Positions 1 through 64,000 of a stretch of DNA of 64,000 bases are shown one piece after another. A program made the position numbers and the translations under genes. The stretch is from positions 248,001 through 312,000 of the forward strand of contig QWHH01000002.1 of NCBI GenBank assembly GCA_021404785.1, in the 5' to 3' direction. The DNA comes from Lysobacterales bacterium PRO7. Its GTDB lineage: Bacteria; Pseudomonadota; Gammaproteobacteria; Xanthomonadales; Rhodanobacteraceae. Under the pieces are notes generated by a model. That model saw nothing but the letters and a program-made list of their open reading frames with translations, searched no databases and was not told where the DNA came from. Position 1 is the stretch's first letter. Each line of letters begins with the position of its first letter.

Positions 1-1284
1 CGGCTCGCGCAGCTTGCCGTAGGCATCGCAATTGCCAGTCGAACAACTCCCTGTCGTCGCGGGAAGCGCGGGCGGATTGCGCGCTTCGGTATCGATCAGG
101 ATGGCCTTGACCACGTCGCCCAGGTCGTTTCCCGCCGTGTTGAATACCGCACTGATGCGCGCGATGTAGGCCGGCGATGGATTGCTGGTCACGAAGCGCT
201 GGATCAACTGGCGCGAGATGAATGGCGCCACGTTCGGGTGCGTGGCGATGATGCTCAACTCGTCGGTCACATCCTGTGCGCAAGTCTGATTCGCCGGGAT
301 CGTATTTGTGGTGCCGACTCCGCCATAGCCCAGCACCGCCTTCGTCGTGATGTCATGGCGCATGTTGCCGCTGCCGGTGCCCGTGGCCGGGAATAGCTCG
401 GTACCCCAACAGGCCATCGGCGCGTACTGGGCAGCGAAAGTCAAACCTCCGCCGTAAAAGCTCGCACCGCTGTAATTCGGCGGCCCGCTGCCTTGCGGTG
501 CGTCGCTCCAGGTGAATCCGGTGAACACCTTGGCGTTCTGGGTGATGACGCCCTGATCGTAGGTCGGAATGGTGCTTTCCGGATCGAGTGGATTGGTCAA
601 CACCGGCGAAAAATCCGGATGGCGCATGATCAGGCCGATCGAGAACAGCTGCATCACTTCGCGCGCGTAATTTTCGTCGGGGCTGGTGGTCTGCACGCTG
701 CCGACGAAGGTCGCCTTGACGTTGTGGTACGCGTTCAGGTACCGCCCCATCATCGGGTGATACGTCACGTTCAACAGGACTTGTCCGTAAGGCAGGAACG
801 CCGCCTGCGCGAGCATGTCGCCGTACTGGGTCAACGGCACGACATACTGGCTGATGCTGCTGGATTGATCCGACACCACGAAGATCTGGCTCAGCGCGTA
901 GGCCATGCGCTGGCGCAACTGGTCCGGCGCGTACACGGCCTGCCAGAACCAGCGATTCAAGCGCTGCGTGTTGTTGACTTTCTGCCCACCCGCCGTGCGC
1001 GCATTCACGACCGCTTCGACTGTTGGTTCGCCAAGCGTGGCGGGCTTCGCCAATTGCTCGTCGATCCACTCGCCGTAGCCCTGCGCCATCAGATAATTGA
1101 TATCGGCCTGGGTCGGGCCGAACGTGGCTTGGGTGAGAAAACGTGCGGCGGCGTTGACGCTGGCCGGTTGATCCGCAGGAATATCGAACGAGCCCTTGAA
1201 GAGCTGGTCGTGGACCGTGGCGCCGGCCCATGGCACGAAGCCGAAGACCAAGGCGAACCCCAAAATTCCGAATCCAGCGCGCAT
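1..1284 (-). CDS. DUF1800 domain protein, secreted (3' end off the window)
   Basis: The minus-strand frame opens with ATG at 1284, preceded by a GGGAGG ribosome site, and stays open for 428 codons to the left edge, so the C-terminus is missing. The first residues (MRAGFGILGFALVFGFVPWAGA) form a signal peptide. The body carries DUF1800 landmarks: a RFLTQATFGPT segment near residue 47, a long helical part with LRQRMAYALSQIFVVS, and near the edge HPNVAPFISRQLIQRFVTSN with the following NPSPAYIARI. DUF1800 proteins are exported, often paired with a DUF1501 protein encoded next to them; their biochemical role is not established. A partner would lie left of position 1. A longer same-strand frame at 353-1429 was rejected because the family motifs are in this frame. 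Confidence 0.88.
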   Translation of the reverse strand, partial: MRAGFGILGFALVFGFVPWAGATVHDQLFKGSFDIPADQPASVNAAARFLTQATFGPTQADINYLMAQGYGEWIDEQLAKPATLGEPTVEAVVNARTAGGQKVNNTQRLNRWFWQAVYAPDQLRQRMAYALSQIFVVSDQSSSISQYVVPLTQYGDMLAQAAFLPYGQVLLNVTYHPMMGRYLNAYHNVKATFVGSVQTTSPDENYAREVMQLFSIGLIMRHPDFSPVLTNPLDPESTIPTYDQGVITQNAKVFTGFTWSDAPQGSGPPNYSGASFYGGGLTFAAQYAPMACWGTELFPATGTGSGNMRHDITTKAVLGYGGVGTTNTIPANQTCAQDVTDELSIIATHPNVAPFISRQLIQRFVTSNPSPAYIARISAVFNTAGNDLGDVVKAILIDTEARNPPALPATTGSCSTGNCDAYGKLREP

Positions 1285-1455
1285 GAGCTGCCTCCCGATC
1301 GTGGCGGATCGCACCAGCCGCAGGGCTGCGCCTTGCGATCCTGCGGCGGCAGGTTACGTCAGGGCGCGGCATACGACTGTTACGCAACGCACAGGTCAAC
1401 GCGCCCGTTCGTGGACGGTTGACAGGCAAACGCGGGATCGTGTTCTGGATTCGGC

Positions 1456-2844
1456 TCAGCGGCCGGGCATACCACCGGGCGGCAGGCCGCCGCCGCTCAT
1501 GCCCTTGAGTGCGCCCCCCATCTGCCGCATCAGGCCCTTGATGCCGCCCGAGGCCATCTTCGACATCATCTTTTCCATCTGCATGTACTGCTTGAGCAGG
1601 CGATTGACATCGGCCGGCTGGGTGCCGGAACCGCGCGCCACGCGCGCCTTGCGCGAGCCATTGAGCAGGTCCGGATGGCGGCGTTCCTTCTTCGTCATCG
1701 AATTGACGATGGCGATCATGCGATGGACTTCCTTGTCGTTGACTTTCGACTTCACTGAATCCGGCAAGGCGCCAACTCCCGGCAACTTGTCCATCAACGA
1801 CGCCAGACCGCCCATGTTGAGCATCTGCGACAGCTGGTCGCGCATGTCGTTCATGTCGAAGCGTTTGCCCTTCATCACCTTCTCGGCGAGTTTTTGGGCC
1901 TTTTCCTTGTCGACGTTATGTTCGACCTGCTCGACCAGCGACAGCACATCGCCCATGCCGAGGATGCGCTGCGCGATGCGGTCGGGATAGAACGCATCCA
2001 GCCCGTCGGGCTTTTCGCTGACGCCGATGAACTTGATCGGACGCCCAGTGACGTAGCGCACCGATAGCGCCGCGCCGCCGCGCGCATCACCGTCGGTCTT
2101 GGTCAGCACCACGCCGGTCAGCGGCAGCGCTTCGGCAAACGCTTTTGCCGTATTCGCGGCGTCCTGACCCGTCATCGCATCAACGACGAACAAGGTTTCA
2201 ATCGGGTTCAACGCCGCGTGCAGCGCCTTGATCTCGTCCATCATCTGCGCATCGATGGCAAGACGTCCGGCCGTATCGACGAGCAGCACGTCGGCGAAAT
2301 TCTTTTTCGCCGCATCGACGGCGGATTTTGCAATAGCGACCGGACTCTGATCGCCCGCGCTCGGATGGAACAGTACGTCCACCTGTTCGGCGAGCAGGCG
2401 CAGTTGCTCGATGGCGGCCGGACGGTACACATCGCAGCTCACGACCATCACTTTTTTCTTCCTGCGATCCTTGAGGAATTTGGCGAGCTTGGCGACCGTC
2501 GTCGTCTTGCCCGCACCCTGCAAGCCGGCCATCAACACAATGGCGGGCGGCGCGGCGGCCAGATTCAGGTCGGCATTCGCCGTGCCCATCACGGCGGTCA
2601 ACTCGTCGCGCACGACCTTGACCAGGGCCTGTCCCGGCGTGAGCGACTTCAGCACTTCCTGGCCGACCGCACGCACCTGCACGCGCTGGATCAACGCCTG
2701 CACCACCGGCAGCGCGACATCGGCCTCGAGCAGGGCGATGCGCACCTCGCGCAGCGATTCGCGGATGTTCGCCTCGGTCAGGCGTGCGCGTCCGCGCAGG
2801 CGCTCGATGGTGGTCGACAGGCGTTGGCTCAGGGATTCGAACAT
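1456..2844 (-). CDS. ffh: Signal recognition particle protein Ffh (SRP54 GTPase)
   Basis: Binds 4.5S RNA and signal sequences of nascent inner-membrane proteins and delivers ribosomes to the FtsY receptor. The 462 residues show the N domain (helical, about 1-90), the G domain with P-loop GLQGAGKTTT (107-116), DTAGR (190-194) and TKTDGDARGG (248-257), and a Met-rich M domain from about residue 300 ending in the usual GGLPPGGMPG tail. Length equals that of typical proteobacterial Ffh. The ribosome site before ATG at 2844 is weak, but the start matches the family N-terminus MFESLSQRL. It is divergent from ypjD, the usual neighbour in gammaproteobacteria. No 4.5S RNA gene was found nearby. Confidence 0.97.
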   Translation of the reverse strand: MFESLSQRLSTTIERLRGRARLTEANIRESLREVRIALLEADVALPVVQALIQRVQVRAVGQEVLKSLTPGQALVKVVRDELTAVMGTANADLNLAAAPPAIVLMAGLQGAGKTTTVAKLAKFLKDRRKKKVMVVSCDVYRPAAIEQLRLLAEQVDVLFHPSAGDQSPVAIAKSAVDAAKKNFADVLLVDTAGRLAIDAQMMDEIKALHAALNPIETLFVVDAMTGQDAANTAKAFAEALPLTGVVLTKTDGDARGGAALSVRYVTGRPIKFIGVSEKPDGLDAFYPDRIAQRILGMGDVLSLVEQVEHNVDKEKAQKLAEKVMKGKRFDMNDMRDQLSQMLNMGGLASLMDKLPGVGALPDSVKSKVNDKEVHRMIAIVNSMTKKERRHPDLLNGSRKARVARGSGTQPADVNRLLKQYMQMEKMMSKMASGGIKGLMRQMGGALKGMSGGGLPPGGMPGR

Positions 2845-2873
2845 GGCTTGGCAACAGGATTCGCGGGGCGCGC

Positions 2874-2879
2874 AGTATA
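2874..2879 (-). promoter_or_regulatory. Candidate -10 box for ffh
   Basis: On the minus strand this reads TATACT (5 of 6 to sigma70 consensus) about 30 bases before the ffh start. The same hexamer occurs upstream of hfq and typA in this window. The -35 region is not recognisable, so this is only a candidate. Confidence 0.35.
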
Positions 2880-2922
2880 CCAGCGCCTCGCGCCGATCCC
2901 GCCGCTATGCGACACTTGTGAC

Positions 2923-3699
2923 ATGTCGATTCACGCCCTCGCCCTGATTGCCGCTGCGCTATACCTGATCGTCGCGGCCTTGTTCGCGCGCAACCCGCGG
3001 CTGCCCGCTTTCATCGTCGCGGCTATCGCCGTGTGCACGCACGCGGCGATCCTCGCCGGCCAGCACGGCGGCGGCGTGGACCTGCACTTTTTCGCCGCGC
3101 TATCGCTGGTCGCCGGTTGCGTGGCCGCGCTGTGCCTGCTGGTGAACCTGTTCCGGCCAGTTGCCGCGCTGGGCACGATCGTGTTTCCGCTCGCCGCGAT
3201 CCTGCTGCTCGTCGATGTCTTTCTCGCGCCGCACACCGAGCCCTTGCCGATCGACTGGCAGATCAAGCTGCACGTGATTTTCGGATTGCTCGGATTCTCC
3301 GTGCTCAGCCTCGCTGCCGTGCTTGCCGTTCTGCTCGCCGTGCAGGAACGCGCCCTGCGCGCGCGCCGATTCGATGGACTGGCCGCCGCATTGCCGCCGC
3401 TGACGCTCACCGAAACCCTGATGTTCCAGTTGATCGGCGCCGGTTTCGCGTTGCTGACCGTATCCATCCTGATCGGCTTCCTGTTCGTCGCAAACCTGTT
3501 CGCCCAGCACCTGATCCACAAGACCGTGCTGACAATCGCGGCGTGGATCATGTTCGGCGCGTTGCTGCTCGGGCGCTGGCGCTATGGCTGGCGCGGCCGC
3601 CGCGCGGTGCGCATGACCCTGATCGGCATGATCCTGCTGCTGCTCGCGTTCTTCGGCAGCCGCTTCGTGCTCGAACTCGTCCTCAAGCGCGTACCTTGA
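2923..3699 (+). CDS. ypjD: Inner-membrane protein YpjD (cytochrome c assembly/CcsA-like fold)
   Basis: A 258-residue polytopic membrane protein with about eight hydrophobic helices, starting MSIHALALIAAALYLIVAAL. The open frame extends upstream to 2218, but that part is antisense to ffh and lacks family similarity; ATG at 2923 gives the family length. YpjD proteins belong to the cytochrome c assembly/heme-handling membrane family (PF01578) and occur next to ffh in many gammaproteobacteria, often with a CorC/CorE-type transporter; their exact function is unsettled. The second half keeps the typical QIKLHVIFGLLGFSVLSLAA segment, with a His in a helix that is a plausible heme ligand (inference). 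Confidence 0.85.
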   Translation: MSIHALALIAAALYLIVAALFARNPRLPAFIVAAIAVCTHAAILAGQHGGGVDLHFFAALSLVAGCVAALCLLVNLFRPVAALGTIVFPLAAILLLVDVFLAPHTEPLPIDWQIKLHVIFGLLGFSVLSLAAVLAVLLAVQERALRARRFDGLAAALPPLTLTETLMFQLIGAGFALLTVSILIGFLFVANLFAQHLIHKTVLTIAAWIMFGALLLGRWRYGWRGRRAVRMTLIGMILLLLAFFGSRFVLELVLKRVP

Positions 3700-3730
3700 T
3701 TGCCGCCGCACCGCTGTGCAGAATCCACGC

Positions 3731-4102
3731 ATGATCCAGAACAAGCCCAAAGCCGACGAACGCCGCCGCTTCCAGCGCTTTCACTTCGAAGGCACGGTGA
3801 AGTTGTACTCGGACAAAACGATGTGGGAGAGCAAGCTCGACGACATCTCGCTCAAGGGCGTGCTGATCGAGCATCCGCCCGGCTGGAACGGCAAGGTCGG
3901 TTCGAGCTTCCGCATGGACCTGCGCATCAACAACTCGGTGATCATCAGCATGGGCGTTGTCACCGCGCACATCATGCCGCACCGCATCGGCTTCCAGTGG
4001 CAGAAGATCGACCTGGACAGCTTCGCCGAACTCAAGCGCCTGGTGGAATTGAACCTCGGCGATCCGGAAATCCTGAATCGGGAGTTGTCGGCGCTGGGTT
4101 AG
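3731..4102 (+). CDS. PilZ domain protein (probable c-di-GMP receptor)
   Basis: A short cytosolic protein of 123 residues consisting of one PilZ domain. The RRRFQRF segment near the N-terminus supplies the first c-di-GMP-binding motif (RxxxR), and the strand after it ends in DDISLKGVLIE, matching the second motif (D/NxSxxG). PilZ proteins bind c-di-GMP and act on motility, pili or exopolysaccharide machinery. ATG at 3731 was chosen; a GTG at 3716 would add five residues and neither has a strong ribosome site. It lies 31 bases after ypjD on the same strand. Two predicted c-di-GMP-turnover proteins are encoded at 11.8-14.3 kb. Confidence 0.88.
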   Translation: MIQNKPKADERRRFQRFHFEGTVKLYSDKTMWESKLDDISLKGVLIEHPPGWNGKVGSSFRMDLRINNSVIISMGVVTAHIMPHRIGFQWQKIDLDSFAELKRLVELNLGDPEILNRELSALG

Positions 4103-4104
4103 CC

Positions 4105-4189
4105 GTCATTCCGGCATGGATTGCCGGAATCCAGTTGCCACGGATGGCGTCCATGCAGTCTGGATCCCGGCAATCCATGCCGGGATGAC
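4105..4189. repeat. Double-hairpin palindromic repeat, copy A
   Basis: Two 30-base arms, 4105-4134 and 4160-4189, are inverted copies of each other with 28 of 30 bases matching. Each arm is itself a hairpin: a 9-base-pair stem (ATTCCGGCA with TGCCGGAAT in the left arm) around a 5-base loop. The left loop TGGAT and right loop ATCCA are complementary. The element fills the gap between the convergent PilZ and radA genes and starts 3 bases after the PilZ stop. Related copies: 8143-8259, 21245-21350, 39132-39214. Confidence 0.9.
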
Positions 4190-4194
4190 AGAAA

Positions 4195-5565
4195 TCACAC
4201 CACCGCCGCAATTGCCTCGCTCAACCGCTCCACCGCCACGATTTCCATCTCGCCGATTTTCAATTTCTTCGGCGCATTCGCCTTCGGCACGATGGCCTTG
4301 AGAAACCCGTGCGTGGCCGCTTCCTTCAACCTTTCCTCGCCGTTCGGCACCGGACGAATTTCGCCGGACAGCCCCACTTCGCCGAACGCCACGGTTTTCT
4401 CCGGCAGCGGTTTGTCGCGAAAGCTCGACAGCACCGCGAGCAGCACCGGCAAGTCCGCCGCGGTTTCCTGTACGCGGATGCCGCCGACGACATTGACGAA
4501 CACGTCCTGGTCGTAGACCGCCATGCCGCCGTGACGATGAAGCACGGCAAGCAGCATGGCGAGGCGATTCTGTTCCAGGCCCAGCGCTACGCGGCGCGGA
4601 TTGCCCAAGGATGACTGATCCACCAGCGCCTGCACCTCGACGAGCAAGGGCCGCGTGCCCTCGCGCGTGACCATCACCGCGCTGCCCGGCGTCGGCCCGG
4701 CGTGCGCCGAGAGAAAAATCGCCGACGGATTCGGCACTTCGCGCAGGCCCTTGTCCGACATCGCGAACACGCCCAGCTCGTTGACCGCGCCGAAGCGGTT
4801 CTTGAACGCACGCAGCACGCGGAAGCGCGAGCCGGATTCGCCTTCGAAATACAGCACCGCGTCGACCATGTGCTCGAGCACGCGCGGGCCGGCGATGCCG
4901 CCTTCCTTGGTCACGTGGCCGACCAGGAAGATGCTGGTGCCGGTTTCCTTGGCGTAGCGCACCAGGCGCGCCGCCGACTCGCGCACCTGCGACACCGAGC
5001 CTGGTGCGGCAGTCAACAATTCCGTCCAGATGGTCTGGATGGAATCGATCACCAGCACGCGAGGTTTGTCGATCTGAGCATTTTCGACGATGCGCTCGAC
5101 GCAGGTTTCGGCAAGACAGCGCAAATTGTCCAGTGGCAGACCCAAGCGCTGCGCGCGCGCGGCGATCTGCGCCATCGACTCCTCGCCCGATACGTAGAGC
5201 GTGGACAGGCGCGCACCGAGCGCACCGAGCACCTGCAACAGCAGCGTTGATTTGCCGATGCCAGGATCGCCGCCGACCAGCACCACCGAACCTTGCACCA
5301 GGCCGCCGCCGAGCACGCGGTCGAGTTCGCCAATGCCGATGCGCTCGCGCTGCTCGGCTTCCGCCGCCACATCCACGAGCGGCACGATGCGCGCCGGCGC
5401 CGCGCCCGCATATCCCGTGCGCTTGACCGCGCTGGACTTGGATGCCGGCTCGACCACGAATTCGCTCAACGTGTTCCACGCCCCGCAGCTCTCGCACTGG
5501 CCCTGCCACTTCGTATATTCAGCGCCGCACTGGTTGCAGACGTAGGCGGTTTTGGATTTGGCCAT
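4195..5565 (-). CDS. radA: DNA repair protein RadA
   Basis: A RecA-like branch-migration ATPase/helicase acting in recombinational repair. The 456 residues show the N-terminal C4 zinc motif (C10, C13, C24, C27), Walker A GDPGIGKS (99-106, K105), the RadA-specific KNRFG motif (256-260) and a C-terminal Lon-protease-like domain. The start is ATG at 5565 (MAKSKTAYVCNQCG), whose A is shared with the last base of the alr stop, forming TGATG. The upstream in-frame extension to 6027 is alr sequence in another frame. The overlap and the dnaB-alr overlap suggest one dnaB-alr-radA transcript. Confidence 0.97.
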   Translation of the reverse strand: MAKSKTAYVCNQCGAEYTKWQGQCESCGAWNTLSEFVVEPASKSSAVKRTGYAGAAPARIVPLVDVAAEAEQRERIGIGELDRVLGGGLVQGSVVLVGGDPGIGKSTLLLQVLGALGARLSTLYVSGEESMAQIAARAQRLGLPLDNLRCLAETCVERIVENAQIDKPRVLVIDSIQTIWTELLTAAPGSVSQVRESAARLVRYAKETGTSIFLVGHVTKEGGIAGPRVLEHMVDAVLYFEGESGSRFRVLRAFKNRFGAVNELGVFAMSDKGLREVPNPSAIFLSAHAGPTPGSAVMVTREGTRPLLVEVQALVDQSSLGNPRRVALGLEQNRLAMLLAVLHRHGGMAVYDQDVFVNVVGGIRVQETAADLPVLLAVLSSFRDKPLPEKTVAFGEVGLSGEIRPVPNGEERLKEAATHGFLKAIVPKANAPKKLKIGEMEIVAVERLSEAIAAVV

Positions 5566-6647
5566 CAGCCTTCGTCCTCGACGAAAAGAACGCGCTTGGT
5601 CATGCCACAAGTCAGATCGTAGGAAATGGTGCCGGCGCGCGCGGCGATTTCCTCGATCGGCAGGTGCGAACCCCACAGTGTCACGGTGTCGCCAATGCGC
5701 GCGTCGGGAGCGTTGCGCAGATCGATGGTGACGAGATCCATCGACACGCGGCCGGCGAGCGCGGCGCGTTTGCCGTCGACCAGCACCGGCGTGCCGGACG
5801 GCGCGCTGCGTGGATAGCCGTCGCCGTAGCCAATCGCGGCGACGCCGGTGGTCATGTCTTGCGGACATTCGAACGTGGCGGCGTAACCGACACGCTCGCC
5901 GCGCGCGACACGATTGACCGCGATGAGTTTCGTGGACAAGGTCATCGCCGGCTCGAAACCCAGATCGGTGCCGGATTTGCCCTCGATCACCGACAGGCCA
6001 TACAGCAACCCGCCCACCCTGACCCAATCATTTTTCGCCTGCGGCCAGCCAAGCACACCGGCGGAATTGGCCAGCGAACGTGCACCTTGCAGATCGCGCG
6101 TCGCCGCATCGAACGCAGCGATCTGGCGCGCGGTAAGGTCATTGTCGAACTCGTCGGACGCGGCAAAATGGGTCATCAGGGCGATGTCGGAATCGACATT
6201 CGGCAATGCACGCAAGCGCGCGTGAACCGCGCGTGCGTCATCGGGCGCAAATCCGAGACGATGCATGCCAGTGTCCATCTTCAGCCACACGCGCAAGTTT
6301 CGTGGATCGCGATCGGATTCCAACCACGCCAGTTGCGATTCGTGATGGATCACGGCATCGAGTTGCAGACGGCGAAACTCGCTCAGATCCGCCGCTTCGT
6401 CGGGACCGGACAGGACCACGATGCGCTTGCCGATGCCGGCCGCGCGCAGGCGCAAGCCGTCGCCGAGCGACGCGACGCCGAACGCATCGGCATTGCTCAA
6501 TGCGCGCGCGACGCGTTCCAGGCCATGGCCGTAGCCGTCTGCCTTGACCACGGCCATGACCTTCGCTGCGCCGACGCGCTCGCGCACGCGCGCGAGATTG
6601 CGGCGCAATGCGCCTAGATGGATCGTGGCCAGCGCCGCCCTGCTCAC
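5565..6647 (-). CDS. alr: Alanine racemase
   Basis: PLP enzyme interconverting L- and D-alanine for peptidoglycan synthesis, cytosolic. The PLP lysine is K35 in VVKADGYGHG and the second catalytic base is Y255 in ERVGYAATFE; the C-terminal beta domain contains AIGYGDGYPR. The length of 360 residues is normal. The start codon is GTG at 6647, inside a 4-base GTGA overlap with the dnaB stop. The dnaB-alr-radA order is common in gammaproteobacteria. Confidence 0.97.
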   Translation of the reverse strand: MSRAALATIHLGALRRNLARVRERVGAAKVMAVVKADGYGHGLERVARALSNADAFGVASLGDGLRLRAAGIGKRIVVLSGPDEAADLSEFRRLQLDAVIHHESQLAWLESDRDPRNLRVWLKMDTGMHRLGFAPDDARAVHARLRALPNVDSDIALMTHFAASDEFDNDLTARQIAAFDAATRDLQGARSLANSAGVLGWPQAKNDWVRVGGLLYGLSVIEGKSGTDLGFEPAMTLSTKLIAVNRVARGERVGYAATFECPQDMTTGVAAIGYGDGYPRSAPSGTPVLVDGKRAALAGRVSMDLVTIDLRNAPDARIGDTVTLWGSHLPIEEIAARAGTISYDLTCGMTKRVLFVEDEG

Positions 6648-8035
6648 TCGTAGCGCGCGCCCTGGGATTCGGACGCGGTGTTCTCGAAACGCGTATAGCG
6701 GCCGAGGAAGGTCAGCTTGACGGTGCCGATCGGACCATTGCGTTGCTTGCCGATGATGATCTCGGCCAGGCCCTTGTCGGCCGATTCCTTGTCGTAGACC
6801 TCGTCGCGGTAGATGAACAGGATCACGTCGGCGTCCTGCTCGATCGCACCGGATTCGCGCAGGTCGGCCATCACCGGACGCTTGTCGGTGCGCTGTTCCA
6901 GCGAGCGGTTGAGCTGCGAGAGCGCGATCACGGGAATGTTGAGTTCCTTGGCCAGGGCTTTCAGGCTGCGCGAGATTTCTGAAATTTCCGTGGCGCGGTT
7001 CTCCTTGTTCCCGGGCACGGCCATGAGCTGCAGGTAGTCGACAACGATCAGGCCGATGTCGAACTGGCGCTTGAGGCGACGCGCGCGCGCACGCAACTCG
7101 GACGGCGACAGCGACGGCGTATCGTCGATCAGGATCTTCGTTTCCGACAACAGCGTGATCGCGCTAGTTACGCGCGGCCAATCTTCTTCTTCCAGATTGC
7201 CGTTGCGCAAGTGCTGCTGATCGATGCGGCCAAGCGAGGAGATCAGGCGAAACGCGAGCTGCGATGCCGACATTTCCATCGAGAAGATCGCCACCGCCTT
7301 GCGCGACTTGATCGCGGCGTGCTCGGCGATGTTCACCGCGAGCGTGGTCTTGCCCATCGACGGGCGCGCGGCGACGATGATGAGGTCGGTCGGTTGCAAG
7401 CCGGAAGTCAATTCGTCGAGATCGGCGAATCCGGTCGCCAGGCCCGTTACCGCTTCCTTGCTCTCGTAGCGGCGCGACAGGATCTGGAATGCCTCGTGCA
7501 CCGCCGTGCGCATTTCCACATAACTTTTCTTGCCGCGCGCACCGGTTTCGGCGATGTGGAACACGCGCGTCTCGGCCGCGCCGAGGATTTCCTCGGACGT
7601 ACGTCCTTCGGGCTGGAAACCATCGCCGACGATCTGGGTGCCGGCCTCGATGAGTTGGCGCAAGACGGACTTTTCGCGCACGATGCCGGCATAGGCGAGG
7701 ATGTTCGCCGCGCTCGGCGTGCTGTTCGCGAGCTGGATCACGTAGGCGACGCCGCCGACTTCGTCGGCAAGGCCGCTGGATTCGAACCACTCGCCCAGGG
7801 TCACCGCGTCGCAGGGCTGGTTCTTGCTGGCCAGATCGCCGATCGCGCGGAAGATCAGGCGATGGTCGCGGCGGTAGAAATCCTCTTCGCCGAGCTTGTC
7901 GGCAATGCGCTCCCAGGCATGTTCGTCGAGCATCAGGCCGCCGAGCACGGCCTGTTCGGCGTCGATGGAATGCGGCGGCACGCGCAGCGTATCGACGCGC
8001 GTGGAGGAAAACATCCTGTCCGGGGAAGCAGCCAT
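6644..8035 (-). CDS. dnaB: Replicative DNA helicase DnaB
   Basis: Hexameric 5'-3' helicase at the replication fork, loaded at the origin and interacting with primase. The N-terminal domain starts near residue 20 (PPHSIDAEQAVLGGLM); the C-terminal RecA-like domain has Walker A ARPSMGKT (223-230), the Walker B-region segment VVDYLQLM and the arginine-finger region RESGAIEQDADVI. ATG at 8035 gives 463 residues; a TTG at 8050 would add five. No intein is present. The stop overlaps the alr start by 4 bases. Confidence 0.97.
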   Translation of the reverse strand: MAASPDRMFSSTRVDTLRVPPHSIDAEQAVLGGLMLDEHAWERIADKLGEEDFYRRDHRLIFRAIGDLASKNQPCDAVTLGEWFESSGLADEVGGVAYVIQLANSTPSAANILAYAGIVREKSVLRQLIEAGTQIVGDGFQPEGRTSEEILGAAETRVFHIAETGARGKKSYVEMRTAVHEAFQILSRRYESKEAVTGLATGFADLDELTSGLQPTDLIIVAARPSMGKTTLAVNIAEHAAIKSRKAVAIFSMEMSASQLAFRLISSLGRIDQQHLRNGNLEEEDWPRVTSAITLLSETKILIDDTPSLSPSELRARARRLKRQFDIGLIVVDYLQLMAVPGNKENRATEISEISRSLKALAKELNIPVIALSQLNRSLEQRTDKRPVMADLRESGAIEQDADVILFIYRDEVYDKESADKGLAEIIIGKQRNGPIGTVKLTFLGRYTRFENTASESQGARYE

Positions 8036-8142
8036 GCGAGTTCTCGTCAAGCAATGTCGACGATGATACTCAGCACCGTCTCACCGCGCGATACGATAAC
8101 CTTGTGGATAAGCTGTGGGGAGATAAGCGGTCACGACAAACC

Positions 8143-8259
8143 GTCATTCCGGCAGGGACTGCCGGAATCCAGAAGCCATGGACGGCAACATATCGTGATC
8201 GTAAAGAGTGACTACAGCATCCATGCAGTCTGGATCCCGGCATTCCATGCCGGGATGAC
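8143..8259. repeat. Double-hairpin palindromic repeat, copy B
   Basis: The left arm is 8143-8172 and the right arm 8230-8259, separated by 57 bases. Arms again form ATTCCGGCA/TGCCGGAAT-type and ATCCCGGCA/TGCCGGGAT-type hairpins. Identity with copy A extends from the right arm into the spacer (the ATCCATGCAGT stretch just before it). It lies between dnaB and the rplI terminator, and the remaining bases of this 281-base gap show no gene. Confidence 0.88.
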
Positions 8260-8270
8260 GAGCAAGAATA

Positions 8271-8292
8271 AAGGGCGCGTTGCGGCGCCCTT
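8271..8292 (-). terminator. Rho-independent terminator of rpsF-rpsR-rplI
   Basis: An 8-base-pair hairpin, AAGGGCGC (8271-8278) pairing with GCGCCCTT (8285-8292), lies 24 bases past the rplI stop. On the minus strand it is followed by TTATTC. Confidence 0.7.
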
Positions 8293-8316
8293 CGAATTTG
8301 CGCGATGGCTGTTGCC

Positions 8317-8766
8317 TTATTCTTCGGCAGCCACCGTCACCTTCACCGTGGTCTGCACATCGGCGTGCAGGTGCACGTGGATCTCGAACTCGCCGGTGTG
8401 GCGGATCGGGCCTTCGCCCATCACCACTTCGCTCTTTTCCAGCGCATGGCCGGCAGCGCTGAACGCCTCGGCGATGTCGCGCGGGCCGACCGAGCCGAAC
8501 AGCTTGCCTTCCGGGCTCGCGTTCGCCTTGATCGTGACCGTGGCGCCTTCCAGCGCGGCCTTGCGCGATTCGGCGGCGGACATCACATCGTTCGCCTTGG
8601 CCTCGTATTCGGCGCGGCGCTTCTCGAACTCGGCCACGTTTGCGGCGGTCGCCGCCACGGCCTTGCCGTGCGGTACGAGGAAATTGCGGCCATAACCGGG
8701 CTTGACCTTGACCTTGTCGCCGAGGTTGCCGAGGTTCTTCACTTTTTGCAGCAGTACCAGTTCCAT
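8317..8766 (-). CDS. rplI: 50S ribosomal protein L9
   Basis: Binds 23S rRNA near the L1 stalk and projects from the large subunit. The 149 residues start [19 protein letters not shown], the typical N-terminal RNA-binding domain with the glycine-rich [14 protein letters not shown] segment, followed by the connecting helix and C-terminal domain. The length matches E. coli L9. It is the last gene of rpsF-rpsR-rplI and is followed by a hairpin terminator. The priB gene present between rpsF and rpsR in enterics is absent here. Confidence 0.98.
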
Positions 8767-8837
8767 GAAAATCTCCGATTCGTTAGCACCGATTGCCCGG
8801 TGCAGCTGATTTCAAGTTGTCCGAATGGACGTGAGGG

Positions 8838-9062
8838 TTAGTGGCTGTCGCAATACGGCAGCAACGCCAGAAAGCGCGCGCGCCCAATCGCCTGGGTCAA
8901 CTCGCGCTGCCAGCGCGCCTTGGTGCCGGTGATGCGGCTGGGCACGATCTTGCCGGTCTCGCCCAGGTACTGGCGCAGCGTGTTGAGGTCCTTGTAATCG
9001 ACCTCGGTCGCGCCTTCAGCGGTGAAACGGCAGTATTTCTTGCGGCGGAAGAATTTGGACAT
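8838..9062 (-). CDS. rpsR: 30S ribosomal protein S18
   Basis: Binds 16S rRNA as a heterodimer with S6 on the platform of the small subunit. The 74 residues carry the family core [19 protein letters not shown] and [20 protein letters not shown]. It lies 15 bases after rpsF and 71 bases before rplI on the minus strand. It is co-transcribed with its partner rpsF. Confidence 0.98.
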
Positions 9063-9077
9063 GTTCGTTCTCCTGGC

Positions 9078-9512
9078 TTATTCGGCGGCAGTTTCGGCGG
9101 CGGGCGCAGCACGCGGCGCGCGTTCGCGGCGCGGCTCGTCGTCGTCGCCATAACCGAAGCCTTCGTCGTCACGGCGCTTGCCGCCCTTGTCGTCCTTGTT
9201 CTTGAGGATGTACGACTGTTCGGTGACCGGCCCGTCCTTGGCAATGATCAGGTGGCGCAGCACCGCATCGTTGAAGCGGAAGCCGGACTGCAACTCACTG
9301 AGTACATCCTGGCCGCACTCGATGTTCATGAGTACGTAGTGCGCCTTGGCCAGGTTCTGGATCGGATAGGCCAACTGGCGGCGGGCCCAGTCTTCGAGGC
9401 GATGGATCTTGCCCTTGCCGCCTTCGATCAGCGTCTTGTAGCGCTCGATCATCGCGGGCACCTGCTCGCTCTGGTCAGGGTGGACCAGAAACACGATCTC
9501 GTAGTGACGCAT
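9078..9512 (-). CDS. rpsF: 30S ribosomal protein S6
   Basis: Platform protein of the 30S subunit, partner of S18. It has 144 residues from ATG at 9512 ([18 protein letters not shown]), chosen because a strong AAGGAGA site precedes it and family similarity begins there; the open frame continues to 9770 into sseA antisense-free sequence. The globular domain ends near residue 100; the rest is a charged, disordered tail ([13 protein letters not shown], then Arg/Pro/Ala-rich), longer than minimal S6 proteins. In E. coli the tail is glutamylated by RimK; here it is not Glu-terminal but ends AAETAAE. Confidence 0.97.
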
Positions 9513-9555
9513 GTTGTCTCCTTGTGGATACCGGGCGGAGGATTCCGCGTCGGCA

Positions 9556-9577
9556 GCCTTCCGCGTGGCGGTAAGGC
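9556..9577 (-). promoter_or_regulatory. Hairpin in the rpsF leader, candidate S6:S18 autoregulatory site
   Basis: On the minus strand GCCTT-A-CCGC pairs with GCGG-AAGGC around a 3-base loop, within the untranslated leader of about 88 bases between the promoter and rpsF. A known class of bacterial rpsF leaders binds the S6:S18 dimer through a helix containing a CCG element. CCG occurs here at the bulged A and again just downstream, but I cannot verify the consensus by eye. Confidence 0.35.
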
Positions 9578-9606
9578 AAGGTTCCCGCGTGATTTGCGGG
9601 GCGCGA

Positions 9607-9635
9607 ATTGTAGGCGAATCAGGCGTTTGTCGCAA
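9607..9635 (-). promoter_or_regulatory. Sigma70-type promoter of rpsF-rpsR-rplI
   Basis: Minus strand: -35 TTGCGA (9635-9630), a 17-base spacer, -10 TACAAT (9612-9607). It overlaps the 3' end of sseA, so the ribosomal operon is transcribed from within the preceding gene. Predicted start near 9600. Confidence 0.65.
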
Positions 9636-10470
9636 CCGGCCGGACCGGATCGGCGCTCCAACCCGACCAGGATGGCGCATACACACGCGATCCGGCCAAG
9701 CCGGCGTGTTCCATGGCGAGCAGGTTGTGGCAGGCGGTGACGCCCGAGCCGCAGGAGTGGATAGCGTCAACGCTCCGGCGCGAGCCGAGCAAGGCTTCGA
9801 ATTCCGCGCGCAGTTGCGCCGCCGGCTTGAAGCGCCCGTGGGCGTCGAGGTTGTCGGCGAAGGGCCGGTTCAGCGCGCCGGGGATATGCCCGGCCACCTT
9901 GTCCATGGTTTCGTTCTCGCCGCGGAAACGCGGCGCGGCGCGCGCGTCGATGAGCAGCTTTCGCGCATCCTTGAGCGCTTCGACCAGCGCATCGGTATAG
10001 ACGATCTGCGCGGCATCGAATGCAGTATCGACGCGCGTGGGCTTGCGCGTCGCCACGCCAGATTCCAGCGTGAATCCAGCTTGCGTCCACGCGGCAATGC
10101 CGCCGTCAAGTACAGCGGCCTCGCGCGCACCGACGAGACGCAGCATCCACCACAGCCGTGCCGCCGCCAGCGCACCGTTCGCGGCATCGTAGGCGACGAC
10201 GGGTGTGTCCGGCGCCCAACCCCAGCGCGACAGCGATGCCGAGAATGCGGTGGCGTCCGGCAAGGGATGGCGGCCAAGGCCCGTTTTCGACAAATCCGAA
10301 AGGTCGTCGTCGAGACTTGCGTACACGGCGCCGGGAATATGGCCTTGTGCGTACTCGCGCGCACCCGCCGCCGGGTCGGCCAGTTCGAATCGGCAGTCGA
10401 CGACGAGTACGTCGCCGGCACGAATGCGCGTGGAAAGGGTTTGTGCATCGATCAACGTGGAAAGATTCAT
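9619..10470 (-). CDS. sseA: 3-mercaptopyruvate/thiosulfate sulfurtransferase
   Basis: Two-rhodanese-domain enzyme of 283 residues transferring sulfane sulfur to thiol or cyanide acceptors. The N-terminal domain is non-catalytic; the C-terminal active-site loop is CGSGVTA with C240. CGSGVT is the signature of mercaptopyruvate sulfurtransferases, whereas thiosulfate-preferring rhodaneses have CRKGVT, so SseA-type specificity is likely. It starts at ATG 10470 ([10 protein letters not shown]) in an ATGA overlap with the upstream Nudix gene. The open frame before it is Nudix sequence in another frame. Confidence 0.93.
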
Positions 10471-11084
10471 GGTGTTGCCTCCATGCGGCGGACCAGGCTC
10501 AGCAGCATCGCCGCCGTCGCACCCCAGATGATGCGGTCGTTGTACGCGAATTCCCAGACCTCGCGCTGCTTGCCGCGCCATTCGAAGCGGCGCCGGCGCG
10601 CGTTCGCCGGATCGAGGAAAAACGCGAGCGGCACTTCGAACACAGCGGCGACTTCGCGCGGGTCTGGGGTCGCGCGATAGCCGGAGTCGACCTGCGCGAC
10701 GACCGGTGTTACGCAATAACCACTGATCGTCTCGAAGCAGTCCAGATAGCCGTACGGCCGCACCAGCGCGGCGTCGATGCCGACTTCCTCGCGTGTTTCG
10801 CGCAGCGCTGCGACGACACTATTCGCATCATCGGCCTCGATGCCGCCACCCGGGAAGCTCACTTGTCCGGCGTGCTGTGCCAGATGCTCGGTGCGTTGCG
10901 TGAACAGGATCGACGGCCCGTGTGCGCGCGCGATCGTCGCCACCAGCACCGCGGCGGCGCGGCGCGGCCCCGGACCGAGCAGGTCTGCGATCTCGGCGTG
11001 GTTCCAGCCCGGCGCCTGCGGCGGGTCATCCAGGCTGCGTACAGCGCGCTGCACGCGAGTGCCGAGGTCGATAGCGACATTCAC
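10467..11084 (-). CDS. Nudix hydrolase, CoA pyrophosphatase type (NudL/YeaB-like)
   Basis: A 205-residue hydrolase. The UPF0035-type signature before the Nudix box is present (FTQRTEHLAQHAGQVSFPGG, residues 61-80), and the Nudix helix reads AALRETREEVGI (92-103) with the metal-binding Glu residues. Family members cleave CoA and CoA derivatives to 3',5'-ADP and phosphopantetheine. The gene overlaps sseA downstream and DUF1289 upstream by 4 bases each, implying a three-gene transcript. Confidence 0.9.
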   Translation of the reverse strand: MNVAIDLGTRVQRAVRSLDDPPQAPGWNHAEIADLLGPGPRRAAAVLVATIARAHGPSILFTQRTEHLAQHAGQVSFPGGGIEADDANSVVAALRETREEVGIDAALVRPYGYLDCFETISGYCVTPVVAQVDSGYRATPDPREVAAVFEVPLAFFLDPANARRRRFEWRGKQREVWEFAYNDRIIWGATAAMLLSLVRRMEATP

Positions 11085-11284
11085 GCGGCATCCCCGTTCG
11101 CATTCGCGCGCCGCGGCAATACCTCGTGCATCAAGCGCCGTCGCTGCGCATCGCTGAATTGCAGCCAGCGCGCGATTTCATCACCGCTGCGATGACAGCC
11201 CACGCAGTAGCCAGCGTCGTCCAGACGACAAACGCCGGTGCAGGGACTCAGGACAGGTTTCTGGGGTACGGCAGAGGCAAACAT
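11081..11284 (-). CDS. DUF1289 family small Cys-rich protein
   Basis: 67 residues with four Cys in two pairs (C15, C19, C27, C30) within SPCTGVCRLDDAGYCVGCHR, the family signature, followed by SGDEIARW. The Cys arrangement suggests metal or Fe-S binding; no function is established for the family. It is first gene of the DUF1289-Nudix-sseA unit, overlapping the Nudix gene by 4 bases. Confidence 0.88.
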   Translation of the reverse strand: MFASAVPQKPVLSPCTGVCRLDDAGYCVGCHRSGDEIARWLQFSDAQRRRLMHEVLPRRANANGDAA

Positions 11285-11349
11285 GGACAGCTATGGGAAT
11301 CGAAGGTCAATCTTGTTAGATTCGCCGCTGTTTTCACGGCGACGATGCG

Positions 11350-11712
11350 ATGCTGGCACTGGCGACGAAGGTGGTGATCGACTACGGCCGCGTGCTGGCG
11401 CAGGTGCAACCCGGGTTGCACGGCGTGCCCGAATCGCAACTGCCGCATTCGAAAGCGCAGATCCGCGACGCCATCGTCATGTTACTCCAGCATCTTGAAC
11501 CCGAACATACCGCGGTCAAGGAATCGCTTGCCCGCGGCTACGTGTACCTGGCCCAGTTCGTACCCGATGCGGATGCGGCCGTGCTCTCGCCCTCGCCCGG
11601 CACAGCGCCTGCCAGCGTGCCGGCGATGCGCCTGATGAACCGGATCAAGCTGGAGATGGAGCGTGCCCTGGAGGAACTCGGCGCAATGGGCATCTACGCC
11701 CTGCCGAAATGA
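11350..11712 (+). CDS. Conserved-looking hypothetical protein, 120 residues
   Basis: I do not recognise a named family. The protein has no signal peptide or membrane helix. It is mostly helical with an acidic/aliphatic pattern; the middle (residues 74-87) is a Ser/Pro/Ala-rich linker and the last 30 residues (AMRLMNRIKLEMERALEELG) look like an amphipathic helix. It starts at ATG 11350 without a clear ribosome site. It lies 112 bases upstream of the HD-GYP gene on the same strand and could be expressed with it. Codon use resembles the surrounding genes. Confidence 0.65.
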   Translation: MLALATKVVIDYGRVLAQVQPGLHGVPESQLPHSKAQIRDAIVMLLQHLEPEHTAVKESLARGYVYLAQFVPDADAAVLSPSPGTAPASVPAMRLMNRIKLEMERALEELGAMGIYALPK

Positions 11713-11824
11713 TGGCCTTACGCACAGGCGGTCCGCTCCGCCAGCATCCGGCGTATCCGGATTGGCGCTGGGCGAAAAGAGGACTAGACTCCCTGCTCGG
11801 AAACTGGGTGGCGTCAGGGGCCGT

Positions 11825-13051
11825 GTGACCACCGAACTCGAACAAGTCCGCATCGATACGGTCGACCTTGCCGTCGGCATGTTCGTGTGCGGGCTCGACC
11901 GACCCTGGGAAGAGACCGGATTCCCGCTGCAGGGCATCGAGGTGCGCACGGAAGACGACATACGCACCCTGCGCGAACTGTGCAAATTCGTGTTTATCGA
12001 CCGCCGTCGCGAAATGCCGGGCGGACGCCGCCGCCTTTTGACCCTTGCCCGCAGCGATCGTCGCGCAGAGGCATTCAAGCGCAGCGCCGTTTATGTCGAC
12101 AAGATCAACGTCACCGATGAGATGCCGCGCGCGCGCGAAGCCTTGCTGGCAACCAGCGAACTGCTCGACCGCATTTATGACGACGTCAGCAGCGGTCGCG
12201 ACCTTTCCGTGGAATACGTCGAGCAGGTGGTGCGCCCGTTGGTCGCGAGCGTGCTGCGCAGCTCGGATGCGTTCCTGTTTCTGGAAGGCCTGCGCAAACA
12301 CGACAACTACTCCTACAGCCATGCGATCAGTTGCGGCGCGCTGGCGGCGGCATTCGGCCGCCACCTCGGCTTGCCCGAAGACACCATCCTGAGCCTGGCC
12401 ACGGGCGGCCTGCTCATGGACATCGGCAAGACGCGGCTGCCGGAGAAGCTTCTGCGCCAACCCGGACCATTGCGCTCGAAGGAAATCGAGTTGATGCATA
12501 CGCATGTCGCGCAAGGCGTGGACATCGTCGCCTCCGGCGGGATCAACGACCCGGACGTACTTGACGCCGTGCGCACCCATCACGAACGCTACGACGGCAG
12601 CGGCTATCCCGATCACCTGGCCGGCAACACCATCCCGATGGCCGGGCGCATGCTCGCCATCATCGATTCCTACGATGCGCTGTGCAGCACCCGCCCCCAT
12701 CGCAAGGCCGTCCCGCGCCACAAGGCCTTGCAGGAAATCTACCGTGGCCGCGACACCTTGTATCAAGCCGAACTGGTCGAGCAATTTCAGGTCTGCCTCG
12801 GCGTCTATCCGACCGGATCGCGCGTCGAATTGAGCAGCGGCGAAATCGCCGTGGTGATGGAGCAAAACCAGGTGCGCCGCCTGCGCCCGTCCGTACTCGT
12901 GATCAGCAACCCCGACAAGCAACCGCTCGAGAAATTCCGCGTACTCGACCTGCTGAACCAGTCCGGTGACGAGGATCGCATCGAGATCCAGCGCGCGCTC
13001 GCCATCGACGAGTTCGATATCGACACGTCGGGATTCCTCACCGCCGCATGA
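11825..13051 (+). CDS. HD-GYP protein with N-terminal DUF3391, substituted HD motif
   Basis: 408 residues from GTG 11825, preceded by GGGG; the upstream open frame from 11663 lacks similarity. DUF3391 covers about 5-130 (VDLAVGMFVCGLDRPWEETG). The HD-GYP domain follows: H166 in YSYSHA, then LLMDIGK (196-202) where the family has LLHDIGK, HTHVAQG (225-231), HHERYDGSGYP (252-262) and D281 in IIDSYDAL. The GYP signature is intact but the His of the HD pair is Met198, a predicted metal ligand lost. It could be a c-di-GMP phosphodiesterase with altered metal use or a non-catalytic sensor. Sixteen bases separate it from the EAL gene. Confidence 0.9.
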   Translation: MTTELEQVRIDTVDLAVGMFVCGLDRPWEETGFPLQGIEVRTEDDIRTLRELCKFVFIDRRREMPGGRRRLLTLARSDRRAEAFKRSAVYVDKINVTDEMPRAREALLATSELLDRIYDDVSSGRDLSVEYVEQVVRPLVASVLRSSDAFLFLEGLRKHDNYSYSHAISCGALAAAFGRHLGLPEDTILSLATGGLLMDIGKTRLPEKLLRQPGPLRSKEIELMHTHVAQGVDIVASGGINDPDVLDAVRTHHERYDGSGYPDHLAGNTIPMAGRMLAIIDSYDALCSTRPHRKAVPRHKALQEIYRGRDTLYQAELVEQFQVCLGVYPTGSRVELSSGEIAVVMEQNQVRRLRPSVLVISNPDKQPLEKFRVLDLLNQSGDEDRIEIQRALAIDEFDIDTSGFLTAA

Positions 13052-13067
13052 ATCCCGCCAACCGGTC

Positions 13068-14330
13068 ATGTTGAACAGCGCCACAATCCAGGCCGCGATC
13101 GCACGCCAGATCGAGGCCAGTGCCGTTGCCGGCGGATTCGCGGTGATGGCCATCCGCATCCTGGACCTGCGCCTGATCGCCCTGCGCTTCGGCAGCGCGA
13201 GCGGCGAAGATGCGGAAGCCTATATGGGCAACCTGATTGCCACATCGCTGCGTCCAGGCGACACGGTGCTGCAATCTGGCGACGAATCCTTCGTCGCGGT
13301 GCTGCCGGGATTGCACAACCGCAACCACGTGTTGCTCGCCATCGCCAAGCTCGCTGCGGTTTTCGAACAGCCGCACACCGTCGCCGCCGCAACACCACCA
13401 TGGCAGACACGCGCAGCCATAGGCGTTGCGTTGTTCCCGGAAGATGGCGCCGATGCCGACCTGCTGTGGCGCAACGCACAGGCGGCGTCCGACGACGCGC
13501 ACCGGCGCGGCGACCAATACGCCTTCCACGACGCCGGCAAGGCAGCCTCGCGCATCGACTACGACGATTTGCGCGACGCCATCTCGGCCAATCGCCTGAC
13601 TACCTATTTCCAGCCGTTGTGGCATCTCGCGCGCATGTCCATGGTCGGCGTCGAGTCGCTTGCACGCTGGACCAGCCCCGCGCTCGGCCCGGTCGATCCC
13701 GAGCAATTCGTGACCTTCGCCGAGCAGAACCAGCTCATTTCCACACTGACCCGCTGGAGTATCCATTCCACCCTGCGCCACGCATCGGCCCTTTCCAATA
13801 CGGCCGGTTTCCTGCTCGCGATCAACCTTTCGCCGCGCGCACTGTCGCGCGGTGGCGTGGCCGAACAGCTGCTGGATGCGCTCAAGATCTGGGGAATCTC
13901 GCCGACGACCGTCATTGCCGAAGTCACCGAGACCGCGCTCGCGCGGGACATGGACTCGGCCGTGCACGCATTGCGCCGCCTGCGCGACCAGGGCGTGCGC
14001 GTGGCCATCGACGACTTCGGCGTCGGTTACGCCTCGATCACGTATCTGAGCAAATTCCCCGCATCCGAACTCAAGATCGACCGTTCGCTGGTGGCGTCGA
14101 TCGGCAACGATGCGCGCATGGACAAACTCGTGGACTCCATCATCCGCTTCGCGCACAACCTCGGCCTGGAAACCACCGCCGAAGGCATCGAAAACGAAGC
14201 CACGCAGCAGCGGTTGACGCAAATGGGCTGTGACCTCGGCCAGGGCTATCACCTAGGGCGTCCGGAACCCGCCGTGGATTTCATCGCGCGTTTTCACGCA
14301 CGCTCGGCGGTCGCGAATTCGGCAGCCTGA
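13068..14330 (+). CDS. Degenerate GGDEF-EAL protein, probable c-di-GMP phosphodiesterase
   Basis: 420 residues from ATG 13068. The GGDEF domain (about 1-155) has SGDES (70-74) in place of GGDEF and is shortened, so cyclase activity is unlikely. The EAL domain (about 160-410) reads VGVESLARW with E196 but Ser for Ala of EAL; other catalytic positions look present: N253 (INLS), E285/E288 (EVTET), D315-D316 (DDFGVG), K336 (LKID), E372/E375 (AEGIE), Q392. This supports phosphodiesterase activity. No membrane helix or sensory domain. It is presumably co-transcribed with the HD-GYP gene and ends at a strong bidirectional terminator. Confidence 0.9.
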   Translation: MLNSATIQAAIARQIEASAVAGGFAVMAIRILDLRLIALRFGSASGEDAEAYMGNLIATSLRPGDTVLQSGDESFVAVLPGLHNRNHVLLAIAKLAAVFEQPHTVAAATPPWQTRAAIGVALFPEDGADADLLWRNAQAASDDAHRRGDQYAFHDAGKAASRIDYDDLRDAISANRLTTYFQPLWHLARMSMVGVESLARWTSPALGPVDPEQFVTFAEQNQLISTLTRWSIHSTLRHASALSNTAGFLLAINLSPRALSRGGVAEQLLDALKIWGISPTTVIAEVTETALARDMDSAVHALRRLRDQGVRVAIDDFGVGYASITYLSKFPASELKIDRSLVASIGNDARMDKLVDSIIRFAHNLGLETTAEGIENEATQQRLTQMGCDLGQGYHLGRPEPAVDFIARFHARSAVANSAA

Positions 14331-14335
14331 AAACG

Positions 14336-14362
14336 AAAACGCCGCGACTGGCGCGGCGTTTT
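14336..14362. terminator. Bidirectional terminator between EAL and FKBP genes
   Basis: A perfect 11-base-pair stem, AAAACGCCGCG with CGCGGCGTTTT, and a 5-base loop. The A and T runs at both ends make it usable on both strands, for the EAL gene (stop 14330) and the FKBP gene (stop 14385). Confidence 0.85.
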
Positions 14363-14384
14363 CGATGGGGCCTGATAAGCCTGG

Positions 14385-15140
14385 TTATTTGATCGCGATG
14401 AGCTTGAGCTCGAACACCAGCGCTTCGTTCGGGCCGATGCGCGGCGGCTGGCCGCGTTCACCGTATGCCAGCGCCGGCGGCACGAAGATCTGCCAGTGGT
14501 CGCCCACGCGCATCAGCGGCAGCACGTCCTGCCAACCCTTGATCACGTCGCCAACCTTGAAGTGCACTGGCTCGCCACGGGCGAAGGAGCTGTCGAACTC
14601 CAGGCCATTCATCAGCGAACCGCGGTAATGCACGGTGACTTCGCTGTTGAGGGTCGGATGCTGGCTGCCGCTGCCTTCTTCGATGACGCGATACTGCACG
14701 CCGGACGGCAGCACCTTGATGCCGGTCTTGGATTTGTTGTCGGCCAGGAACTTGTCGCTCTTGGCCTTGTTCTCGGAGGCCAGCTTGTCGAACTCGGTCT
14801 TGGCCTTGGTGTACATCTGGTACTGCATGCGGCCGAGCAGGTCGTGCATCTTGTCCTCGGAAACGGTCGGCGTGCGCTTGGCGTAGCCGTCCTGGATCGC
14901 GCGGATAACCGCGTTCAGGTCGATATCGAGTTTGCGCTCGACGAAATCCGAGCCGATCTGGTAACCGATCGCGTACGAAAGATTCGGCTTGTCCGCCGCG
15001 GTGATCGGCGCCGGCGGCGTCTGCTGTTGCTGCGCCTGGGCCTGCGCCTGGCTGGCCGAAGCCGTGGAACCGCTGCTCTGCGCGAATGCCGCGCCGGCGG
15101 CCAGCGTCGCTGCCGCCAAGAAAATGCCACGCAAAATCAT
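14385..15140 (-). CDS. Exported FKBP-type peptidyl-prolyl isomerase (FkpA/Mip-like)
   Basis: Periplasmic folding factor of 251 residues. It starts at ATG 15140 after CCGGAGG; signal peptide MILRGIFLAAATLAAGAAFA. A Gln/Ala-rich linker (AQAQAQQQQ) is followed by the FKBP_N dimerisation domain (SYAIGYQIGSDFVERKLDID) with a long helix, then the FKBP_C catalytic domain (VTVHYRGSLMNGLEFDSSF, VIKGWQDVLPLMRVG, IFVPPALAYGERG). The frame upstream to 15266 has no start consistent with a signal peptide. Anchoring as a lipoprotein is excluded by the absence of a lipobox Cys. Confidence 0.94.
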   Translation of the reverse strand: MILRGIFLAAATLAAGAAFAQSSGSTASASQAQAQAQQQQTPPAPITAADKPNLSYAIGYQIGSDFVERKLDIDLNAVIRAIQDGYAKRTPTVSEDKMHDLLGRMQYQMYTKAKTEFDKLASENKAKSDKFLADNKSKTGIKVLPSGVQYRVIEEGSGSQHPTLNSEVTVHYRGSLMNGLEFDSSFARGEPVHFKVGDVIKGWQDVLPLMRVGDHWQIFVPPALAYGERGQPPRIGPNEALVFELKLIAIK

Positions 15141-15258
15141 GCAAACCTCCGGAAGGGAAACAGCGCGTCGGCACGGGATCGGCCGCCGCGAAGGCGCGCC
15201 ATGATACCCGAAAAGCCGCGCACGGGGTCGCCGGCAGGCCATGCGCCACAGCGGCGGT

Positions 15259-15444
15259 TCAGGCAACGAACCGCAGCGCCAGCAAACCGACGGCGACCAT
15301 CGCCCCGCCGATCAGGCGCAACCGGCGCGGATCGAGCTGGCGCATCTGCTCGGCCATGCGTTGCCAGGCCTGCGGCGCGGCGAACAGGAACAGGCCTTCG
15401 AGCACCAGCACCAGGCACAGCGCGGCAGCGAAGGCGTGCGGCAT
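15259..15444 (-). CDS. DUF2065 membrane protein (YjeT family)
   Basis: 61 residues with two hydrophobic helices separated by a charged turn (WQRMAEQMRQLDPRRLRLIGG), the DUF2065 pattern. It lies 6 bases after hflC in the miaA-hfq-hflX-hflK-hflC order, where the E. coli relative yjeT is also found. No function is established; location suggests association with the HflKC membrane complex. Confidence 0.88.
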   Translation of the reverse strand: MPHAFAAALCLVLVLEGLFLFAAPQAWQRMAEQMRQLDPRRLRLIGGAMVAVGLLALRFVA

Positions 15445-15450
15445 CGCGCG

Positions 15451-16341
15451 CTACTTGCCGCCCTCGCCCTTGCTCGCGTCGAAATAGCGCATGAACTCGG
15501 ATTTCGGATCAACCATGATCACGCTGCCGCTCTTGAACGCATTCCGATAGGCCTGCAGGCTGCGGTAGAAAGCGTAGAAATCCGCATCCTTGCCGTACGC
15601 GGCGGCGTAGATTTCCGCGGCCTTGGCATCGCCTTCGCCGCGCGCTTCCTGTGCATCGCGCTCGGCTTCGGCCTTGATCACCTGCACCTGGCGGTCGGCG
15701 TCGGCCTCGATCTTGGCTGCTTCCTCCTGGCCGTTGGAGCGCTGCTCGTTGGCGAGCCGGTTGCGCTCGGCGCTCATGCGCTTGTAGACCGAAGCAAGCA
15801 CCTCGTCCGGGAATTCGATGCGCTTGATGCGCACGTCGACGACGTGGATGCCGAGCTTGTCCTGGGTGGCCTGGTTGGCCTGCTCGCGCACGTGTTCGGT
15901 GATGTCAGAGCGTGCGCTGGCGATCAGGTCGTTGAGCGTGCGCGCGGTGAACTCGAAGCGCAGCGCATCCTTGATGATCGGAGCGAGGCGCTGGTTGGCG
16001 AGGGTCTGGTTCGGATCCGCACCGAACGAACGGTAATACGCCGCAGGATCGGCAATCCGCCACTTGACGTAGAAGTCGACATTGACCGCCTTCTTCTCGG
16101 TCGTGAAATAACGCTCCGGCTGCGCTTCCAGGTTGAGGATACGGCGGTCGTAACGCACCACCTGCTGGATCAACGGCAGCTTGTAATGCAGGCCGGGCGC
16201 ATATTCGTCGGCGGCGCTGCCGCTGCCGACGATACGGCCGAATTGCAGGACCAGCGCACTCTGGCCCTCGGGCACGACGAACGCGCTGTTGGCGATCAGC
16301 CCGACGAGCAACAGGGCGAGGATGGGAGTCAGCAGTTTCAT
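15451..16341 (-). CDS. hflC: FtsH modulator HflC
   Basis: SPFH/prohibitin-family protein (296 residues) forming, with HflK, a membrane vault around FtsH that modulates its proteolysis. The N-terminal signal anchor is KLLTPILALLLVGLIANSAF with the band-7 domain following (FVVPEGQSALVLQFGRI), then a long charged coiled coil around residues 185-245. The start overlaps the hflK stop by 4 bases (ATGA). Length fits the family (E. coli HflC 334); the C-terminus is slightly shorter. Confidence 0.96.
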   Translation of the reverse strand: MKLLTPILALLLVGLIANSAFVVPEGQSALVLQFGRIVGSGSAADEYAPGLHYKLPLIQQVVRYDRRILNLEAQPERYFTTEKKAVNVDFYVKWRIADPAAYYRSFGADPNQTLANQRLAPIIKDALRFEFTARTLNDLIASARSDITEHVREQANQATQDKLGIHVVDVRIKRIEFPDEVLASVYKRMSAERNRLANEQRSNGQEEAAKIEADADRQVQVIKAEAERDAQEARGEGDAKAAEIYAAAYGKDADFYAFYRSLQAYRNAFKSGSVIMVDPKSEFMRYFDASKGEGGK

Positions 16342-17420
16342 TGGCTGTTCTCCTTGCCCGCTTTCTTGGCGTCGTTCGCGCTGGATGCAGCGGCGGCCGC
16401 CGTTGCCGGGTCGGGACCGGAAGCAAGTTTGTCCAGTGGCAGGTAGATCATGTTCTTGCCGGTGCCGGTATCGATGACCTTGGGATTGGCGGCCATCACG
16501 TCCTGCATGGTCTCCAGGTACAGGCGCTTGCGCGTGACCTCGGGTGCGGCCTTGTACTGCGCATCGATCAGCGAGAAGCGCTGCGCATCGCCGGTCGCGG
16601 CGGCGATCTGCGCGGCCTTGTAGCCTTCCGCTGCGGTGCGGATGCGCGCCGCTTCACCGCGCGCCAGCGGCACAACCTTGGCCGCATAGCCTTGCGCTTC
16701 ATTGACGAACTGTTGCTGGTTGTTGCCGGCGTTGTTGGCGTCGTCGAAGGCTTCCTTGACTTCCGGCGGCGGCAGGATCTTCTGGAAATTGATTTCGGTC
16801 ACGAGCAAGCCCAGTCCGTAACTGTCCAGCGTGGACTGCAACAGCTTCTTCGTTTCGCCAACGAGCTCCGAGCCATGCCCGGAAAGAATGGTGTCCATCG
16901 CGCTACGGCCGATCACCTGGCGCACTGCGCTTTCCGCAGCCTGCTTGAGGGTTTCGTCCGGCTGGTTCGCGTCGAACAGGTATTTCTTCGCGTCGGTGAC
17001 CTGGTACTGCACGTTGAAATCGATCAGCACGATGTTCTCGTCCTTGGTCAACATGCGCACTTCGTCCGATACCTGCTTGACCGTGGTCGCATCGACGCGG
17101 ATCACGCGCTCGACCGGCGTCGGCCACTTCAGGTTCAGACCGCTGGTCATCACGCGATTGAACTGGCCGAAGCGCAGCACCACGCCGATCTGGCGTGCAT
17201 CGATCACCGTCCATGAATCCAGCGCCAGCCAGCCGACCACGAAGGCGAGCACGATCAGGGCGATGCCGCCGGAACTTCCGCCGATGCCACCACCGCCACC
17301 GCGCAACAGGCGGCTGAAGCGGTCGCGCAGGCGCTTGAGCAAGGCGTCGAGATCCGCTGGCGGCTTGCCTTGCCAGGGATCGCGTTTGCCGCCACCGCTT
17401 CCGGGTTCATTCCAGGCCAT
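16338..17420 (-). CDS. hflK: FtsH modulator HflK
   Basis: Partner of HflC, 360 residues. The Gly-rich cytosolic N-terminus (MAWNEPGSGGGKRDPWQGK, Gly-rich again before the helix) precedes one membrane segment (GIALIVLAFVVGWLAL), then the SPFH domain with QIGVVLRFGQFNRV and a coiled coil containing the ARGEAARI motif. It begins 7 bases after hflX. The Ala-rich C-terminus (DPATAAAAAS) is typical. Confidence 0.96.
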   Translation of the reverse strand: MAWNEPGSGGGKRDPWQGKPPADLDALLKRLRDRFSRLLRGGGGGIGGSSGGIALIVLAFVVGWLALDSWTVIDARQIGVVLRFGQFNRVMTSGLNLKWPTPVERVIRVDATTVKQVSDEVRMLTKDENIVLIDFNVQYQVTDAKKYLFDANQPDETLKQAAESAVRQVIGRSAMDTILSGHGSELVGETKKLLQSTLDSYGLGLLVTEINFQKILPPPEVKEAFDDANNAGNNQQQFVNEAQGYAAKVVPLARGEAARIRTAAEGYKAAQIAAATGDAQRFSLIDAQYKAAPEVTRKRLYLETMQDVMAANPKVIDTGTGKNMIYLPLDKLASGPDPATAAAAASSANDAKKAGKENSQ

Positions 17421-17427
17421 GATCGTC

Positions 17428-18786
17428 TCAAACTGCTACTGTCGGAGGATTGTAGGAAGCCGCCCGCGCAGCGGCAAGCTGTGCGCGCAGCCAGTCGCCA
17501 TCGCCGCCCGGCAATCCGTACAAGGATTCCAGCAAGGCGCGCGGCGCATCGATCTCGATGTCCCAGCCATCATCGCCGTGGCGCTCGTTAGCGACCAGGC
17601 CTTGCGCGAACAGGCGCGCGCGCAGGCGCCCGGCATCCATCGGCAGATGCAGCCAACGGTGCACGCGTTCGCCCTGCAGGGCGCGCGCAACCGTGTCGCG
17701 CAGCAGTTCCAGCCCGATCGCCTGCGTTGCCGACACCCAGACGCGCGGAAGCCTGCCGCCGTCGAGCATTTCAGCGCGTGGCACGGGCACACCCTCGCCA
17801 TTGGCCAATTTATCCAGTTTGTTGAAGACCAGGATCTGCGGCACATCCTGTGCGCCGATTTCGGCGAGCACGCGTTCGACTTCGGCGATGCGACGGTCGC
17901 GCTCCGGATCGGCGCAATCCACCACATGCAGCAGCAGGTCCGCATCGCGCGTTTCGGCCAGCGTCGACTTGAACGCGGCGACGAGATCGTGCGGCAGGTC
18001 GCGGATGAAACCGACCGTGTCTGCAAGCACGAACGGCCCGCAATTCAGGCCATCGATGCGCCGCAAGGTCGGGTCGAGCGTGGCGAACAATTGATCCGCC
18101 GCGTACACGCCGGCGCCGGTGAGCGCATTGAACAAGGTGGACTTGCCCGCGTTCGTGTAGCCAACCAGCGACACCAGCGGCAGCGCATTGCGTTCGCGCG
18201 CACGCCGTGCGGTGCTGCGTTGGGTCTGCACTTTTTCCAGGCGCGCGTCGAGTTGCTTGACGCGCGCGGCGAGCAGGCGGCGGTCGAGTTCGAGCTGGGT
18301 TTCGCCCGGACCGCGCAGGCCGATCGCGCCGCCGCGCTGGCGCTCCAAGTGCGTCCAGCCGCGTACGAGGCGCGTGGCCATGTGCTTCAACTGCGCCAAC
18401 TCGACCTGAAGCTTGCCTTCGTGCGAGCGCGCGCGCTGGGCGAAGATATCCAGGATCAGACCGGTGCGATCGACCACGCGACACTGGGTGAATTGCTCGA
18501 GGTTGCGCTCCTGCACCGGCGACAGCGCGTGATTGACCAGGATCAGGTCGGCATTCTCGGCCTGCTTGAGCGCCTTCAATTCCTCGGCCTTGCCGCTGCC
18601 GATGAAGAATTTCGGGTTCGGGCGCTCGATGCGCGCAGGCAACGTGCCGACCACGCTGGCGCCGGCCGAGCGCGCCAGCTCGCTGAATTCGGACAATGCG
18701 TCCGGATCGCTTTCACCCACCCACTGCGGCTGCACCAGCAGCGCGCGTTCACCCTTGCGGGAGCGTTCGAACAGGGTTTGCGGCAA
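17428..18786 (-). CDS. hflX: Ribosome-associated GTPase HflX
   Basis: OBG-HflX-family GTPase (452 residues) that binds and splits stalled or stressed ribosomes. The N-terminal HflX domain includes FIGSGKAEELK; the Gly-rich linker GGAIGLRGPGETQLE and G domain P-loop GYTNAGKSTLFNAL are clear, with DTVGFIRDLPHDLV and the NKLD-type specificity motif FNKLDK. No ATG is at the expected place; TTG at 18786, one base after the hfq stop, gives the family N-terminus (LPQTLFERSRKGERALLVQ). The open frame to 18993 runs through hfq in another frame. Confidence 0.94.
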   Translation of the reverse strand: MPQTLFERSRKGERALLVQPQWVGESDPDALSEFSELARSAGASVVGTLPARIERPNPKFFIGSGKAEELKALKQAENADLILVNHALSPVQERNLEQFTQCRVVDRTGLILDIFAQRARSHEGKLQVELAQLKHMATRLVRGWTHLERQRGGAIGLRGPGETQLELDRRLLAARVKQLDARLEKVQTQRSTARRARERNALPLVSLVGYTNAGKSTLFNALTGAGVYAADQLFATLDPTLRRIDGLNCGPFVLADTVGFIRDLPHDLVAAFKSTLAETRDADLLLHVVDCADPERDRRIAEVERVLAEIGAQDVPQILVFNKLDKLANGEGVPVPRAEMLDGGRLPRVWVSATQAIGLELLRDTVARALQGERVHRWLHLPMDAGRLRARLFAQGLVANERHGDDGWDIEIDAPRALLESLYGLPGGDGDWLRAQLAAARAASYNPPTVAV

Positions 18787-18787
18787 G

Positions 18788-19057
18788 TCAGCTCTCGACC
18801 ACTTCGGCGCCGACAGACGCGGTGGCTGCGCTGCCTTCGTGTTCCGCAACGCGAACGTTGCGGCTCGGCACGATCGTGGAAATCGCGTGCTTGTAGACCA
18901 TCTGGCTGACCGTATTGCGCAGCAGCACCACGAACTGGTCGAAGGACTCCACCGTGCCCTGCAACTTGATGCCGTTGACCAGGTAGATGGCAACCGGCAC
19001 GCGCTCGCGCCTCAGCGCGTTGAGAAACGGATCCTGCAGACTCTGACCTTTGGACAT
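18788..19057 (-). CDS. hfq: RNA chaperone Hfq
   Basis: Hexameric Sm-like chaperone of small RNA-mRNA pairing. 89 residues: Sm1 ([22 protein letters not shown]) and Sm2 with the YKHAIST motif, followed by a short acidic Ala/Ser tail. The start is ATG 19057 with GGGAGAAG upstream. It is downstream of miaA (131-base gap containing its own candidate promoter) and immediately upstream of hflX. Confidence 0.98.
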
Positions 19058-19155
19058 GGTTCTTCTCCCTCGACAGCTTTGTAATTATGCGAACCGGAGA
19101 AACGGCGCGGCCAAAAAACAGATGTGGCTTCAACGCCCCGATTCAAGGTGCTGAA

Positions 19156-19184
19156 AGTATACGCGTTTTTCAGCGCCGGGCCAG
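19156..19184 (-). promoter_or_regulatory. Candidate hfq promoter
   Basis: Minus strand: -35 CTGGCC (19184-19179), a 17-base spacer, -10 TATACT (19161-19156), about 99 bases before the hfq start. The -10 is good and the -35 poor. It sits directly after the miaA stop, so hfq could be expressed independently of miaA, as in E. coli. Confidence 0.45.
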
Positions 19185-19188
19185 CGCT

Positions 19189-20139
19189 TCAGGCCGGTGC
19201 CACGCCCAGGAAGTCGGCCACGGCCCCGCACGCCAGCGCACAATCGCTGGAAGCGAGCGGATCCAACACGCGGCCGTCGAGTTCGCCGCGCAGCCATGTG
19301 AGCTGGCGTTTGGCTAGCTGGCGGGTCGCGAAGACGGCGCGGTCGCGGAATTCGCCCGCATCGAACTCGCCGTCCAGGTGCTGCCAGGCTTGCCGGTAGC
19401 CCACCGCACGCACGGCAGGCAGATCGGCGTGAAGGTCACCCCGCGCACGCAGGGCGCGGACTTCAGCCAGAAACCCTTGGACCAGCATGGCATCCATGCG
19501 TTGCGCGATGCGCTCGTGCAACACGGCGCGGTCGTGTGGAATCAGCGCGAGCTTGAGCACGCGGTACCCGAACGGCGCCGGCAACCCGCCCTGTTGCGCC
19601 GACAACGGCATGCCGGTGATTTCGATCACTTCCAGCGCGCGCTGGATGCGCTGCGCATCGTCCGGCCCGATGCGTTCGGCGGCTTGCGCATCGAATCCAC
19701 GCAAACGCGCATGCAGCGCCGGCCAGCCGAGCTGCGCTGCTTCATCAGCCAACCGCGCGCGCAACTCTGCATCCGCTTCGGGCAAGTTCGACAAGCCTGA
19801 TTGCAGCGCCCGGAAATACAACCCCGTACCGCCGACGAGCAACGGGATTTTTCCCGTTGCGGTAATGGCTTTCATTTCTCGCAACGCATCCGCGCGAAAC
19901 TCGGCCGCCGAATACGCCTGCGCCGGATCGCGGATATCGATCAGCCGATGCGGAAACTCCTCCAGCGTAGCGGCATCGGGTTTCGCCGCACCGATGTTCA
20001 ATCCGCGATACACCAGCGCGGAATCCACGCTGATCAAATCCAGCGGAAAGCGACGCGCCAACTCGCAGGCCAGCGCGGTCTTGCCCGACGCGGTCGGGCC
20101 CATCAGGAAAATCGCGAGCGGGCGTGTGTCGATCATCAT
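19189..20139 (-). CDS. miaA: tRNA dimethylallyltransferase MiaA
   Basis: Adds the dimethylallyl group to A37 of tRNAs reading UNN codons. 316 residues with P-loop GPTASGKT (14-21), the substrate-binding [15 protein letters not shown] and [21 protein letters not shown] segments, and [21 protein letters not shown] at 20139 is divergent from tdh. It precedes hfq in the conserved miaA-hfq-hflX order; mutL, often upstream of miaA, is not present. Confidence 0.97.
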
Positions 20140-20174
20140 GCCGTGATTGTAAGGCGAGGCCTCGCCGTCGGGCC

Positions 20175-20180
20175 TATAAT
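20175..20180 (+). promoter_or_regulatory. -10 box of the tdh promoter
   Basis: A perfect TATAAT lies 21 bases before the tdh start codon, giving a leader of roughly 15 bases. No -35 of good match lies at 16-18 bases. Confidence 0.5.
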
Positions 20181-20201
20181 TGGCAGGTTCAGGAGACTGC
20201 C

Positions 20202-21236
20202 ATGTCGAACACGATGAAGGCGCTGGTCAAGCGCGAAGCCGCCAAGGGCATCTGGATGGAACAGGTGCCGATTCCCGAGATCGGCCCGAACGAGGTGCTG
20301 GTCAAGCTCGAAAAAACCGCGATCTGCGGCACCGACCTGCATATCTACAAGTGGGACGAGTGGAGCCAGCGTGTCATCAAACCGGGACTGGTGATCGGCC
20401 ACGAATTCGTCGGCCGCATCGTCGACATGGGCCCCGGCGTGCGCGGGTATACATTGGGACAACGCGTGTCGGCGGAGGGCCACATCGTCTGCGGCGTATG
20501 CCGCAACTGCCGCGCCGGCAAGCAGCACCTGTGCCCGAACACCATCGGCATCGGCGTGAACCGCAACGGTGCATTCGCCGAATACATCGCCATGCCCTCC
20601 TCCAACCTGTGGCCGATTCCGGACCAGATCCCGTCCGAGCTCGCCGCGTTCTTCGATCCTTACGGCAACGCCGCGCATTGCGCGCTGGAGTTCGACCTCA
20701 TCGGCGAAGACGTGCTGATCACCGGCGCCGGCCCGATCGGCATCATCGCGGCCGGCATCGCCAAGCACGTCGGCGCGCGCAACGTCGTCGTCACCGACGT
20801 CAACGACTATCGCCTGAAACTCGCCGCCGACATGGGCGCGACGCGCGTGGTCAATGTTTCCAAGCAGTCGCTCAAGGACGTGGTCAAGGACCTGCACATG
20901 GAAGGCTTCGACGTCGGCCTTGAAATGTCCGGCAATCCGCGCGCCTTCAGCGACATGCTCGACTGCATGTACCACGGTGGCAAGATCGCGATGCTCGGCA
21001 TCATGCCGAATGGCGCTGGCATCGACTGGGACAAGGTCATCTTCAAGGGCCTTGTGTTGCACGGCATCTACGGCCGGCGCATGTATGAAACCTGGTACAA
21101 GATGACGCAGATGCTGCTCACCGGTTTCCCGTTGCAGAAGGTACTCACGCACCAGGTGCACATCGACGATTTCCAGAAAGGCTTCGACCTGATGGAAGCG
21201 GGCAATTGCGGGAAGGTGGTGTGTAGCTGGAACTGA
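20202..21236 (+). CDS. tdh: L-threonine 3-dehydrogenase
   Basis: Zinc-dependent NAD enzyme oxidising L-threonine to 2-amino-3-ketobutyrate, the substrate of Kbl. 344 residues from ATG 20202 (AGGAG 7 bases upstream). Catalytic zinc ligands include C42 and H67-E68; the structural zinc site is C97, C100, C103, C111; the NAD-binding loop is [11 protein letters not shown]. The expected tdh-kbl adjacency is broken: kbl lies 3.1 kb downstream on the same strand, beyond two unrecognised genes. Copy C of the palindromic repeat begins 9 bases after the tdh stop. Confidence 0.96.
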
Positions 21237-21244
21237 CAAACGCT

Positions 21245-21350
21245 GTCATTTCGGCATGGATTGCCGAAATCCAGTTGCCATGGATGGCAGTCCCATCAGA
21301 ATTATTCACGTCCATGTGTTCTGGATTCCGGCAGCCCCTGCCGGAATGAC
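21245..21350. repeat. Double-hairpin palindromic repeat, copy C
   Basis: Arms 21245-21274 and 21321-21350 are separated by 46 bases. In the left arm the stem is ATTTCGGCA with TGCCGAAAT: relative to copy A both strands of the stem changed (C to T and G to A), a compensatory pair keeping the hairpin. It fills most of the gap between tdh and the next gene. Confidence 0.88.
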
Positions 21351-21399
21351 GAGCAAAAGCATTCATCCCCGATTCCGGCGCCATCGCCAAAATGGTCGC

Positions 21400-22788
21400 A
21401 TGCGTTTTCGAATCCCGGTATTTGCCTGCACGCTCGCCTTCGCCTGCTCCGCGCACGCAAGTGAGTCGTACGAACCCGAACCCATGCTCAAGGCACCGCA
21501 GTTGGTGCAGGCGCCGCTGCTGTCGGGTCCGGATTTTCGCATCGTGCCCGAAGTGGCGGTGCGCGGCTACATGGCGAATTTCCTGATCGACACGAAGTTC
21601 GGCCCGATGCGCGCCGACAGCGTGGAGATGTTGTCGATCCGCATCAGCGAACTGCCGGCGATGGAAGCACTGGATCAGGCCAGTCGCACCGGCGCATTTG
21701 CAACCGCACTGGCCGCGCGTGCGAAGAAGACCGGCTCGGCCATCCTCAACGTCGTCGCCCACCCGATCGATACGATCACCGGACTGCCCGAAGGCGTGGC
21801 GCGCTATTTCGGTGCGCAATGGGACAAATGGAGCAGCCGCGCGCAGTCGCTATCGGATCGCTCCCAACGCGAATTTGAAAATCGCGGCGATCCCTACCGC
21901 GCGCCGCCCGGTCCGATGACGGCACTGCGCGACGCGCCGCCGGAAAATCCGCTGCCACACGAGGATACGAAGAATCGCGCCTGGTACGCGCGCACCGGCA
22001 ACGAAGTCGCACGCGAAGGCAAACGCTATCTGCAATTCAACTCGCAGCGACGCGCGATGGCCGAGCTGCTAGGTGTGGATCCGAATTCGAGCAACACGAT
22101 CCTCAACGAAGAACTCGATACGCTCGCGTGGGCGGCAGTGTGGGGCAATTTCTCTGCCGGTACCGCGCTTGGCACCGTCGGCGGCACCGCGGCAAGCGTG
22201 ATGAGCGATACCGGCAAACTCAATCAATACGTGTTGTCGAAAACGCCGGAACAACTGCGCGAGATCAATGAAAAAAGCCTGCTTGCGCTGTGCAGCGACG
22301 ACACCGCCGTGCGCAGTTTCCTGCGCCGCGGCGGCTTCACCGACACGCTGCGCACGGCGCTGATTCAGACACTGGAAACTCTCGCCCCGAAATCCGGCTG
22401 CAACGGCCTGCTCGAACTCGCGGCGAAGACGCATGGCGAAGTCGAGGCGCGCTATCTGGTCAATGCGCTCAAGCTGATCGCGCAGCAACCGGGCGTGCAT
22501 GGCGGCGAATTGTCGACGGCGGGCGCAGCGATCGTTTGGCGCACGCCAGCGAGCAAACTGATCCTGCCACTGCCGGTGGATTACCTCACCTGGAACACGG
22601 ACCTGGCCGCATTCTTCAATCGGCCATCGCTGCGCGCCGCGAACAAGCTGGTGCTGATCGGCGGCGAAGCCTCGATGCTCGCGCAACGCGCGTTGACCCA
22701 ACGCGGATGGGGCATCGCGTTGCGCGCGCCCTACGAAGGCGCACCCGCCTATGCGATAAATGGCGAATTCGGCACCGGCGCGCTCTGA
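21400..22788 (+). CDS. Exported protein of unknown function, 462 residues
   Basis: Not recognised. ATG 21400 gives a clean signal peptide (MRFRIPVFACTLAFACSAHA, cleavage before SES). The open frame to 21256 upstream is translation of repeat copy C and was left out. The mature part has no further strong membrane segment, is Ala/Leu-rich and mostly helical, with a Gly-rich stretch (GNFSAGTALGTVGGTAASVM) near residue 250 and two Cys (CSDD and SGCNG) that could pair in the periplasm. It converges with the next gene, with 6 bases between stops, and interrupts tdh-kbl. Confidence 0.75.
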   Translation: MRFRIPVFACTLAFACSAHASESYEPEPMLKAPQLVQAPLLSGPDFRIVPEVAVRGYMANFLIDTKFGPMRADSVEMLSIRISELPAMEALDQASRTGAFATALAARAKKTGSAILNVVAHPIDTITGLPEGVARYFGAQWDKWSSRAQSLSDRSQREFENRGDPYRAPPGPMTALRDAPPENPLPHEDTKNRAWYARTGNEVAREGKRYLQFNSQRRAMAELLGVDPNSSNTILNEELDTLAWAAVWGNFSAGTALGTVGGTAASVMSDTGKLNQYVLSKTPEQLREINEKSLLALCSDDTAVRSFLRRGGFTDTLRTALIQTLETLAPKSGCNGLLELAAKTHGEVEARYLVNALKLIAQQPGVHGGELSTAGAAIVWRTPASKLILPLPVDYLTWNTDLAAFFNRPSLRAANKLVLIGGEASMLAQRALTQRGWGIALRAPYEGAPAYAINGEFGTGAL

Positions 22789-22794
22789 CGAAAA

Positions 22795-24219
22795 CTATTG
22801 CGGACGCGCTTCGATCTTGTCCAGTTGGTCCTCGTAGTAAGTTCCGCCACTGGCGAAGATGAGGAAGTTTCGCGCCGCCCTGTGCGCCGCCGCGTCGGCG
22901 CGTGCATCGCGCAAGGTGTCTTCGGCTGCCGTGGTGAACAGCCTTTGCACATCCTGCTGCCACGCTTCGTATTGCCGGCGCAGGCGCCGGAACAATTCGG
23001 CGCGCCGCGTCGAGTCCCAGGCGTTCACCTGTTGCGACGCCTGCACGCGCAGCGCGGCGAGCGCCTCGACGTCGGATTTCGGTGCCGGGTCCGGCAGCGC
23101 GAAATGCAGACGTCCGAACGTGTCGGCGTAATCGCCTTCGTCCGCTTTCCACACCACGCGTTCGCCACCGCGCAGCAAGGCCTGCTCCGGGGCGCTCGCC
23201 GTGAAACGCGTGACCCGGCTGAGGTCGTCGAGCATGTCGCTGGCGATGCTCGCCCACTCCTTGTTCGCCGACGCCACGACGCGCGGCAGAAGTTCGCCCC
23301 ACCACGGCAGCGCGGCCAGCACCAGCGCCGTCAGCACCCACAGCAACGCGCCGGATTGCCCGGTCAGCAGCGACAGGCCGATGCGAAACACGAACAATCC
23401 GGGAACCACGAAAATCACGGCGAAGATCAAGCCAAGCCACCAGGCTCCGCCACGTGCGTTCTCGACGATTTTCGCGGGCACGGCGGTTTCCGGATGCCTC
23501 GGGTCATAGGCGAGCGGAATGGCCTGCGGCGGTGATGTCCAACTCGACAAGGCCACATCGAGCGGCGCGTCGTGCGCCGCACGCAGATCCGCATAGGCCG
23601 TTTCGGGCTGAGGTCTGATGCGCGAATAGATGCTGGGCGGATGCGTCTTCAGCCAGGCGAGCACCGTCTTGCTCATGCGCAATTCCTGGATCGCGAAACC
23701 GTTCGCGTCGCGCGCGAACGAAAATGGCACATCCGGCATCAGCGTGTGCCAATCGTCGAGACGGAAATCGTCGCCAAACTGGAGGCGGTTGCCGCAGAAG
23801 CCGCGCTGCGTGGGCGCGCCCCAATCGCTGCCATATTCGACGATGACGCAGGGCGTGACCTTGCTCCAGGGCTGCCAGTAGAGCTTGCCTTTCGGCAACA
23901 CGGACGGATCGAATTCCAGAGCGACCCAGCTTTCCACGATATGGCCTTCCGCATGCGCGGTGAACGGCGCGTACTGGCGTGCGTCGAGAAATGGTTTGGG
24001 TCCGACTGTCCAGGCAACGGCAAGGAAGATGCCGCCGAACAAAAGCACGAATCCGGCGATCAACCCAATCAACGGCGCGACGGCAATCATCGCCATGCGC
24101 TCGACCAGGAAGGCGCGCAGGCCCAGGATGCCGCCGGACGCGGCATCGGCGTCATTCGGTTGCCGCGCGCTTTCCGCGGATGGATCGCGTCTGTCCTGCT
24201 TCGTCGCCTGCTTGCGCAT
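22795..24219 (-). CDS. Membrane protein of unknown function, 474 residues
   Basis: Not recognised. A charged cytosolic N-terminus ([14 protein letters not shown]) precedes a first hydrophobic segment at about 42-72 ([20 protein letters not shown]); a region of about 180 residues rich in Trp/Pro/aromatics, probably periplasmic, follows, then a second hydrophobic region around 255-310 ([19 protein letters not shown] and [15 protein letters not shown]), then a long charged helical C-terminus with many Arg/Glu/Gln, possibly coiled. The architecture resembles DUF3592-type proteins with external beta domain between helices, but this is only an impression. Divergent from kbl with a 102-base gap. Confidence 0.72.
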
Positions 24220-24287
24220 GTGCCGCCCTCCCCGCGCGGATTATCACGCGACAGGCTTTCCCGCGCACGCGCAGTGGCGGCAGCCGA

Positions 24288-24293
24288 TAGAAT
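24288..24293 (+). promoter_or_regulatory. Candidate -10 box for kbl-dimethylargininase
   Basis: TAGAAT (5 of 6) lies 29 bases before the kbl start in the gap facing the divergent gene. No clear -35. It would allow kbl to be transcribed separately from tdh. Confidence 0.3.
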
Positions 24294-24321
24294 GGCGCCT
24301 TTCCCGCCACGGATTCCGACC

Positions 24322-25515
24322 ATGACCTACGCCGCCCAGAATCGCTTGCGCCAGGAACTCGATGCCATCCGCGATGCAGGCCTGTACAAGACCGAACGCG
24401 TCATCGCCACGAAGCAGTCGGCGTCGATCCGAACCAGCGACGGTCGCGAGGTGCTGAACTTCTGCGCGAACAATTACCTCGGCCTCGCCGACAATCCCGA
24501 GATCATCGCCGCGGCCAAGCATGCGCTGGACACGCACGGTTTCGGCCTCGCCTCGGTGCGCTTCATCTGCGGCACGCAGGATCTGCACAAACAGCTCGAA
24601 GCCGCGATCGCGACGTTCTTCGGCACCGACGATGCGATTTTGTATACCTCGTGTTTCGATGCCAACGGCGGCCTGTTCGAGACCATCCTCGGCGAAGAGG
24701 ACGTGGTGATTTCGGATGCGCTCAACCATGCATCGATCATCGACGGCATCCGCCTGTGCAAGGCCGATCGCCGTCGCTACGCGAATTCCGATATGGTGGA
24801 ACTCGAGAAGCACCTGCAGGAAACACAAGGCAAGCGCACGCGCCTGATCGCGACCGACGGCGTTTTTTCGATGGACGGGTTCATCGCCAAGCTCGACCAG
24901 ATTGTCGCGCTGAAGAAGAAATACAACGCGCTGCTGATGGTGGACGACTCGCACGCGACCGGATTCGTCGGTCCGACCGGGCGCGGCTCGGCGGAATTGC
25001 ACGGCGTGCTGAACGAGGTCGACGTGTTCACGTCCACCCTTGGCAAGGCGCTGGGCGGCGGCTCGGGTGGATTCACCACGGGCCGGCGCGAGATCATCGA
25101 CCTGCTTCGACAACGCTCGCGACCGTATCTTTTCTCGAACACGCTGCCGCCGCCGCTCGTCGCCGCGTCGATCAAGGTGTTCGAGATGCTGTCGTCATCG
25201 AGCGCACTGCGCGACAAGGTCAACGCGAACGCAACGTACTTCCGCGAAAAAATGACCAAGGCTGGCTTTGACATCAAGCCCGGCACGCATCCGATCGCGC
25301 CGGTGATGCTCTACGACGCCAAGCTCGCGCAACAATTCGCCAAGGATCTACTCGACGAAGGCATCTACGTGATCGGGTTCTTCTTTCCGGTAGTGGCGCA
25401 GGGACAAGCACGCATCCGCACGCAGATGAGCGCCGCGCACACACGCGAGCAGATCGACCAGGCCGTGGCGGCGTTCACGAAGGTCGGGAAAAAGTTGGGC
25501 GTGCTCAAGGCATGA
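24322..25515 (+). CDS. kbl: 2-amino-3-ketobutyrate CoA ligase (glycine C-acetyltransferase)
   Basis: PLP enzyme cleaving 2-amino-3-ketobutyrate with CoA to glycine and acetyl-CoA, second step of threonine degradation after Tdh. 397 residues from ATG 24322; alpha-oxoamine synthase fold with [12 protein letters not shown] (45-56), [15 protein letters not shown] (208-222) and the PLP lysine K242 in STLGKALGG. The long open frame to 23572 is antisense to the upstream gene. The stop overlaps the dimethylargininase start (ATGA, 25512-25515). Confidence 0.96.
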
Positions 25516-26288
25516 CCGCCTTCACGCGCGCCATCGTCCGCCCGCCCGGCGCCAACTTCGCGCAGGGTTTGACCAGTGTCGATCTGGGCAAACCCGACTT
25601 GAGCCTGGCGCTGGAGCAGCATGCGCGCTACTGCGCCGCACTGGAGCAATGTGGGTTGATGCTGACGCACTTGCCCGCCGATGCGCGGTTCCCTGACTCC
25701 ACCTTCGTCGAGGATACCGCCATCGTCACCGATCGCTGCGCGATCCTGACCCGCCCGGGCGCAGCCAGCCGCACCGGCGAGGTTGCCGCGATCGAGCCGG
25801 TCTTGCGCGGTGAATTCGAACGCACGCACGCCATCGTCGCGCCGGGTACAGTCGATGGCGGCGATATCTGCCAGGTCGAAAACCACTTCTTCATCGGCAT
25901 TTCGGAGCGCACCAATGCCGAAGGCGCACGCCAGCTCGCCGCCATTCTTGCGCAGGAAGGCTTCACTTCGCGCACTGTCGATATCCGCGGAGTGAATGGA
26001 ATCCTGCACCTGAAAAGCGGCATCTCGTATCTGGGCGACAAACGACTGGTGTTGATCGATGCGCTGGCCGGTCATGCCGCTTTCAGCGACTTCACCATCG
26101 TGCGCATAGCCGCCACGGAAAGTTACGCGGCGAATTTCCTGCGCATCAACGAATCCGTGATTTTGTCCGCCGGATTTCCGCAATTCGAATCGCGCGTGCG
26201 TGCATTCGGTTATCCGGTCGTTGCACTGGACATGTCGGAATTCCGCAAGATGGACGGCGCCCTAAGTTGCCTGTCACTGCGGTTCTGA
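25512..26288 (+). CDS. ddaH: Dimethylargininase (NG,NG-dimethylarginine dimethylaminohydrolase)
   Basis: Guanidino-modifying-superfamily enzyme hydrolysing methylated arginines to citrulline and methylamines. 258 residues, the length of Pseudomonas DDAH. Landmarks: [10 protein letters not shown] (61-70), GTVDGGDI (112-119), the catalytic His H166 in GILHLKSG and nucleophile C253 in ALSCLSLRF at the C-terminus. Arginine deiminases are longer, so dimethylargininase is preferred. Translational overlap with kbl suggests joint use in amino-acid breakdown. Its 3' end overlaps the convergent hydrolase gene by 15 bases. Confidence 0.92.
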
Positions 26289-27485
26289 AAACCAGCGACA
26301 AATCTGCACATACACCTCGCTGCGATCCAGCAAATCCAGGTGATTCATGCCGTAGCCGATCCATTGCCGGCGTTTCGGCAGCGCAAGGTTTCTGCGTCCG
26401 CGCGGATCTTCGCCGAGCGCACTGGCGATCGAGACGAGACCGTCGCCGAGCAGTTTTTCGCTGAGCTTGCCGCGCCGGCTCGCAATCGACGCGGCGATCG
26501 CGTAGCACTTCACGTGGGCCGGCAACGGCACGACACTACACCGCCGGCGCGAACGCGTGAAGCGGTCACGCTGCTCCCAGTCCGCATCGACCACGCTGCC
26601 AAAGCGCAGATCGGTGATGCCGGCGCTGCGGATTTTTCCCAGGCGCGCGAACGCGGTCGTGTAGGGACTGGCATCCAGCAGCAGGTCCACCCAGTTACCG
26701 CCGCGTTCCAGCGCCGCGCCGTGATGCGGCGTGCCGAGAAAAACCAGCTTGCGCAAATGCCGCAACCAGCCCTGTTGCGCGAGTTCGCTATAGTGGCAGG
26801 CGCTGCGCGCGACCAGACCACCCATGCTGTGGGCAAGGATCGCCAATTCCTCTACGCGCACCGGCCACGCCTGCAGCAGCGCCTCGATCTGCGCAGCGAA
26901 CGCGCGCCCATTGGTGGAAATGTGCAAACCGGTGTTGTAATGCAGATACACCGACGTGAATCCGGCATCGGCTGCCAGCGCTGCGCCGTGATCGTGCCCC
27001 TTGCGCCGCCATTGCAGATCGTTCATGCACAAGCCGTGCACGAGCAGCAGCACCTTGCCGGTCGCCGCGGGAATCGCCGTCGCCAGTGCCGCGCGATCCA
27101 ATTCGAGCGCCTGCCCGCCGCGACGCAACCGCAGCGGAATCGCCAGCGGATTCGCTCCAGCCTGCAAATGATCGCCGAGTACACCGTTCAACGCCGCCAG
27201 CACGGCTTCGCGTTCTTGCGACGATGCCTCGCCGTCGAACACCGGGATCAGCCGCCCGAGTACCGCATCAATGCTGCCACCGACCAGACGTGTCACTCCA
27301 CGAACGGTCTTGTATACAAATCCAGTAATTCCTGACGCCGGCTCCTGCGTCGCCTTGCCGAGGACGCCTGGCGTGCGCAGGATATTGTGATGCATGGTTT
27401 CGACCAGACTGGCCAGACCGATCGTCGCGTCGACAACGAGGCGACTGGCGCCGCGAATGTCTGCAGTGCGGACGTGGCGGGTCAT
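26274..27485 (-). CDS. Alpha/beta-hydrolase, PGAP1/lipase-like
   Basis: 403 residues from ATG 27485 (MTRHVRTADIRGASRLV); the frame upstream to 27671 belongs to the pseudouridine synthase in another frame. About 140 helical residues precede the hydrolase domain, which starts KVLLLVHGLCMNDLQW (HG oxyanion 150-151), continues to the nucleophile elbow AHSMGGL (S220) and ends with NHLDLL supplying the probable catalytic His. Family members hydrolyse lipid or ester bonds; the substrate is unknown. No signal peptide. The start overlaps the pseudouridine-synthase stop by 4 bases (ATGA). Confidence 0.82.
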   Translation of the reverse strand: MTRHVRTADIRGASRLVVDATIGLASLVETMHHNILRTPGVLGKATQEPASGITGFVYKTVRGVTRLVGGSIDAVLGRLIPVFDGEASSQEREAVLAALNGVLGDHLQAGANPLAIPLRLRRGGQALELDRAALATAIPAATGKVLLLVHGLCMNDLQWRRKGHDHGAALAADAGFTSVYLHYNTGLHISTNGRAFAAQIEALLQAWPVRVEELAILAHSMGGLVARSACHYSELAQQGWLRHLRKLVFLGTPHHGAALERGGNWVDLLLDASPYTTAFARLGKIRSAGITDLRFGSVVDADWEQRDRFTRSRRRCSVVPLPAHVKCYAIAASIASRRGKLSEKLLGDGLVSIASALGEDPRGRRNLALPKRRQWIGYGMNHLDLLDRSEVYVQICRWFSEPQ

Positions 27486-28270
27486 GACGCGGACTGCTTC
27501 AGCGCCGCAACCTCGGCGCCGCTCAGCACCCGCCACTGACCTTTCGCCAATTCGCCCAGCGCGAGCGCGCCGATTGCAACCCGAACAAGGCGCAACACCG
27601 CGATATCGAACGCGGCCAGCAGGCGCCGGATGTGCCGGTTGCGGCCTTCGTCGAGCACGATTTCGAGCCACGCGTTCTTTTCGCCACGGCGCAACTCGCG
27701 CACTGACTTTGCCAGCAACACTTCGCCGCCGTCAGTGACGCCGGCACACAGGCGCGCGGGCAAACCGGCATCGGGCAAGCGGTCAATCTGCACGTGGTAG
27801 GTCTTGTCCAGGTGCGAAGCCGGATCCGTCAATCGCGCCGCCCATGCGTTGTCGTTCGTGAACAGCAGCAGGCCTTCGCTGGCCTTGTCCAGTCGGCCGA
27901 CCGGCGCCAGCCATGGGAAATGTCCACTTTGCAGCAAGGTATACACCGTATCGCGACCGTGTTCGTCGCTCGTCGTGGTGACGCAGCCACATGGCTTGTT
28001 GAGCATCAGGTAGATTTTCTCCGCAGCAACAATATCCGCGCCATCGAGGCTGATGCGCGAGCGCTGCGTACTCGTCGGCGCTTCGGGATCGCGCACGATG
28101 CGGCCATCCACGCGCACGCGCCCGGCCCGCACCAATGCCTGCGCTTGCGTGCGCGAACACACGCCCAGCTTGCTCAACACGCGCGCCAGGCCGTGGCACG
28201 GCGCCGGTTCGGCCGCGCCAGCGACCCTGCGATGACGCGGTGGCGGCGATGGGTTAGGCTTGCGGTTCAT
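27482..28270 (-). CDS. RsuA-family pseudouridine synthase
   Basis: Modifies uridine in ribosomal RNA. 262 residues from ATG 28270 (a start at 28297 would add nine). A Pro/Arg-rich leader is followed by an S4 RNA-binding domain (LARVLSKLGVCSRTQAQALV) and the catalytic domain with GRLDKASEGLLLFTND, D128 being the catalytic aspartate, and a KTYHVQI strand typical of the RluB/E/F/RsuA group. Which rRNA site is modified cannot be told from the sequence. Confidence 0.92.
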   Translation of the reverse strand: MNRKPNPSPPPRHRRVAGAAEPAPCHGLARVLSKLGVCSRTQAQALVRAGRVRVDGRIVRDPEAPTSTQRSRISLDGADIVAAEKIYLMLNKPCGCVTTTSDEHGRDTVYTLLQSGHFPWLAPVGRLDKASEGLLLFTNDNAWAARLTDPASHLDKTYHVQIDRLPDAGLPARLCAGVTDGGEVLLAKSVRELRRGEKNAWLEIVLDEGRNRHIRRLLAAFDIAVLRLVRVAIGALALGELAKGQWRVLSGAEVAALKQSAS

Positions 28271-28326
28271 GCACGCACGTTGCCGTATTGTTGGCACTTC
28301 GTCAAAGCCGCGGGAGGGAAAGTATC

Positions 28327-28776
28327 ATGTCGGATCATCGCATCACACTGGATTGGTCACGCAACGGCGGACCGTTCGAACGCGGCAACTACACAAAAAA
28401 TCATGCCGTCCGTTTCGATGGCGGCCAGACCCTGCGCAATTCCTCCGCGCCCGGTGACTACGGCGGCGACGCTTCGGCCAGCAACCCGGAAGAGTTGCTG
28501 CTCGCCGCATTGTCGAGCTGCCACATGCTGACCTTCCTCGCGGTCGCGGCGAACCGCGGTTACGTCATCGACAGCTACCACGACGACGCCAGCGCCGAAC
28601 TCGGCAAGAATGCCGATGGCAAGATGGCCGTGGTCAGCGCGACGCTCGCGCCGAAAGTGACGTTCTCCGGCGACAAGCGGCCCAATGCCGACGAATACGC
28701 GGCGCTGCAGGCCCGTGCGCATGCGGCCTGCTTCATCGCCAATTCGGTCAAGACCCAGGTCGAACTCAAGCTGTAA
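28327..28776 (+). CDS. OsmC-family peroxide-detoxifying protein
   Basis: 149 residues from ATG 28327 after a GGGAGGGAA site. OsmC/Ohr fold with the two redox Cys: C65 in ALSSCHMLTFL and C135 in AHAACFIANS. Family members reduce organic hydroperoxides through a Cys pair; this one, with NPEELLLAALSSCH, is nearer the YhfA/OsmC-like group than Ohr. It sits 95 bases upstream of the lipid-modification operon on the same strand. Confidence 0.92.
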   Translation: MSDHRITLDWSRNGGPFERGNYTKNHAVRFDGGQTLRNSSAPGDYGGDASASNPEELLLAALSSCHMLTFLAVAANRGYVIDSYHDDASAELGKNADGKMAVVSATLAPKVTFSGDKRPNADEYAALQARAHAACFIANSVKTQVELKL

Positions 28777-28871
28777 CGCGTCGGCGTGGCTGGCAATGAA
28801 GGCGCTACGGCGGCATCTTCACTCCATCGTCACCGCATCCGTCCGAAACTTGCCCGCATAACTGGAGCGCC

Positions 28872-29815
<944 letters not shown>

Positions 29816-29816
<1 letters not shown>

Positions 29817-31060
29817 TGCAAATTGCGGTGGTGGGATCGGGTATCGCGGGACTGGCCAGCGCGTGGTTGCTGGCCCGGGAGCACGAGGTGACGCTGTTCG
29901 AGGCCAACGATTACCTGGGCGGACACACGCACACGCACGACGTCGAGGTTGGTGGGCGGCGTTACGCGGTGGATACCGGCTTCATCGTGTTCAATCCACC
30001 GCATTATCCATTTTTGCACAAACTGTTTGGTGAACTCGACGTCGCATCACAGCCGACTACGATGAGTTTCGCCGTGAAGAACGAACGCAGCGGCCTGGAA
30101 TACAACGCGACCGATCTGGCCGGACTGTTCTGCCGGCGCCGCAATCTGGTCTCACCACGCTTCTGGCGCATGCTCGCCGATCTCAAACGCTTCTACCGCG
30201 AAGCGCCGGCGCTGCTCGATGATCAGGACGCGGGGCCCACGCTCGGCGAGTATCTGGACGAACACCGCTATTCGCATGCCTTCGCCGACGATCATCTGCT
30301 GCCGATGGCCAGCGCACTGTGGTCGTCGCCGTCATCGCAGATCATGAAGTTTCCCGCGAAATACCTCGTGCAATTCATGGCCAACCACCAGATGCTGCAG
30401 ATGCGCGATCGTCCGCAGTGGCGGGTGGTCAAGGGCGGTTCGCAGACCTATGTGCGCGCGTTGCGCAAGAACTGGCGCGTGCGCGAACGTATCGGCTGCG
30501 CGGCCACGCGCGTGACGCGCGACGTGGATGGCGTGACGGTGCAAAACCCCGCCGGCAGTGAGCGCTACGATCACGTCGTCCTCGCCTGCCACAGCGATCA
30601 GGCACTTGCGGTACTCGGCGATGCCGGAGTGCAAGAGCGCGAGATTCTCGGCGCGATGCGGTATCAGGACAACGACACCGTTCTGCACACCGACGCGGAC
30701 CTGTTGCCACGCCGGCGCCGGGCCTGGGCGGCGTGGAATGCGATCGTGCCGCGCGCCGACACGCAGGCGTGCACGGTCAGTTACTGCATGAACCTGCTGC
30801 AGTCCCTCGACTGCGCCGAACCCATCGTGGTCACGCTCAACCGCACGGCGCAGATCGCACCGCAGAAGATCCTCAGGCGCCTGCGCTATCAGCATCCGGT
30901 CTACACGCGAGCCAGCGTCGCCGCACAGAAACGCAAGGCGGAAATTCAGGGCGTCAATCGCACCTGGTTCGCGGGCGCGTATTGGGGCTGGGGTTTCCAC
31001 GAGGACGGCATGCGCAGCGCGGTCGACGTCGCCAATGGTCTGGGAGTGCGCTGGTCATGA
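29816..31060 (+). CDS. FAD-dependent amine-oxidase-like oxidoreductase
   Basis: 414 residues starting MQIAVVGSGIAGLASAWLLA, a dinucleotide-binding fold with GSGIAG (7-12) and the FEANDYLGGHTHTHDV substrate-side segment; the C-terminal FAD contact is FAGAYWGWGFHEDGMRSAVDVA. Homologues sit beside Cfa-type methyltransferases, and in the alphaproteobacterial furan-fatty-acid (Ufa) pathway a flavoprotein oxidises a methylated acyl chain; the equivalence is inference. It overlaps both neighbours. Confidence 0.9.
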
Positions 31061-31833
31061 ACATGCCGTTCGCCAGTTGCATCTACGAAGGCTGGGTGCG
31101 CCATCGCCGTCATGCGCCGCACGCGCACGCATTCCGCTATCGCATGTACATGCTGTACCTGGATCTGGCCGAACTTGACCGCGTCTTCAGCGCACGCTGG
31201 CTGTGGTCGGTGAACCGGCGCAATCTCGCCCAATTCAAACGCAGCGATTATCTGGGCGACCCATCCGTGCCGCTGGCCGACGCGGTGCGTGCACGCGTGC
31301 GTGAGGCGACCGGACGCGCTCCGGATGGTCCGATTCGCCTGCTCGCGCACCTGCGTTATTTTGGCCACTGCTTCAACCCGGTGAGTTTCTACTACTGCTA
31401 CGCGCAGGACGGCACGACGCTCGACACCATCGTCGCCGAAATCACGAACACGCCGTGGAAGGAACGCCACACCTACGTGTTGCCGGTCTCCGGCGCGCAG
31501 AGCCATGGCGCCGCGCTGCGCTGGGATTTCGCCAAGGCCTTCCACGTTTCGCCATTTGTGCCGATGCAGCGCGATTATGCCTGGCGTTTTACCGCGCCGG
31601 ACGAGGCCTTGCGCGTGCACATGGACGTGATCGACGCAGGCAGGAACGAATTCGACGCCACGCTCGTGATGGAACGCAAACCATTGACCGGCGCGAATCT
31701 CGCTCGCGTGCTGCTGCGTTATCCGGCGATGACGCTGAAGGTCGTCGCCGCGATCCACTGGCAGGCGCTGTTGATCTTTCTTCGACGCAACCCCGTGTAC
31801 GATCACCCGAAATCCGGAGCGAGCGACGCATGA
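31057..31833 (+). CDS. DUF1365 protein
   Basis: 258 residues from ATG 31057 in an ATGA overlap with the flavoprotein stop; a longer open frame to 30733 lies in another reading frame over it. The protein begins FASCIYEGWVRHRRHAPHAHAFRYRMYMLYLDLAEL and has the family core LAHLRYFGHCFNPVSFYYCY and AEITNTPWKERHTYVL. DUF1365 proteins are almost always encoded next to a flavoprotein and a cyclopropane-fatty-acid-synthase-type gene; no activity is established. The core His/Cys/Asn residues suggest a catalytic or metal site. Confidence 0.92.
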   Translation: MNMPFASCIYEGWVRHRRHAPHAHAFRYRMYMLYLDLAELDRVFSARWLWSVNRRNLAQFKRSDYLGDPSVPLADAVRARVREATGRAPDGPIRLLAHLRYFGHCFNPVSFYYCYAQDGTTLDTIVAEITNTPWKERHTYVLPVSGAQSHGAALRWDFAKAFHVSPFVPMQRDYAWRFTAPDEALRVHMDVIDAGRNEFDATLVMERKPLTGANLARVLLRYPAMTLKVVAAIHWQALLIFLRRNPVYDHPKSGASDA

Positions 31834-33122
31834 GCCAGGACATTGCCAGCACCATCGAATCCGCGCCCGCCAGACCCTGGAGCGCACTGGACCGCGCCTT
31901 GCGCGCACGCCTGCATAAACAGATGAGCATGTTGCGCGAGTGTCGGCTACAAGTTGTCGATGCGCTCGGCGAAGTTGTGCTGGGTACGCCCGCGCGCAAT
32001 CCGCACGACACCTTGCACGCGACGCTGGAGGTCGACGATGCCGCGTTTTACCGTCACGTCGCCGCGAACGGCAGCGTCGGCGCAGGCGAAGCGTACATGG
32101 ACGGCATCTGGCGCAGCGACGATCCGGTCGCGCTGATGCGCATGCTGGTGCGCAACCGCGACCTGCTCGATGCGATGGAAACCGGTCTGGCGCGCTTTGG
32201 CGGCTTGGCGATGCGTGCCTGGCATGCGCTCAATCGCAATACACGCAATGGCAGCCGCCGCAATATCGCAGCGCATTACGACCTCGGCAACGATTTGTTC
32301 CGCCTGTTCCTCGACGAAAACCTGATGTATTCGTCGGCGCTGTACACGTGCGCCGACGACACGCTGGAGGTTGCGTCCAGGCGCAAGCTCGAACGCATTT
32401 GCGAAAAACTCGCCGTGTGCGCAGACGACCACGTCATCGAAATCGGGTCCGGCTGGGGCGGCTTTGCCATTCACGCCGCGCAACGGCACGGCTGTCGTGT
32501 CACCACCACGACCATCTCGCGCGAACAGTTCGATCTGGCGCGCGCGCGCGTGCACGCAGCAGGATTGAGTGATCGCGTCGAGGTGCTGCTGCGCGATTAC
32601 CGCGATCTCGACGGTCGCTACGACAAACTCGTTTCCATCGAGATGATCGAGGCGATCGGCCATCAATACATGGATTCCTATTTCGGCAAGGTCGGCGCAT
32701 TGCTCAAACCCGATGGCATGGCGCTGATCCAGGCGATCACGATCGAGGATCACCGCTACGCGCAGGCGCTGCGTGCGGTCGACTTCATCAAGCGCTACAT
32801 CTTCCCCGGCAGTTTCATTCCAGCCGTCAGCGCGATGCTCGAAGCGTCGGCGCGCACGAGCGATCTGAAATTGTTCCACCTTGAGGACATCGGTCCGAGC
32901 TATGCGCTCACGCTTGCGGCCTGGCGCGAACGTTTCCATGCACGCGCCGCGCAGGTGCGAGCACTCGGCTACGACGAGCGTTTCATGCGCATGTGGGATT
33001 TTTACCTCGCCTACTGCGAAGCAGGGTTCCGCGAGCGCTCCACCGGCGACGTGCAGATGCTGCTGGTCAAGCCCGGCTGCCGGCGTGCGCAATTTGTTCC
33101 TGGCACGGACGGCATGGCATGA
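31830..33122 (+). CDS. Cyclopropane-fatty-acid-synthase-type methyltransferase (first copy)
   Basis: SAM-dependent methyltransferase acting on unsaturated acyl chains of phospholipids. 430 residues from ATG 31830 (ATGA overlap). N-terminal lipid-binding region, then AAHYDLGNDLFRLFLD, MYSSALY, SAM-binding EIGSGWGGFAIHAA, VSIEMIEAIGHQYMDSYF and RYIFPGSFIP, all in the family order. It may make cyclopropane or methylated chains. It contains the bicarbonate-site Glu-Met-Ile-Glu segment, so true Cfa-type chemistry is plausible. Confidence 0.93.
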   Translation: MSQDIASTIESAPARPWSALDRALRARLHKQMSMLRECRLQVVDALGEVVLGTPARNPHDTLHATLEVDDAAFYRHVAANGSVGAGEAYMDGIWRSDDPVALMRMLVRNRDLLDAMETGLARFGGLAMRAWHALNRNTRNGSRRNIAAHYDLGNDLFRLFLDENLMYSSALYTCADDTLEVASRRKLERICEKLAVCADDHVIEIGSGWGGFAIHAAQRHGCRVTTTTISREQFDLARARVHAAGLSDRVEVLLRDYRDLDGRYDKLVSIEMIEAIGHQYMDSYFGKVGALLKPDGMALIQAITIEDHRYAQALRAVDFIKRYIFPGSFIPAVSAMLEASARTSDLKLFHLEDIGPSYALTLAAWRERFHARAAQVRALGYDERFMRMWDFYLAYCEAGFRERSTGDVQMLLVKPGCRRAQFVPGTDGMA

Positions 33123-33670
33123 ACAACTGGATCAATATCGGCTTCTATCAAGCGACCTGGCTCGCCGCTATCGCAGGCGCCGCGCGCGGCTGGTGGTGGG
33201 CCGGACCCGCGATGCTCGCCGTGTTTGCGGCATGGCAGCTCTCGGTATCGAACGAACGCCGCGCCGATCTCGAAGTGATGGCGTGCGCGGCAATTGCCGG
33301 ATTCGCCGTCGATACGCTGTGCGTGCGCGGCGGCATTTTCACGTATGCAGCGCCCGTGCCTTCGCCGGACTTCGCGCCGATCTGGATCGTGGCGCTGTGG
33401 ATGAGCTTCGCCCTGACCCTCAACCATTCGCTGACCTGGCTGAAAGCGCACCTGGCGCTCGCCTCCGTTCTCGGCGCAGTCGGCGCCCCGCTCGCCTACC
33501 TCGCCGCCGCACGTGGTTGGAACGCCCTGTCCTTCGCCGCGCGGCCCGCACTCGCACTCGGCGCGCTTGCCATCGCCTGGGCGATTCTGGCGCCGGCGTT
33601 GTTTTATTTGGCGCGACATCTCGTGCGCAAACATCGCGCACCACCAGTCTTGCACGGAGCGTTGCGATGA
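33119..33670 (+). CDS. DUF2878 membrane protein
   Basis: 183 residues with about five hydrophobic helices, Trp-rich at the N-terminus (NNWINIGFYQATWLAAI, GWWWAGPAML). Pattern and neighbourhood (DUF1365, Cfa-type methyltransferase, DUF1295) match DUF2878, a family without known function. ATG 33119 overlaps the preceding stop by 4 bases; the in-frame extension from 32993 is in another frame over the methyltransferase. A role in lipid presentation is only inference. Confidence 0.82.
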   Translation: MNNWINIGFYQATWLAAIAGAARGWWWAGPAMLAVFAAWQLSVSNERRADLEVMACAAIAGFAVDTLCVRGGIFTYAAPVPSPDFAPIWIVALWMSFALTLNHSLTWLKAHLALASVLGAVGAPLAYLAAARGWNALSFAARPALALGALAIAWAILAPALFYLARHLVRKHRAPPVLHGALR

Positions 33671-34452
33671 GCCCGATCAACATCCTGTACGTATGGATCG
33701 TCGCCAGCGCGGCAATGTTTGTCGGCTGGCTGATCCAGCGCCGCACGCGCAACGCCGGCATCGTCGATGCGGTCTGGGCGGCGGGCATGGGCGCCAGCGC
33801 ATTGTTCTACGCCGCAGTCGGCAGTGGCGGATTGGCATCACGGCTCGCAGTCGCTTTGCTCGGCAGCCTGTGGGGATTCCGCCTGTGCCTGCACATCCTC
33901 GCGCGCGTGCTGAACGAAAACGAAGACGGGCGTTATCGCTACTTGCGCGAATACTGGCACGGCGATCAGCGCAAGTTCTTCGCATTCTTCATGGGCCAGG
34001 GCTTGCTGATCGCGCTGTTCTCGCTGCCGTTTGCGGCCGTGGCCGAGAACCCGCGCGAGACGTTTTCGGTCTGGTGCGGAATGGGCCTGGCGATATGGAT
34101 CGTGAGCCTGGCCGGCGAATCCATCGCCGATGCGCAGTTGTCCGCTTTCCGTGCGAATCCGCAAAATCGCGGCAGGGCCTGCCGCAGCGGACTGTGGCGG
34201 TATTCGCGCCATCCGAATTATTTCTTCGAATGGCTGCACTGGTTCACTTACGTTTTCCTCGCCATCGGCGCGCCGTTTCCGGCATGGTTGCTCAGCCTGA
34301 TCGGACCGGTGCTGATGCTCGCCTCACTGGTCTGGGTTAGCGGCATCCCGTTCACCGAAGCGCAAGCGCTGCGCACACGCGGCGACGACTATCGCGAGTA
34401 CCAGCGCACGACCAGCATGCTGATCCCCTGGCTCCCGAAAAAATCCTCATGA
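33667..34452 (+). CDS. DUF1295 membrane protein (steroid-reductase/isoprenylcysteine-methyltransferase fold)
   Basis: 261 residues, six or so helices. The C-terminal motif SGLWRYSRHPNYFFEWLHWFTY is the hallmark of DUF1295 and 3-oxo-5-alpha-steroid 4-dehydrogenase-like proteins, where it forms a cofactor-binding site (NADPH or SAM). Reduction of a double bond, or methylation, of a lipid substrate are both possible. It starts ATG 33667 in an ATGA overlap and ends in an ATGA overlap with the last gene. Confidence 0.9.
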   Translation: MSPINILYVWIVASAAMFVGWLIQRRTRNAGIVDAVWAAGMGASALFYAAVGSGGLASRLAVALLGSLWGFRLCLHILARVLNENEDGRYRYLREYWHGDQRKFFAFFMGQGLLIALFSLPFAAVAENPRETFSVWCGMGLAIWIVSLAGESIADAQLSAFRANPQNRGRACRSGLWRYSRHPNYFFEWLHWFTYVFLAIGAPFPAWLLSLIGPVLMLASLVWVSGIPFTEAQALRTRGDDYREYQRTTSMLIPWLPKKSS

Positions 34453-35528
34453 ATGACAACGTCACCGCCATTGCCACAAGCGAAGCCGCCGACGCTCCAC
34501 GCGGCCTGATGGACTTGGCCGAACGCGGCCTGCTGCCAGACTGGGCCATTCGCGCCGGCATCCGCCGCCTGTGCGCGCAACGCCTGCGCGAGGAAGGCGC
34601 GGCAGATGCGGTTACTGCATGGACGCGCTTCCAGCGCTGCCTCGATAACCTGCGCGAAAGTGCGGTCGCGATACACACCGATGCCGCGAACGCGCAGCAC
34701 TATGAATTGCCGCCGCGCTTTTTCGAATTGTGCCTGGGCACGCGCCTGAAGTATTCGAGTTGCTACTACCCGCACGGCAACGAAACGCTGGAGCAGGCGG
34801 AGGAAGCCATGCTGTCCCTGTATGGCGAGCGCGCACAACTCGCCGATGGGCAGGACGTGCTCGAACTCGGCTGCGGCTGGGGTTCGCTGACGCTGTGGAT
34901 GGCACAACGCTACCCACAGTCGCGCATCACCGCCGTGTCCAATTCCGCGCCGCAACGCGAATTTATCCTCGCCCGCTGCCGTGGATTGGGATTAGGCAAC
35001 GTCGAAGTCATCACCCAGGATGTGAATCGGCTGGAACTTGCATGCGCACGCTTCGATCGCTGCGTGTCGATCGAAATGTTCGAGCATATGCGCAACTATG
35101 CAACTCTGCTGGAACGCATCGCTTCGTGGCTGCGCGCAGACGGAAAACTCTTCGTGCACATCTTCTGCCATCGCGAGCTGATGTATCCGTTCGAGACTCG
35201 GGGTGAAGACAACTGGATGGGCCGGTATTTCTTCACTGGCGGACTCATGCCCGCTGCCGATACCCTGCTGTGGTTCCAGCACGACCTGACGATCGAACGG
35301 CAATGGCGACTGTCAGGCACGCACTACGAGAAGACGGCTAATGCCTGGTTAGCGAATCAGGATTCGAACCGCGCCGAAGTGCTGAAGGTCCTGGAGCAGG
35401 CGTATGGCGATCAGGCACGCGTCTGGCACCAGCGCTGGCGCATGTTCTGGATGGCCTGCGCGGAACTGTTCGGTTATCGCGGCGGGAACGAATGGCTCGT
35501 CGCGCACTACCTGTTTTCAAAGCGCTGA
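34449..35528 (+). CDS. Cfa-fold SAM methyltransferase (second, divergent copy; coclaurine-N-methyltransferase-like)
   Basis: 359 residues, shorter than the first copy and lacking its N-terminal lipid domain. SAM site: LELGCGWGSLTLWMAQRYP with ITAVSNSAPQRE; earlier YSSCYYPHGNETLEQAEEAML matches the acceptor loop region. The VSIEMFEHMRNY segment replaces the VSIEMIEAIGH of the first copy. Relatives annotated as coclaurine-N-methyltransferase-like share this architecture, suggesting a soluble or head-group substrate different from the first methyltransferase. It is the last gene of the operon, followed 4 bases on by a strong terminator. Confidence 0.88.
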   Translation: MNDNVTAIATSEAADAPRGLMDLAERGLLPDWAIRAGIRRLCAQRLREEGAADAVTAWTRFQRCLDNLRESAVAIHTDAANAQHYELPPRFFELCLGTRLKYSSCYYPHGNETLEQAEEAMLSLYGERAQLADGQDVLELGCGWGSLTLWMAQRYPQSRITAVSNSAPQREFILARCRGLGLGNVEVITQDVNRLELACARFDRCVSIEMFEHMRNYATLLERIASWLRADGKLFVHIFCHRELMYPFETRGEDNWMGRYFFTGGLMPAADTLLWFQHDLTIERQWRLSGTHYEKTANAWLANQDSNRAEVLKVLEQAYGDQARVWHQRWRMFWMACAELFGYRGGNEWLVAHYLFSKR

Positions 35529-35531
35529 AAA

Positions 35532-35560
35532 GAAAAAGCCCGGCAACGCCGGGCTTTTTC
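35532..35560. terminator. Bidirectional terminator between the lipid operon and the OmpA-family gene
   Basis: A 13-base-pair stem GAAAAAGCCCGGC/GCCGGGCTTTTTC with a 3-base loop. It ends the plus-strand lipid operon (stop 35528) and the minus-strand OmpA-family gene (stop 35582). Confidence 0.88.
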
Positions 35561-35581
35561 GTGTTGCGGCAAGCGGAAGCC

Positions 35582-36667
35582 TTACTGACTTTCCACTTTC
35601 AACTCAACGCGACGGTTGCGCTGACGGCCCGCCGCGGTCTTGTTGGTGTCGATCGGGTTCGACTCGCCGAAGCCCTTCGGACCATCCAGGCGGCTGGCAT
35701 CGACGCCATGCTCGGTCAGGTAGTCGTACACACCCTTGGCGCGGCGCTCGGACAGCTTCTGGTTGTAGGCATCGCTACCGACGGAGTCGGTGTAGCCATC
35801 AACCGAAACATGCACGTTCGGGTAGCGCTTGAGGGTATCGACAGCTTCGTCCAGGATCTGCACGGAGTCGGCAGTCGGCGCCTTCAACGACGGCACCAGT
35901 TTTTCGCCGACGCGCGGATGGTCGAACTTGAACTCGACGCCGCGCAGGTCGATCGCGACTGCGGGCGGCGGGGTGGCTTCTTCACGCGCCGGCGGCGCAG
36001 CCGGAGGCGGCGCGGACTCTTCGTGAGCTGGTGCCGGCGCAGGAGCCGAACCGCCACCGAAGTTGACGACCAGGCCAACCGTGGCCATTGCGTCGGTGAA
36101 ACCACTGTGATGATTGAAGCCCTGCGCGGTAGCCAACGGGGAATTCAGCGAATTGTTGTCGCGGTCATAGCGACCGGCGATTTCGCCACGGAACGCCACG
36201 CGGTCGGACAGGTTGTACTGCATGCCGACACCAGCCGTGACCATCGGATCCCAGCCGCCAGAAGCGGTGTAGCCGGCGTTGCTGAGCAGGAAGCCCGAAT
36301 AGGCCTTGTGGCGCATCACGCCAACGCCGCCCATGACGTACGGACGCCAGCCGGAACCGATCTCGCCGAAGAACCAGCGCGCGGCAACGTCAAGCTGCAC
36401 GCTTTCCCACTGGTGGCCAAAACGCGGGGAATTGTTCTTGAAGTCCGCATTGTTGATGCCGTATTCGAAATCGACGGCCAGGTTCGGATTGACCCACACG
36501 CCGGCACCGATACCAGCAAACGCCGAATTCTTGGTCGTGCGGGCGCTGTCCGGCGCGACCATGCCGGTACGCGCGGCCAGATACCAGCTGCTGGCATCCT
36601 GGGCATTGGCGACGCCCACGCCGCCCAATCCCAGGGCGATCAGGACAAACAAGGTATTACGTTTCAT
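35582..36667 (-). CDS. OmpA-family outer-membrane protein
   Basis: 361 residues; signal peptide MKRNTLFVLIALGLGGVGVANA. An eight-stranded beta-barrel follows (SSWYLAARTGM to VGLVVNFGGG, 25-205), then a Pro/Ala/Glu linker (about 205-245) and a C-terminal OmpA-type peptidoglycan-binding domain with VDGYTDSVGSDAYNQKLSERRA and QRNRRVE. It anchors outer membrane to murein and is usually abundant. The TATAAT at 36763-36768 (minus) lies about 100 bases upstream. Confidence 0.93.
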   Translation of the reverse strand: MKRNTLFVLIALGLGGVGVANAQDASSWYLAARTGMVAPDSARTTKNSAFAGIGAGVWVNPNLAVDFEYGINNADFKNNSPRFGHQWESVQLDVAARWFFGEIGSGWRPYVMGGVGVMRHKAYSGFLLSNAGYTASGGWDPMVTAGVGMQYNLSDRVAFRGEIAGRYDRDNNSLNSPLATAQGFNHHSGFTDAMATVGLVVNFGGGSAPAPAPAHEESAPPPAAPPAREEATPPPAVAIDLRGVEFKFDHPRVGEKLVPSLKAPTADSVQILDEAVDTLKRYPNVHVSVDGYTDSVGSDAYNQKLSERRAKGVYDYLTEHGVDASRLDGPKGFGESNPIDTNKTAAGRQRNRRVELKVESQ

Positions 36668-36762
36668 CGGAGAGTCTCCTCATTGCTAGATTTTTAGGCG
36701 TCCGCTCCGCTGGTGCGGTACGCGACGTCACCGCTTAAACCTGCGGCGTTTGCGTCGCGTTA

Positions 36763-36768
36763 ATTATA
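36763..36768 (-). promoter_or_regulatory. -10 box upstream of the OmpA-family gene
   Basis: A perfect TATAAT on the minus strand about 100 bases before the start, in a locally AT-rich stretch of an otherwise GC-rich region. The -35 is poor. The leader of about 90 bases would allow post-transcriptional control, as with other ompA mRNAs. The remaining 36.67-36.91 kb gap shows no gene. Confidence 0.4.
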
Positions 36769-36909
36769 CGTTAGCACATTGGCAACGCGAGCGGCTGCAG
36801 TCTAGCAAATTCAAATGACTTGCTCCAGCCTGACCGGTTCAGGAGGCAGTCAGCAATCCAAACCCCATCTTTCAGCCAAATGCTTGTCCGAACTCAAGAT
36901 TTCCCGGAC

Positions 36910-38358
36910 TCAAATCGCAAACAACTCCATGAACTGCGGCACCGGCAACTTCTCGAACGTGGCCGCATCACGGCTGGCCGCCACGATCCGTTGCACCTGG
37001 TGCGCGGGCAAATGCCCGGCCAGCGCCGCCTCGAATTTCTTCACCAGCACCGGGATGCCCTCGACGCGGCGCTTGCGGTGGCCGATCGGGTAGTCGATCG
37101 AAACTTTCTCGGTCTTGCTGCCATCAGCGAAAAACACCTGCACCGAGTTGCCGATATAGCGCTTGGCCGGATCGAAGTAATCGGTTGTGAACTGCGGATT
37201 TTCCTTGACCGTCATCTTGGTGCGCAACGCGTCGATGCGCGGATCGGCAGCGACCACGTCGTTGTAGTCGTCGGCGGTCAGGCGCCCGAAGATCAGCGGC
37301 ACCGCGACCATGTACTGGATGCAGTGGTCGCGATCGGCGTAATTGGCCAGCGGCCCGGTCTTGTCGATGATGCGCACGCCCGCTTCCTGGGTTTCGATTT
37401 CGATGCGCTCGATCTTGTCGAGTTTGCCGGCGACCTGCGCGTGCAGTTTCATCGCGCACTCCACGGCGGTCTGCGCATGGAACTCGGCCGGGAAGGAAAT
37501 CTTGAACAGGACATTCTCCATCACATAGCTACCGAAGTCGCGCTCGAACTCGAAAGGCTTGCCCTTGAACGCCACGTCGTAGAAGCCCCAGGTTTTCGCG
37601 GTTAATGCGGACGGGTAACCGACGCAACCCTTGATCGCATTCAGCGCATGCGTCACTGCGCGCCGGCAGGCATCGCCCGCCGCCCAGCTCTTGCGCGGAC
37701 CGGTATTCGGCGCGTGCCGATACGTGCGCAACACGCCATTGTCGATCCAGCTGTGTGAAACGGCATTGACGATTTCGTCCTTGCCGCCGCCAAGCATCTG
37801 CGTGACCACGGCGGTCGAAGCCAGGCGCACGAGGATGACGTGATCCATGCCGACGCGGTTGAAGGAGTTCTTCAGCGCGTAGCAGCCCTGGATTTCGTGC
37901 GCCTTGATCGCGGCGGTGAGTACATCCTTGATCGTCAGCGGCGCCTTGCCCTCGCGGATGTTCCTGCGCGAAACATAATCGGCGACGGCGAGGATCGCAC
38001 CGAGGTTGTCCGACGGATGCCCCCATTCCGCGGCGAGCCAGGTGTCGTTGAAATCCAGCCAACGCACCTGCACGCCGATGTTGTAGGCGGCCTGCACGGG
38101 ATCCAGTTCCCAGCTTGTGCCCGGCACGCGCGCGCCGCCGGCCAGCGTCGCTCCCGGCACCAGCGGACCCAAGTGTTTCACGCATTCGGGAAACTTCATC
38201 GCCAGCATCGCGCAGCCCAGCGAATCCATCAGCATGTAGCGCGCCGTGTCGTAGGCCTCTTTCGAATCGATCTTGTAATCGGCGACGTAGTCGGCGATGT
38301 CGACCATCGGTTGATCGGGTTCGGGACGCACGGCGGAGCGGATGTCGTGGTGACTCAT
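36910..38358 (-). CDS. prpD: 2-methylcitrate dehydratase PrpD
   Basis: Dehydrates 2-methylcitrate to 2-methyl-cis-aconitate in propionate breakdown. 482 residues, equal to E. coli PrpD (483), MmgE/PrpD fold: KIDSKEAYDTARYMLMDSLGCAML, VRWLDFNDTWLAAEWGHPSDNLGA and KSWAAGDA segments. It is separated from prpC-prpB (45.99-48.03 kb) by lhr, a small gene, fadH and a membrane gene, and no acnD/prpF is present. A regulator such as PrpR was not found in the window. Confidence 0.95.
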   Translation of the reverse strand: MSHHDIRSAVRPEPDQPMVDIADYVADYKIDSKEAYDTARYMLMDSLGCAMLAMKFPECVKHLGPLVPGATLAGGARVPGTSWELDPVQAAYNIGVQVRWLDFNDTWLAAEWGHPSDNLGAILAVADYVSRRNIREGKAPLTIKDVLTAAIKAHEIQGCYALKNSFNRVGMDHVILVRLASTAVVTQMLGGGKDEIVNAVSHSWIDNGVLRTYRHAPNTGPRKSWAAGDACRRAVTHALNAIKGCVGYPSALTAKTWGFYDVAFKGKPFEFERDFGSYVMENVLFKISFPAEFHAQTAVECAMKLHAQVAGKLDKIERIEIETQEAGVRIIDKTGPLANYADRDHCIQYMVAVPLIFGRLTADDYNDVVAADPRIDALRTKMTVKENPQFTTDYFDPAKRYIGNSVQVFFADGSKTEKVSIDYPIGHRKRRVEGIPVLVKKFEAALAGHLPAHQVQRIVAASRDAATFEKLPVPQFMELFAI

Positions 38359-38470
38359 GGCGGATTCCGGATCGGGGAAAGTCGCCTATTTTGCCAGATT
38401 TGGCAGTCGTCTCGCGGCTTGAGACATGCGGCGGATAGCGTTGCCGCACCACCCGGAGGACAATTGCTCC

Positions 38471-41400
38471 ATGCCGCTCGATAACTTTCACCCTGCCGTT
38501 GCTGCGTGGTTCGAAAGCGCTTTCCCCGCGCCTACGCCTGCGCAGGAACGTGCGTGGCCGGCGATCCAATCCGGCCGCCATGCATTGATCGCTGCACCGA
38601 CCGGATCGGGCAAGACGCTCGCCGCCTTCCTCGCCGCGATCGACGAACTTGTTTGGCGCGGGGTCGCCGGGCAACTCGCCGACGAAACCGCCATCGTTTA
38701 CGTCTCGCCACTCAAGGCGCTGTCGAACGATGTACAGATCAACCTCGAAGCACCGCTCGCCGGCATCCGCGACAAATTGTTCGAGATGGGCTTGCCGGAC
38801 GTGGAAATCCGCGCCAGCGTGCGCACCGGCGACACACCACAGGCCGAACGCAACGCGATGAAGCGGCGCGCACCGCATATCGTGGTGACCACCCCCGAGT
38901 CACTGTACATCCTGCTCGGATCGGAATCCGGCCGCGCGATGCTGGCTTCCACGCGTAGCGTGATCGTTGACGAGATCCATGCGCTGGCACCCAGCAAGCG
39001 CGGTGCGCACCTGGCGTTGTCGCTGGAACGCCTCGATGCATTGTGCGGGCGGCCGTTGACGCGAATTGGCCTGTCGGCAACACAGAAACCCGTCAGCGAA
39101 ATCGCGAGGTTCTTGATTGGCTCTTCGGATCGTCATTCCAGCGAAAGCTGGAATCCAGCTCTTGAGCATACCGCCGAAGAGCAAGAGCTGGGTTCCCGCC
39201 TGCGCGGGAATGACGAGCAAAGCAAGTGCGAAATCGTCGACGTCGGCTTCACCCGCGACCGCGACCTCGGCATCGAACTGCCGCCGTCGCCGCTTTCGGC
39301 GGTGATGTCCGGCGATGTGTGGATGCAGGTCTACTCACGACTTGCAGAACTGATCCGCGAACATCGCACCACGCTGATCTTCGTCAACACGCGGCGCATG
39401 GCCGAGCGCCTCGCCCGGCATCTGAGCGAACTGCTCGGCAAGGACGCTGTCACTTCCCATCACGGCTCGCTCGCGCGTGAACAACGCCTTGCCGCCGAAC
39501 AGCGCCTCAAGCGCGGCGAACTGCGCGCGCTGGTCGCCACCGCATCGCTGGAACTGGGCATCGATATCGGCGATGTGGATCTCGTCTGCCAGATTGCCTC
39601 GCCGCGTGCGATCGCGACCTTTTTGCAACGCGCCGGCCGTGCCAACCATGCGGTCGATGGCATGCCGAAAGCACGGCTGTTCCCGACCTCGCGCGACGAC
39701 CTGGTCGAATGTGCGGCCTTGCTAGACGCCGTGCGGCGCGGCGAGCTCGACACCTTGCATGTCGAGAAGAATGCGCTCGATGTGCTTGCCCAGCAGGTCG
39801 TTGCCGAGGTTTCCTGCCGCGAATGGAACGAAGCGGAACTGTTCGCGGTGATCACGCGCGCGTACCAATTCGCGCAACTGGCGCGCAAGGACTTCACCGC
39901 CATCGTGCGCATGCTCGCCGACGGTTACACGACGCGGCGCGGACCGCGCGGCGCCTACCTGCATCGCGACGCGGTCAACGGCGTGTTGCGCGCGCGGCGC
40001 GGCGCGCGCCTGACCGCGATCACGTCCGGCGGCGCGATTCCCGACACCGCCGACTACGAAGTCGTGCTGGAACCGCAAGCCCAGCGCGTTGGCACCGTGC
40101 ACGAGGATTTCGCGGTCGAGTCCATCGCCGGTGACATTTTTCAGCTTGGCAACACCGCGTACCGGATTTTGCGCGTGGAACGCGGCAAGGTGCGCGTCGA
40201 AGACGCGCAAGGCGCACCGCCGACGATTCCATTCTGGCTCGGCGAAGCGCCGGGACGCACGGATGAACTCTCGTTCGCGGTGTCACGGTTGCGCACGGAA
40301 ATTTCCGAGCACTTCAATGCTGACGCGAATTCGGCGCCAGCGTGGTTGCGCGGTGAGATCGGACTGTCCGACAGCGCAGCGCAACAGATCGCCGATTATC
40401 TCGGCGGCACCAAGGCAGCGTTCGGGATGTTGCCAACGCAGACAGAACTCGCAATGGAGCGTTTCTTCGACGAATCCGGCGGCACCCAGCTCATCATCCA
40501 TACGCCGTTCGGCAGCCGCATCAACCGCGCCTGGGGACTGGCCTTGCGCAAGCGCTTCTGCCGCAGCTTCAATTTCGAACTGCAAGCCGCGGCCACCGAG
40601 GATGCAATCATCCTGTCGCTGTCGACCAGCCACAGCTTTCCGCTCGAGGACGTCACCCGCTTCCTGCACTCGAACAGCGTGCGTCATGTATTGATCCAGG
40701 CTTTGCTCGACGCGCCCATGTTCGGCGTGCGCTGGCGCTGGAATGCGGTTACGTCGCTCGCCCTGCCGCGCTTCGCCGGCGGATCGAAAGTACCGCCGCA
40801 GTTGCAGCGGATGAAATCGGAGGATTTGCTTGCCGCGGTTTTTCCGGATCAGGTCGCGTGCCTGGAGAACATCGTCGGTGAACGCCAGATTCCCGATCAT
40901 CCGCTGGTTGCGCAGACCCTGCACGATTGCCTGCACGATGCCATGGACATCGACGGCCTCGAAGCGCTGCTGCGACGCATTGAAGGCGGCGAAGTCCGCT
41001 TCGTCTGCCGCGACCTGACCGCACCCTCGCCGCTTGCCGCCGAAGTGCTGACCGCGCGGCCTTATGCCTTCCTTGATGATGCGCCGCTCGAAGAACGCCG
41101 CACACAGGCGGTAATGAGTCGGCGCTGGGGCGATATCGAATCGACCGAGGATTTCGGCCGGCTCGATCCGGATGCGATAGCCGCCGTGCGCGAGGAAGCA
41201 TGGCCGCAGGCGCGAACGGCGGACGAACTGCACGAAGCACTGATGGGGCTGGGATTTCTGACCGACACCGAGGTGCGCGCGAATATCACATGGCCAGGCT
41301 TGTGCGAGGAGTTGATCGCGCAGCGGCGTGCGGCGCGTCTGTCGGATTTGATCATCGCTGCCGAAAGCCTTCCGCAATTTGCGGCAATCTTTCCAGACGC

Positions 41401-42856
41401 ATCGATCGATCCACCGATCATCGCTCCCGCCGAATTCACTGAACACGAATGGACGCGCGAATCTGCTCTGGCCGACCTCGCGCGTGCGCGCTTGACCGGA
41501 CTTGGTCCTTTGCGCGCCGAACTGATCGCGCTAACGCTGCATCTTCCACAAAGTGACATCGATACCGCCCTGCTCGCGCTGGAACGCGAAGGTACCGTGA
41601 TGCAGGGCCACTTCACGCCCGGATTGGATGCCATCGAATGGTGTGATCGGCATTTGCTCGCGCGCATCCATCGCTACACCGTGCAGCGCCTGCGTCGCGA
41701 GATCGAACCGGTCGAACCGCGCGATTTCATGCGCTTTCTGTTCAATTGGCAGAAAGTCGGAGCCGATGCGCGGGGCGAAGGCCCGGATGCTCTGGCTGCC
41801 GTGCTCGCGCAACTGGAAGGCTTCGAAGCGCCGGCGGCGGCGTGGGAAGCGGAGATCCTGCCCGCGCGCATCGCCGGTTACGAGATTTCCTGGCTCGATG
41901 ATCTGTGCACAGCGGGTCGCATCGTGTGGTCGCGGTTGCGCCCACATGCGCCAAGCGGCGCCGAGCACGGCAGCGGGCCCGTGCGCGCGACGCCTATTGT
42001 GCTGCTGCAACGGCGCAATCTGAAGCTCTGGAATTCGCTTTCCACGACAGCGGATGAAACGACTCCGGCACTATCGTCGCGCGCGCAAACGGTCGCGGAC
42101 TGCCTGCGTGCGCACGGCGCTTCGTTTTTCGATGAGCTGCTGGCTGGCACGAAACTGCTGCACGTCGAACTGGAGGAAGCACTGGCCGAACTCGTTGCCG
42201 CGGGACTGATCAACTCCGACAGCTTTGCCGGATTGCGCGCGCTGCTGGTACCGCAATCCAGGCGTCCATCGCCGAATCGCCGCCGCGGGCGCCGCACTGC
42301 CTTGCTTGGCATTGCGGATGCTGGAAGATGGTCGCTGCTGCGGCGCTCCGCATCTGGCGATCAGGAAAGCCGGCCCGAGACAGTCGAACACATCGCCCGC
42401 ACCCTGCTGCGCCGCTACGGCGTGATCTGCTGGCGCCTGCTCGCACACGAAGCGGACTGGCTGCCGCCATGGCGCGACTTGATGCGCGTGTACCAGCGAC
42501 TGGAAGCGCGCGGCGAGATCCGCGGCGGGCGCTTCATCGCCGGACTCTCCGGCGAACAATTCTCCTTGCCCGAAGCGATTGCGCCGTTGCGCGCGATTCG
42601 TCAACGCTCGCTTGATGGCGCCTTCGTCGCCGTTTGCGGTGCCGATCCGTTGAACCTCGTCAGCAACGTCCTCGCCGGGAAAAATGTTCCCGCACTGACC
42701 GGATCACGCATCCTCTATCGCGACGGCCTGCCCATCGCGAGCCTGGTATCCGGTACCTTCAACGCGCTCGAAGCGATGGATGCCGCCGCAGAATGGAAGG
42801 CCAAATCCTTCCTGCTCCGAAGCGGCGAGCGCGAGCCCGCCGCCGCAACCATCTAG
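38471..42856 (+). CDS. lhr: Lhr-type ATP-dependent superfamily 2 helicase with an in-frame repeat insertion
   Basis: A very large helicase, 1461 residues from ATG 38471 (GGAGG 11 bases upstream; ORF starts at 38426). RecA1: Walker A APTGSGKT (K48), DEIH 167-170, SAT 202-204. RecA2 includes [17 protein letters not shown] and QRAGRANH. The Lhr winged-helix and C-terminal DUF4921-like regions follow, full Lhr length (E. coli 1538). Residues 221-248 are translated from palindromic repeat copy D (39132-39214), between SAT and the RecA2 domain. The helicase is otherwise intact; Lhr acts in DNA repair and RNA-DNA unwinding. Confidence 0.93.
39132..39214. repeat. Double-hairpin palindromic repeat, copy D, inside lhr
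   Basis: Arms 39132-39158 and 39188-39214 are inverted copies. The left hairpin is ATTCCAGC-GAAA-GCTGGAAT; the right is TTCCCGC-...-GCGGGAA. A further CTCTTG/CAAGAG pairing extends the long stem. It is translated as R221 to D248 of Lhr without stop or frameshift. The stem bases differ from copies A-C with pairing preserved. Confidence 0.88.
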
Positions 42857-42875
42857 GAACCACCGAGCAAGTTTC

Positions 42876-45405
<2,530 letters not shown>

Positions 45406-45418
45406 GGGAACTGTGACG

Positions 45419-45982
45419 ATGGACGCTTTCAGTTATCTCTCGGTTCTGCTGTCGATCATCATCGGCTTGGCGATCACGCAAATCCTGACCGGCTTTCGCG
45501 GCATCGTGCTGTGGCGCTCGCGCGTGCGCGTGTATTGGCCGGTGCCGCTGTGGGCCGGAACGCTGCTGCTGATCAACGTGCAAAGCTGGTGGGCGATGTT
45601 CGAACTGCGCGAAGTCACCGGCTGGACCTTCGCCGCATTCACCGTTGTGCTGGCACAGAGCATCGCGCAATACCTGCTGGCGGGTATCGTGTTCCCCGAT
45701 TTTTCCCGCGACGCCGATATCGATTTGCGCGAACACTACTGGACGCACGTGCACTGGTTTTTCGGTCTGTTCGTGGCCGTGCTGCTGATCAGCCTTGCCA
45801 AGTCCGAGGTGGTCTACGGCAAGCTGCCCGATCGCGAGGACCTCTTCTTCCACGGCGTTTTCATCGCACTATCGGCGACCGCATTACTGACGCGTCGGGC
45901 ACGCTATCACGAATTCCTGGCGCTGTTCGGAGCCTGTGTGTTCTGTGCCTACGTGATTACGCTGTTCACGCGGCTGCACTGA
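45419..45982 (+). CDS. Membrane protein of unknown function, 187 residues
   Basis: Not recognised. It starts at ATG 45419 with GGGAA eight bases upstream; a GTG at 45413 is in frame. Five hydrophobic helices: FSYLSVLLSIIIGLAITQIL, PLWAGTLLLINVQSWW, FAAFTVVLAQSIAQYLL, HWFFGLFVAVLLISLA and a C-terminal pair. Charged loops are short. It immediately follows fadH with 13 bases between the two genes and converges with prpC (6 bases apart). Confidence 0.72.
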   Translation: MDAFSYLSVLLSIIIGLAITQILTGFRGIVLWRSRVRVYWPVPLWAGTLLLINVQSWWAMFELREVTGWTFAAFTVVLAQSIAQYLLAGIVFPDFSRDADIDLREHYWTHVHWFFGLFVAVLLISLAKSEVVYGKLPDREDLFFHGVFIALSATALLTRRARYHEFLALFGACVFCAYVITLFTRLH

Positions 45983-45988
45983 ATACGA

Positions 45989-47137
45989 TCAGCGCTTTTC
46001 CAGCGGCACGAACTTCAGGTTTTCCGGGCCGGTGTAATTCGCGCTCGGCCGGATGATCTTGCCGTCGATGCGCTGTTCGATCACATGCGCGCTCCAACCC
46101 GAGGTGCGCGAGATCACGAACAGCGGCGTGAACATCGCGGTCGGCACGCCCATCATGTGGTAGCTCACGGCGCTGAACCAATCCAGGTTCGGGAACATCT
46201 TCTTGATGTCCCACATCGTCGATTCCAGGCGCGCGGCGATATCGAACATCTTCATGTTGTTCTGCGCCGCCGACAGCTCGCGCGCGACTGCCTTGATGAC
46301 CTTGTTGCGCGGATCGCCGGTCGTATAGACGGGATGGCCGAAACCGATCACGACTTCCTTGTTTTCCACGCGCTTGCGGATGTCGGCTTCCGCCTCGTCC
46401 GGCGTGTCGTAACGGCTCTGGATCTCGAACGCGGCCTCGTTCGCGCCACCGTGCTTGGGTCCGCGCAGCGCGCCGATCGCGCCGGCGATGGCCGAGTACA
46501 TGTCCGAGCCGGTGCCAGCGATCACGCGCGCAGCGAAGGTGCTGGCGTTGAATTCGTGCTCGGCATACAAGATCAGCGAGGTATGCATCGCGCGCACCCA
46601 CAAGTCGCTCGGCTTATTGCCGTGCAGCAGGTGCAGGAAGTGTCCGCCGATGGAATCGTCATCCGTTTCCACGTCGACGCGCCGGCCGTTGACGGCAAAG
46701 TGGTACCAGTACAGCAGGATCGATCCCAGCGATGCCATCAGCCGATCGGCAATATCGCGTGCACCGGGATGGTTGTGGTCATCTTTTTCCGGCAACGCGC
46801 AACCGAGCGCGGAAACGCCCGTGCGCATCACGTCCATCGGATGCGCAGATGCGGGGATCTGCTCCAGCACCGCCTTCACCGACGCCGGAATGCCGCGCAG
46901 CGATCTCAACTTCGTCTTGTACGCGACTAGCTCCGCCTTGTTCGGCAGCTTGCCGTGCACCAGCAGATGCGCGATTTCCTCAAACTCGGCCGTCGTCGCA
47001 AAATCGAGGATGTCATAGCCGCGGTAATGCAGATCGTTGCCGCTGCGCCCGACCGTGCACAGCGCCGTGTTGCCGGCGGCGACGCCGGACAGGGCGACGG
47101 ATTTTTTCGGCTTGAAAGGAATGGCGGCTTCGCTCAC
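45989..47137 (-). CDS. prpC: 2-methylcitrate synthase PrpC
   Basis: Condenses propionyl-CoA with oxaloacetate. Citrate-synthase fold, 382 residues from GTG 47137; AGGAG lies 6 bases before it and the protein then begins [18 protein letters not shown], matching E. coli PrpC. ATG 47155, within a 4-base overlap with the prpB stop, would add six residues and has a weaker site; either may be used. Motifs: [40 protein letters not shown]. The open frame to 47593 is prpB in another frame. Confidence 0.95.
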
Positions 47138-47151
47138 GGGTTTCTCCTGAT

Positions 47152-48033
47152 TCATTTCTTCGTCGCAAACAATTCGTCGAGCTTGTCTTCGTAGGCGTGG
47201 TAGCCGAGGAAATCGTAGAGTTCCTCGCGCGTCTGCATTGCCGGCACCACGGACTTCTGCGTGCCTTCGCGGCGCGTGACCTCGTAGAAATTCAGCGCGG
47301 CTTTGTTCATGGCGCGATAGGCACCGCAGCAGTACAGCGCGATATCCACGTTCGCGGATTTCAATTCGCCCGTGGTAAAGAACGGCGTCGAACCGAATTC
47401 GGTGAGATTGGCGAGGATCGGCACCTTCACCGCCGCCTTGAATCGGCGGTAGTCGTCCAGCGTCTTCATGGCCTCGGGAAAGATCATGTCGGCACCGGCT
47501 TCGACGTAGGCCACTGCGCGCTCGATCGCGCGGTCGATGCCTTCGACCGCAGCCGCGTCGGTACGCGCCATCAGCACGAAATCTTTGTCCCACTTTGCAT
47601 CCACCGCGGCTTTCACGCGGTCGACCATTTCATCCTTCGACACCACTTCCTTGCCGGGGCGGTGGCCGCAGCGCTTCTGTCCGACTTGATCTTCCATATG
47701 CACGGCGGCGACGCCGATGCGCTCGAAATTGCGGATCGTGCGCCCGATGTTGAAGGCGCCGCCCCAACCGGTGTCGATGTCCACCAGCAGCGGCAGTTGC
47801 GTGGCATCGACGATGCGGCGCGCGTCGGTGAGCACGTCCTCCATGGTCGAGATGCCGAGATCCGGCATGCCCAGCGAATTCGCGGCCACGCCGCCGCCGG
47901 AGAGATACAACGCCTTGTAACCGACGCGTTTTGCCATCAGCCCGGCATACGCGGTGATCGCGCCGACCACCTGCAACGGCGATTCGGCGGCGAGTGCAGA
48001 ACGAAAGCGTGTACCAGCGGATGCTTGACTCAT
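47152..48033 (-). CDS. prpB: Methylisocitrate lyase PrpB
   Basis: Cleaves 2-methylisocitrate to pyruvate and succinate, last step of the 2-methylcitrate cycle. 293 residues; isocitrate-lyase superfamily with D58 (GMPDLG), D85/D87 ([10 protein letters not shown]), and the catalytic loop KRCGHRPGK (C122). It starts ATG 48033 after GGAGG. Order prpB-prpC on the minus strand is the usual one; the third cycle gene prpD is elsewhere in the window. Confidence 0.96.
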
Positions 48034-48084
48034 GCGGCCTCCGGCAAAGCGGCTATTTTAGCTGATCCGGAAGATACGCGTCCC

Positions 48085-49785
48085 TTAGTTCGACGGTTTC
48101 GCGGACACGGCCTTCGCCTTCACTTCCGCCATATCCGGCAAGTCGGCATCGGCGGCATGCCAGTTGGCCAGCAATTGGCGATACGTCGCCGCCGCGGCAG
48201 CGGAATCGTGCGCTGCGGATTGCGCCCACGCGAGTCCAAGCAGATTCAGGCTGCGATTCGGCGCCTTCTTCAGCGCGGCCTTGAACTCCACCACGGCCTG
48301 CGCGGCCTGGCCGGCCTGCAGCAACTGCCTGCCGAGCAGCTCGCGTGGCGGCTTGAACGGTACCGGCGGACCGAAATCGAAGGCCATCGAATCGTAGCGC
48401 TGCGCGGCCGTGCGAATCGCCGCAAGACCCTCGTCCACGTGCTTCTGGTCGATCAACAGCAAACCACGCAAGGCGTCGTCCATCACCGCGAGGTACCCCG
48501 GCAATTGCGGATCGTCTTCCGACGTGGACGTTTTCTCGCGCCAGGCATGCAGGTCGGCCGACGCCTTGCGCGCTTGCTCGATGTCGCCGCGCCTGGCCGC
48601 CGCGTAGCCCTGCGCAAAATCGTTCCATGCGGCGTACGGGCCGAGGCCGGTCACGTCCACCGCGAGACGGGTTGCTTCGCTGTTCCAGTCGCGTGCTTCG
48701 ATCACCGCGATCCCGCGCATGGTCACCAGCGAACCGTGCAGGTGTTTGGCGACTTGTTCCGGTGAGCCGTGTTCGGCGCGCAACTGCTGCGCATGTTCCT
48801 GCGCCCACGCGATCCCGAGCGGAAGAGTCTTCGCGCAGGCATCCAGCGTGCGCTGCGCCTCGCGGTAGCGGCCTTGCTGGAAATAGCCGTATTCCAGCCA
48901 CTCGTCGTAATGCCCGCACTCGACCTCAGGTTTCCCCGCCGAGCGCGCCTGCGCATTGACCACGCCCATCGCATTGATGTTGGCCGTGACCAGGTCGTCC
49001 CACATCCCCAGCGCGATGAAGATGTGCGAGGTCATGTGCTGGGCATGGCCGGCATCCGGCGCGATCTTCGACAAGGCGCGCGCCGCTTCCAGCGCGCCGC
49101 TGGCATGCGCGGGATCGTCCATGCCGTGGATCCAGTAGTGCGCCGCGCCCGGATTTTGCGGATTGAGGCGAAAGCTGCGCTGCGCGATTTCCGCCGCCTG
49201 CAGGTAGTCGGTCTCGTTGCGCACGCCTTCGTTGCGGCCCATCAACGCGAGCGCGTAGAACAGCTGCGCGTCGTTATCCTGCGGATACGCAGCGGCCAGT
49301 TTGCGCATCGCTTCGCAGTAGTCCGCGTCGCGTTGCTTTTTCGTGCCCTTTCCGGAATACAGGATTTCCACGGCGGCGAGGTAGGCCTTCTCGCGCGCCG
49401 TCGGCACCTTGGCCGTGCGCGCGGCGGACGTCGCGCCGAGTTTTGCCAGCGCGGTGCGACCGGCGCCGGCATCGAGTTGGTTCCAGATACCGTGGTTGTA
49501 GGTCATCGCCTCGCCCCAGTAGGCCATGGCGAAATCCGGTTGCAGCTTCTGCGCCTGCTCGAACGCCTTCGCCGCTGTCGGATACTCGAACAGGTGCAGC
49601 AGCAACAGTCCGCGCATGAACGCGGTCTGCGCCGCATCGGATTTGGCCGAGGTCGGGAAGGTGGCCGTGCCCAGGCCTTCGATCGTCTGCGGTGCAGCGC
49701 CGCGCTCCGCGCAGGCAACGTTGGCGAACGTCGATGCGACGGCGACCATAACGAAAAGAGCAAAAAACCGCAGACTGGTTTTCAT
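48085..49785 (-). CDS. Exported TPR-repeat protein, 566 residues
   Basis: ATG 49785 follows AGGAGTG and gives a signal peptide (MKTSLRFFALFVMVAVASTFANVACA), so the protein is periplasmic. Helical repeats dominate: LLHLFEYPTAAKAFEQAQKLQPDFAMAYW is a TPR-like unit, and AYWGEAMTYNHGIWNQ, HYWIHGMDDP and HMTSHIFIALGMW are conserved blocks in this group of proteins. His-rich HGMDDPAHA and GHAQHMTSHIF segments suggest a bound metal. No enzymatic role is known to me. Confidence 0.85.
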   Translation of the reverse strand: MKTSLRFFALFVMVAVASTFANVACAERGAAPQTIEGLGTATFPTSAKSDAAQTAFMRGLLLLHLFEYPTAAKAFEQAQKLQPDFAMAYWGEAMTYNHGIWNQLDAGAGRTALAKLGATSAARTAKVPTAREKAYLAAVEILYSGKGTKKQRDADYCEAMRKLAAAYPQDNDAQLFYALALMGRNEGVRNETDYLQAAEIAQRSFRLNPQNPGAAHYWIHGMDDPAHASGALEAARALSKIAPDAGHAQHMTSHIFIALGMWDDLVTANINAMGVVNAQARSAGKPEVECGHYDEWLEYGYFQQGRYREAQRTLDACAKTLPLGIAWAQEHAQQLRAEHGSPEQVAKHLHGSLVTMRGIAVIEARDWNSEATRLAVDVTGLGPYAAWNDFAQGYAAARRGDIEQARKASADLHAWREKTSTSEDDPQLPGYLAVMDDALRGLLLIDQKHVDEGLAAIRTAAQRYDSMAFDFGPPVPFKPPRELLGRQLLQAGQAAQAVVEFKAALKKAPNRSLNLLGLAWAQSAAHDSAAAAATYRQLLANWHAADADLPDMAEVKAKAVSAKPSN

Positions 49786-49922
49786 CGTTTCACTCCTGAT
49801 TCGCGGACGCGAACAAGGATAACAAAACGCTGAATGGCGCCTGCATGCCACACAAACGCGCGTCAACTGATCGCATGCCGGTTCGTTCTACCGCTGCAAA
49901 CGATCACAACCGGAGAACGACG

Positions 49923-50090
49923 ATGAAACGCTACGCCAGAATGTTGCTCTTGACTGCCGTTGCCATGGCCCCGCTGTTCGCCACCGGCTGTGTCTATTAC
50001 CCCGCACGTCCGTATCGCGCCGCAGTATGGGTGCCGGGATACTGGGGCGGCCCGTATGCAAACGTATGGATTCGCGGCCACTGGCGCTGA
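49923..50090 (+). CDS. Small putative lipoprotein with WVPGYW element, 55 residues
   Basis: ATG 49923 follows CCGGAGAACGACG. The first 22 residues MKRYARMLLLTAVAMAPLFATGC end at a probable lipobox Cys (ATGC). The rest, YYPARPYRAAVWVPGYWGGP then VWIRGHWR, carries the same Trp-x-x-Gly-x-Trp element as the protein at 42.9 kb. Its short size means it is easily missed by annotation. No role known. Confidence 0.7.
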   Translation: MKRYARMLLLTAVAMAPLFATGCVYYPARPYRAAVWVPGYWGGPYANVWIRGHWR

Positions 50091-50098
50091 GTGAAAAA

Positions 50099-50126
50099 AC
50101 GGCGCGCGGCCTGAACCGCGCGCCGT
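50099..50126 (-). terminator. Terminator of the S9 peptidase gene
   Basis: 11-base-pair GC-rich stem (50099-50109 with 50116-50126) followed on the minus strand by a run of six T. It lies 21 bases past the S9-peptidase stop and beside the stop of the small plus-strand gene. Confidence 0.75.
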
Positions 50127-50147
50127 AGCTTGCATCGAAAAATGGCG

Positions 50148-52631
50148 TCAGTTGCCAGACCGGGGTTTCGCGTCCTTGACGTACTTGTCGAACCAGCGCT
50201 GCATTTCGTAGGCCAGCTGTTCCTGCGATTCCATCGCCGAATACCAGTGCGGTTCGTGCGGCAGCATGACCAGGCGCGTGGTGCCGCCATTGCCGCGAAT
50301 CGCCTCGTAGAACGTCTCCGACTGCATCGGCGTGGTGCCCGGGTTCGCGTCGTCGGCGCCATGCACGAGCAGCAACGGTATCTTGATCTTGTCGGCGGAG
50401 AAGAACGGCGACACTTTCAGGTATACATCGGTGGCTTGCCACACCGAACGGCGCTCGTTCTGGAATCCGAACGGCGTCAGCACCTTGTCGTACGCGCCGC
50501 TGGTTGCGATGCCCGCGCGGAACAAATCGGAATGCGCGACCAGGTTCGCCGTCATCAGCGCGCCGTGGCTGTGACCGGTGACGCCGATGCGGTCGCGATC
50601 CACGACGCCGAGTTCGACCGCCTTGTCCACGGCGGCCTTTGCGTCGGCGAGCAATTGCGGCAAGTAGGTGTCGTAGGCGGACTTCGGATCGCCGACAATC
50701 GGGAACGACGCGTTGTCGATGATCGCGTAGCCCGCCAGCAGCAGCAATTGATGCTGGCGCAGCCAGGTGAAGTTGTTCTGCGTACCGGCCACCTGCCCGG
50801 CCTGTGCGGCATTGGCATAGTCGAGCGGATAGGCGTACAGGATCGCCGGCAGGCGCGTGCCTTTCTTGTAGCCGGGCGGCGTCATCAACGTGAACGAAAG
50901 ATCCAGCCCGTCGGCGCGCTTGTACTTGACCAGGCGTTTCTTGATGCCGCGCACGGCCGGCAACGGATCGGGGCTATGCGTGAGCGCGGACGCGGATGAC
51001 GAGAACGCCGCTTCGCCAGCCGCCGCCGCGATCGGCTTGCCGCGCGTGCGCACCCAGACGTTGGGAACGTCAGTCGGTGTCTGATGCCAGGTCAGGAATT
51101 GCTGCGTGCCGTCGCCAGCGAACGCGATGAAAGTTTCGAGCGCAGACTTGTCGCTGCGGAACAGGCGTTCGGTCTTGAGGGTTTTCAGATCGAGCCGGTC
51201 GAGAAACGGGCGAATGCCATCGGGGGAAGCGCCGGCGCCATCGAGATACATCGCATCGCCGTCGATCTGCACCACGCGTACGCCGTTCGCCAGTTCGCGC
51301 GTCACCGGCATGCCTGGATTGGCGTATTTCTCGTCGCTGGACATGTCCCACAGCAGGCGCGGCGCGCGCGCCGCGTCGTCGACATCGACGATGAAGGTGC
51401 GCGTCCAGTGACGATTCTCGTCGTACTCGCCGAGCAGCGCGACATCCGGACGCTGCGTCCATTCGATGCCGGTGTAGCGCTGGTCCGTGCGCGCGATTTC
51501 GACCGGCGGCGCATCGAACGGCGCCCTCTGCATCAGGACCTTGTCGCGCTTGGGCACGGTCGCATTCCAGTCGCCGCCATCCAGCGCCTCGGCCCAGGTC
51601 AACGTGGCCGGATCGGTCGCGCGCCAGTCGAAATCGCGCGGTCCGGTCGGCACGCCGTGGATCGGCACGCGATCGGCAAGCGGCAGGTCGGCAATTTGCT
51701 TGACCGCGACGTGCGCACGGTCGCCCACGTCCCACACCTGGACGGATTTCGGGAAGCGGCTGTAGGTGACGATGTACGAATACGGTTTGTGAATCGTCTC
51801 GACGAGAAGGTGTTTTCCATCCGGTGCGGCCTGCAGCGAAAGGAAATTGGCCGGCTTGCCCAGCGGCGCAATTGCCAGCGTCGCCGCATCGACAAGCGCA
51901 AGCTGCGATGACGCGTAGTAATCGAACAGATCCTCGTCATGCGCGTTCTTGAGCGTGTCGCGCACCTCGTAGGTGCTGCTGCGGCCGGCCTTGCCATCGC
52001 TTTCCTGGATGCTCGGCCCCGGCGGCACGGCGGGCTCCGGCGGCGGCGCGCCGAGTGCATCCGGCACGAGCTTGACCAGCAGCGATGCCTGGTCCGGCAT
52101 CCACTGCATTTCGTCGTTGAACATCGGGTTGAGCCGCGCGCCCGGCACCTGTTTTACCGTGCCGGTACGGGTATCGCCGATCCACAACTGCACGGCATCC
52201 GTGGCGAGATTGACGAAGGCGAAACGTTTGCCATCGGCGGACCAGCGCGGCATGCCGGCGCAGGCATGCTCCGGCAAGGCGACAGGCGTGCGCTTGCCGT
52301 CGGCGACATGAACGAGCTCGTAGCCGATCATGCACGGCGTGACACCGTAGCCTCCAGGCGTGTCGTGTTTACTGTGGTTGCGCGGTTCCACGCGCACGCC
52401 GGCAAGGCGCAGGTACGGCTCGGCCACGCGCGCGATCGATGGATAGGCCAGGCGCGAGACGAGCAGGATGTCCGCATGCGTCGGACTGAGCGACGGCGTT
52501 GGCGGCAACGGTGCGTGCAGCGCCGCGAGAATGGGCTTGGACGGCTGATCGTATGCTGCCCGCGCGCCAACGGCGGTGAACAAGGCAGCACAGGCAACGG
52601 CGACCGCATAACCCGAACGGTTTCGGAACAT
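50148..52631 (-). CDS. S9-family prolyl-oligopeptidase-like peptidase (glutamyl-endopeptidase type)
   Basis: 827 residues from ATG 52631 with GGGGAG upstream and a signal peptide (MFRNRSGYAVAVACAALFTAVGARA); therefore periplasmic. Beta-propeller region, then the C-terminal alpha/beta hydrolase with the triad: Ser688 in TGHSHGALMTANL, Asp760/761 in HGADDANPGTTPMQSE, His792 or His795 in LPHEPHWYSAMES. This sequence pattern matches CGEP-like (S9D) peptidases that cut after Glu. Terminator at 50099-50126. It could process imported peptides. Confidence 0.9.
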   Translation of the reverse strand: MFRNRSGYAVAVACAALFTAVGARAAYDQPSKPILAALHAPLPPTPSLSPTHADILLVSRLAYPSIARVAEPYLRLAGVRVEPRNHSKHDTPGGYGVTPCMIGYELVHVADGKRTPVALPEHACAGMPRWSADGKRFAFVNLATDAVQLWIGDTRTGTVKQVPGARLNPMFNDEMQWMPDQASLLVKLVPDALGAPPPEPAVPPGPSIQESDGKAGRSSTYEVRDTLKNAHDEDLFDYYASSQLALVDAATLAIAPLGKPANFLSLQAAPDGKHLLVETIHKPYSYIVTYSRFPKSVQVWDVGDRAHVAVKQIADLPLADRVPIHGVPTGPRDFDWRATDPATLTWAEALDGGDWNATVPKRDKVLMQRAPFDAPPVEIARTDQRYTGIEWTQRPDVALLGEYDENRHWTRTFIVDVDDAARAPRLLWDMSSDEKYANPGMPVTRELANGVRVVQIDGDAMYLDGAGASPDGIRPFLDRLDLKTLKTERLFRSDKSALETFIAFAGDGTQQFLTWHQTPTDVPNVWVRTRGKPIAAAAGEAAFSSSASALTHSPDPLPAVRGIKKRLVKYKRADGLDLSFTLMTPPGYKKGTRLPAILYAYPLDYANAAQAGQVAGTQNNFTWLRQHQLLLLAGYAIIDNASFPIVGDPKSAYDTYLPQLLADAKAAVDKAVELGVVDRDRIGVTGHSHGALMTANLVAHSDLFRAGIATSGAYDKVLTPFGFQNERRSVWQATDVYLKVSPFFSADKIKIPLLLVHGADDANPGTTPMQSETFYEAIRGNGGTTRLVMLPHEPHWYSAMESQEQLAYEMQRWFDKYVKDAKPRSGN

Positions 52632-52664
52632 GATGATTTCTCCCCGGCAAGGTCCAAAAGAATA

Positions 52665-52688
52665 AGGCCGCCCAAGGTTGGACGGCCT
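52665..52688 (-). terminator. Probable terminator of mdh
   Basis: On the minus strand AGGCCGTCCAA...TTGGGCGGCCT forms an imperfect hairpin with a G-T pair, followed by TATTCTTTT. It lies between the mdh stop (52724) and the start of the S9 peptidase gene. Confidence 0.55.
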
Positions 52689-52723
52689 GTACCATTGGTC
52701 ACGTCGCGCCGCAGCGCGGCTGA

Positions 52724-53710
52724 TCACTTTTTCGCGAACAGGTGCTCGACGCCGGCGCGTTCTTCGCGCAGTTCCTTGTCGGTTGCGTCCATGCGCGCAC
52801 GCGAGAAGGCGTTGATCTCGAGCCCTTGCACGATCGCGAACTTTCCGTCTTTACACGTGACCGGATAACCGTAGATCACGCCTGGCGCGATGCCGTAGCT
52901 GCCGTCGGAAGGAATACCCATCGACACCCAATCGCCCGCGGCGGTGCCGAGCGCCCATGAATGCATGTGGTCCACCGCCGCCGCCGCCGCCGATGCTGCC
53001 GACGAAGCGCCGCGCGCCTTGATGATGGCCGCGCCGCGTTGCTGCACGGTCGGAATGAATTCCTTTTCGTACCACGCCTGATCGACCAGCGACAGCGCCG
53101 GCTTGCCCTTCACCGACGCGTGATGGATGTCCGGGTACTGGGTCGAGGAATGATTGCCCCAGATGATCATCTTCGCCACGTCCGTATTGTGCGCGCCGGT
53201 CTTTTCGGCGAGCTGCGATTTCGCACGATTGTGGTCCAGGCGCACCATCGCCGTGAAGCAGTTCGGATCGAGGTCCGGCGCATTCTGCTGCGCGATCAAC
53301 GAATTCGTGTTGGCCGGATTGCCGACCACCAGGACCTTCACCGAACGCTTGGCGTGTGCGTTGAGCGCCTTGCCCTGCGGGGCGAAGATCGCGCCGTTCG
53401 CCTCGAGCAGGTCCTTGCGCTCCATGCCCGCGCCGCGCGGGCGCGCGCCGACGAGCAGCGCGTAATCGACATCCTTCGCCGCGACGTTCACGTCGTCGGT
53501 ACAGACGATGCCGGCGAGCAGCGGAAACGCGCAGTCGTTCAACTCCATCGCCACGCCGTTCAGCGCCGGCAGCGCGGGCGTGATTTCGAGCAGGTGCAGG
53601 ATCACCGGCTGATCCTTGCCGAGCATGTCGCCGGAAGCGATGCGAAACAGCAAGGCATAGCCGATCTGGCCGGCGGCGCCGGTGACGAGAACGCGGACGG
53701 GGGATTTCAT
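52724..53710 (-). CDS. mdh: Malate dehydrogenase
   Basis: NAD-dependent TCA-cycle enzyme, 328 residues, of the long MDH type found in Xanthomonadales. NAD-binding [10 protein letters not shown] (11-20), substrate Arg R92 and R98 around [15 protein letters not shown], and the catalytic His H187 in [12 protein letters not shown] run of Ala ([16 protein letters not shown]) in the fourth quarter is a slightly expanded version of a family helix. It lies 12 bases after an aminotransferase gene with which it is presumably co-transcribed. Confidence 0.96.
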
Positions 53711-53722
53711 GGCGAATCTCCT

Positions 53723-54922
53723 TTACTTCAATTCGGCAAAAAACTCGGCGATGCGCTTGAGGCCTTCGGTCAGCTCCGCGGCCTTGCAGGTGTACGAGAT
53801 GCGCAACGCGCGCGGCTCGCCGAACGCCGAGCCCGGCACGCAGGCCACGCCCTTGGCATCGAGCAGCGCGGCGCAGAAATCAACGTCATTGACGATCTTC
53901 TTGCCATCGTGCGATTTGCCGAACGCGCAGGAGACATCCGGAAAAACGTAGAACGCACCCTGCGGGCGCGGGCACTTTACGCCTGGAATCGCCAGCAGCG
54001 CGGCCATCACCTCGTCGCGGCGGCGCGAAAAGTCCGCGCACTTCTCGCGCGTGATGTCCTGTGGTCCGGATAGCGCCGCCACGCCGGCGGCGGTGACGAC
54101 TTCGGGCAGGTTCGTGATGTGATTGGAATTGAGCGTGACCAGCGCCGTGGCAAGGCGCTCGGGCGCGGCGACGAAACCCACGCGCCAGCCCGGCATGCCG
54201 TAGGTCTTGGACAGCGAATCCATCACCGCGGTGCGATCACGCAATTCCGGCCGAGCGTGCACGACGTTGTGATAGCCGACGCCGTCGAACACCATGCGGT
54301 TGTAGATGTCGTCGGTGATGACCCAGGTATCCGGATGCTTGACCAGTACGTCGGCAATGGCGGCGATTTCATCGCGCGAATAGACCATGCCGGTCGGATT
54401 GGACGGGTTGTTGAACAGGAATACTTTTGGCTTGCTCGCGAGTGCCTTGTCGAGTTGCGCCGGAGTCAGCTTGTAATTCTGCTCGGGCGGGCACGGCAGC
54501 AAGGTGATCTTCGCGCCGAGGATCTCGGCGATGTCCATGTAGCTCGTCCAGTACGGCGTCGGGAACACGATCTCGTCGCCCGGGTCGAGCAATGCCTCGC
54601 ACAGGTTGTACAACACCTGCTTGGCGCCGATGCCGGTGGCGAGGTTTGCGCGCGTGTAGCCGGTGAAACCGCTTTCCTTCAGATGCGCGAGGAACGCATC
54701 GAGCAGATCGTCGCGACCGCGGTTGGAACCGTAGGCGCCGGTGTCGGTTGTCAGTGCCGCGCGCACGGCGTCGTAGACGTGTTCGCCGGGCAGGAAATTC
54801 GGCACGCCGATGGAAAAATTGACGATGCTGCGCCCTTCCGCCTTCAACTTTTTCGCCTTGTCGGCGATCACCATGATGGCGCTGGGTTTGGCGCGGCCCA
54901 TGCGTTGCGCAAGCTGGAGCAT
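53723..54922 (-). CDS. Class I PLP aminotransferase (aspartate-aminotransferase-like)
   Basis: 399 residues from ATG 54922 (MLQLAQRMGRAKPSAIMV). Class I fold with YGSNRGRDDLLDAF, NNPSNPTGMVYS (171-182), TDDIYNRMVFDG (203-214) and the PLP lysine K239 in DSLSKTYGMPGWRVGF; a substrate-binding Arg is in the C-terminal RISYT segment. Aspartate/2-oxoglutarate or a related aromatic/tyrosine substrate is likely. Adjacency to mdh fits an aspartate-oxaloacetate-malate link. Confidence 0.88.
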   Translation of the reverse strand: MLQLAQRMGRAKPSAIMVIADKAKKLKAEGRSIVNFSIGVPNFLPGEHVYDAVRAALTTDTGAYGSNRGRDDLLDAFLAHLKESGFTGYTRANLATGIGAKQVLYNLCEALLDPGDEIVFPTPYWTSYMDIAEILGAKITLLPCPPEQNYKLTPAQLDKALASKPKVFLFNNPSNPTGMVYSRDEIAAIADVLVKHPDTWVITDDIYNRMVFDGVGYHNVVHARPELRDRTAVMDSLSKTYGMPGWRVGFVAAPERLATALVTLNSNHITNLPEVVTAAGVAALSGPQDITREKCADFSRRRDEVMAALLAIPGVKCPRPQGAFYVFPDVSCAFGKSHDGKKIVNDVDFCAALLDAKGVACVPGSAFGEPRALRISYTCKAAELTEGLKRIAEFFAELK

Positions 54923-55064
54923 CGACGTATCCCGACTTTGCTGCGGAGCCGCAAATTCTAACACAGCCGCGCCTGCGTCCTTGTGCCGGAATTTGCTAAG
55001 CTGCACGCACGCCGGGGATGCTGGGGCCGGCGACAACGGCAACTACATTCCAAGGAGATCCCCA

Positions 55065-55319
55065 ATGATTCATCTTATCTGGTCAGTCATCGTCGGCTTC
55101 ATCGTCGGCTGGATCGCGAACATGTTCTTTCATGCGGTCAGCGGTTTCTGGATGACGGCCATCGTCGGTATTGTCGGCTCGTTGATCGGCGGCTTCATCG
55201 GCAGCCTGATCAAGAGGCCCGCCGCCGGCTCCATGTTCCACCCAGCCGGGTTTTTCATGTCCATCATCGGCGCAATCATCCTGCTGTGGATCATCCAGGT
55301 TACCGGTTTCCACATCTGA
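55065..55319 (+). CDS. YeaQ/YmgE/GlsB-family small membrane protein
   Basis: 84 residues, start ATG 55065 after AAGGAGA. Two or three hydrophobic stretches (IWSVIVGFIVGWIANMFF, AIVGIVGSLIGGFIGSLI) with a Gly-zipper pattern, the hallmark of the transglycosylase-associated family. These are stress-related inner-membrane proteins of unknown mechanism. A terminator follows. Divergent from the aminotransferase gene. Confidence 0.88.
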   Translation: MIHLIWSVIVGFIVGWIANMFFHAVSGFWMTAIVGIVGSLIGGFIGSLIKRPAAGSMFHPAGFFMSIIGAIILLWIIQVTGFHI

Positions 55320-55342
55320 GGCGCTGCCCCGCTTCAAACAAC

Positions 55343-55364
55343 AAAGCCGCCTCAGGGCGGCTTT
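55343..55364 (+). terminator. Terminator after the YmgE-family gene
   Basis: AAAGCCGCC...GGGCGGCTTT stem with three-base loop region TCA followed by a T run (TTTTTTG) at 55362-55367, 24 bases past the stop. Confidence 0.85.
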
Positions 55365-55473
55365 TTTGTTGCCATCGCGTCATCCGTTTCGCCGATGGCG
55401 CGTTGTGCCAGCCGAATGCCCGGCTGCGCCTGCGTTTTCCCGGGCCCCAGAAACGCCAAATCAGGGTCGAACC

Positions 55474-57408
55474 ATGAACACCATCGGACACTATCGCACG
55501 CTTGGCCTGCTCGGCCGCGGCGGCATGGGCGTGGTTTACAAGGGCCACGAAGCGTCCTTGAACCGCTACGTCGCGATCAAGGTGCTGGCCGATTCCCTCG
55601 CCCACGACGAGTCGGTGAAGGAACGTTTCCTGCGCGAAGCGCGCTCCATGGCCGCGCTCAACGATCCGCACATCATCTCGATCTATTACATCGGCGATGA
55701 CGCCGGCCAGACCTATTTCGTCATGGAATTCGTCGATGGCGAATCGCTCGGTTCCCTGCTCAAGCGCGAAGGCAAGCTCAAGCCCGAGCAGGCCGCCAAG
55801 ATCATCTACCAGACCGCCCAGGGTCTTTCCACCGCTCACGACAAGGGCGTGATCCACCGCGACATCAAGCCCGGCAATTTGATGCTCACCAGCAAGGGCG
55901 CCGTGAAGATCGCCGACTTCGGCATTGCGTTGTCGACCCAGGATTTCTCCAAGAAGCTCACTTCCACCGGCGAGTTCGTCGGCACGCCCGGATACCTGTC
56001 GCCGGAAGTGTGCCAGGGAAAACCCGTTGATCAGCGCTCGGACATCTTCTCGCTCGGCATCGTCTTGTTCGAATGCCTGGCCGGGCGCATGCCGTTCACC
56101 GACGAATCCCCGCTCGGATTGATGCTGGAAGTGGTCAAGGCCGAGATTCCGGACGTGCGCACGTTGAACGCGGAAGTCGATCCGGAACTCGAGCGCATCC
56201 TGTCCAGGATGGTCGCCAAGGATCCCGCCGAGCGTTACCAGAGTTGCCAGGAGCTGGTCGCGGATCTGGAAAAACATCGCGCCATCGCCGGCAGCAACGC
56301 GACGTTGGCCGCGCTGGTACAGCCGGCGGAAATCGTCATGCCGTCGACGACCTCGACGCATGTTCGGCAACCTCTGGCGGCAGTATCGACAAGCGATGCG
56401 AATTTCCGCACGCAACCTCCGACCCGGTTGCGTTCCGGTATCGCGGCATCCAGCCCGATGCTGCGATCCGCACCGGTACGCGCCACCGGTTGGGGGCGCA
56501 AGGCGGCGGCCGGCGTCGCGGCTACTTTGACGCTCGCCGCCGGCGCTTGGGCACTGCGCACCGAATTGCCATCGCTTGCCACGCCGGCCGGTGACACGAC
56601 CGCAACATCCCTGCACGACACGATGGCGACTGCAGGTGCAGCCGTTGCGACAAACGCCACGCCGTCACCTGACGACGACTATCTGACTTCGACGGATCGC
56701 ACGCCGAATAGTGCGCGCGGTTCGCTGGCGGCAAGCGGCGACGACGACACCGATCCGGACCTGCTCGACGCGCTGTCATCAAACGATGCGCCGGACGATA
56801 CGTTGGATCCGGGCAATTACGATTACACGGCGGCCGCCTACGCAACAGGCCCCGGCGATCCGCCGCCGGCTTATGCGCCGGTCGTTTACTATCCGCCGTA
56901 CGCGGTGCCTGCAGTGCCGGTCGCCTATTACGCGCGTTCGCCGTGGCGATTCGGCTTCGGCCTGTCGTTAGGCTGGGGCATGGGTTGGTGGGGCGCGAGT
57001 TATTACGCGCCGAGTTTCTACGCCCCGGTTGTGCAACCGGCCGGTTTCGCCGCGAGGCCGCTGCCGGGGACCATCGCATCCGGCCACCCGGTCACCGCGA
57101 CACTCGCCAGCCACCCGTTGCCGAGTGGCGTTGCGGCATCAGCCGCTACGCCCATCGCCAACCGTGCGGTAAACGGTACAGCCAGTGCAAGGCCTATGCT
57201 GGCCGAGGCACAACAACGCGTCGTGCGGCAGCCGCGCAATCTGCAAGCCATGCAAGCGCGACGCGCGGCGCAAGCGCAGCGTCAGGAACAACTGCGCGAG
57301 CAGCAGCAGGCCCGCGCCGAAGTTCGCGAGGAACGCCAGAAAGAGCTGGCGCAACGACGGGAAGCGCAGCGCGAGGAGCACCCGCATCCCAAGGCCAGGC
57401 GGCACTGA
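55474..57408 (+). CDS. Membrane-anchored Ser/Thr protein kinase (PknB-type)
   Basis: 644 residues from ATG 55474. Kinase domain 5-270: GRGGMGVVY (14-22), K36 in YVAIKVL, HRDIKPGN (128-135), DFG (148-150) and the activation loop to APE-like SPE; all catalytic residues are present, so it should be active. A single membrane helix is at about 344-361. The extracytoplasmic half is atypical: a Ser/Asp/Thr-rich tract, then a Tyr/Pro/Trp-rich stretch (YYPPYAVPAVPVAYYAR, LGWGMGWWGASYYAP), then a highly charged Gln/Arg/Glu coiled coil (QRQEQLREQQQARAE) to the C-terminus. No PASTA repeats. Confidence 0.9.
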   Translation: MNTIGHYRTLGLLGRGGMGVVYKGHEASLNRYVAIKVLADSLAHDESVKERFLREARSMAALNDPHIISIYYIGDDAGQTYFVMEFVDGESLGSLLKREGKLKPEQAAKIIYQTAQGLSTAHDKGVIHRDIKPGNLMLTSKGAVKIADFGIALSTQDFSKKLTSTGEFVGTPGYLSPEVCQGKPVDQRSDIFSLGIVLFECLAGRMPFTDESPLGLMLEVVKAEIPDVRTLNAEVDPELERILSRMVAKDPAERYQSCQELVADLEKHRAIAGSNATLAALVQPAEIVMPSTTSTHVRQPLAAVSTSDANFRTQPPTRLRSGIAASSPMLRSAPVRATGWGRKAAAGVAATLTLAAGAWALRTELPSLATPAGDTTATSLHDTMATAGAAVATNATPSPDDDYLTSTDRTPNSARGSLAASGDDDTDPDLLDALSSNDAPDDTLDPGNYDYTAAAYATGPGDPPPAYAPVVYYPPYAVPAVPVAYYARSPWRFGFGLSLGWGMGWWGASYYAPSFYAPVVQPAGFAARPLPGTIASGHPVTATLASHPLPSGVAASAATPIANRAVNGTASARPMLAEAQQRVVRQPRNLQAMQARRAAQAQRQEQLREQQQARAEVREERQKELAQRREAQREEHPHPKARRH

Positions 57409-57423
57409 GGCCGCCGCGCGGCA

Positions 57424-57936
57424 TCAGCGCGCGTCGAGCGTCTGGTTCCACTGCTCGATGCGCGACTTCATTTTTTCGAACAGCGGCGCGGTGTCGCCGA
57501 CGATGGTGATGGATTGGATCGCGTCGCCACCGCGAATGGCATCGACCACCGCCTGATCGGCGGCACCCAGCACGCGGCCGAACACGGTGTGCTTGCCGTC
57601 AAGCCACGGTGTCGGCACGTGGGTGACGAAGAATTGCGACCCGTTCGTCCCGGGGCCTGCGTTGGCCATCGACAGCACGCCGGGACGATCGTGCTTGAGG
57701 GCCGGCACGATCTCGTCCTCGAAGCGATAACCGGGACCGCCGCGGCCGGAGCCTTCCGGACAACCGCCCTGGATCATGAAATCCGGAATCACGCGATGGA
57801 AGGTCTTGCCGTTGTAGAAGCCGTGTTGGGCGAGGTTGGCGAAGTTCGCCACGGTCAGCGGCGTCTGTTCGGCGAAGAGCTGGATATGGATAGTGCCGCG
57901 GTTGGTGGCGATGTGGGCTTGCAGGTCTTGGCTCAT
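57424..57936 (-). CDS. ppiB: Cyclophilin-type peptidyl-prolyl isomerase
   Basis: 170 residues from ATG 57936 ([21 protein letters not shown]); the frame before it to 57966 has no better start. No signal peptide, so it is cytosolic PpiB type. Cyclophilin core: [31 protein letters not shown] and [14 protein letters not shown]. Only 15 bases separate its stop from the kinase stop. Confidence 0.95.
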
Positions 57937-58007
57937 GTTCGCTTGCTTCCATGTGGGATGCGACACAAATTCTATCCGAAGACGGGGCGGCGGAAAGCGA
58001 ATTCCGG

Positions 58008-58013
58008 TATACT
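58008..58013 (+). promoter_or_regulatory. Candidate -10 box for typA
   Basis: TATACT (5 of 6) lies 52 bases before the typA start. Same hexamer as upstream of ffh and hfq. The -35 is poor. Confidence 0.35.
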
Positions 58014-58064
58014 TGTCGGCTTCCCTTTCCCGCCATTCCGCCGACCGCCGGTGGAGCCGCCGCC

Positions 58065-59891
58065 ATGTCCATCGAAAATCTGCGCAACATCGCCATCGTC
58101 GCCCACGTCGACCACGGCAAAACCACCCTCGTCGACTGCCTGCTCAAGCAATCCGGCACGTTCAGCGAGCGCACCGTGCTGGCCGAGCGCGTAATGGATT
58201 CCAACGACCAGGAAAAGGAACGCGGCATCACGATCCTGGCCAAGAACACCGCGATCACCTGGCGCGAGAACCGCATCAACATCGTCGACACGCCCGGACA
58301 CGCCGACTTCGGCGGTGAAGTCGAACGCGTGCTGTCGATGGTCGATTCGGTGTTGCTGCTGGTCGACGCGATGGACGGCCCGATGCCGCAAACGCGTTTC
58401 GTCACGCAGAAGGCGTTCCAGATGGGCTTCAAGCCCATCGTGGTGATCAACAAGGTGGACCGCCCCGGCGCGCGTCCGGGTTGGGTGCTGGACCAGACCT
58501 TCGACCTGTTCGACCGCCTCGGCGCTACCAACGAACAGCTGGATTTTCCGGTCGTGTATGCGTCTGCCCTGCACGGCTATGCGAGTCTGGATCCGGAAGC
58601 GCGCTCGGGGGACATGACGCCGCTGTACGAAGCGATCATGAAGCACGTGCACGCGCCGAAGGTGGATCCGGAAGGCCCGTTCCAGATGCGCGTGTCGCAG
58701 CTCGACTACAACAGCTACGTCGGCCTGATCGGCATCGGCCGCATCCAGCGCGGCAAGGTGCGCACCAACATGCCGGTGGCGGTGATCGATCGCCAAGGCA
58801 AGAAGCGCAATGGCAAGGTCCTCCAGGTCCTGGGCTTCATGGGCCTCGAACGCAAGGAGGTTCCCGAAGCCGAAGCCGGAGACATCGTCGCGATTTCGGG
58901 CGTGGAAGGACTCGGCATCTCCGATACCGTCTGCGCGACCGACGCGCCGGAACAATTGCCGGTGATGACGGTGGACGAACCGACCATCAGCATGACGTTC
59001 TGCGTGAACAACTCGCCGTTCGCCGGCAGCAAGGAATTCAGCGGCGGCAAGTTCCTCACCAGCCGCCAGGTTCGCGACCGGCTGATGCGCGAGACCCTGC
59101 ACAACGTCGCGCTGAAAGTGGAAGAAACCGACGACGCGGACAAGTTCAAGGTCTCCGGCCGCGGCGAATTGCACCTTTCCGTACTCATCGAAACGATGCG
59201 CCGCGAAGGCTACGAGCTCGCCGTGTCGCGGCCCGAGGTCATCGTCAAGGAAATCGACGGCGAGAAGCAGGAGCCGTACGAACAGCTCGTCGTCGACATG
59301 GAGGAACAATTCCAGGGCGGCGTGATGGAAAAACTCGGTGCACGGCGTGGACAACTGAAGAACATGGAACCCGACGGCCGCGGACGCGTGCGTCTGGAAT
59401 ACCTGATTCCCGCGCGCGGATTGATCGGCTTCCAGACCGAATTCCGCACCCTCACCGCCGGCACCGGCCTGCTGTTTCACGTCTTCGATCACTACGGCCC
59501 GCTTGCCGACGCGACACCGCGGCGCCCGAACGGGGTGATGATCAGCAACGGCATGGGCCCGGCGCCCGCCTATGCGCTGGTCGGCCTGCAGGAACGCGGC
59601 CGCCTGCTCATCGACGAGGGCGCGCAGATTTACGAAGGCCAGCTCGTCGGCATCCACGCCAAGGACAACGACCTCACCGTCAACGCGCTGCGCGCCAAGC
59701 AGCTCACCAACATCCGCGCCGCGGGCAAGGACGACAACGTGCAGTTGACGCCCGCGATCCGCATGTCGCTGGAACAGGCACTCGAGTTCATCGAAGACGA
59801 TGAATTGGTCGAAGTCACGCCCAAGGCGATTCGTCTGCGCAAGAAACACCTCACCGAAAACGACCGCAAGCGGGCGATGCGCGCGGCGTGA
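58065..59891 (+). CDS. typA: Translational GTPase TypA/BipA
   Basis: EF-G-like ribosome-binding GTPase important for 50S assembly and stress adaptation. 608 residues from ATG 58065 (E. coli 607). G1 AHVDHGKT (13-20), [27 protein letters not shown]; domains II-V follow, ending with the BipA-specific [16 protein letters not shown] tail. The frame upstream to 57951 overlaps the ppiB leader. Confidence 0.97.
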
Positions 59892-60088
59892 ACGTGCCCA
59901 GTTGACAAGCCGCAATACGCTTACCAAAATGCCGCGCCCTCGTATCAAGCAGACATCCGCCGGGACTATCCTCATGGACTGCGACCCTAGAAATTTTCAC
60001 TTCCACCATCGCAATATCGTTTGCGATCCGGTCGCAGGCGCCCGCTGAGCAACGGCACTCGTTTCCGGTCGCACGAACGGAGACGAGC

Positions 60089-61420
60089 ATGAAAAAAAGC
60101 ATCTCGATTTATGCTGCCGCTTGCATGGCCGCGCTGCTTTCGGTTTTGGCCTGCGCGAACGACACCGCTTACTTTGTCCCTCAACTGCTCGACGCGCAGT
60201 ACACGCTCGTCGATCAGCATCAGGACGCGCTGCGCTCGCCTTACGCCGGCCAGCTGAGCCTTGATCCGCGTGGCGACACCGAGCAATCGCACACTTTCGG
60301 CGCGTATTTCGGCGTGCCGCTCGGTGCGAATTTGCAGTTTTACTTCGACATGGAAATGTTCAAGGGCGAAGGCGTGAGCGGCACGACCGGACTCGGCGGC
60401 CTGACCAATGGCGACGTGATCCGTTCTGGTACTGTGAATCTGGGCAAGCGCCCCTATGTCGCGCGTCGTTATTTTCGCTATGTGCTGCCGTTGGGCGATG
60501 CGACGCAGACGCTCGAACGTGCGCAGGATCAGTTGCCGGGCGCGCAAGCCGTGCGGCGCATCGAGGTCAAGCTTGGCAAGATGGCGGTCAACGACGATTT
60601 CGACAAGAACCGCTACGCCAATTCCACGCGTACGCAGTTCATGAACTGGAGCCTGTGGAACGACAGCGCCTGGGATTTCGCCGCCGATACGCGCGGCTAC
60701 AGCAACGGCGCAATGGTCGCTTGGGTGGACGCGGGCTGGACGTTGCGTTACGGCATTTACCAGATGCCGCGTGAAGCGAACGGCCAGACTCTGGAATGGC
60801 CGCTGGCGCGCGCGAACGGACAGAATCTGGAGCTGACCGTGCAACCACAGCCCGATGGCTGGGCGCTACGTCTGCTTGCATTTCGCAATACCGCGCGCAT
60901 GGGCATCTATCGCGATGCCATTGCCGCGGCACAAACAAGCGGCGAAACGCCCAACATCGTCGCCGATGATCGCGACGGCCGCCACAAGACCGGATTCGCG
61001 CTCAATGGCGAATTGCCATTGGCCGATGGCGGCGACACCGGCCTGTTCGCGCGCTACGGCTGGAACGACGGCAAGACCGAATCCTTCGCGTTCACCGAAG
61101 TCGATCGCGCCTTCAGCGTCGGCGCGCAGCTTTCCGGCGCGCACTGGCAGCGCGCGCAGGATCGCCTCGGCATTGCCTTCGTCAGCGAAGCATTGTCAGC
61201 CGATCATCGCGATTATCTTGCCGCCGGCGGATCGGGTTTCGTGCTCGGCGATGGCCGCCTGAACTACGCGCACGAGCAAATCGTCGAAACGTATTACGCG
61301 TTCCAGCCGATCGCACACGTGGTGCTGAGCCCGGATCTGCAATACATCCGCAACCCCGGTTACAACGCAGATCGCGGTCCGGCCAGGTTCGCCGGATTAC
61401 GCGTGCATCTCGAATACTGA
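60089..61420 (+). CDS. OprB-family carbohydrate-selective porin
   Basis: 443 residues; signal peptide MKKSISIYAAACMAALLSVLACA. A beta-barrel outer-membrane protein with OprB-family blocks: GLFARYGWNDGKTESFAFTEV, RDYLAAGGSGFVLGDGRLNYAHE, LSPDLQYIRNPGYNADRGP, and a C-terminal aromatic VHLEY. The gap before it (59892-60088) holds no gene. It converges with the isocitrate dehydrogenase gene. Sugar identity is not predictable. Confidence 0.88.
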   Translation: MKKSISIYAAACMAALLSVLACANDTAYFVPQLLDAQYTLVDQHQDALRSPYAGQLSLDPRGDTEQSHTFGAYFGVPLGANLQFYFDMEMFKGEGVSGTTGLGGLTNGDVIRSGTVNLGKRPYVARRYFRYVLPLGDATQTLERAQDQLPGAQAVRRIEVKLGKMAVNDDFDKNRYANSTRTQFMNWSLWNDSAWDFAADTRGYSNGAMVAWVDAGWTLRYGIYQMPREANGQTLEWPLARANGQNLELTVQPQPDGWALRLLAFRNTARMGIYRDAIAAAQTSGETPNIVADDRDGRHKTGFALNGELPLADGGDTGLFARYGWNDGKTESFAFTEVDRAFSVGAQLSGAHWQRAQDRLGIAFVSEALSADHRDYLAAGGSGFVLGDGRLNYAHEQIVETYYAFQPIAHVVLSPDLQYIRNPGYNADRGPARFAGLRVHLEY

Positions 61421-61430
61421 ATCGCCGAAT

Positions 61431-62441
61431 TCAACCGCGCACGCGCTCGATCAGCGCGTCAGCAAAGGTTTCCGTGGTACCGCTGCCGCCGAGATCCGGC
61501 GTGGTGCGGTCATTCGCGGCCAGCGTGGCACGGATCGCCATGCGCAAACGCTGCGCCTGATCGACCATGTTCAGGTGATCGAGCATCTGGCAGGCAGCGA
61601 GCAGCAGCGCGCAGGGATTGGCAATGCCCTTGCCCGCGATGTCCGGCGCCGAACCGTGCACGGCTTCGAAAATTGCGGCGTCGGTGCCGATGTTCGCGCC
61701 GGGCGCAAGGCCGAGTCCGCCGACGAGTCCGGCGCACAAGTCGGAGATGATGTCGCCGAACAGGTTCGTGGTGACGATCACGTCGAACTGCTCGGGCTTC
61801 ATCACCAGCTGCATGCAGGTGTTGTCCACGATCATTTCGTTGAACGCGATCTGCGGATAATCCTTCGCGATCGCACGCGCCACGTCGAGGAATAAACCCG
61901 ATGCGGTCTTGATGATGTTGGCCTTGTGTACCGCAGTGACTTGTCTGCGACCGAGGCGCTGCGCGAGGTCGAACGCGTAGCGCACGATGCGCGACGCGCC
62001 GCGGCGCGTGTTGCGAATCATCGAGATCGCGGTTTCGCCGTCGGCGGACAGGCTTTGCCCTTCGGACAGGTACGCGCCTTCCGTGTTTTCGCGCACGGTG
62101 ATGATGTCGATGTTGTCGTAGCGCGACTTCGTGCCCGGAAACGTGATCGCCGGACGCACGTTGGCGTACAGGTCGAAACGGCGGCGCAGTTCGACATTGA
62201 TTGATGAAAATCCGCCGCCCACCGGCGTCGTCAACGGGCTCTTCAACGCCACGCGATGCTTCGCGATGGATTCCAGCGTCGCCGCCGGCAGCAGCTCACC
62301 GGATTTTTCCATCGCCGCGACACCGGCCTCGGCGAAGTCGTATTGCAGGCCGGTCTTGAGCGTGTCGAGCACGCGCAAGGTCGCACGCATGATTTCCGGG
62401 CCGATGCCGTCGCCCGGGATTACGGTGATGGTTTGGGTCAT
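61431..62441 (-). CDS. NAD-dependent isocitrate dehydrogenase (homomeric type)
   Basis: 336 residues with isopropylmalate/isocitrate dehydrogenase fold: TVIPGDGIGPEIM (start), TVRENTEGAYLSEGQ, and NLFGDIISDLCAGLVGGLGLAPG. The short length and TENTEG-type acceptor site match the NAD-type isocitrate dehydrogenases known from Xanthomonas, rather than NADP-Icd or LeuB. Divergent from the gene at 62542. Confidence 0.9.
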   Translation of the reverse strand: MTQTITVIPGDGIGPEIMRATLRVLDTLKTGLQYDFAEAGVAAMEKSGELLPAATLESIAKHRVALKSPLTTPVGGGFSSINVELRRRFDLYANVRPAITFPGTKSRYDNIDIITVRENTEGAYLSEGQSLSADGETAISMIRNTRRGASRIVRYAFDLAQRLGRRQVTAVHKANIIKTASGLFLDVARAIAKDYPQIAFNEMIVDNTCMQLVMKPEQFDVIVTTNLFGDIISDLCAGLVGGLGLAPGANIGTDAAIFEAVHGSAPDIAGKGIANPCALLLAACQMLDHLNMVDQAQRLRMAIRATLAANDRTTPDLGGSGTTETFADALIERVRG

Positions 62442-62541
62442 GAAGGCAATCCAGATGGCTGCGCATCGGGCCGCATGCAGCTCGAATCAACGCAGCATTA
62501 ACGATAAACAAAGCAGCTGACAATTATCGTGTAGACTCGGG

Positions 62542-63681
62542 ATGAGAACAAGGAAAACCCGCTTGAAACCGCGCTGCGCCATGCTGCATGCCGTCGTCCG
62601 CCATTGCGGACTGGCCTTGCTGTGCGCGCTTTTCGCGGCCGCGCCCGTATTCGCGCAATCGCTGGCCGCGGCGGCGGTGTCGATCCACGATGCCGGCAAT
62701 CCGCGCGGCGTCCTGCCGGGCTGGAACCTCGCGATCGGCGGCGACTGGCCCACGCAATGCCCGCCGGTGCTGCAATCGGTGACGCTGGACGGCAACGACC
62801 TGCGCATCGACGCGCGCTCGGTGCTCGACTTGTGCGCGCGCCAGCCAACCGCATTCTCGATCGAGGTCAATCCGACCCTGGCCCTGGAGCGCCTGGCCCT
62901 TGCGCCGGGCGTGTACAAAGTCGGATTCTATGCCGCGGAAGGCGTGCAGGCGCAGCCTATATTGCGTGCGTTCGCACTGGTGGATCGCAGCCTTCCCGGC
63001 GCACCTTCGATCATTCCGGAAACCGGATTCTGGTGGAGCTCCGGCGCCGATCCGACCGTACTCAGCATGGAACTCCAGGGCGGCCAGTTGAGCGTCGCCC
63101 TGCTCAGTTACGATGCCGACGGGCAACCCGCCTGGCTGTTCGGCAGCGCGGCGTTCGACGGGCGCATCGCGCATCTGCCGCTGCTGCGCCTGGCCGGCGG
63201 CAGCGATCCGTTCGCCAAGTCCACCGCCACTCCGCATGGCGACGCGGCGATGACGCTGGACCTGCAGTTTTCCGCATCCGCGCATGCGCAGGCATGGCTG
63301 TCGCGTACGCGCGGCGACGATGGCTCGCTGCAATTGCGCACGCTGGACTTGTCGCGCCTGCCGCTTGCGGCCAGCACCGACGGCAGCGCGTGGCAGGGCG
63401 ACTGGGTACTGGTCAGCGACGCGCAAGACGCGATACCGCGGCGCCTGCGCCTGGATCGATTCCAGGATCCGGATACGCAACACATCCGCATCGCTTCTGC
63501 CGATGGCTCGGCGACGCTCGACTGCGACGCCGGATCGGCACAGGCCGCGTGGCCGCCACGAGCGTGCACCTTGCAACTCGCCGACGGCTCGAGCGACCGT
63601 TTCGATTCCGTGGCGGTCACGCGCATGGACGGCACCGATGCAAACGGCGCTGCGGTGCACCTGTTGCGCATCAAGCCTTGA
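62542..63681 (+). CDS. Exported protein of unknown function, 379 residues
   Basis: ATG 62542 gives a basic n-region (MRTRKTRLKPRCAMLHAVVRH) and hydrophobic core (CGLALLCALFAAAPVFA); ATG 62581 is an alternative start, giving a shorter signal peptide. The mature part is beta-rich. From about residue 160 a PETGFWWSSGADPTVLSMEL block, then YDADGQPAWLFGSAAF, resembles the WW-x-x-x-x-S-G, Y-D-x-x-G-x-P-x-W domain often seen in secreted xanthomonad proteins. Its 3' end overlaps the convergent next gene by 11 bases. Confidence 0.72.
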   Translation: MRTRKTRLKPRCAMLHAVVRHCGLALLCALFAAAPVFAQSLAAAAVSIHDAGNPRGVLPGWNLAIGGDWPTQCPPVLQSVTLDGNDLRIDARSVLDLCARQPTAFSIEVNPTLALERLALAPGVYKVGFYAAEGVQAQPILRAFALVDRSLPGAPSIIPETGFWWSSGADPTVLSMELQGGQLSVALLSYDADGQPAWLFGSAAFDGRIAHLPLLRLAGGSDPFAKSTATPHGDAAMTLDLQFSASAHAQAWLSRTRGDDGSLQLRTLDLSRLPLAASTDGSAWQGDWVLVSDAQDAIPRRLRLDRFQDPDTQHIRIASADGSATLDCDAGSAQAAWPPRACTLQLADGSSDRFDSVAVTRMDGTDANGAAVHLLRIKP

Positions 63682-64000
63682 CGCCGGATTCCAGTTCGTC
63701 GAGAAAATCCACCGCGCGGCGCAGGTGCGGGATCACGATCGACCCGCCGACGACAAGGCCGACGCTGAATACTTCGAAGAACTCGTCGCGCGTGACGCCG
63801 GCATTCTTGCATTCAGCGATGTGATAGCTGATGCAATCGTCGCAACGCAAAACCAGCGACGCGACCAGGCCGAGCATTTCCTTCGTCCGCACCGGCAGCG
63901 CGCCATCCTTGTAGGTTTGCGTGTCCAGCGCGAAGAAGCGCTTCACCACCTGGTTGTCGTGTTCGAGGATGCGCGCATTCATGCGCTGCCGGAACGCGAC
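63671..64000 (-). CDS. Carboxymuconolactone-decarboxylase/AhpD-like protein (5' end off the window)
   Basis: The frame is open to the right edge; ATG at 63982 is internal to the usual family N-terminus because VAFRQR continues upstream in frame. Motifs: ALPVRTKEMLGLVASLVLRCDDC (CxxC-type pair C-D-D-C), the His three residues later (SYHI), and GGSIVIPHLRRAVDFL. The CxxC/His pattern resembles AhpD-like thiol peroxidases or decarboxylases. At least 103 residues are visible; the true start is beyond 64000. Confidence 0.87.
   Translation of the reverse strand, partial: VAFRQRMNARILEHDNQVVKRFFALDTQTYKDGALPVRTKEMLGLVASLVLRCDDCISYHIAECKNAGVTRDEFFEVFSVGLVVGGSIVIPHLRRAVDFLDELESGVKA

Follow-up and report, generated by a model that had tools for sequence, protein, structure and literature searches.

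How does a palindromic repeat come to lie inside the reading frame of a working helicase gene, and what becomes of the stretch of protein that receives it? The question is raised by lhr, the gene of the large helicase-related protein, in a stretch of 64,000 nucleotides from the genome of Lysobacterales bacterium PRO7 (genome G000; the whole stretch is hereafter the window). The gene product passes the Pfam cut-offs for DEAD, Helicase_C, WH_Lhr, DEAD_assoc, WH3_Lhr and WH4_Lhr, and among solved structures it matches PDB 7lhl_A (E 5.8e-185), the Lhr of Mycobacterium smegmatis; both the domain set and the alignment with a solved Lhr place it among the Lhr proteins. Against the NCBIfam model PRK09751 it scores 661.7 bits, below the cut-off of 1496, and so it fails as an equivalog of PRK09751. 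Residues are numbered from the ATG at 38471, and the features of the locus are as follows.

38471-42856, + strand: lhr, large helicase-related protein, 1461 aa (Pfam domain set, PDB alignment); an alternative upstream ATG lies at 38426
39077..39130, + strand: end of RecA1, from the SAT motif (residues 202-204) to the last helix (208-220 in the model) (sequence, model)
39131..39214, + strand: in-frame palindromic insert, translated in silico as R221-D248 (sequence, fold, short linkers in relatives, pLDDT)
39131..39157, + strand: CGTC unit 1, made of CGTC, stem ATTCCAGC, loop GAAA, stem GCTGGAAT and tail CCA, with 8/8 stem pairs
39158..39188, + strand: spacer with complementary inner arms, core TTGAGCATNCCGCCNAAGAG (sequence)
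39189..39215, - strand: CGTC unit 2, inverted, made of CGTC, stem ATTCCCGC, loop GCAG, stem GCGGGAAC and tail CCA (sequence)
39227..39412, + strand: start of RecA2, from CEIVDVG to FVNTRR (sequence, model)

An earlier note on this DNA had placed the element at 39132..39214; the element is present, but it starts one base earlier and occupies 39131-39214, the last base of its closing CGTC being 39215, one past this interval. The translation of the open reading frame bears out the statement that the insert runs through lhr in frame as R221-D248, with neither a stop nor a frameshift, and that it begins 16 residues past the SAT motif. The stem of unit 2 contains seven Watson-Crick pairs and one wobble in the RNA of one strand; at its first position, one strand reads A-C and the other G-T. 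The predicted RNA fold of the insert has an energy of -51.1 kcal/mol (z -8.0), and none of 200 shuffles folded equally well. Three of the six frames are open across the whole element, and in shuffled versions of the 84-nt insert a given frame is open 37% of the time.

Judged by its sequence, the insert is a dimer of CGTC-type palindromic repeats, a further member of a described class. The CGTC-tagged REP family 1 (BMC Genomics 2013, PMC3733652) shares with it the CGTC end, a stem of 8 bp, a loop of 4 nt and the CCA tail; as in that family, the lhr element forms an HH dimer, the predominant arrangement, with the CGTC ends outside (HH being defined in that paper for GTAG dimers) and has two A-T pairs at the start of the stem, with 8/8 pairs in unit 1 and 7 pairs in unit 2 (PMC3733652). 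The terminal CGTC is found in both units (39131-39134 and 39212-39215), and the repeat is present in multiple copies in the genome. The GTAG REPs mobilised by RAYT are different in that the lhr element ends in CGTC instead of GTAG and that no RAYT (Y1) gene was found in the window's genome. A search of the 64-kb window against Rfam gave no family at the gathering threshold. Three other dimers, all of the 7-nt-loop subfamily, lie in the window.

4104..4189, + strand: apparently intergenic CGTC dimer (sequence)
8142..8260, + strand: apparently intergenic CGTC dimer (the longest spanning frame is without a Pfam family)
21244..21351, + strand: apparently intergenic CGTC dimer (sequence)

These three copies have a 7-nt loop and a different spacer, whereas the lhr copy has 4-nt loops; the earlier description of them as the same element thus holds for the architecture (two CGTC hairpins with the CGTC ends outward), and not for the subfamily. 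In the genome as a whole, the unit GTCATTCC(N8-24)GGAATCCAG has 48 exact copies at 44 loci, and the reversed control has none. Most of these units belong to the 7-nt-loop subfamily, the 4-nt-loop copies being fewer; the 48 loci inspected include four with weaker units, one of which is misplaced. Frames that run across the element and have at least 50 residues on either side of it exist at 16 loci. Pfam coverage extended to ten spanning frames and lhr, with loci L372, L376, L383, L388 and L015 left out; two of the ten were murD and uup, two (Fpg and GyrB) had domains only downstream of the element and six had no family. In another member of the genus, G015, CGTC units end several stretches of about 655 bp (L333-L342, L344) as inverted pairs, and the stretches share sequence. 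A dedicated CGTC transposase was sought there by reading 11 stretches for frames, and no consistent gene was seen by eye, so these stretches look like a composite non-coding repeat.

The place of the insert in the protein was examined with solved and predicted structures. Both the domains and the model agree with its earlier placement between the two RecA domains, in the RecA1-RecA2 connector. In the solved Lhr 5v9x this place takes up 9 residues (244-252), against 41 (220-260) in the window's Lhr; the gap-free alignment of residues 218-252 with an unrelated Lhr, which would have spoken against an insertion, was therefore not seen. The AlphaFold2 model, based on 40 sequences, has a mean pLDDT of 78.7 and a pTM of 0.71, and residues 220-250 are its only stretch of at least three residues with pLDDT below 50. 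This stretch falls between the last RecA1 helix (208-220) and the first RecA2 strand (254-257), for which reason the insert is best seen, in terms of the model, as an unstructured loop. When 29 Lhr proteins were compared over 719 reference residues (two do not reach residue 584, and a third entry at 719, the reference end, was left out), insertions of at least eight residues followed reference residue 218 in 20/29 proteins, palindrome-free linkers such as those of G019 and G037 included, and reference residue 584 in three (G004, G011 and G037). The connector is in this respect a special site within Lhr. The rarer second site, at reference residue 584 (G004 L045, G011 L060), holds a peptide in G004 that appears by eye to be of palindrome type.

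Across 17 genomes of the same genus, linker lengths range between 6 and 55 residues. The linker is 6-11 residues long in five (G001, G002, G005, G006 and G008) and 37 residues, by the same measure, in G000. The window's CGTC element is present in three of the 17, namely G000, G016 and G012, which agrees with the expectation of an insertion of about 28-33 residues limited to few relatives. Other genomes carry other palindromes in the linker: a GGGAGAGGG-type palindrome in G009, G004 and G013, another type in G011 and G015, a third in G007 and G014, a fourth in G003 and, by eye, a single CGTC-like hairpin in G010. A search of 11 genomes with up to two mismatches allowed matched the spacer core TTGAGCATNCCGCCNAAGAG exactly only in the lhr genes of G000, G016 and G012; all other matches carry two mismatches.

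In an Lhr tree of 20 rows, computed with the linker left out, G009 branches as sister to G000+G016 (support 100/100) and G007+G014 as sister to G012 (99/98); G009 bears an insert unrelated to the CGTC element of its sisters. Constraining G000, G016 and G012 to group together was rejected (p-AU 6.6e-8), as was the grouping of G009, G004 and G013 (p-AU 3.9e-8), and that of G011 and G015 was not rejected (p-AU 0.14). Since the spacer is common to G000, G016 and G012 and their clade is rejected, either the insert would be ancestral and the sister lineages would have exchanged it for others, or it would have passed from one lineage to another; an independent origin in G012 and in G000/G016 appears unlikely, because the spacer is shared and otherwise absent. 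In a test of synonymous sites that was chosen after the data had been seen and involves small numbers, the insert differs between G000 and G012 at 4/22 sites against 338.6/707.2 in the flanks (binomial p 0.004), and between G016 and G012 it is likewise below the flanks (p 0.0003). Plain neutral descent from a common ancestor does not fit this low divergence, which favours a younger age (a later insertion), transfer or constraint over plain inheritance, insofar as so few sites can tell. No recombination tract was seen around the insert in 60-column windows.

The best reading of these sequence comparisons is that permissive loops collect selfish palindromes, which would be translated and tolerated. 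For the locus itself, we consider it rather probable (about 85%) that a non-autonomous CGTC repeat was inserted in frame in the RecA1-RecA2 connector of Lhr, is translated and tolerated, and that permissive loops of this kind act as landing pads. A CGTC repeat of two hairpin units, with CGTC outward, would have entered a short connector in an ancestor within the genus; it would be transcribed, probably into an mRNA that folds here, and translated as an unstructured loop of 28 residues, with the helicase still working. The element being open in several frames, only in-frame, stop-free copies in permissive loops would survive, and such loops would remain open as landing pads, in which palindromes arrive, settle inside one another, lose parts and give way to others. 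The tolerated intragenic insertion proposed at the outset gains support from the open frame, the small number of relatives with the element and the position in a loop.

The wider family provides further cases. Among 234 genomes searched, 199 had a match and 145 linkers were read; the linker has at least 35 residues in 74/145 genomes and in 11/23 genera. The linker of G127 contains a CGTC element nested inside an older insert; that of G218 contains a CGTC element with two mismatches in one unit and the other half decayed (whole-insert z -1.0). Exact CGTC units elsewhere in the genome number 1 in G127 and 19 in G218. Short linkers such as those of G202 and G225 have, by eye, the look of longer inserts that lost the DNA between their arms. 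The neighbouring family was searched as well: of its 149 genomes, 83 gave any match, and some of these are paralogues to judge by their weak scores. Most of the Lhr matches there continue across the linker site; of 15 places where the match is split, two are short (13 residues) and most others have little or no fold, G284 (z -7.2, 104 residues) and G296 (z -5.8, 113 residues) being the most strongly folded. The linker of G284 (L429), 104 residues in total, contains a tandemly repeated peptide with PEGEGVKSAS-like units.

In genus g17 (L219-L233), an insert core DLFA (DLFT in one genome) is kept in 15/16 genomes, and the palindromes decay in some of them. This conservation, together with a pN/pS of 0.48 for the insert in nine g17 genomes (0.11 in the flanks), could mean that the inserted peptide alters what Lhr does, or adds to it, and that selection maintains it. 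We regard this as unlikely, as near relatives lack the insert or have a different one and the CGTC insert is of low confidence in the model, and a pN/pS below 1 is not separated from relaxed constraint.

Another possibility is that inserts gather at the lhr site because a transposition enzyme prefers its DNA as a target, and not because the place tolerates them. Several palindrome types do occur at the same codon region, and in G127, G131 and G138 the insert looks by eye as if it had entered an older one. However, a similar site exists in murD, an unrelated protein context. The murD gene of G000 contains an in-frame CGTC dimer (L391:347-423; G000:C14:30246-30322) between a conserved N-terminal strand and the DIVIKSPG motif. 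The span from WGxGREG to DIVIKSPG, as read by one expression, has 56-59 residues in six members of the genus, 69 in two, 79 in G000, 91 in G012 and 94 in G015 (type not classified); four more genomes, for which a looser expression was used, appear short; the set read leaves out G016, and G009 gave no match. At the site where G000 has the CGTC dimer, the murD of G012 (L445) has an SPLP/GERG peptide of palindrome type. The resemblance of this pattern to that of lhr favours tolerated loops over a target specific to lhr. The uup gene of G000 carries a single weak CGTC unit (L350:1599-1625, G000:C10) at the point where the second ABC domain gives way to the C-terminal domain, and residence in frame there is probable from the sequence; the CGTC copies in lhr, murD and uup all have 4-nt loops. 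Moreover, Y1_Tnp (PF01797, RAYT-type), the only transposase class searched, was not found in the window's genome (99.53% complete), nor in 7/10 genomes searched. A preferred target is consequently quite improbable.

It might also be supposed that the connector is an ordinary fast-evolving, GC-rich, disordered linker that drifts in length, and that the palindromes in it are coincidental. The long linkers without a fold in genera g42, g12 (G189) and g22 would agree with this, as would four g17 inserts that have no fold any more (G128, G130, G134 and G135, z -0.4 to 0.3); in total, 24 of the 73 long linkers scored fail the threshold of z < -3. Nevertheless, the other 49/73 pass it (median -4.0 over the set), against 1/73 (median 0.44) among controls of equal-length upstream coding sequence from the same lhr genes. 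Coincidence also accounts poorly for the 48 copies of the window's unit with no control hit, for a second palindrome pattern with copies in 26/28 genomes (four control hits, in three of these) and for the finding, for the CGTC type, of both dispersed copies and short linkers in relatives; this explanation is very doubtful.

That the insert is missing from the protein, through excision of the mRNA hairpin or ribosome hopping, is hardly credible despite the strong hairpin (-51.1 kcal/mol) and a change of the lhr frame within the insert of G114, since excision or bypass would not need an open frame, whereas 145 of the 146 family Lhr loci fetched keep the frame open across the linker (G018, among the 145, has a masked stretch), and since the insert has a pN/pS of 0.48 (<1) in the nine g17 genomes, with 0.11 in the flanks. 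The frame change in G114 (L250, a single-contig genome) reflects a genuine break or else an error in the sequence. The open frame at nearly all of these loci argues that the inserts would be translated and that Lhr is probably selected to stay whole.

Repeats of this kind inside genes have precedents. The Rickettsia palindromic elements, brought up by the earlier note, are an apt one: they are described as palindromes lying in frame in genes of unrelated proteins (PMC10969869), as the lhr insert does; they belong to another bacterial class, here one slot is reused by unrelated palindromes, and the likeness drawn is that of in-frame position. A closer precedent is offered by CGTC repeats, among which RPE-4 and RPE-6 of Rickettsia are counted; family 1 of these repeats is described as showing no link to transposase genes (PMC3733652). 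The same paper reports CGTC-tagged REPs inside repair genes, comparable to the copy in lhr, and mentions insertion at the same site once, for recB of X. campestris and X. oryzae, at about the same place; its main text does not contain the word lhr, and the reuse of a site by several palindrome types across a family is the feature added here (PMC3733652). The enterobacterial RU elements (127, 168 and 103 bp), likened here by description, are small mobile sequences with open frames that occur inside annotated genes, and a recurrent site is not stated in the abstract of the paper (PMC2759123). No title among the matches listed for literature on Lhr, family repeats, in-frame palindromes and intragenic REPs names lhr as a repeat site. 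The kind of event is thus known, as CGTC repeats in repair genes, and the reuse of one loop by different palindromes across a bacterial family was not found described.

A bolder extension of the landing-pad reading, which we put forward tentatively and consider possible rather than probable, is that in this bacterial family certain loops, of which the Lhr connector is the clearest, act as nurseries, where one unrelated palindrome after another enters in frame, nests in its predecessor, is shortened and makes room for the next, and where some peptides, such as DLFA in g17, may be co-opted after the palindrome has decayed. With one loop, several palindrome types and many lineages, the locus would be a natural experiment with many replicates instead of a one-off curiosity, from which it may be measured how often selfish DNA is tolerated in proteins, how long it persists and whether it is ever used. 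The presence of different repeats at one spot suggests that one segment of a functional protein can be rewritten again and again by parasitic DNA.
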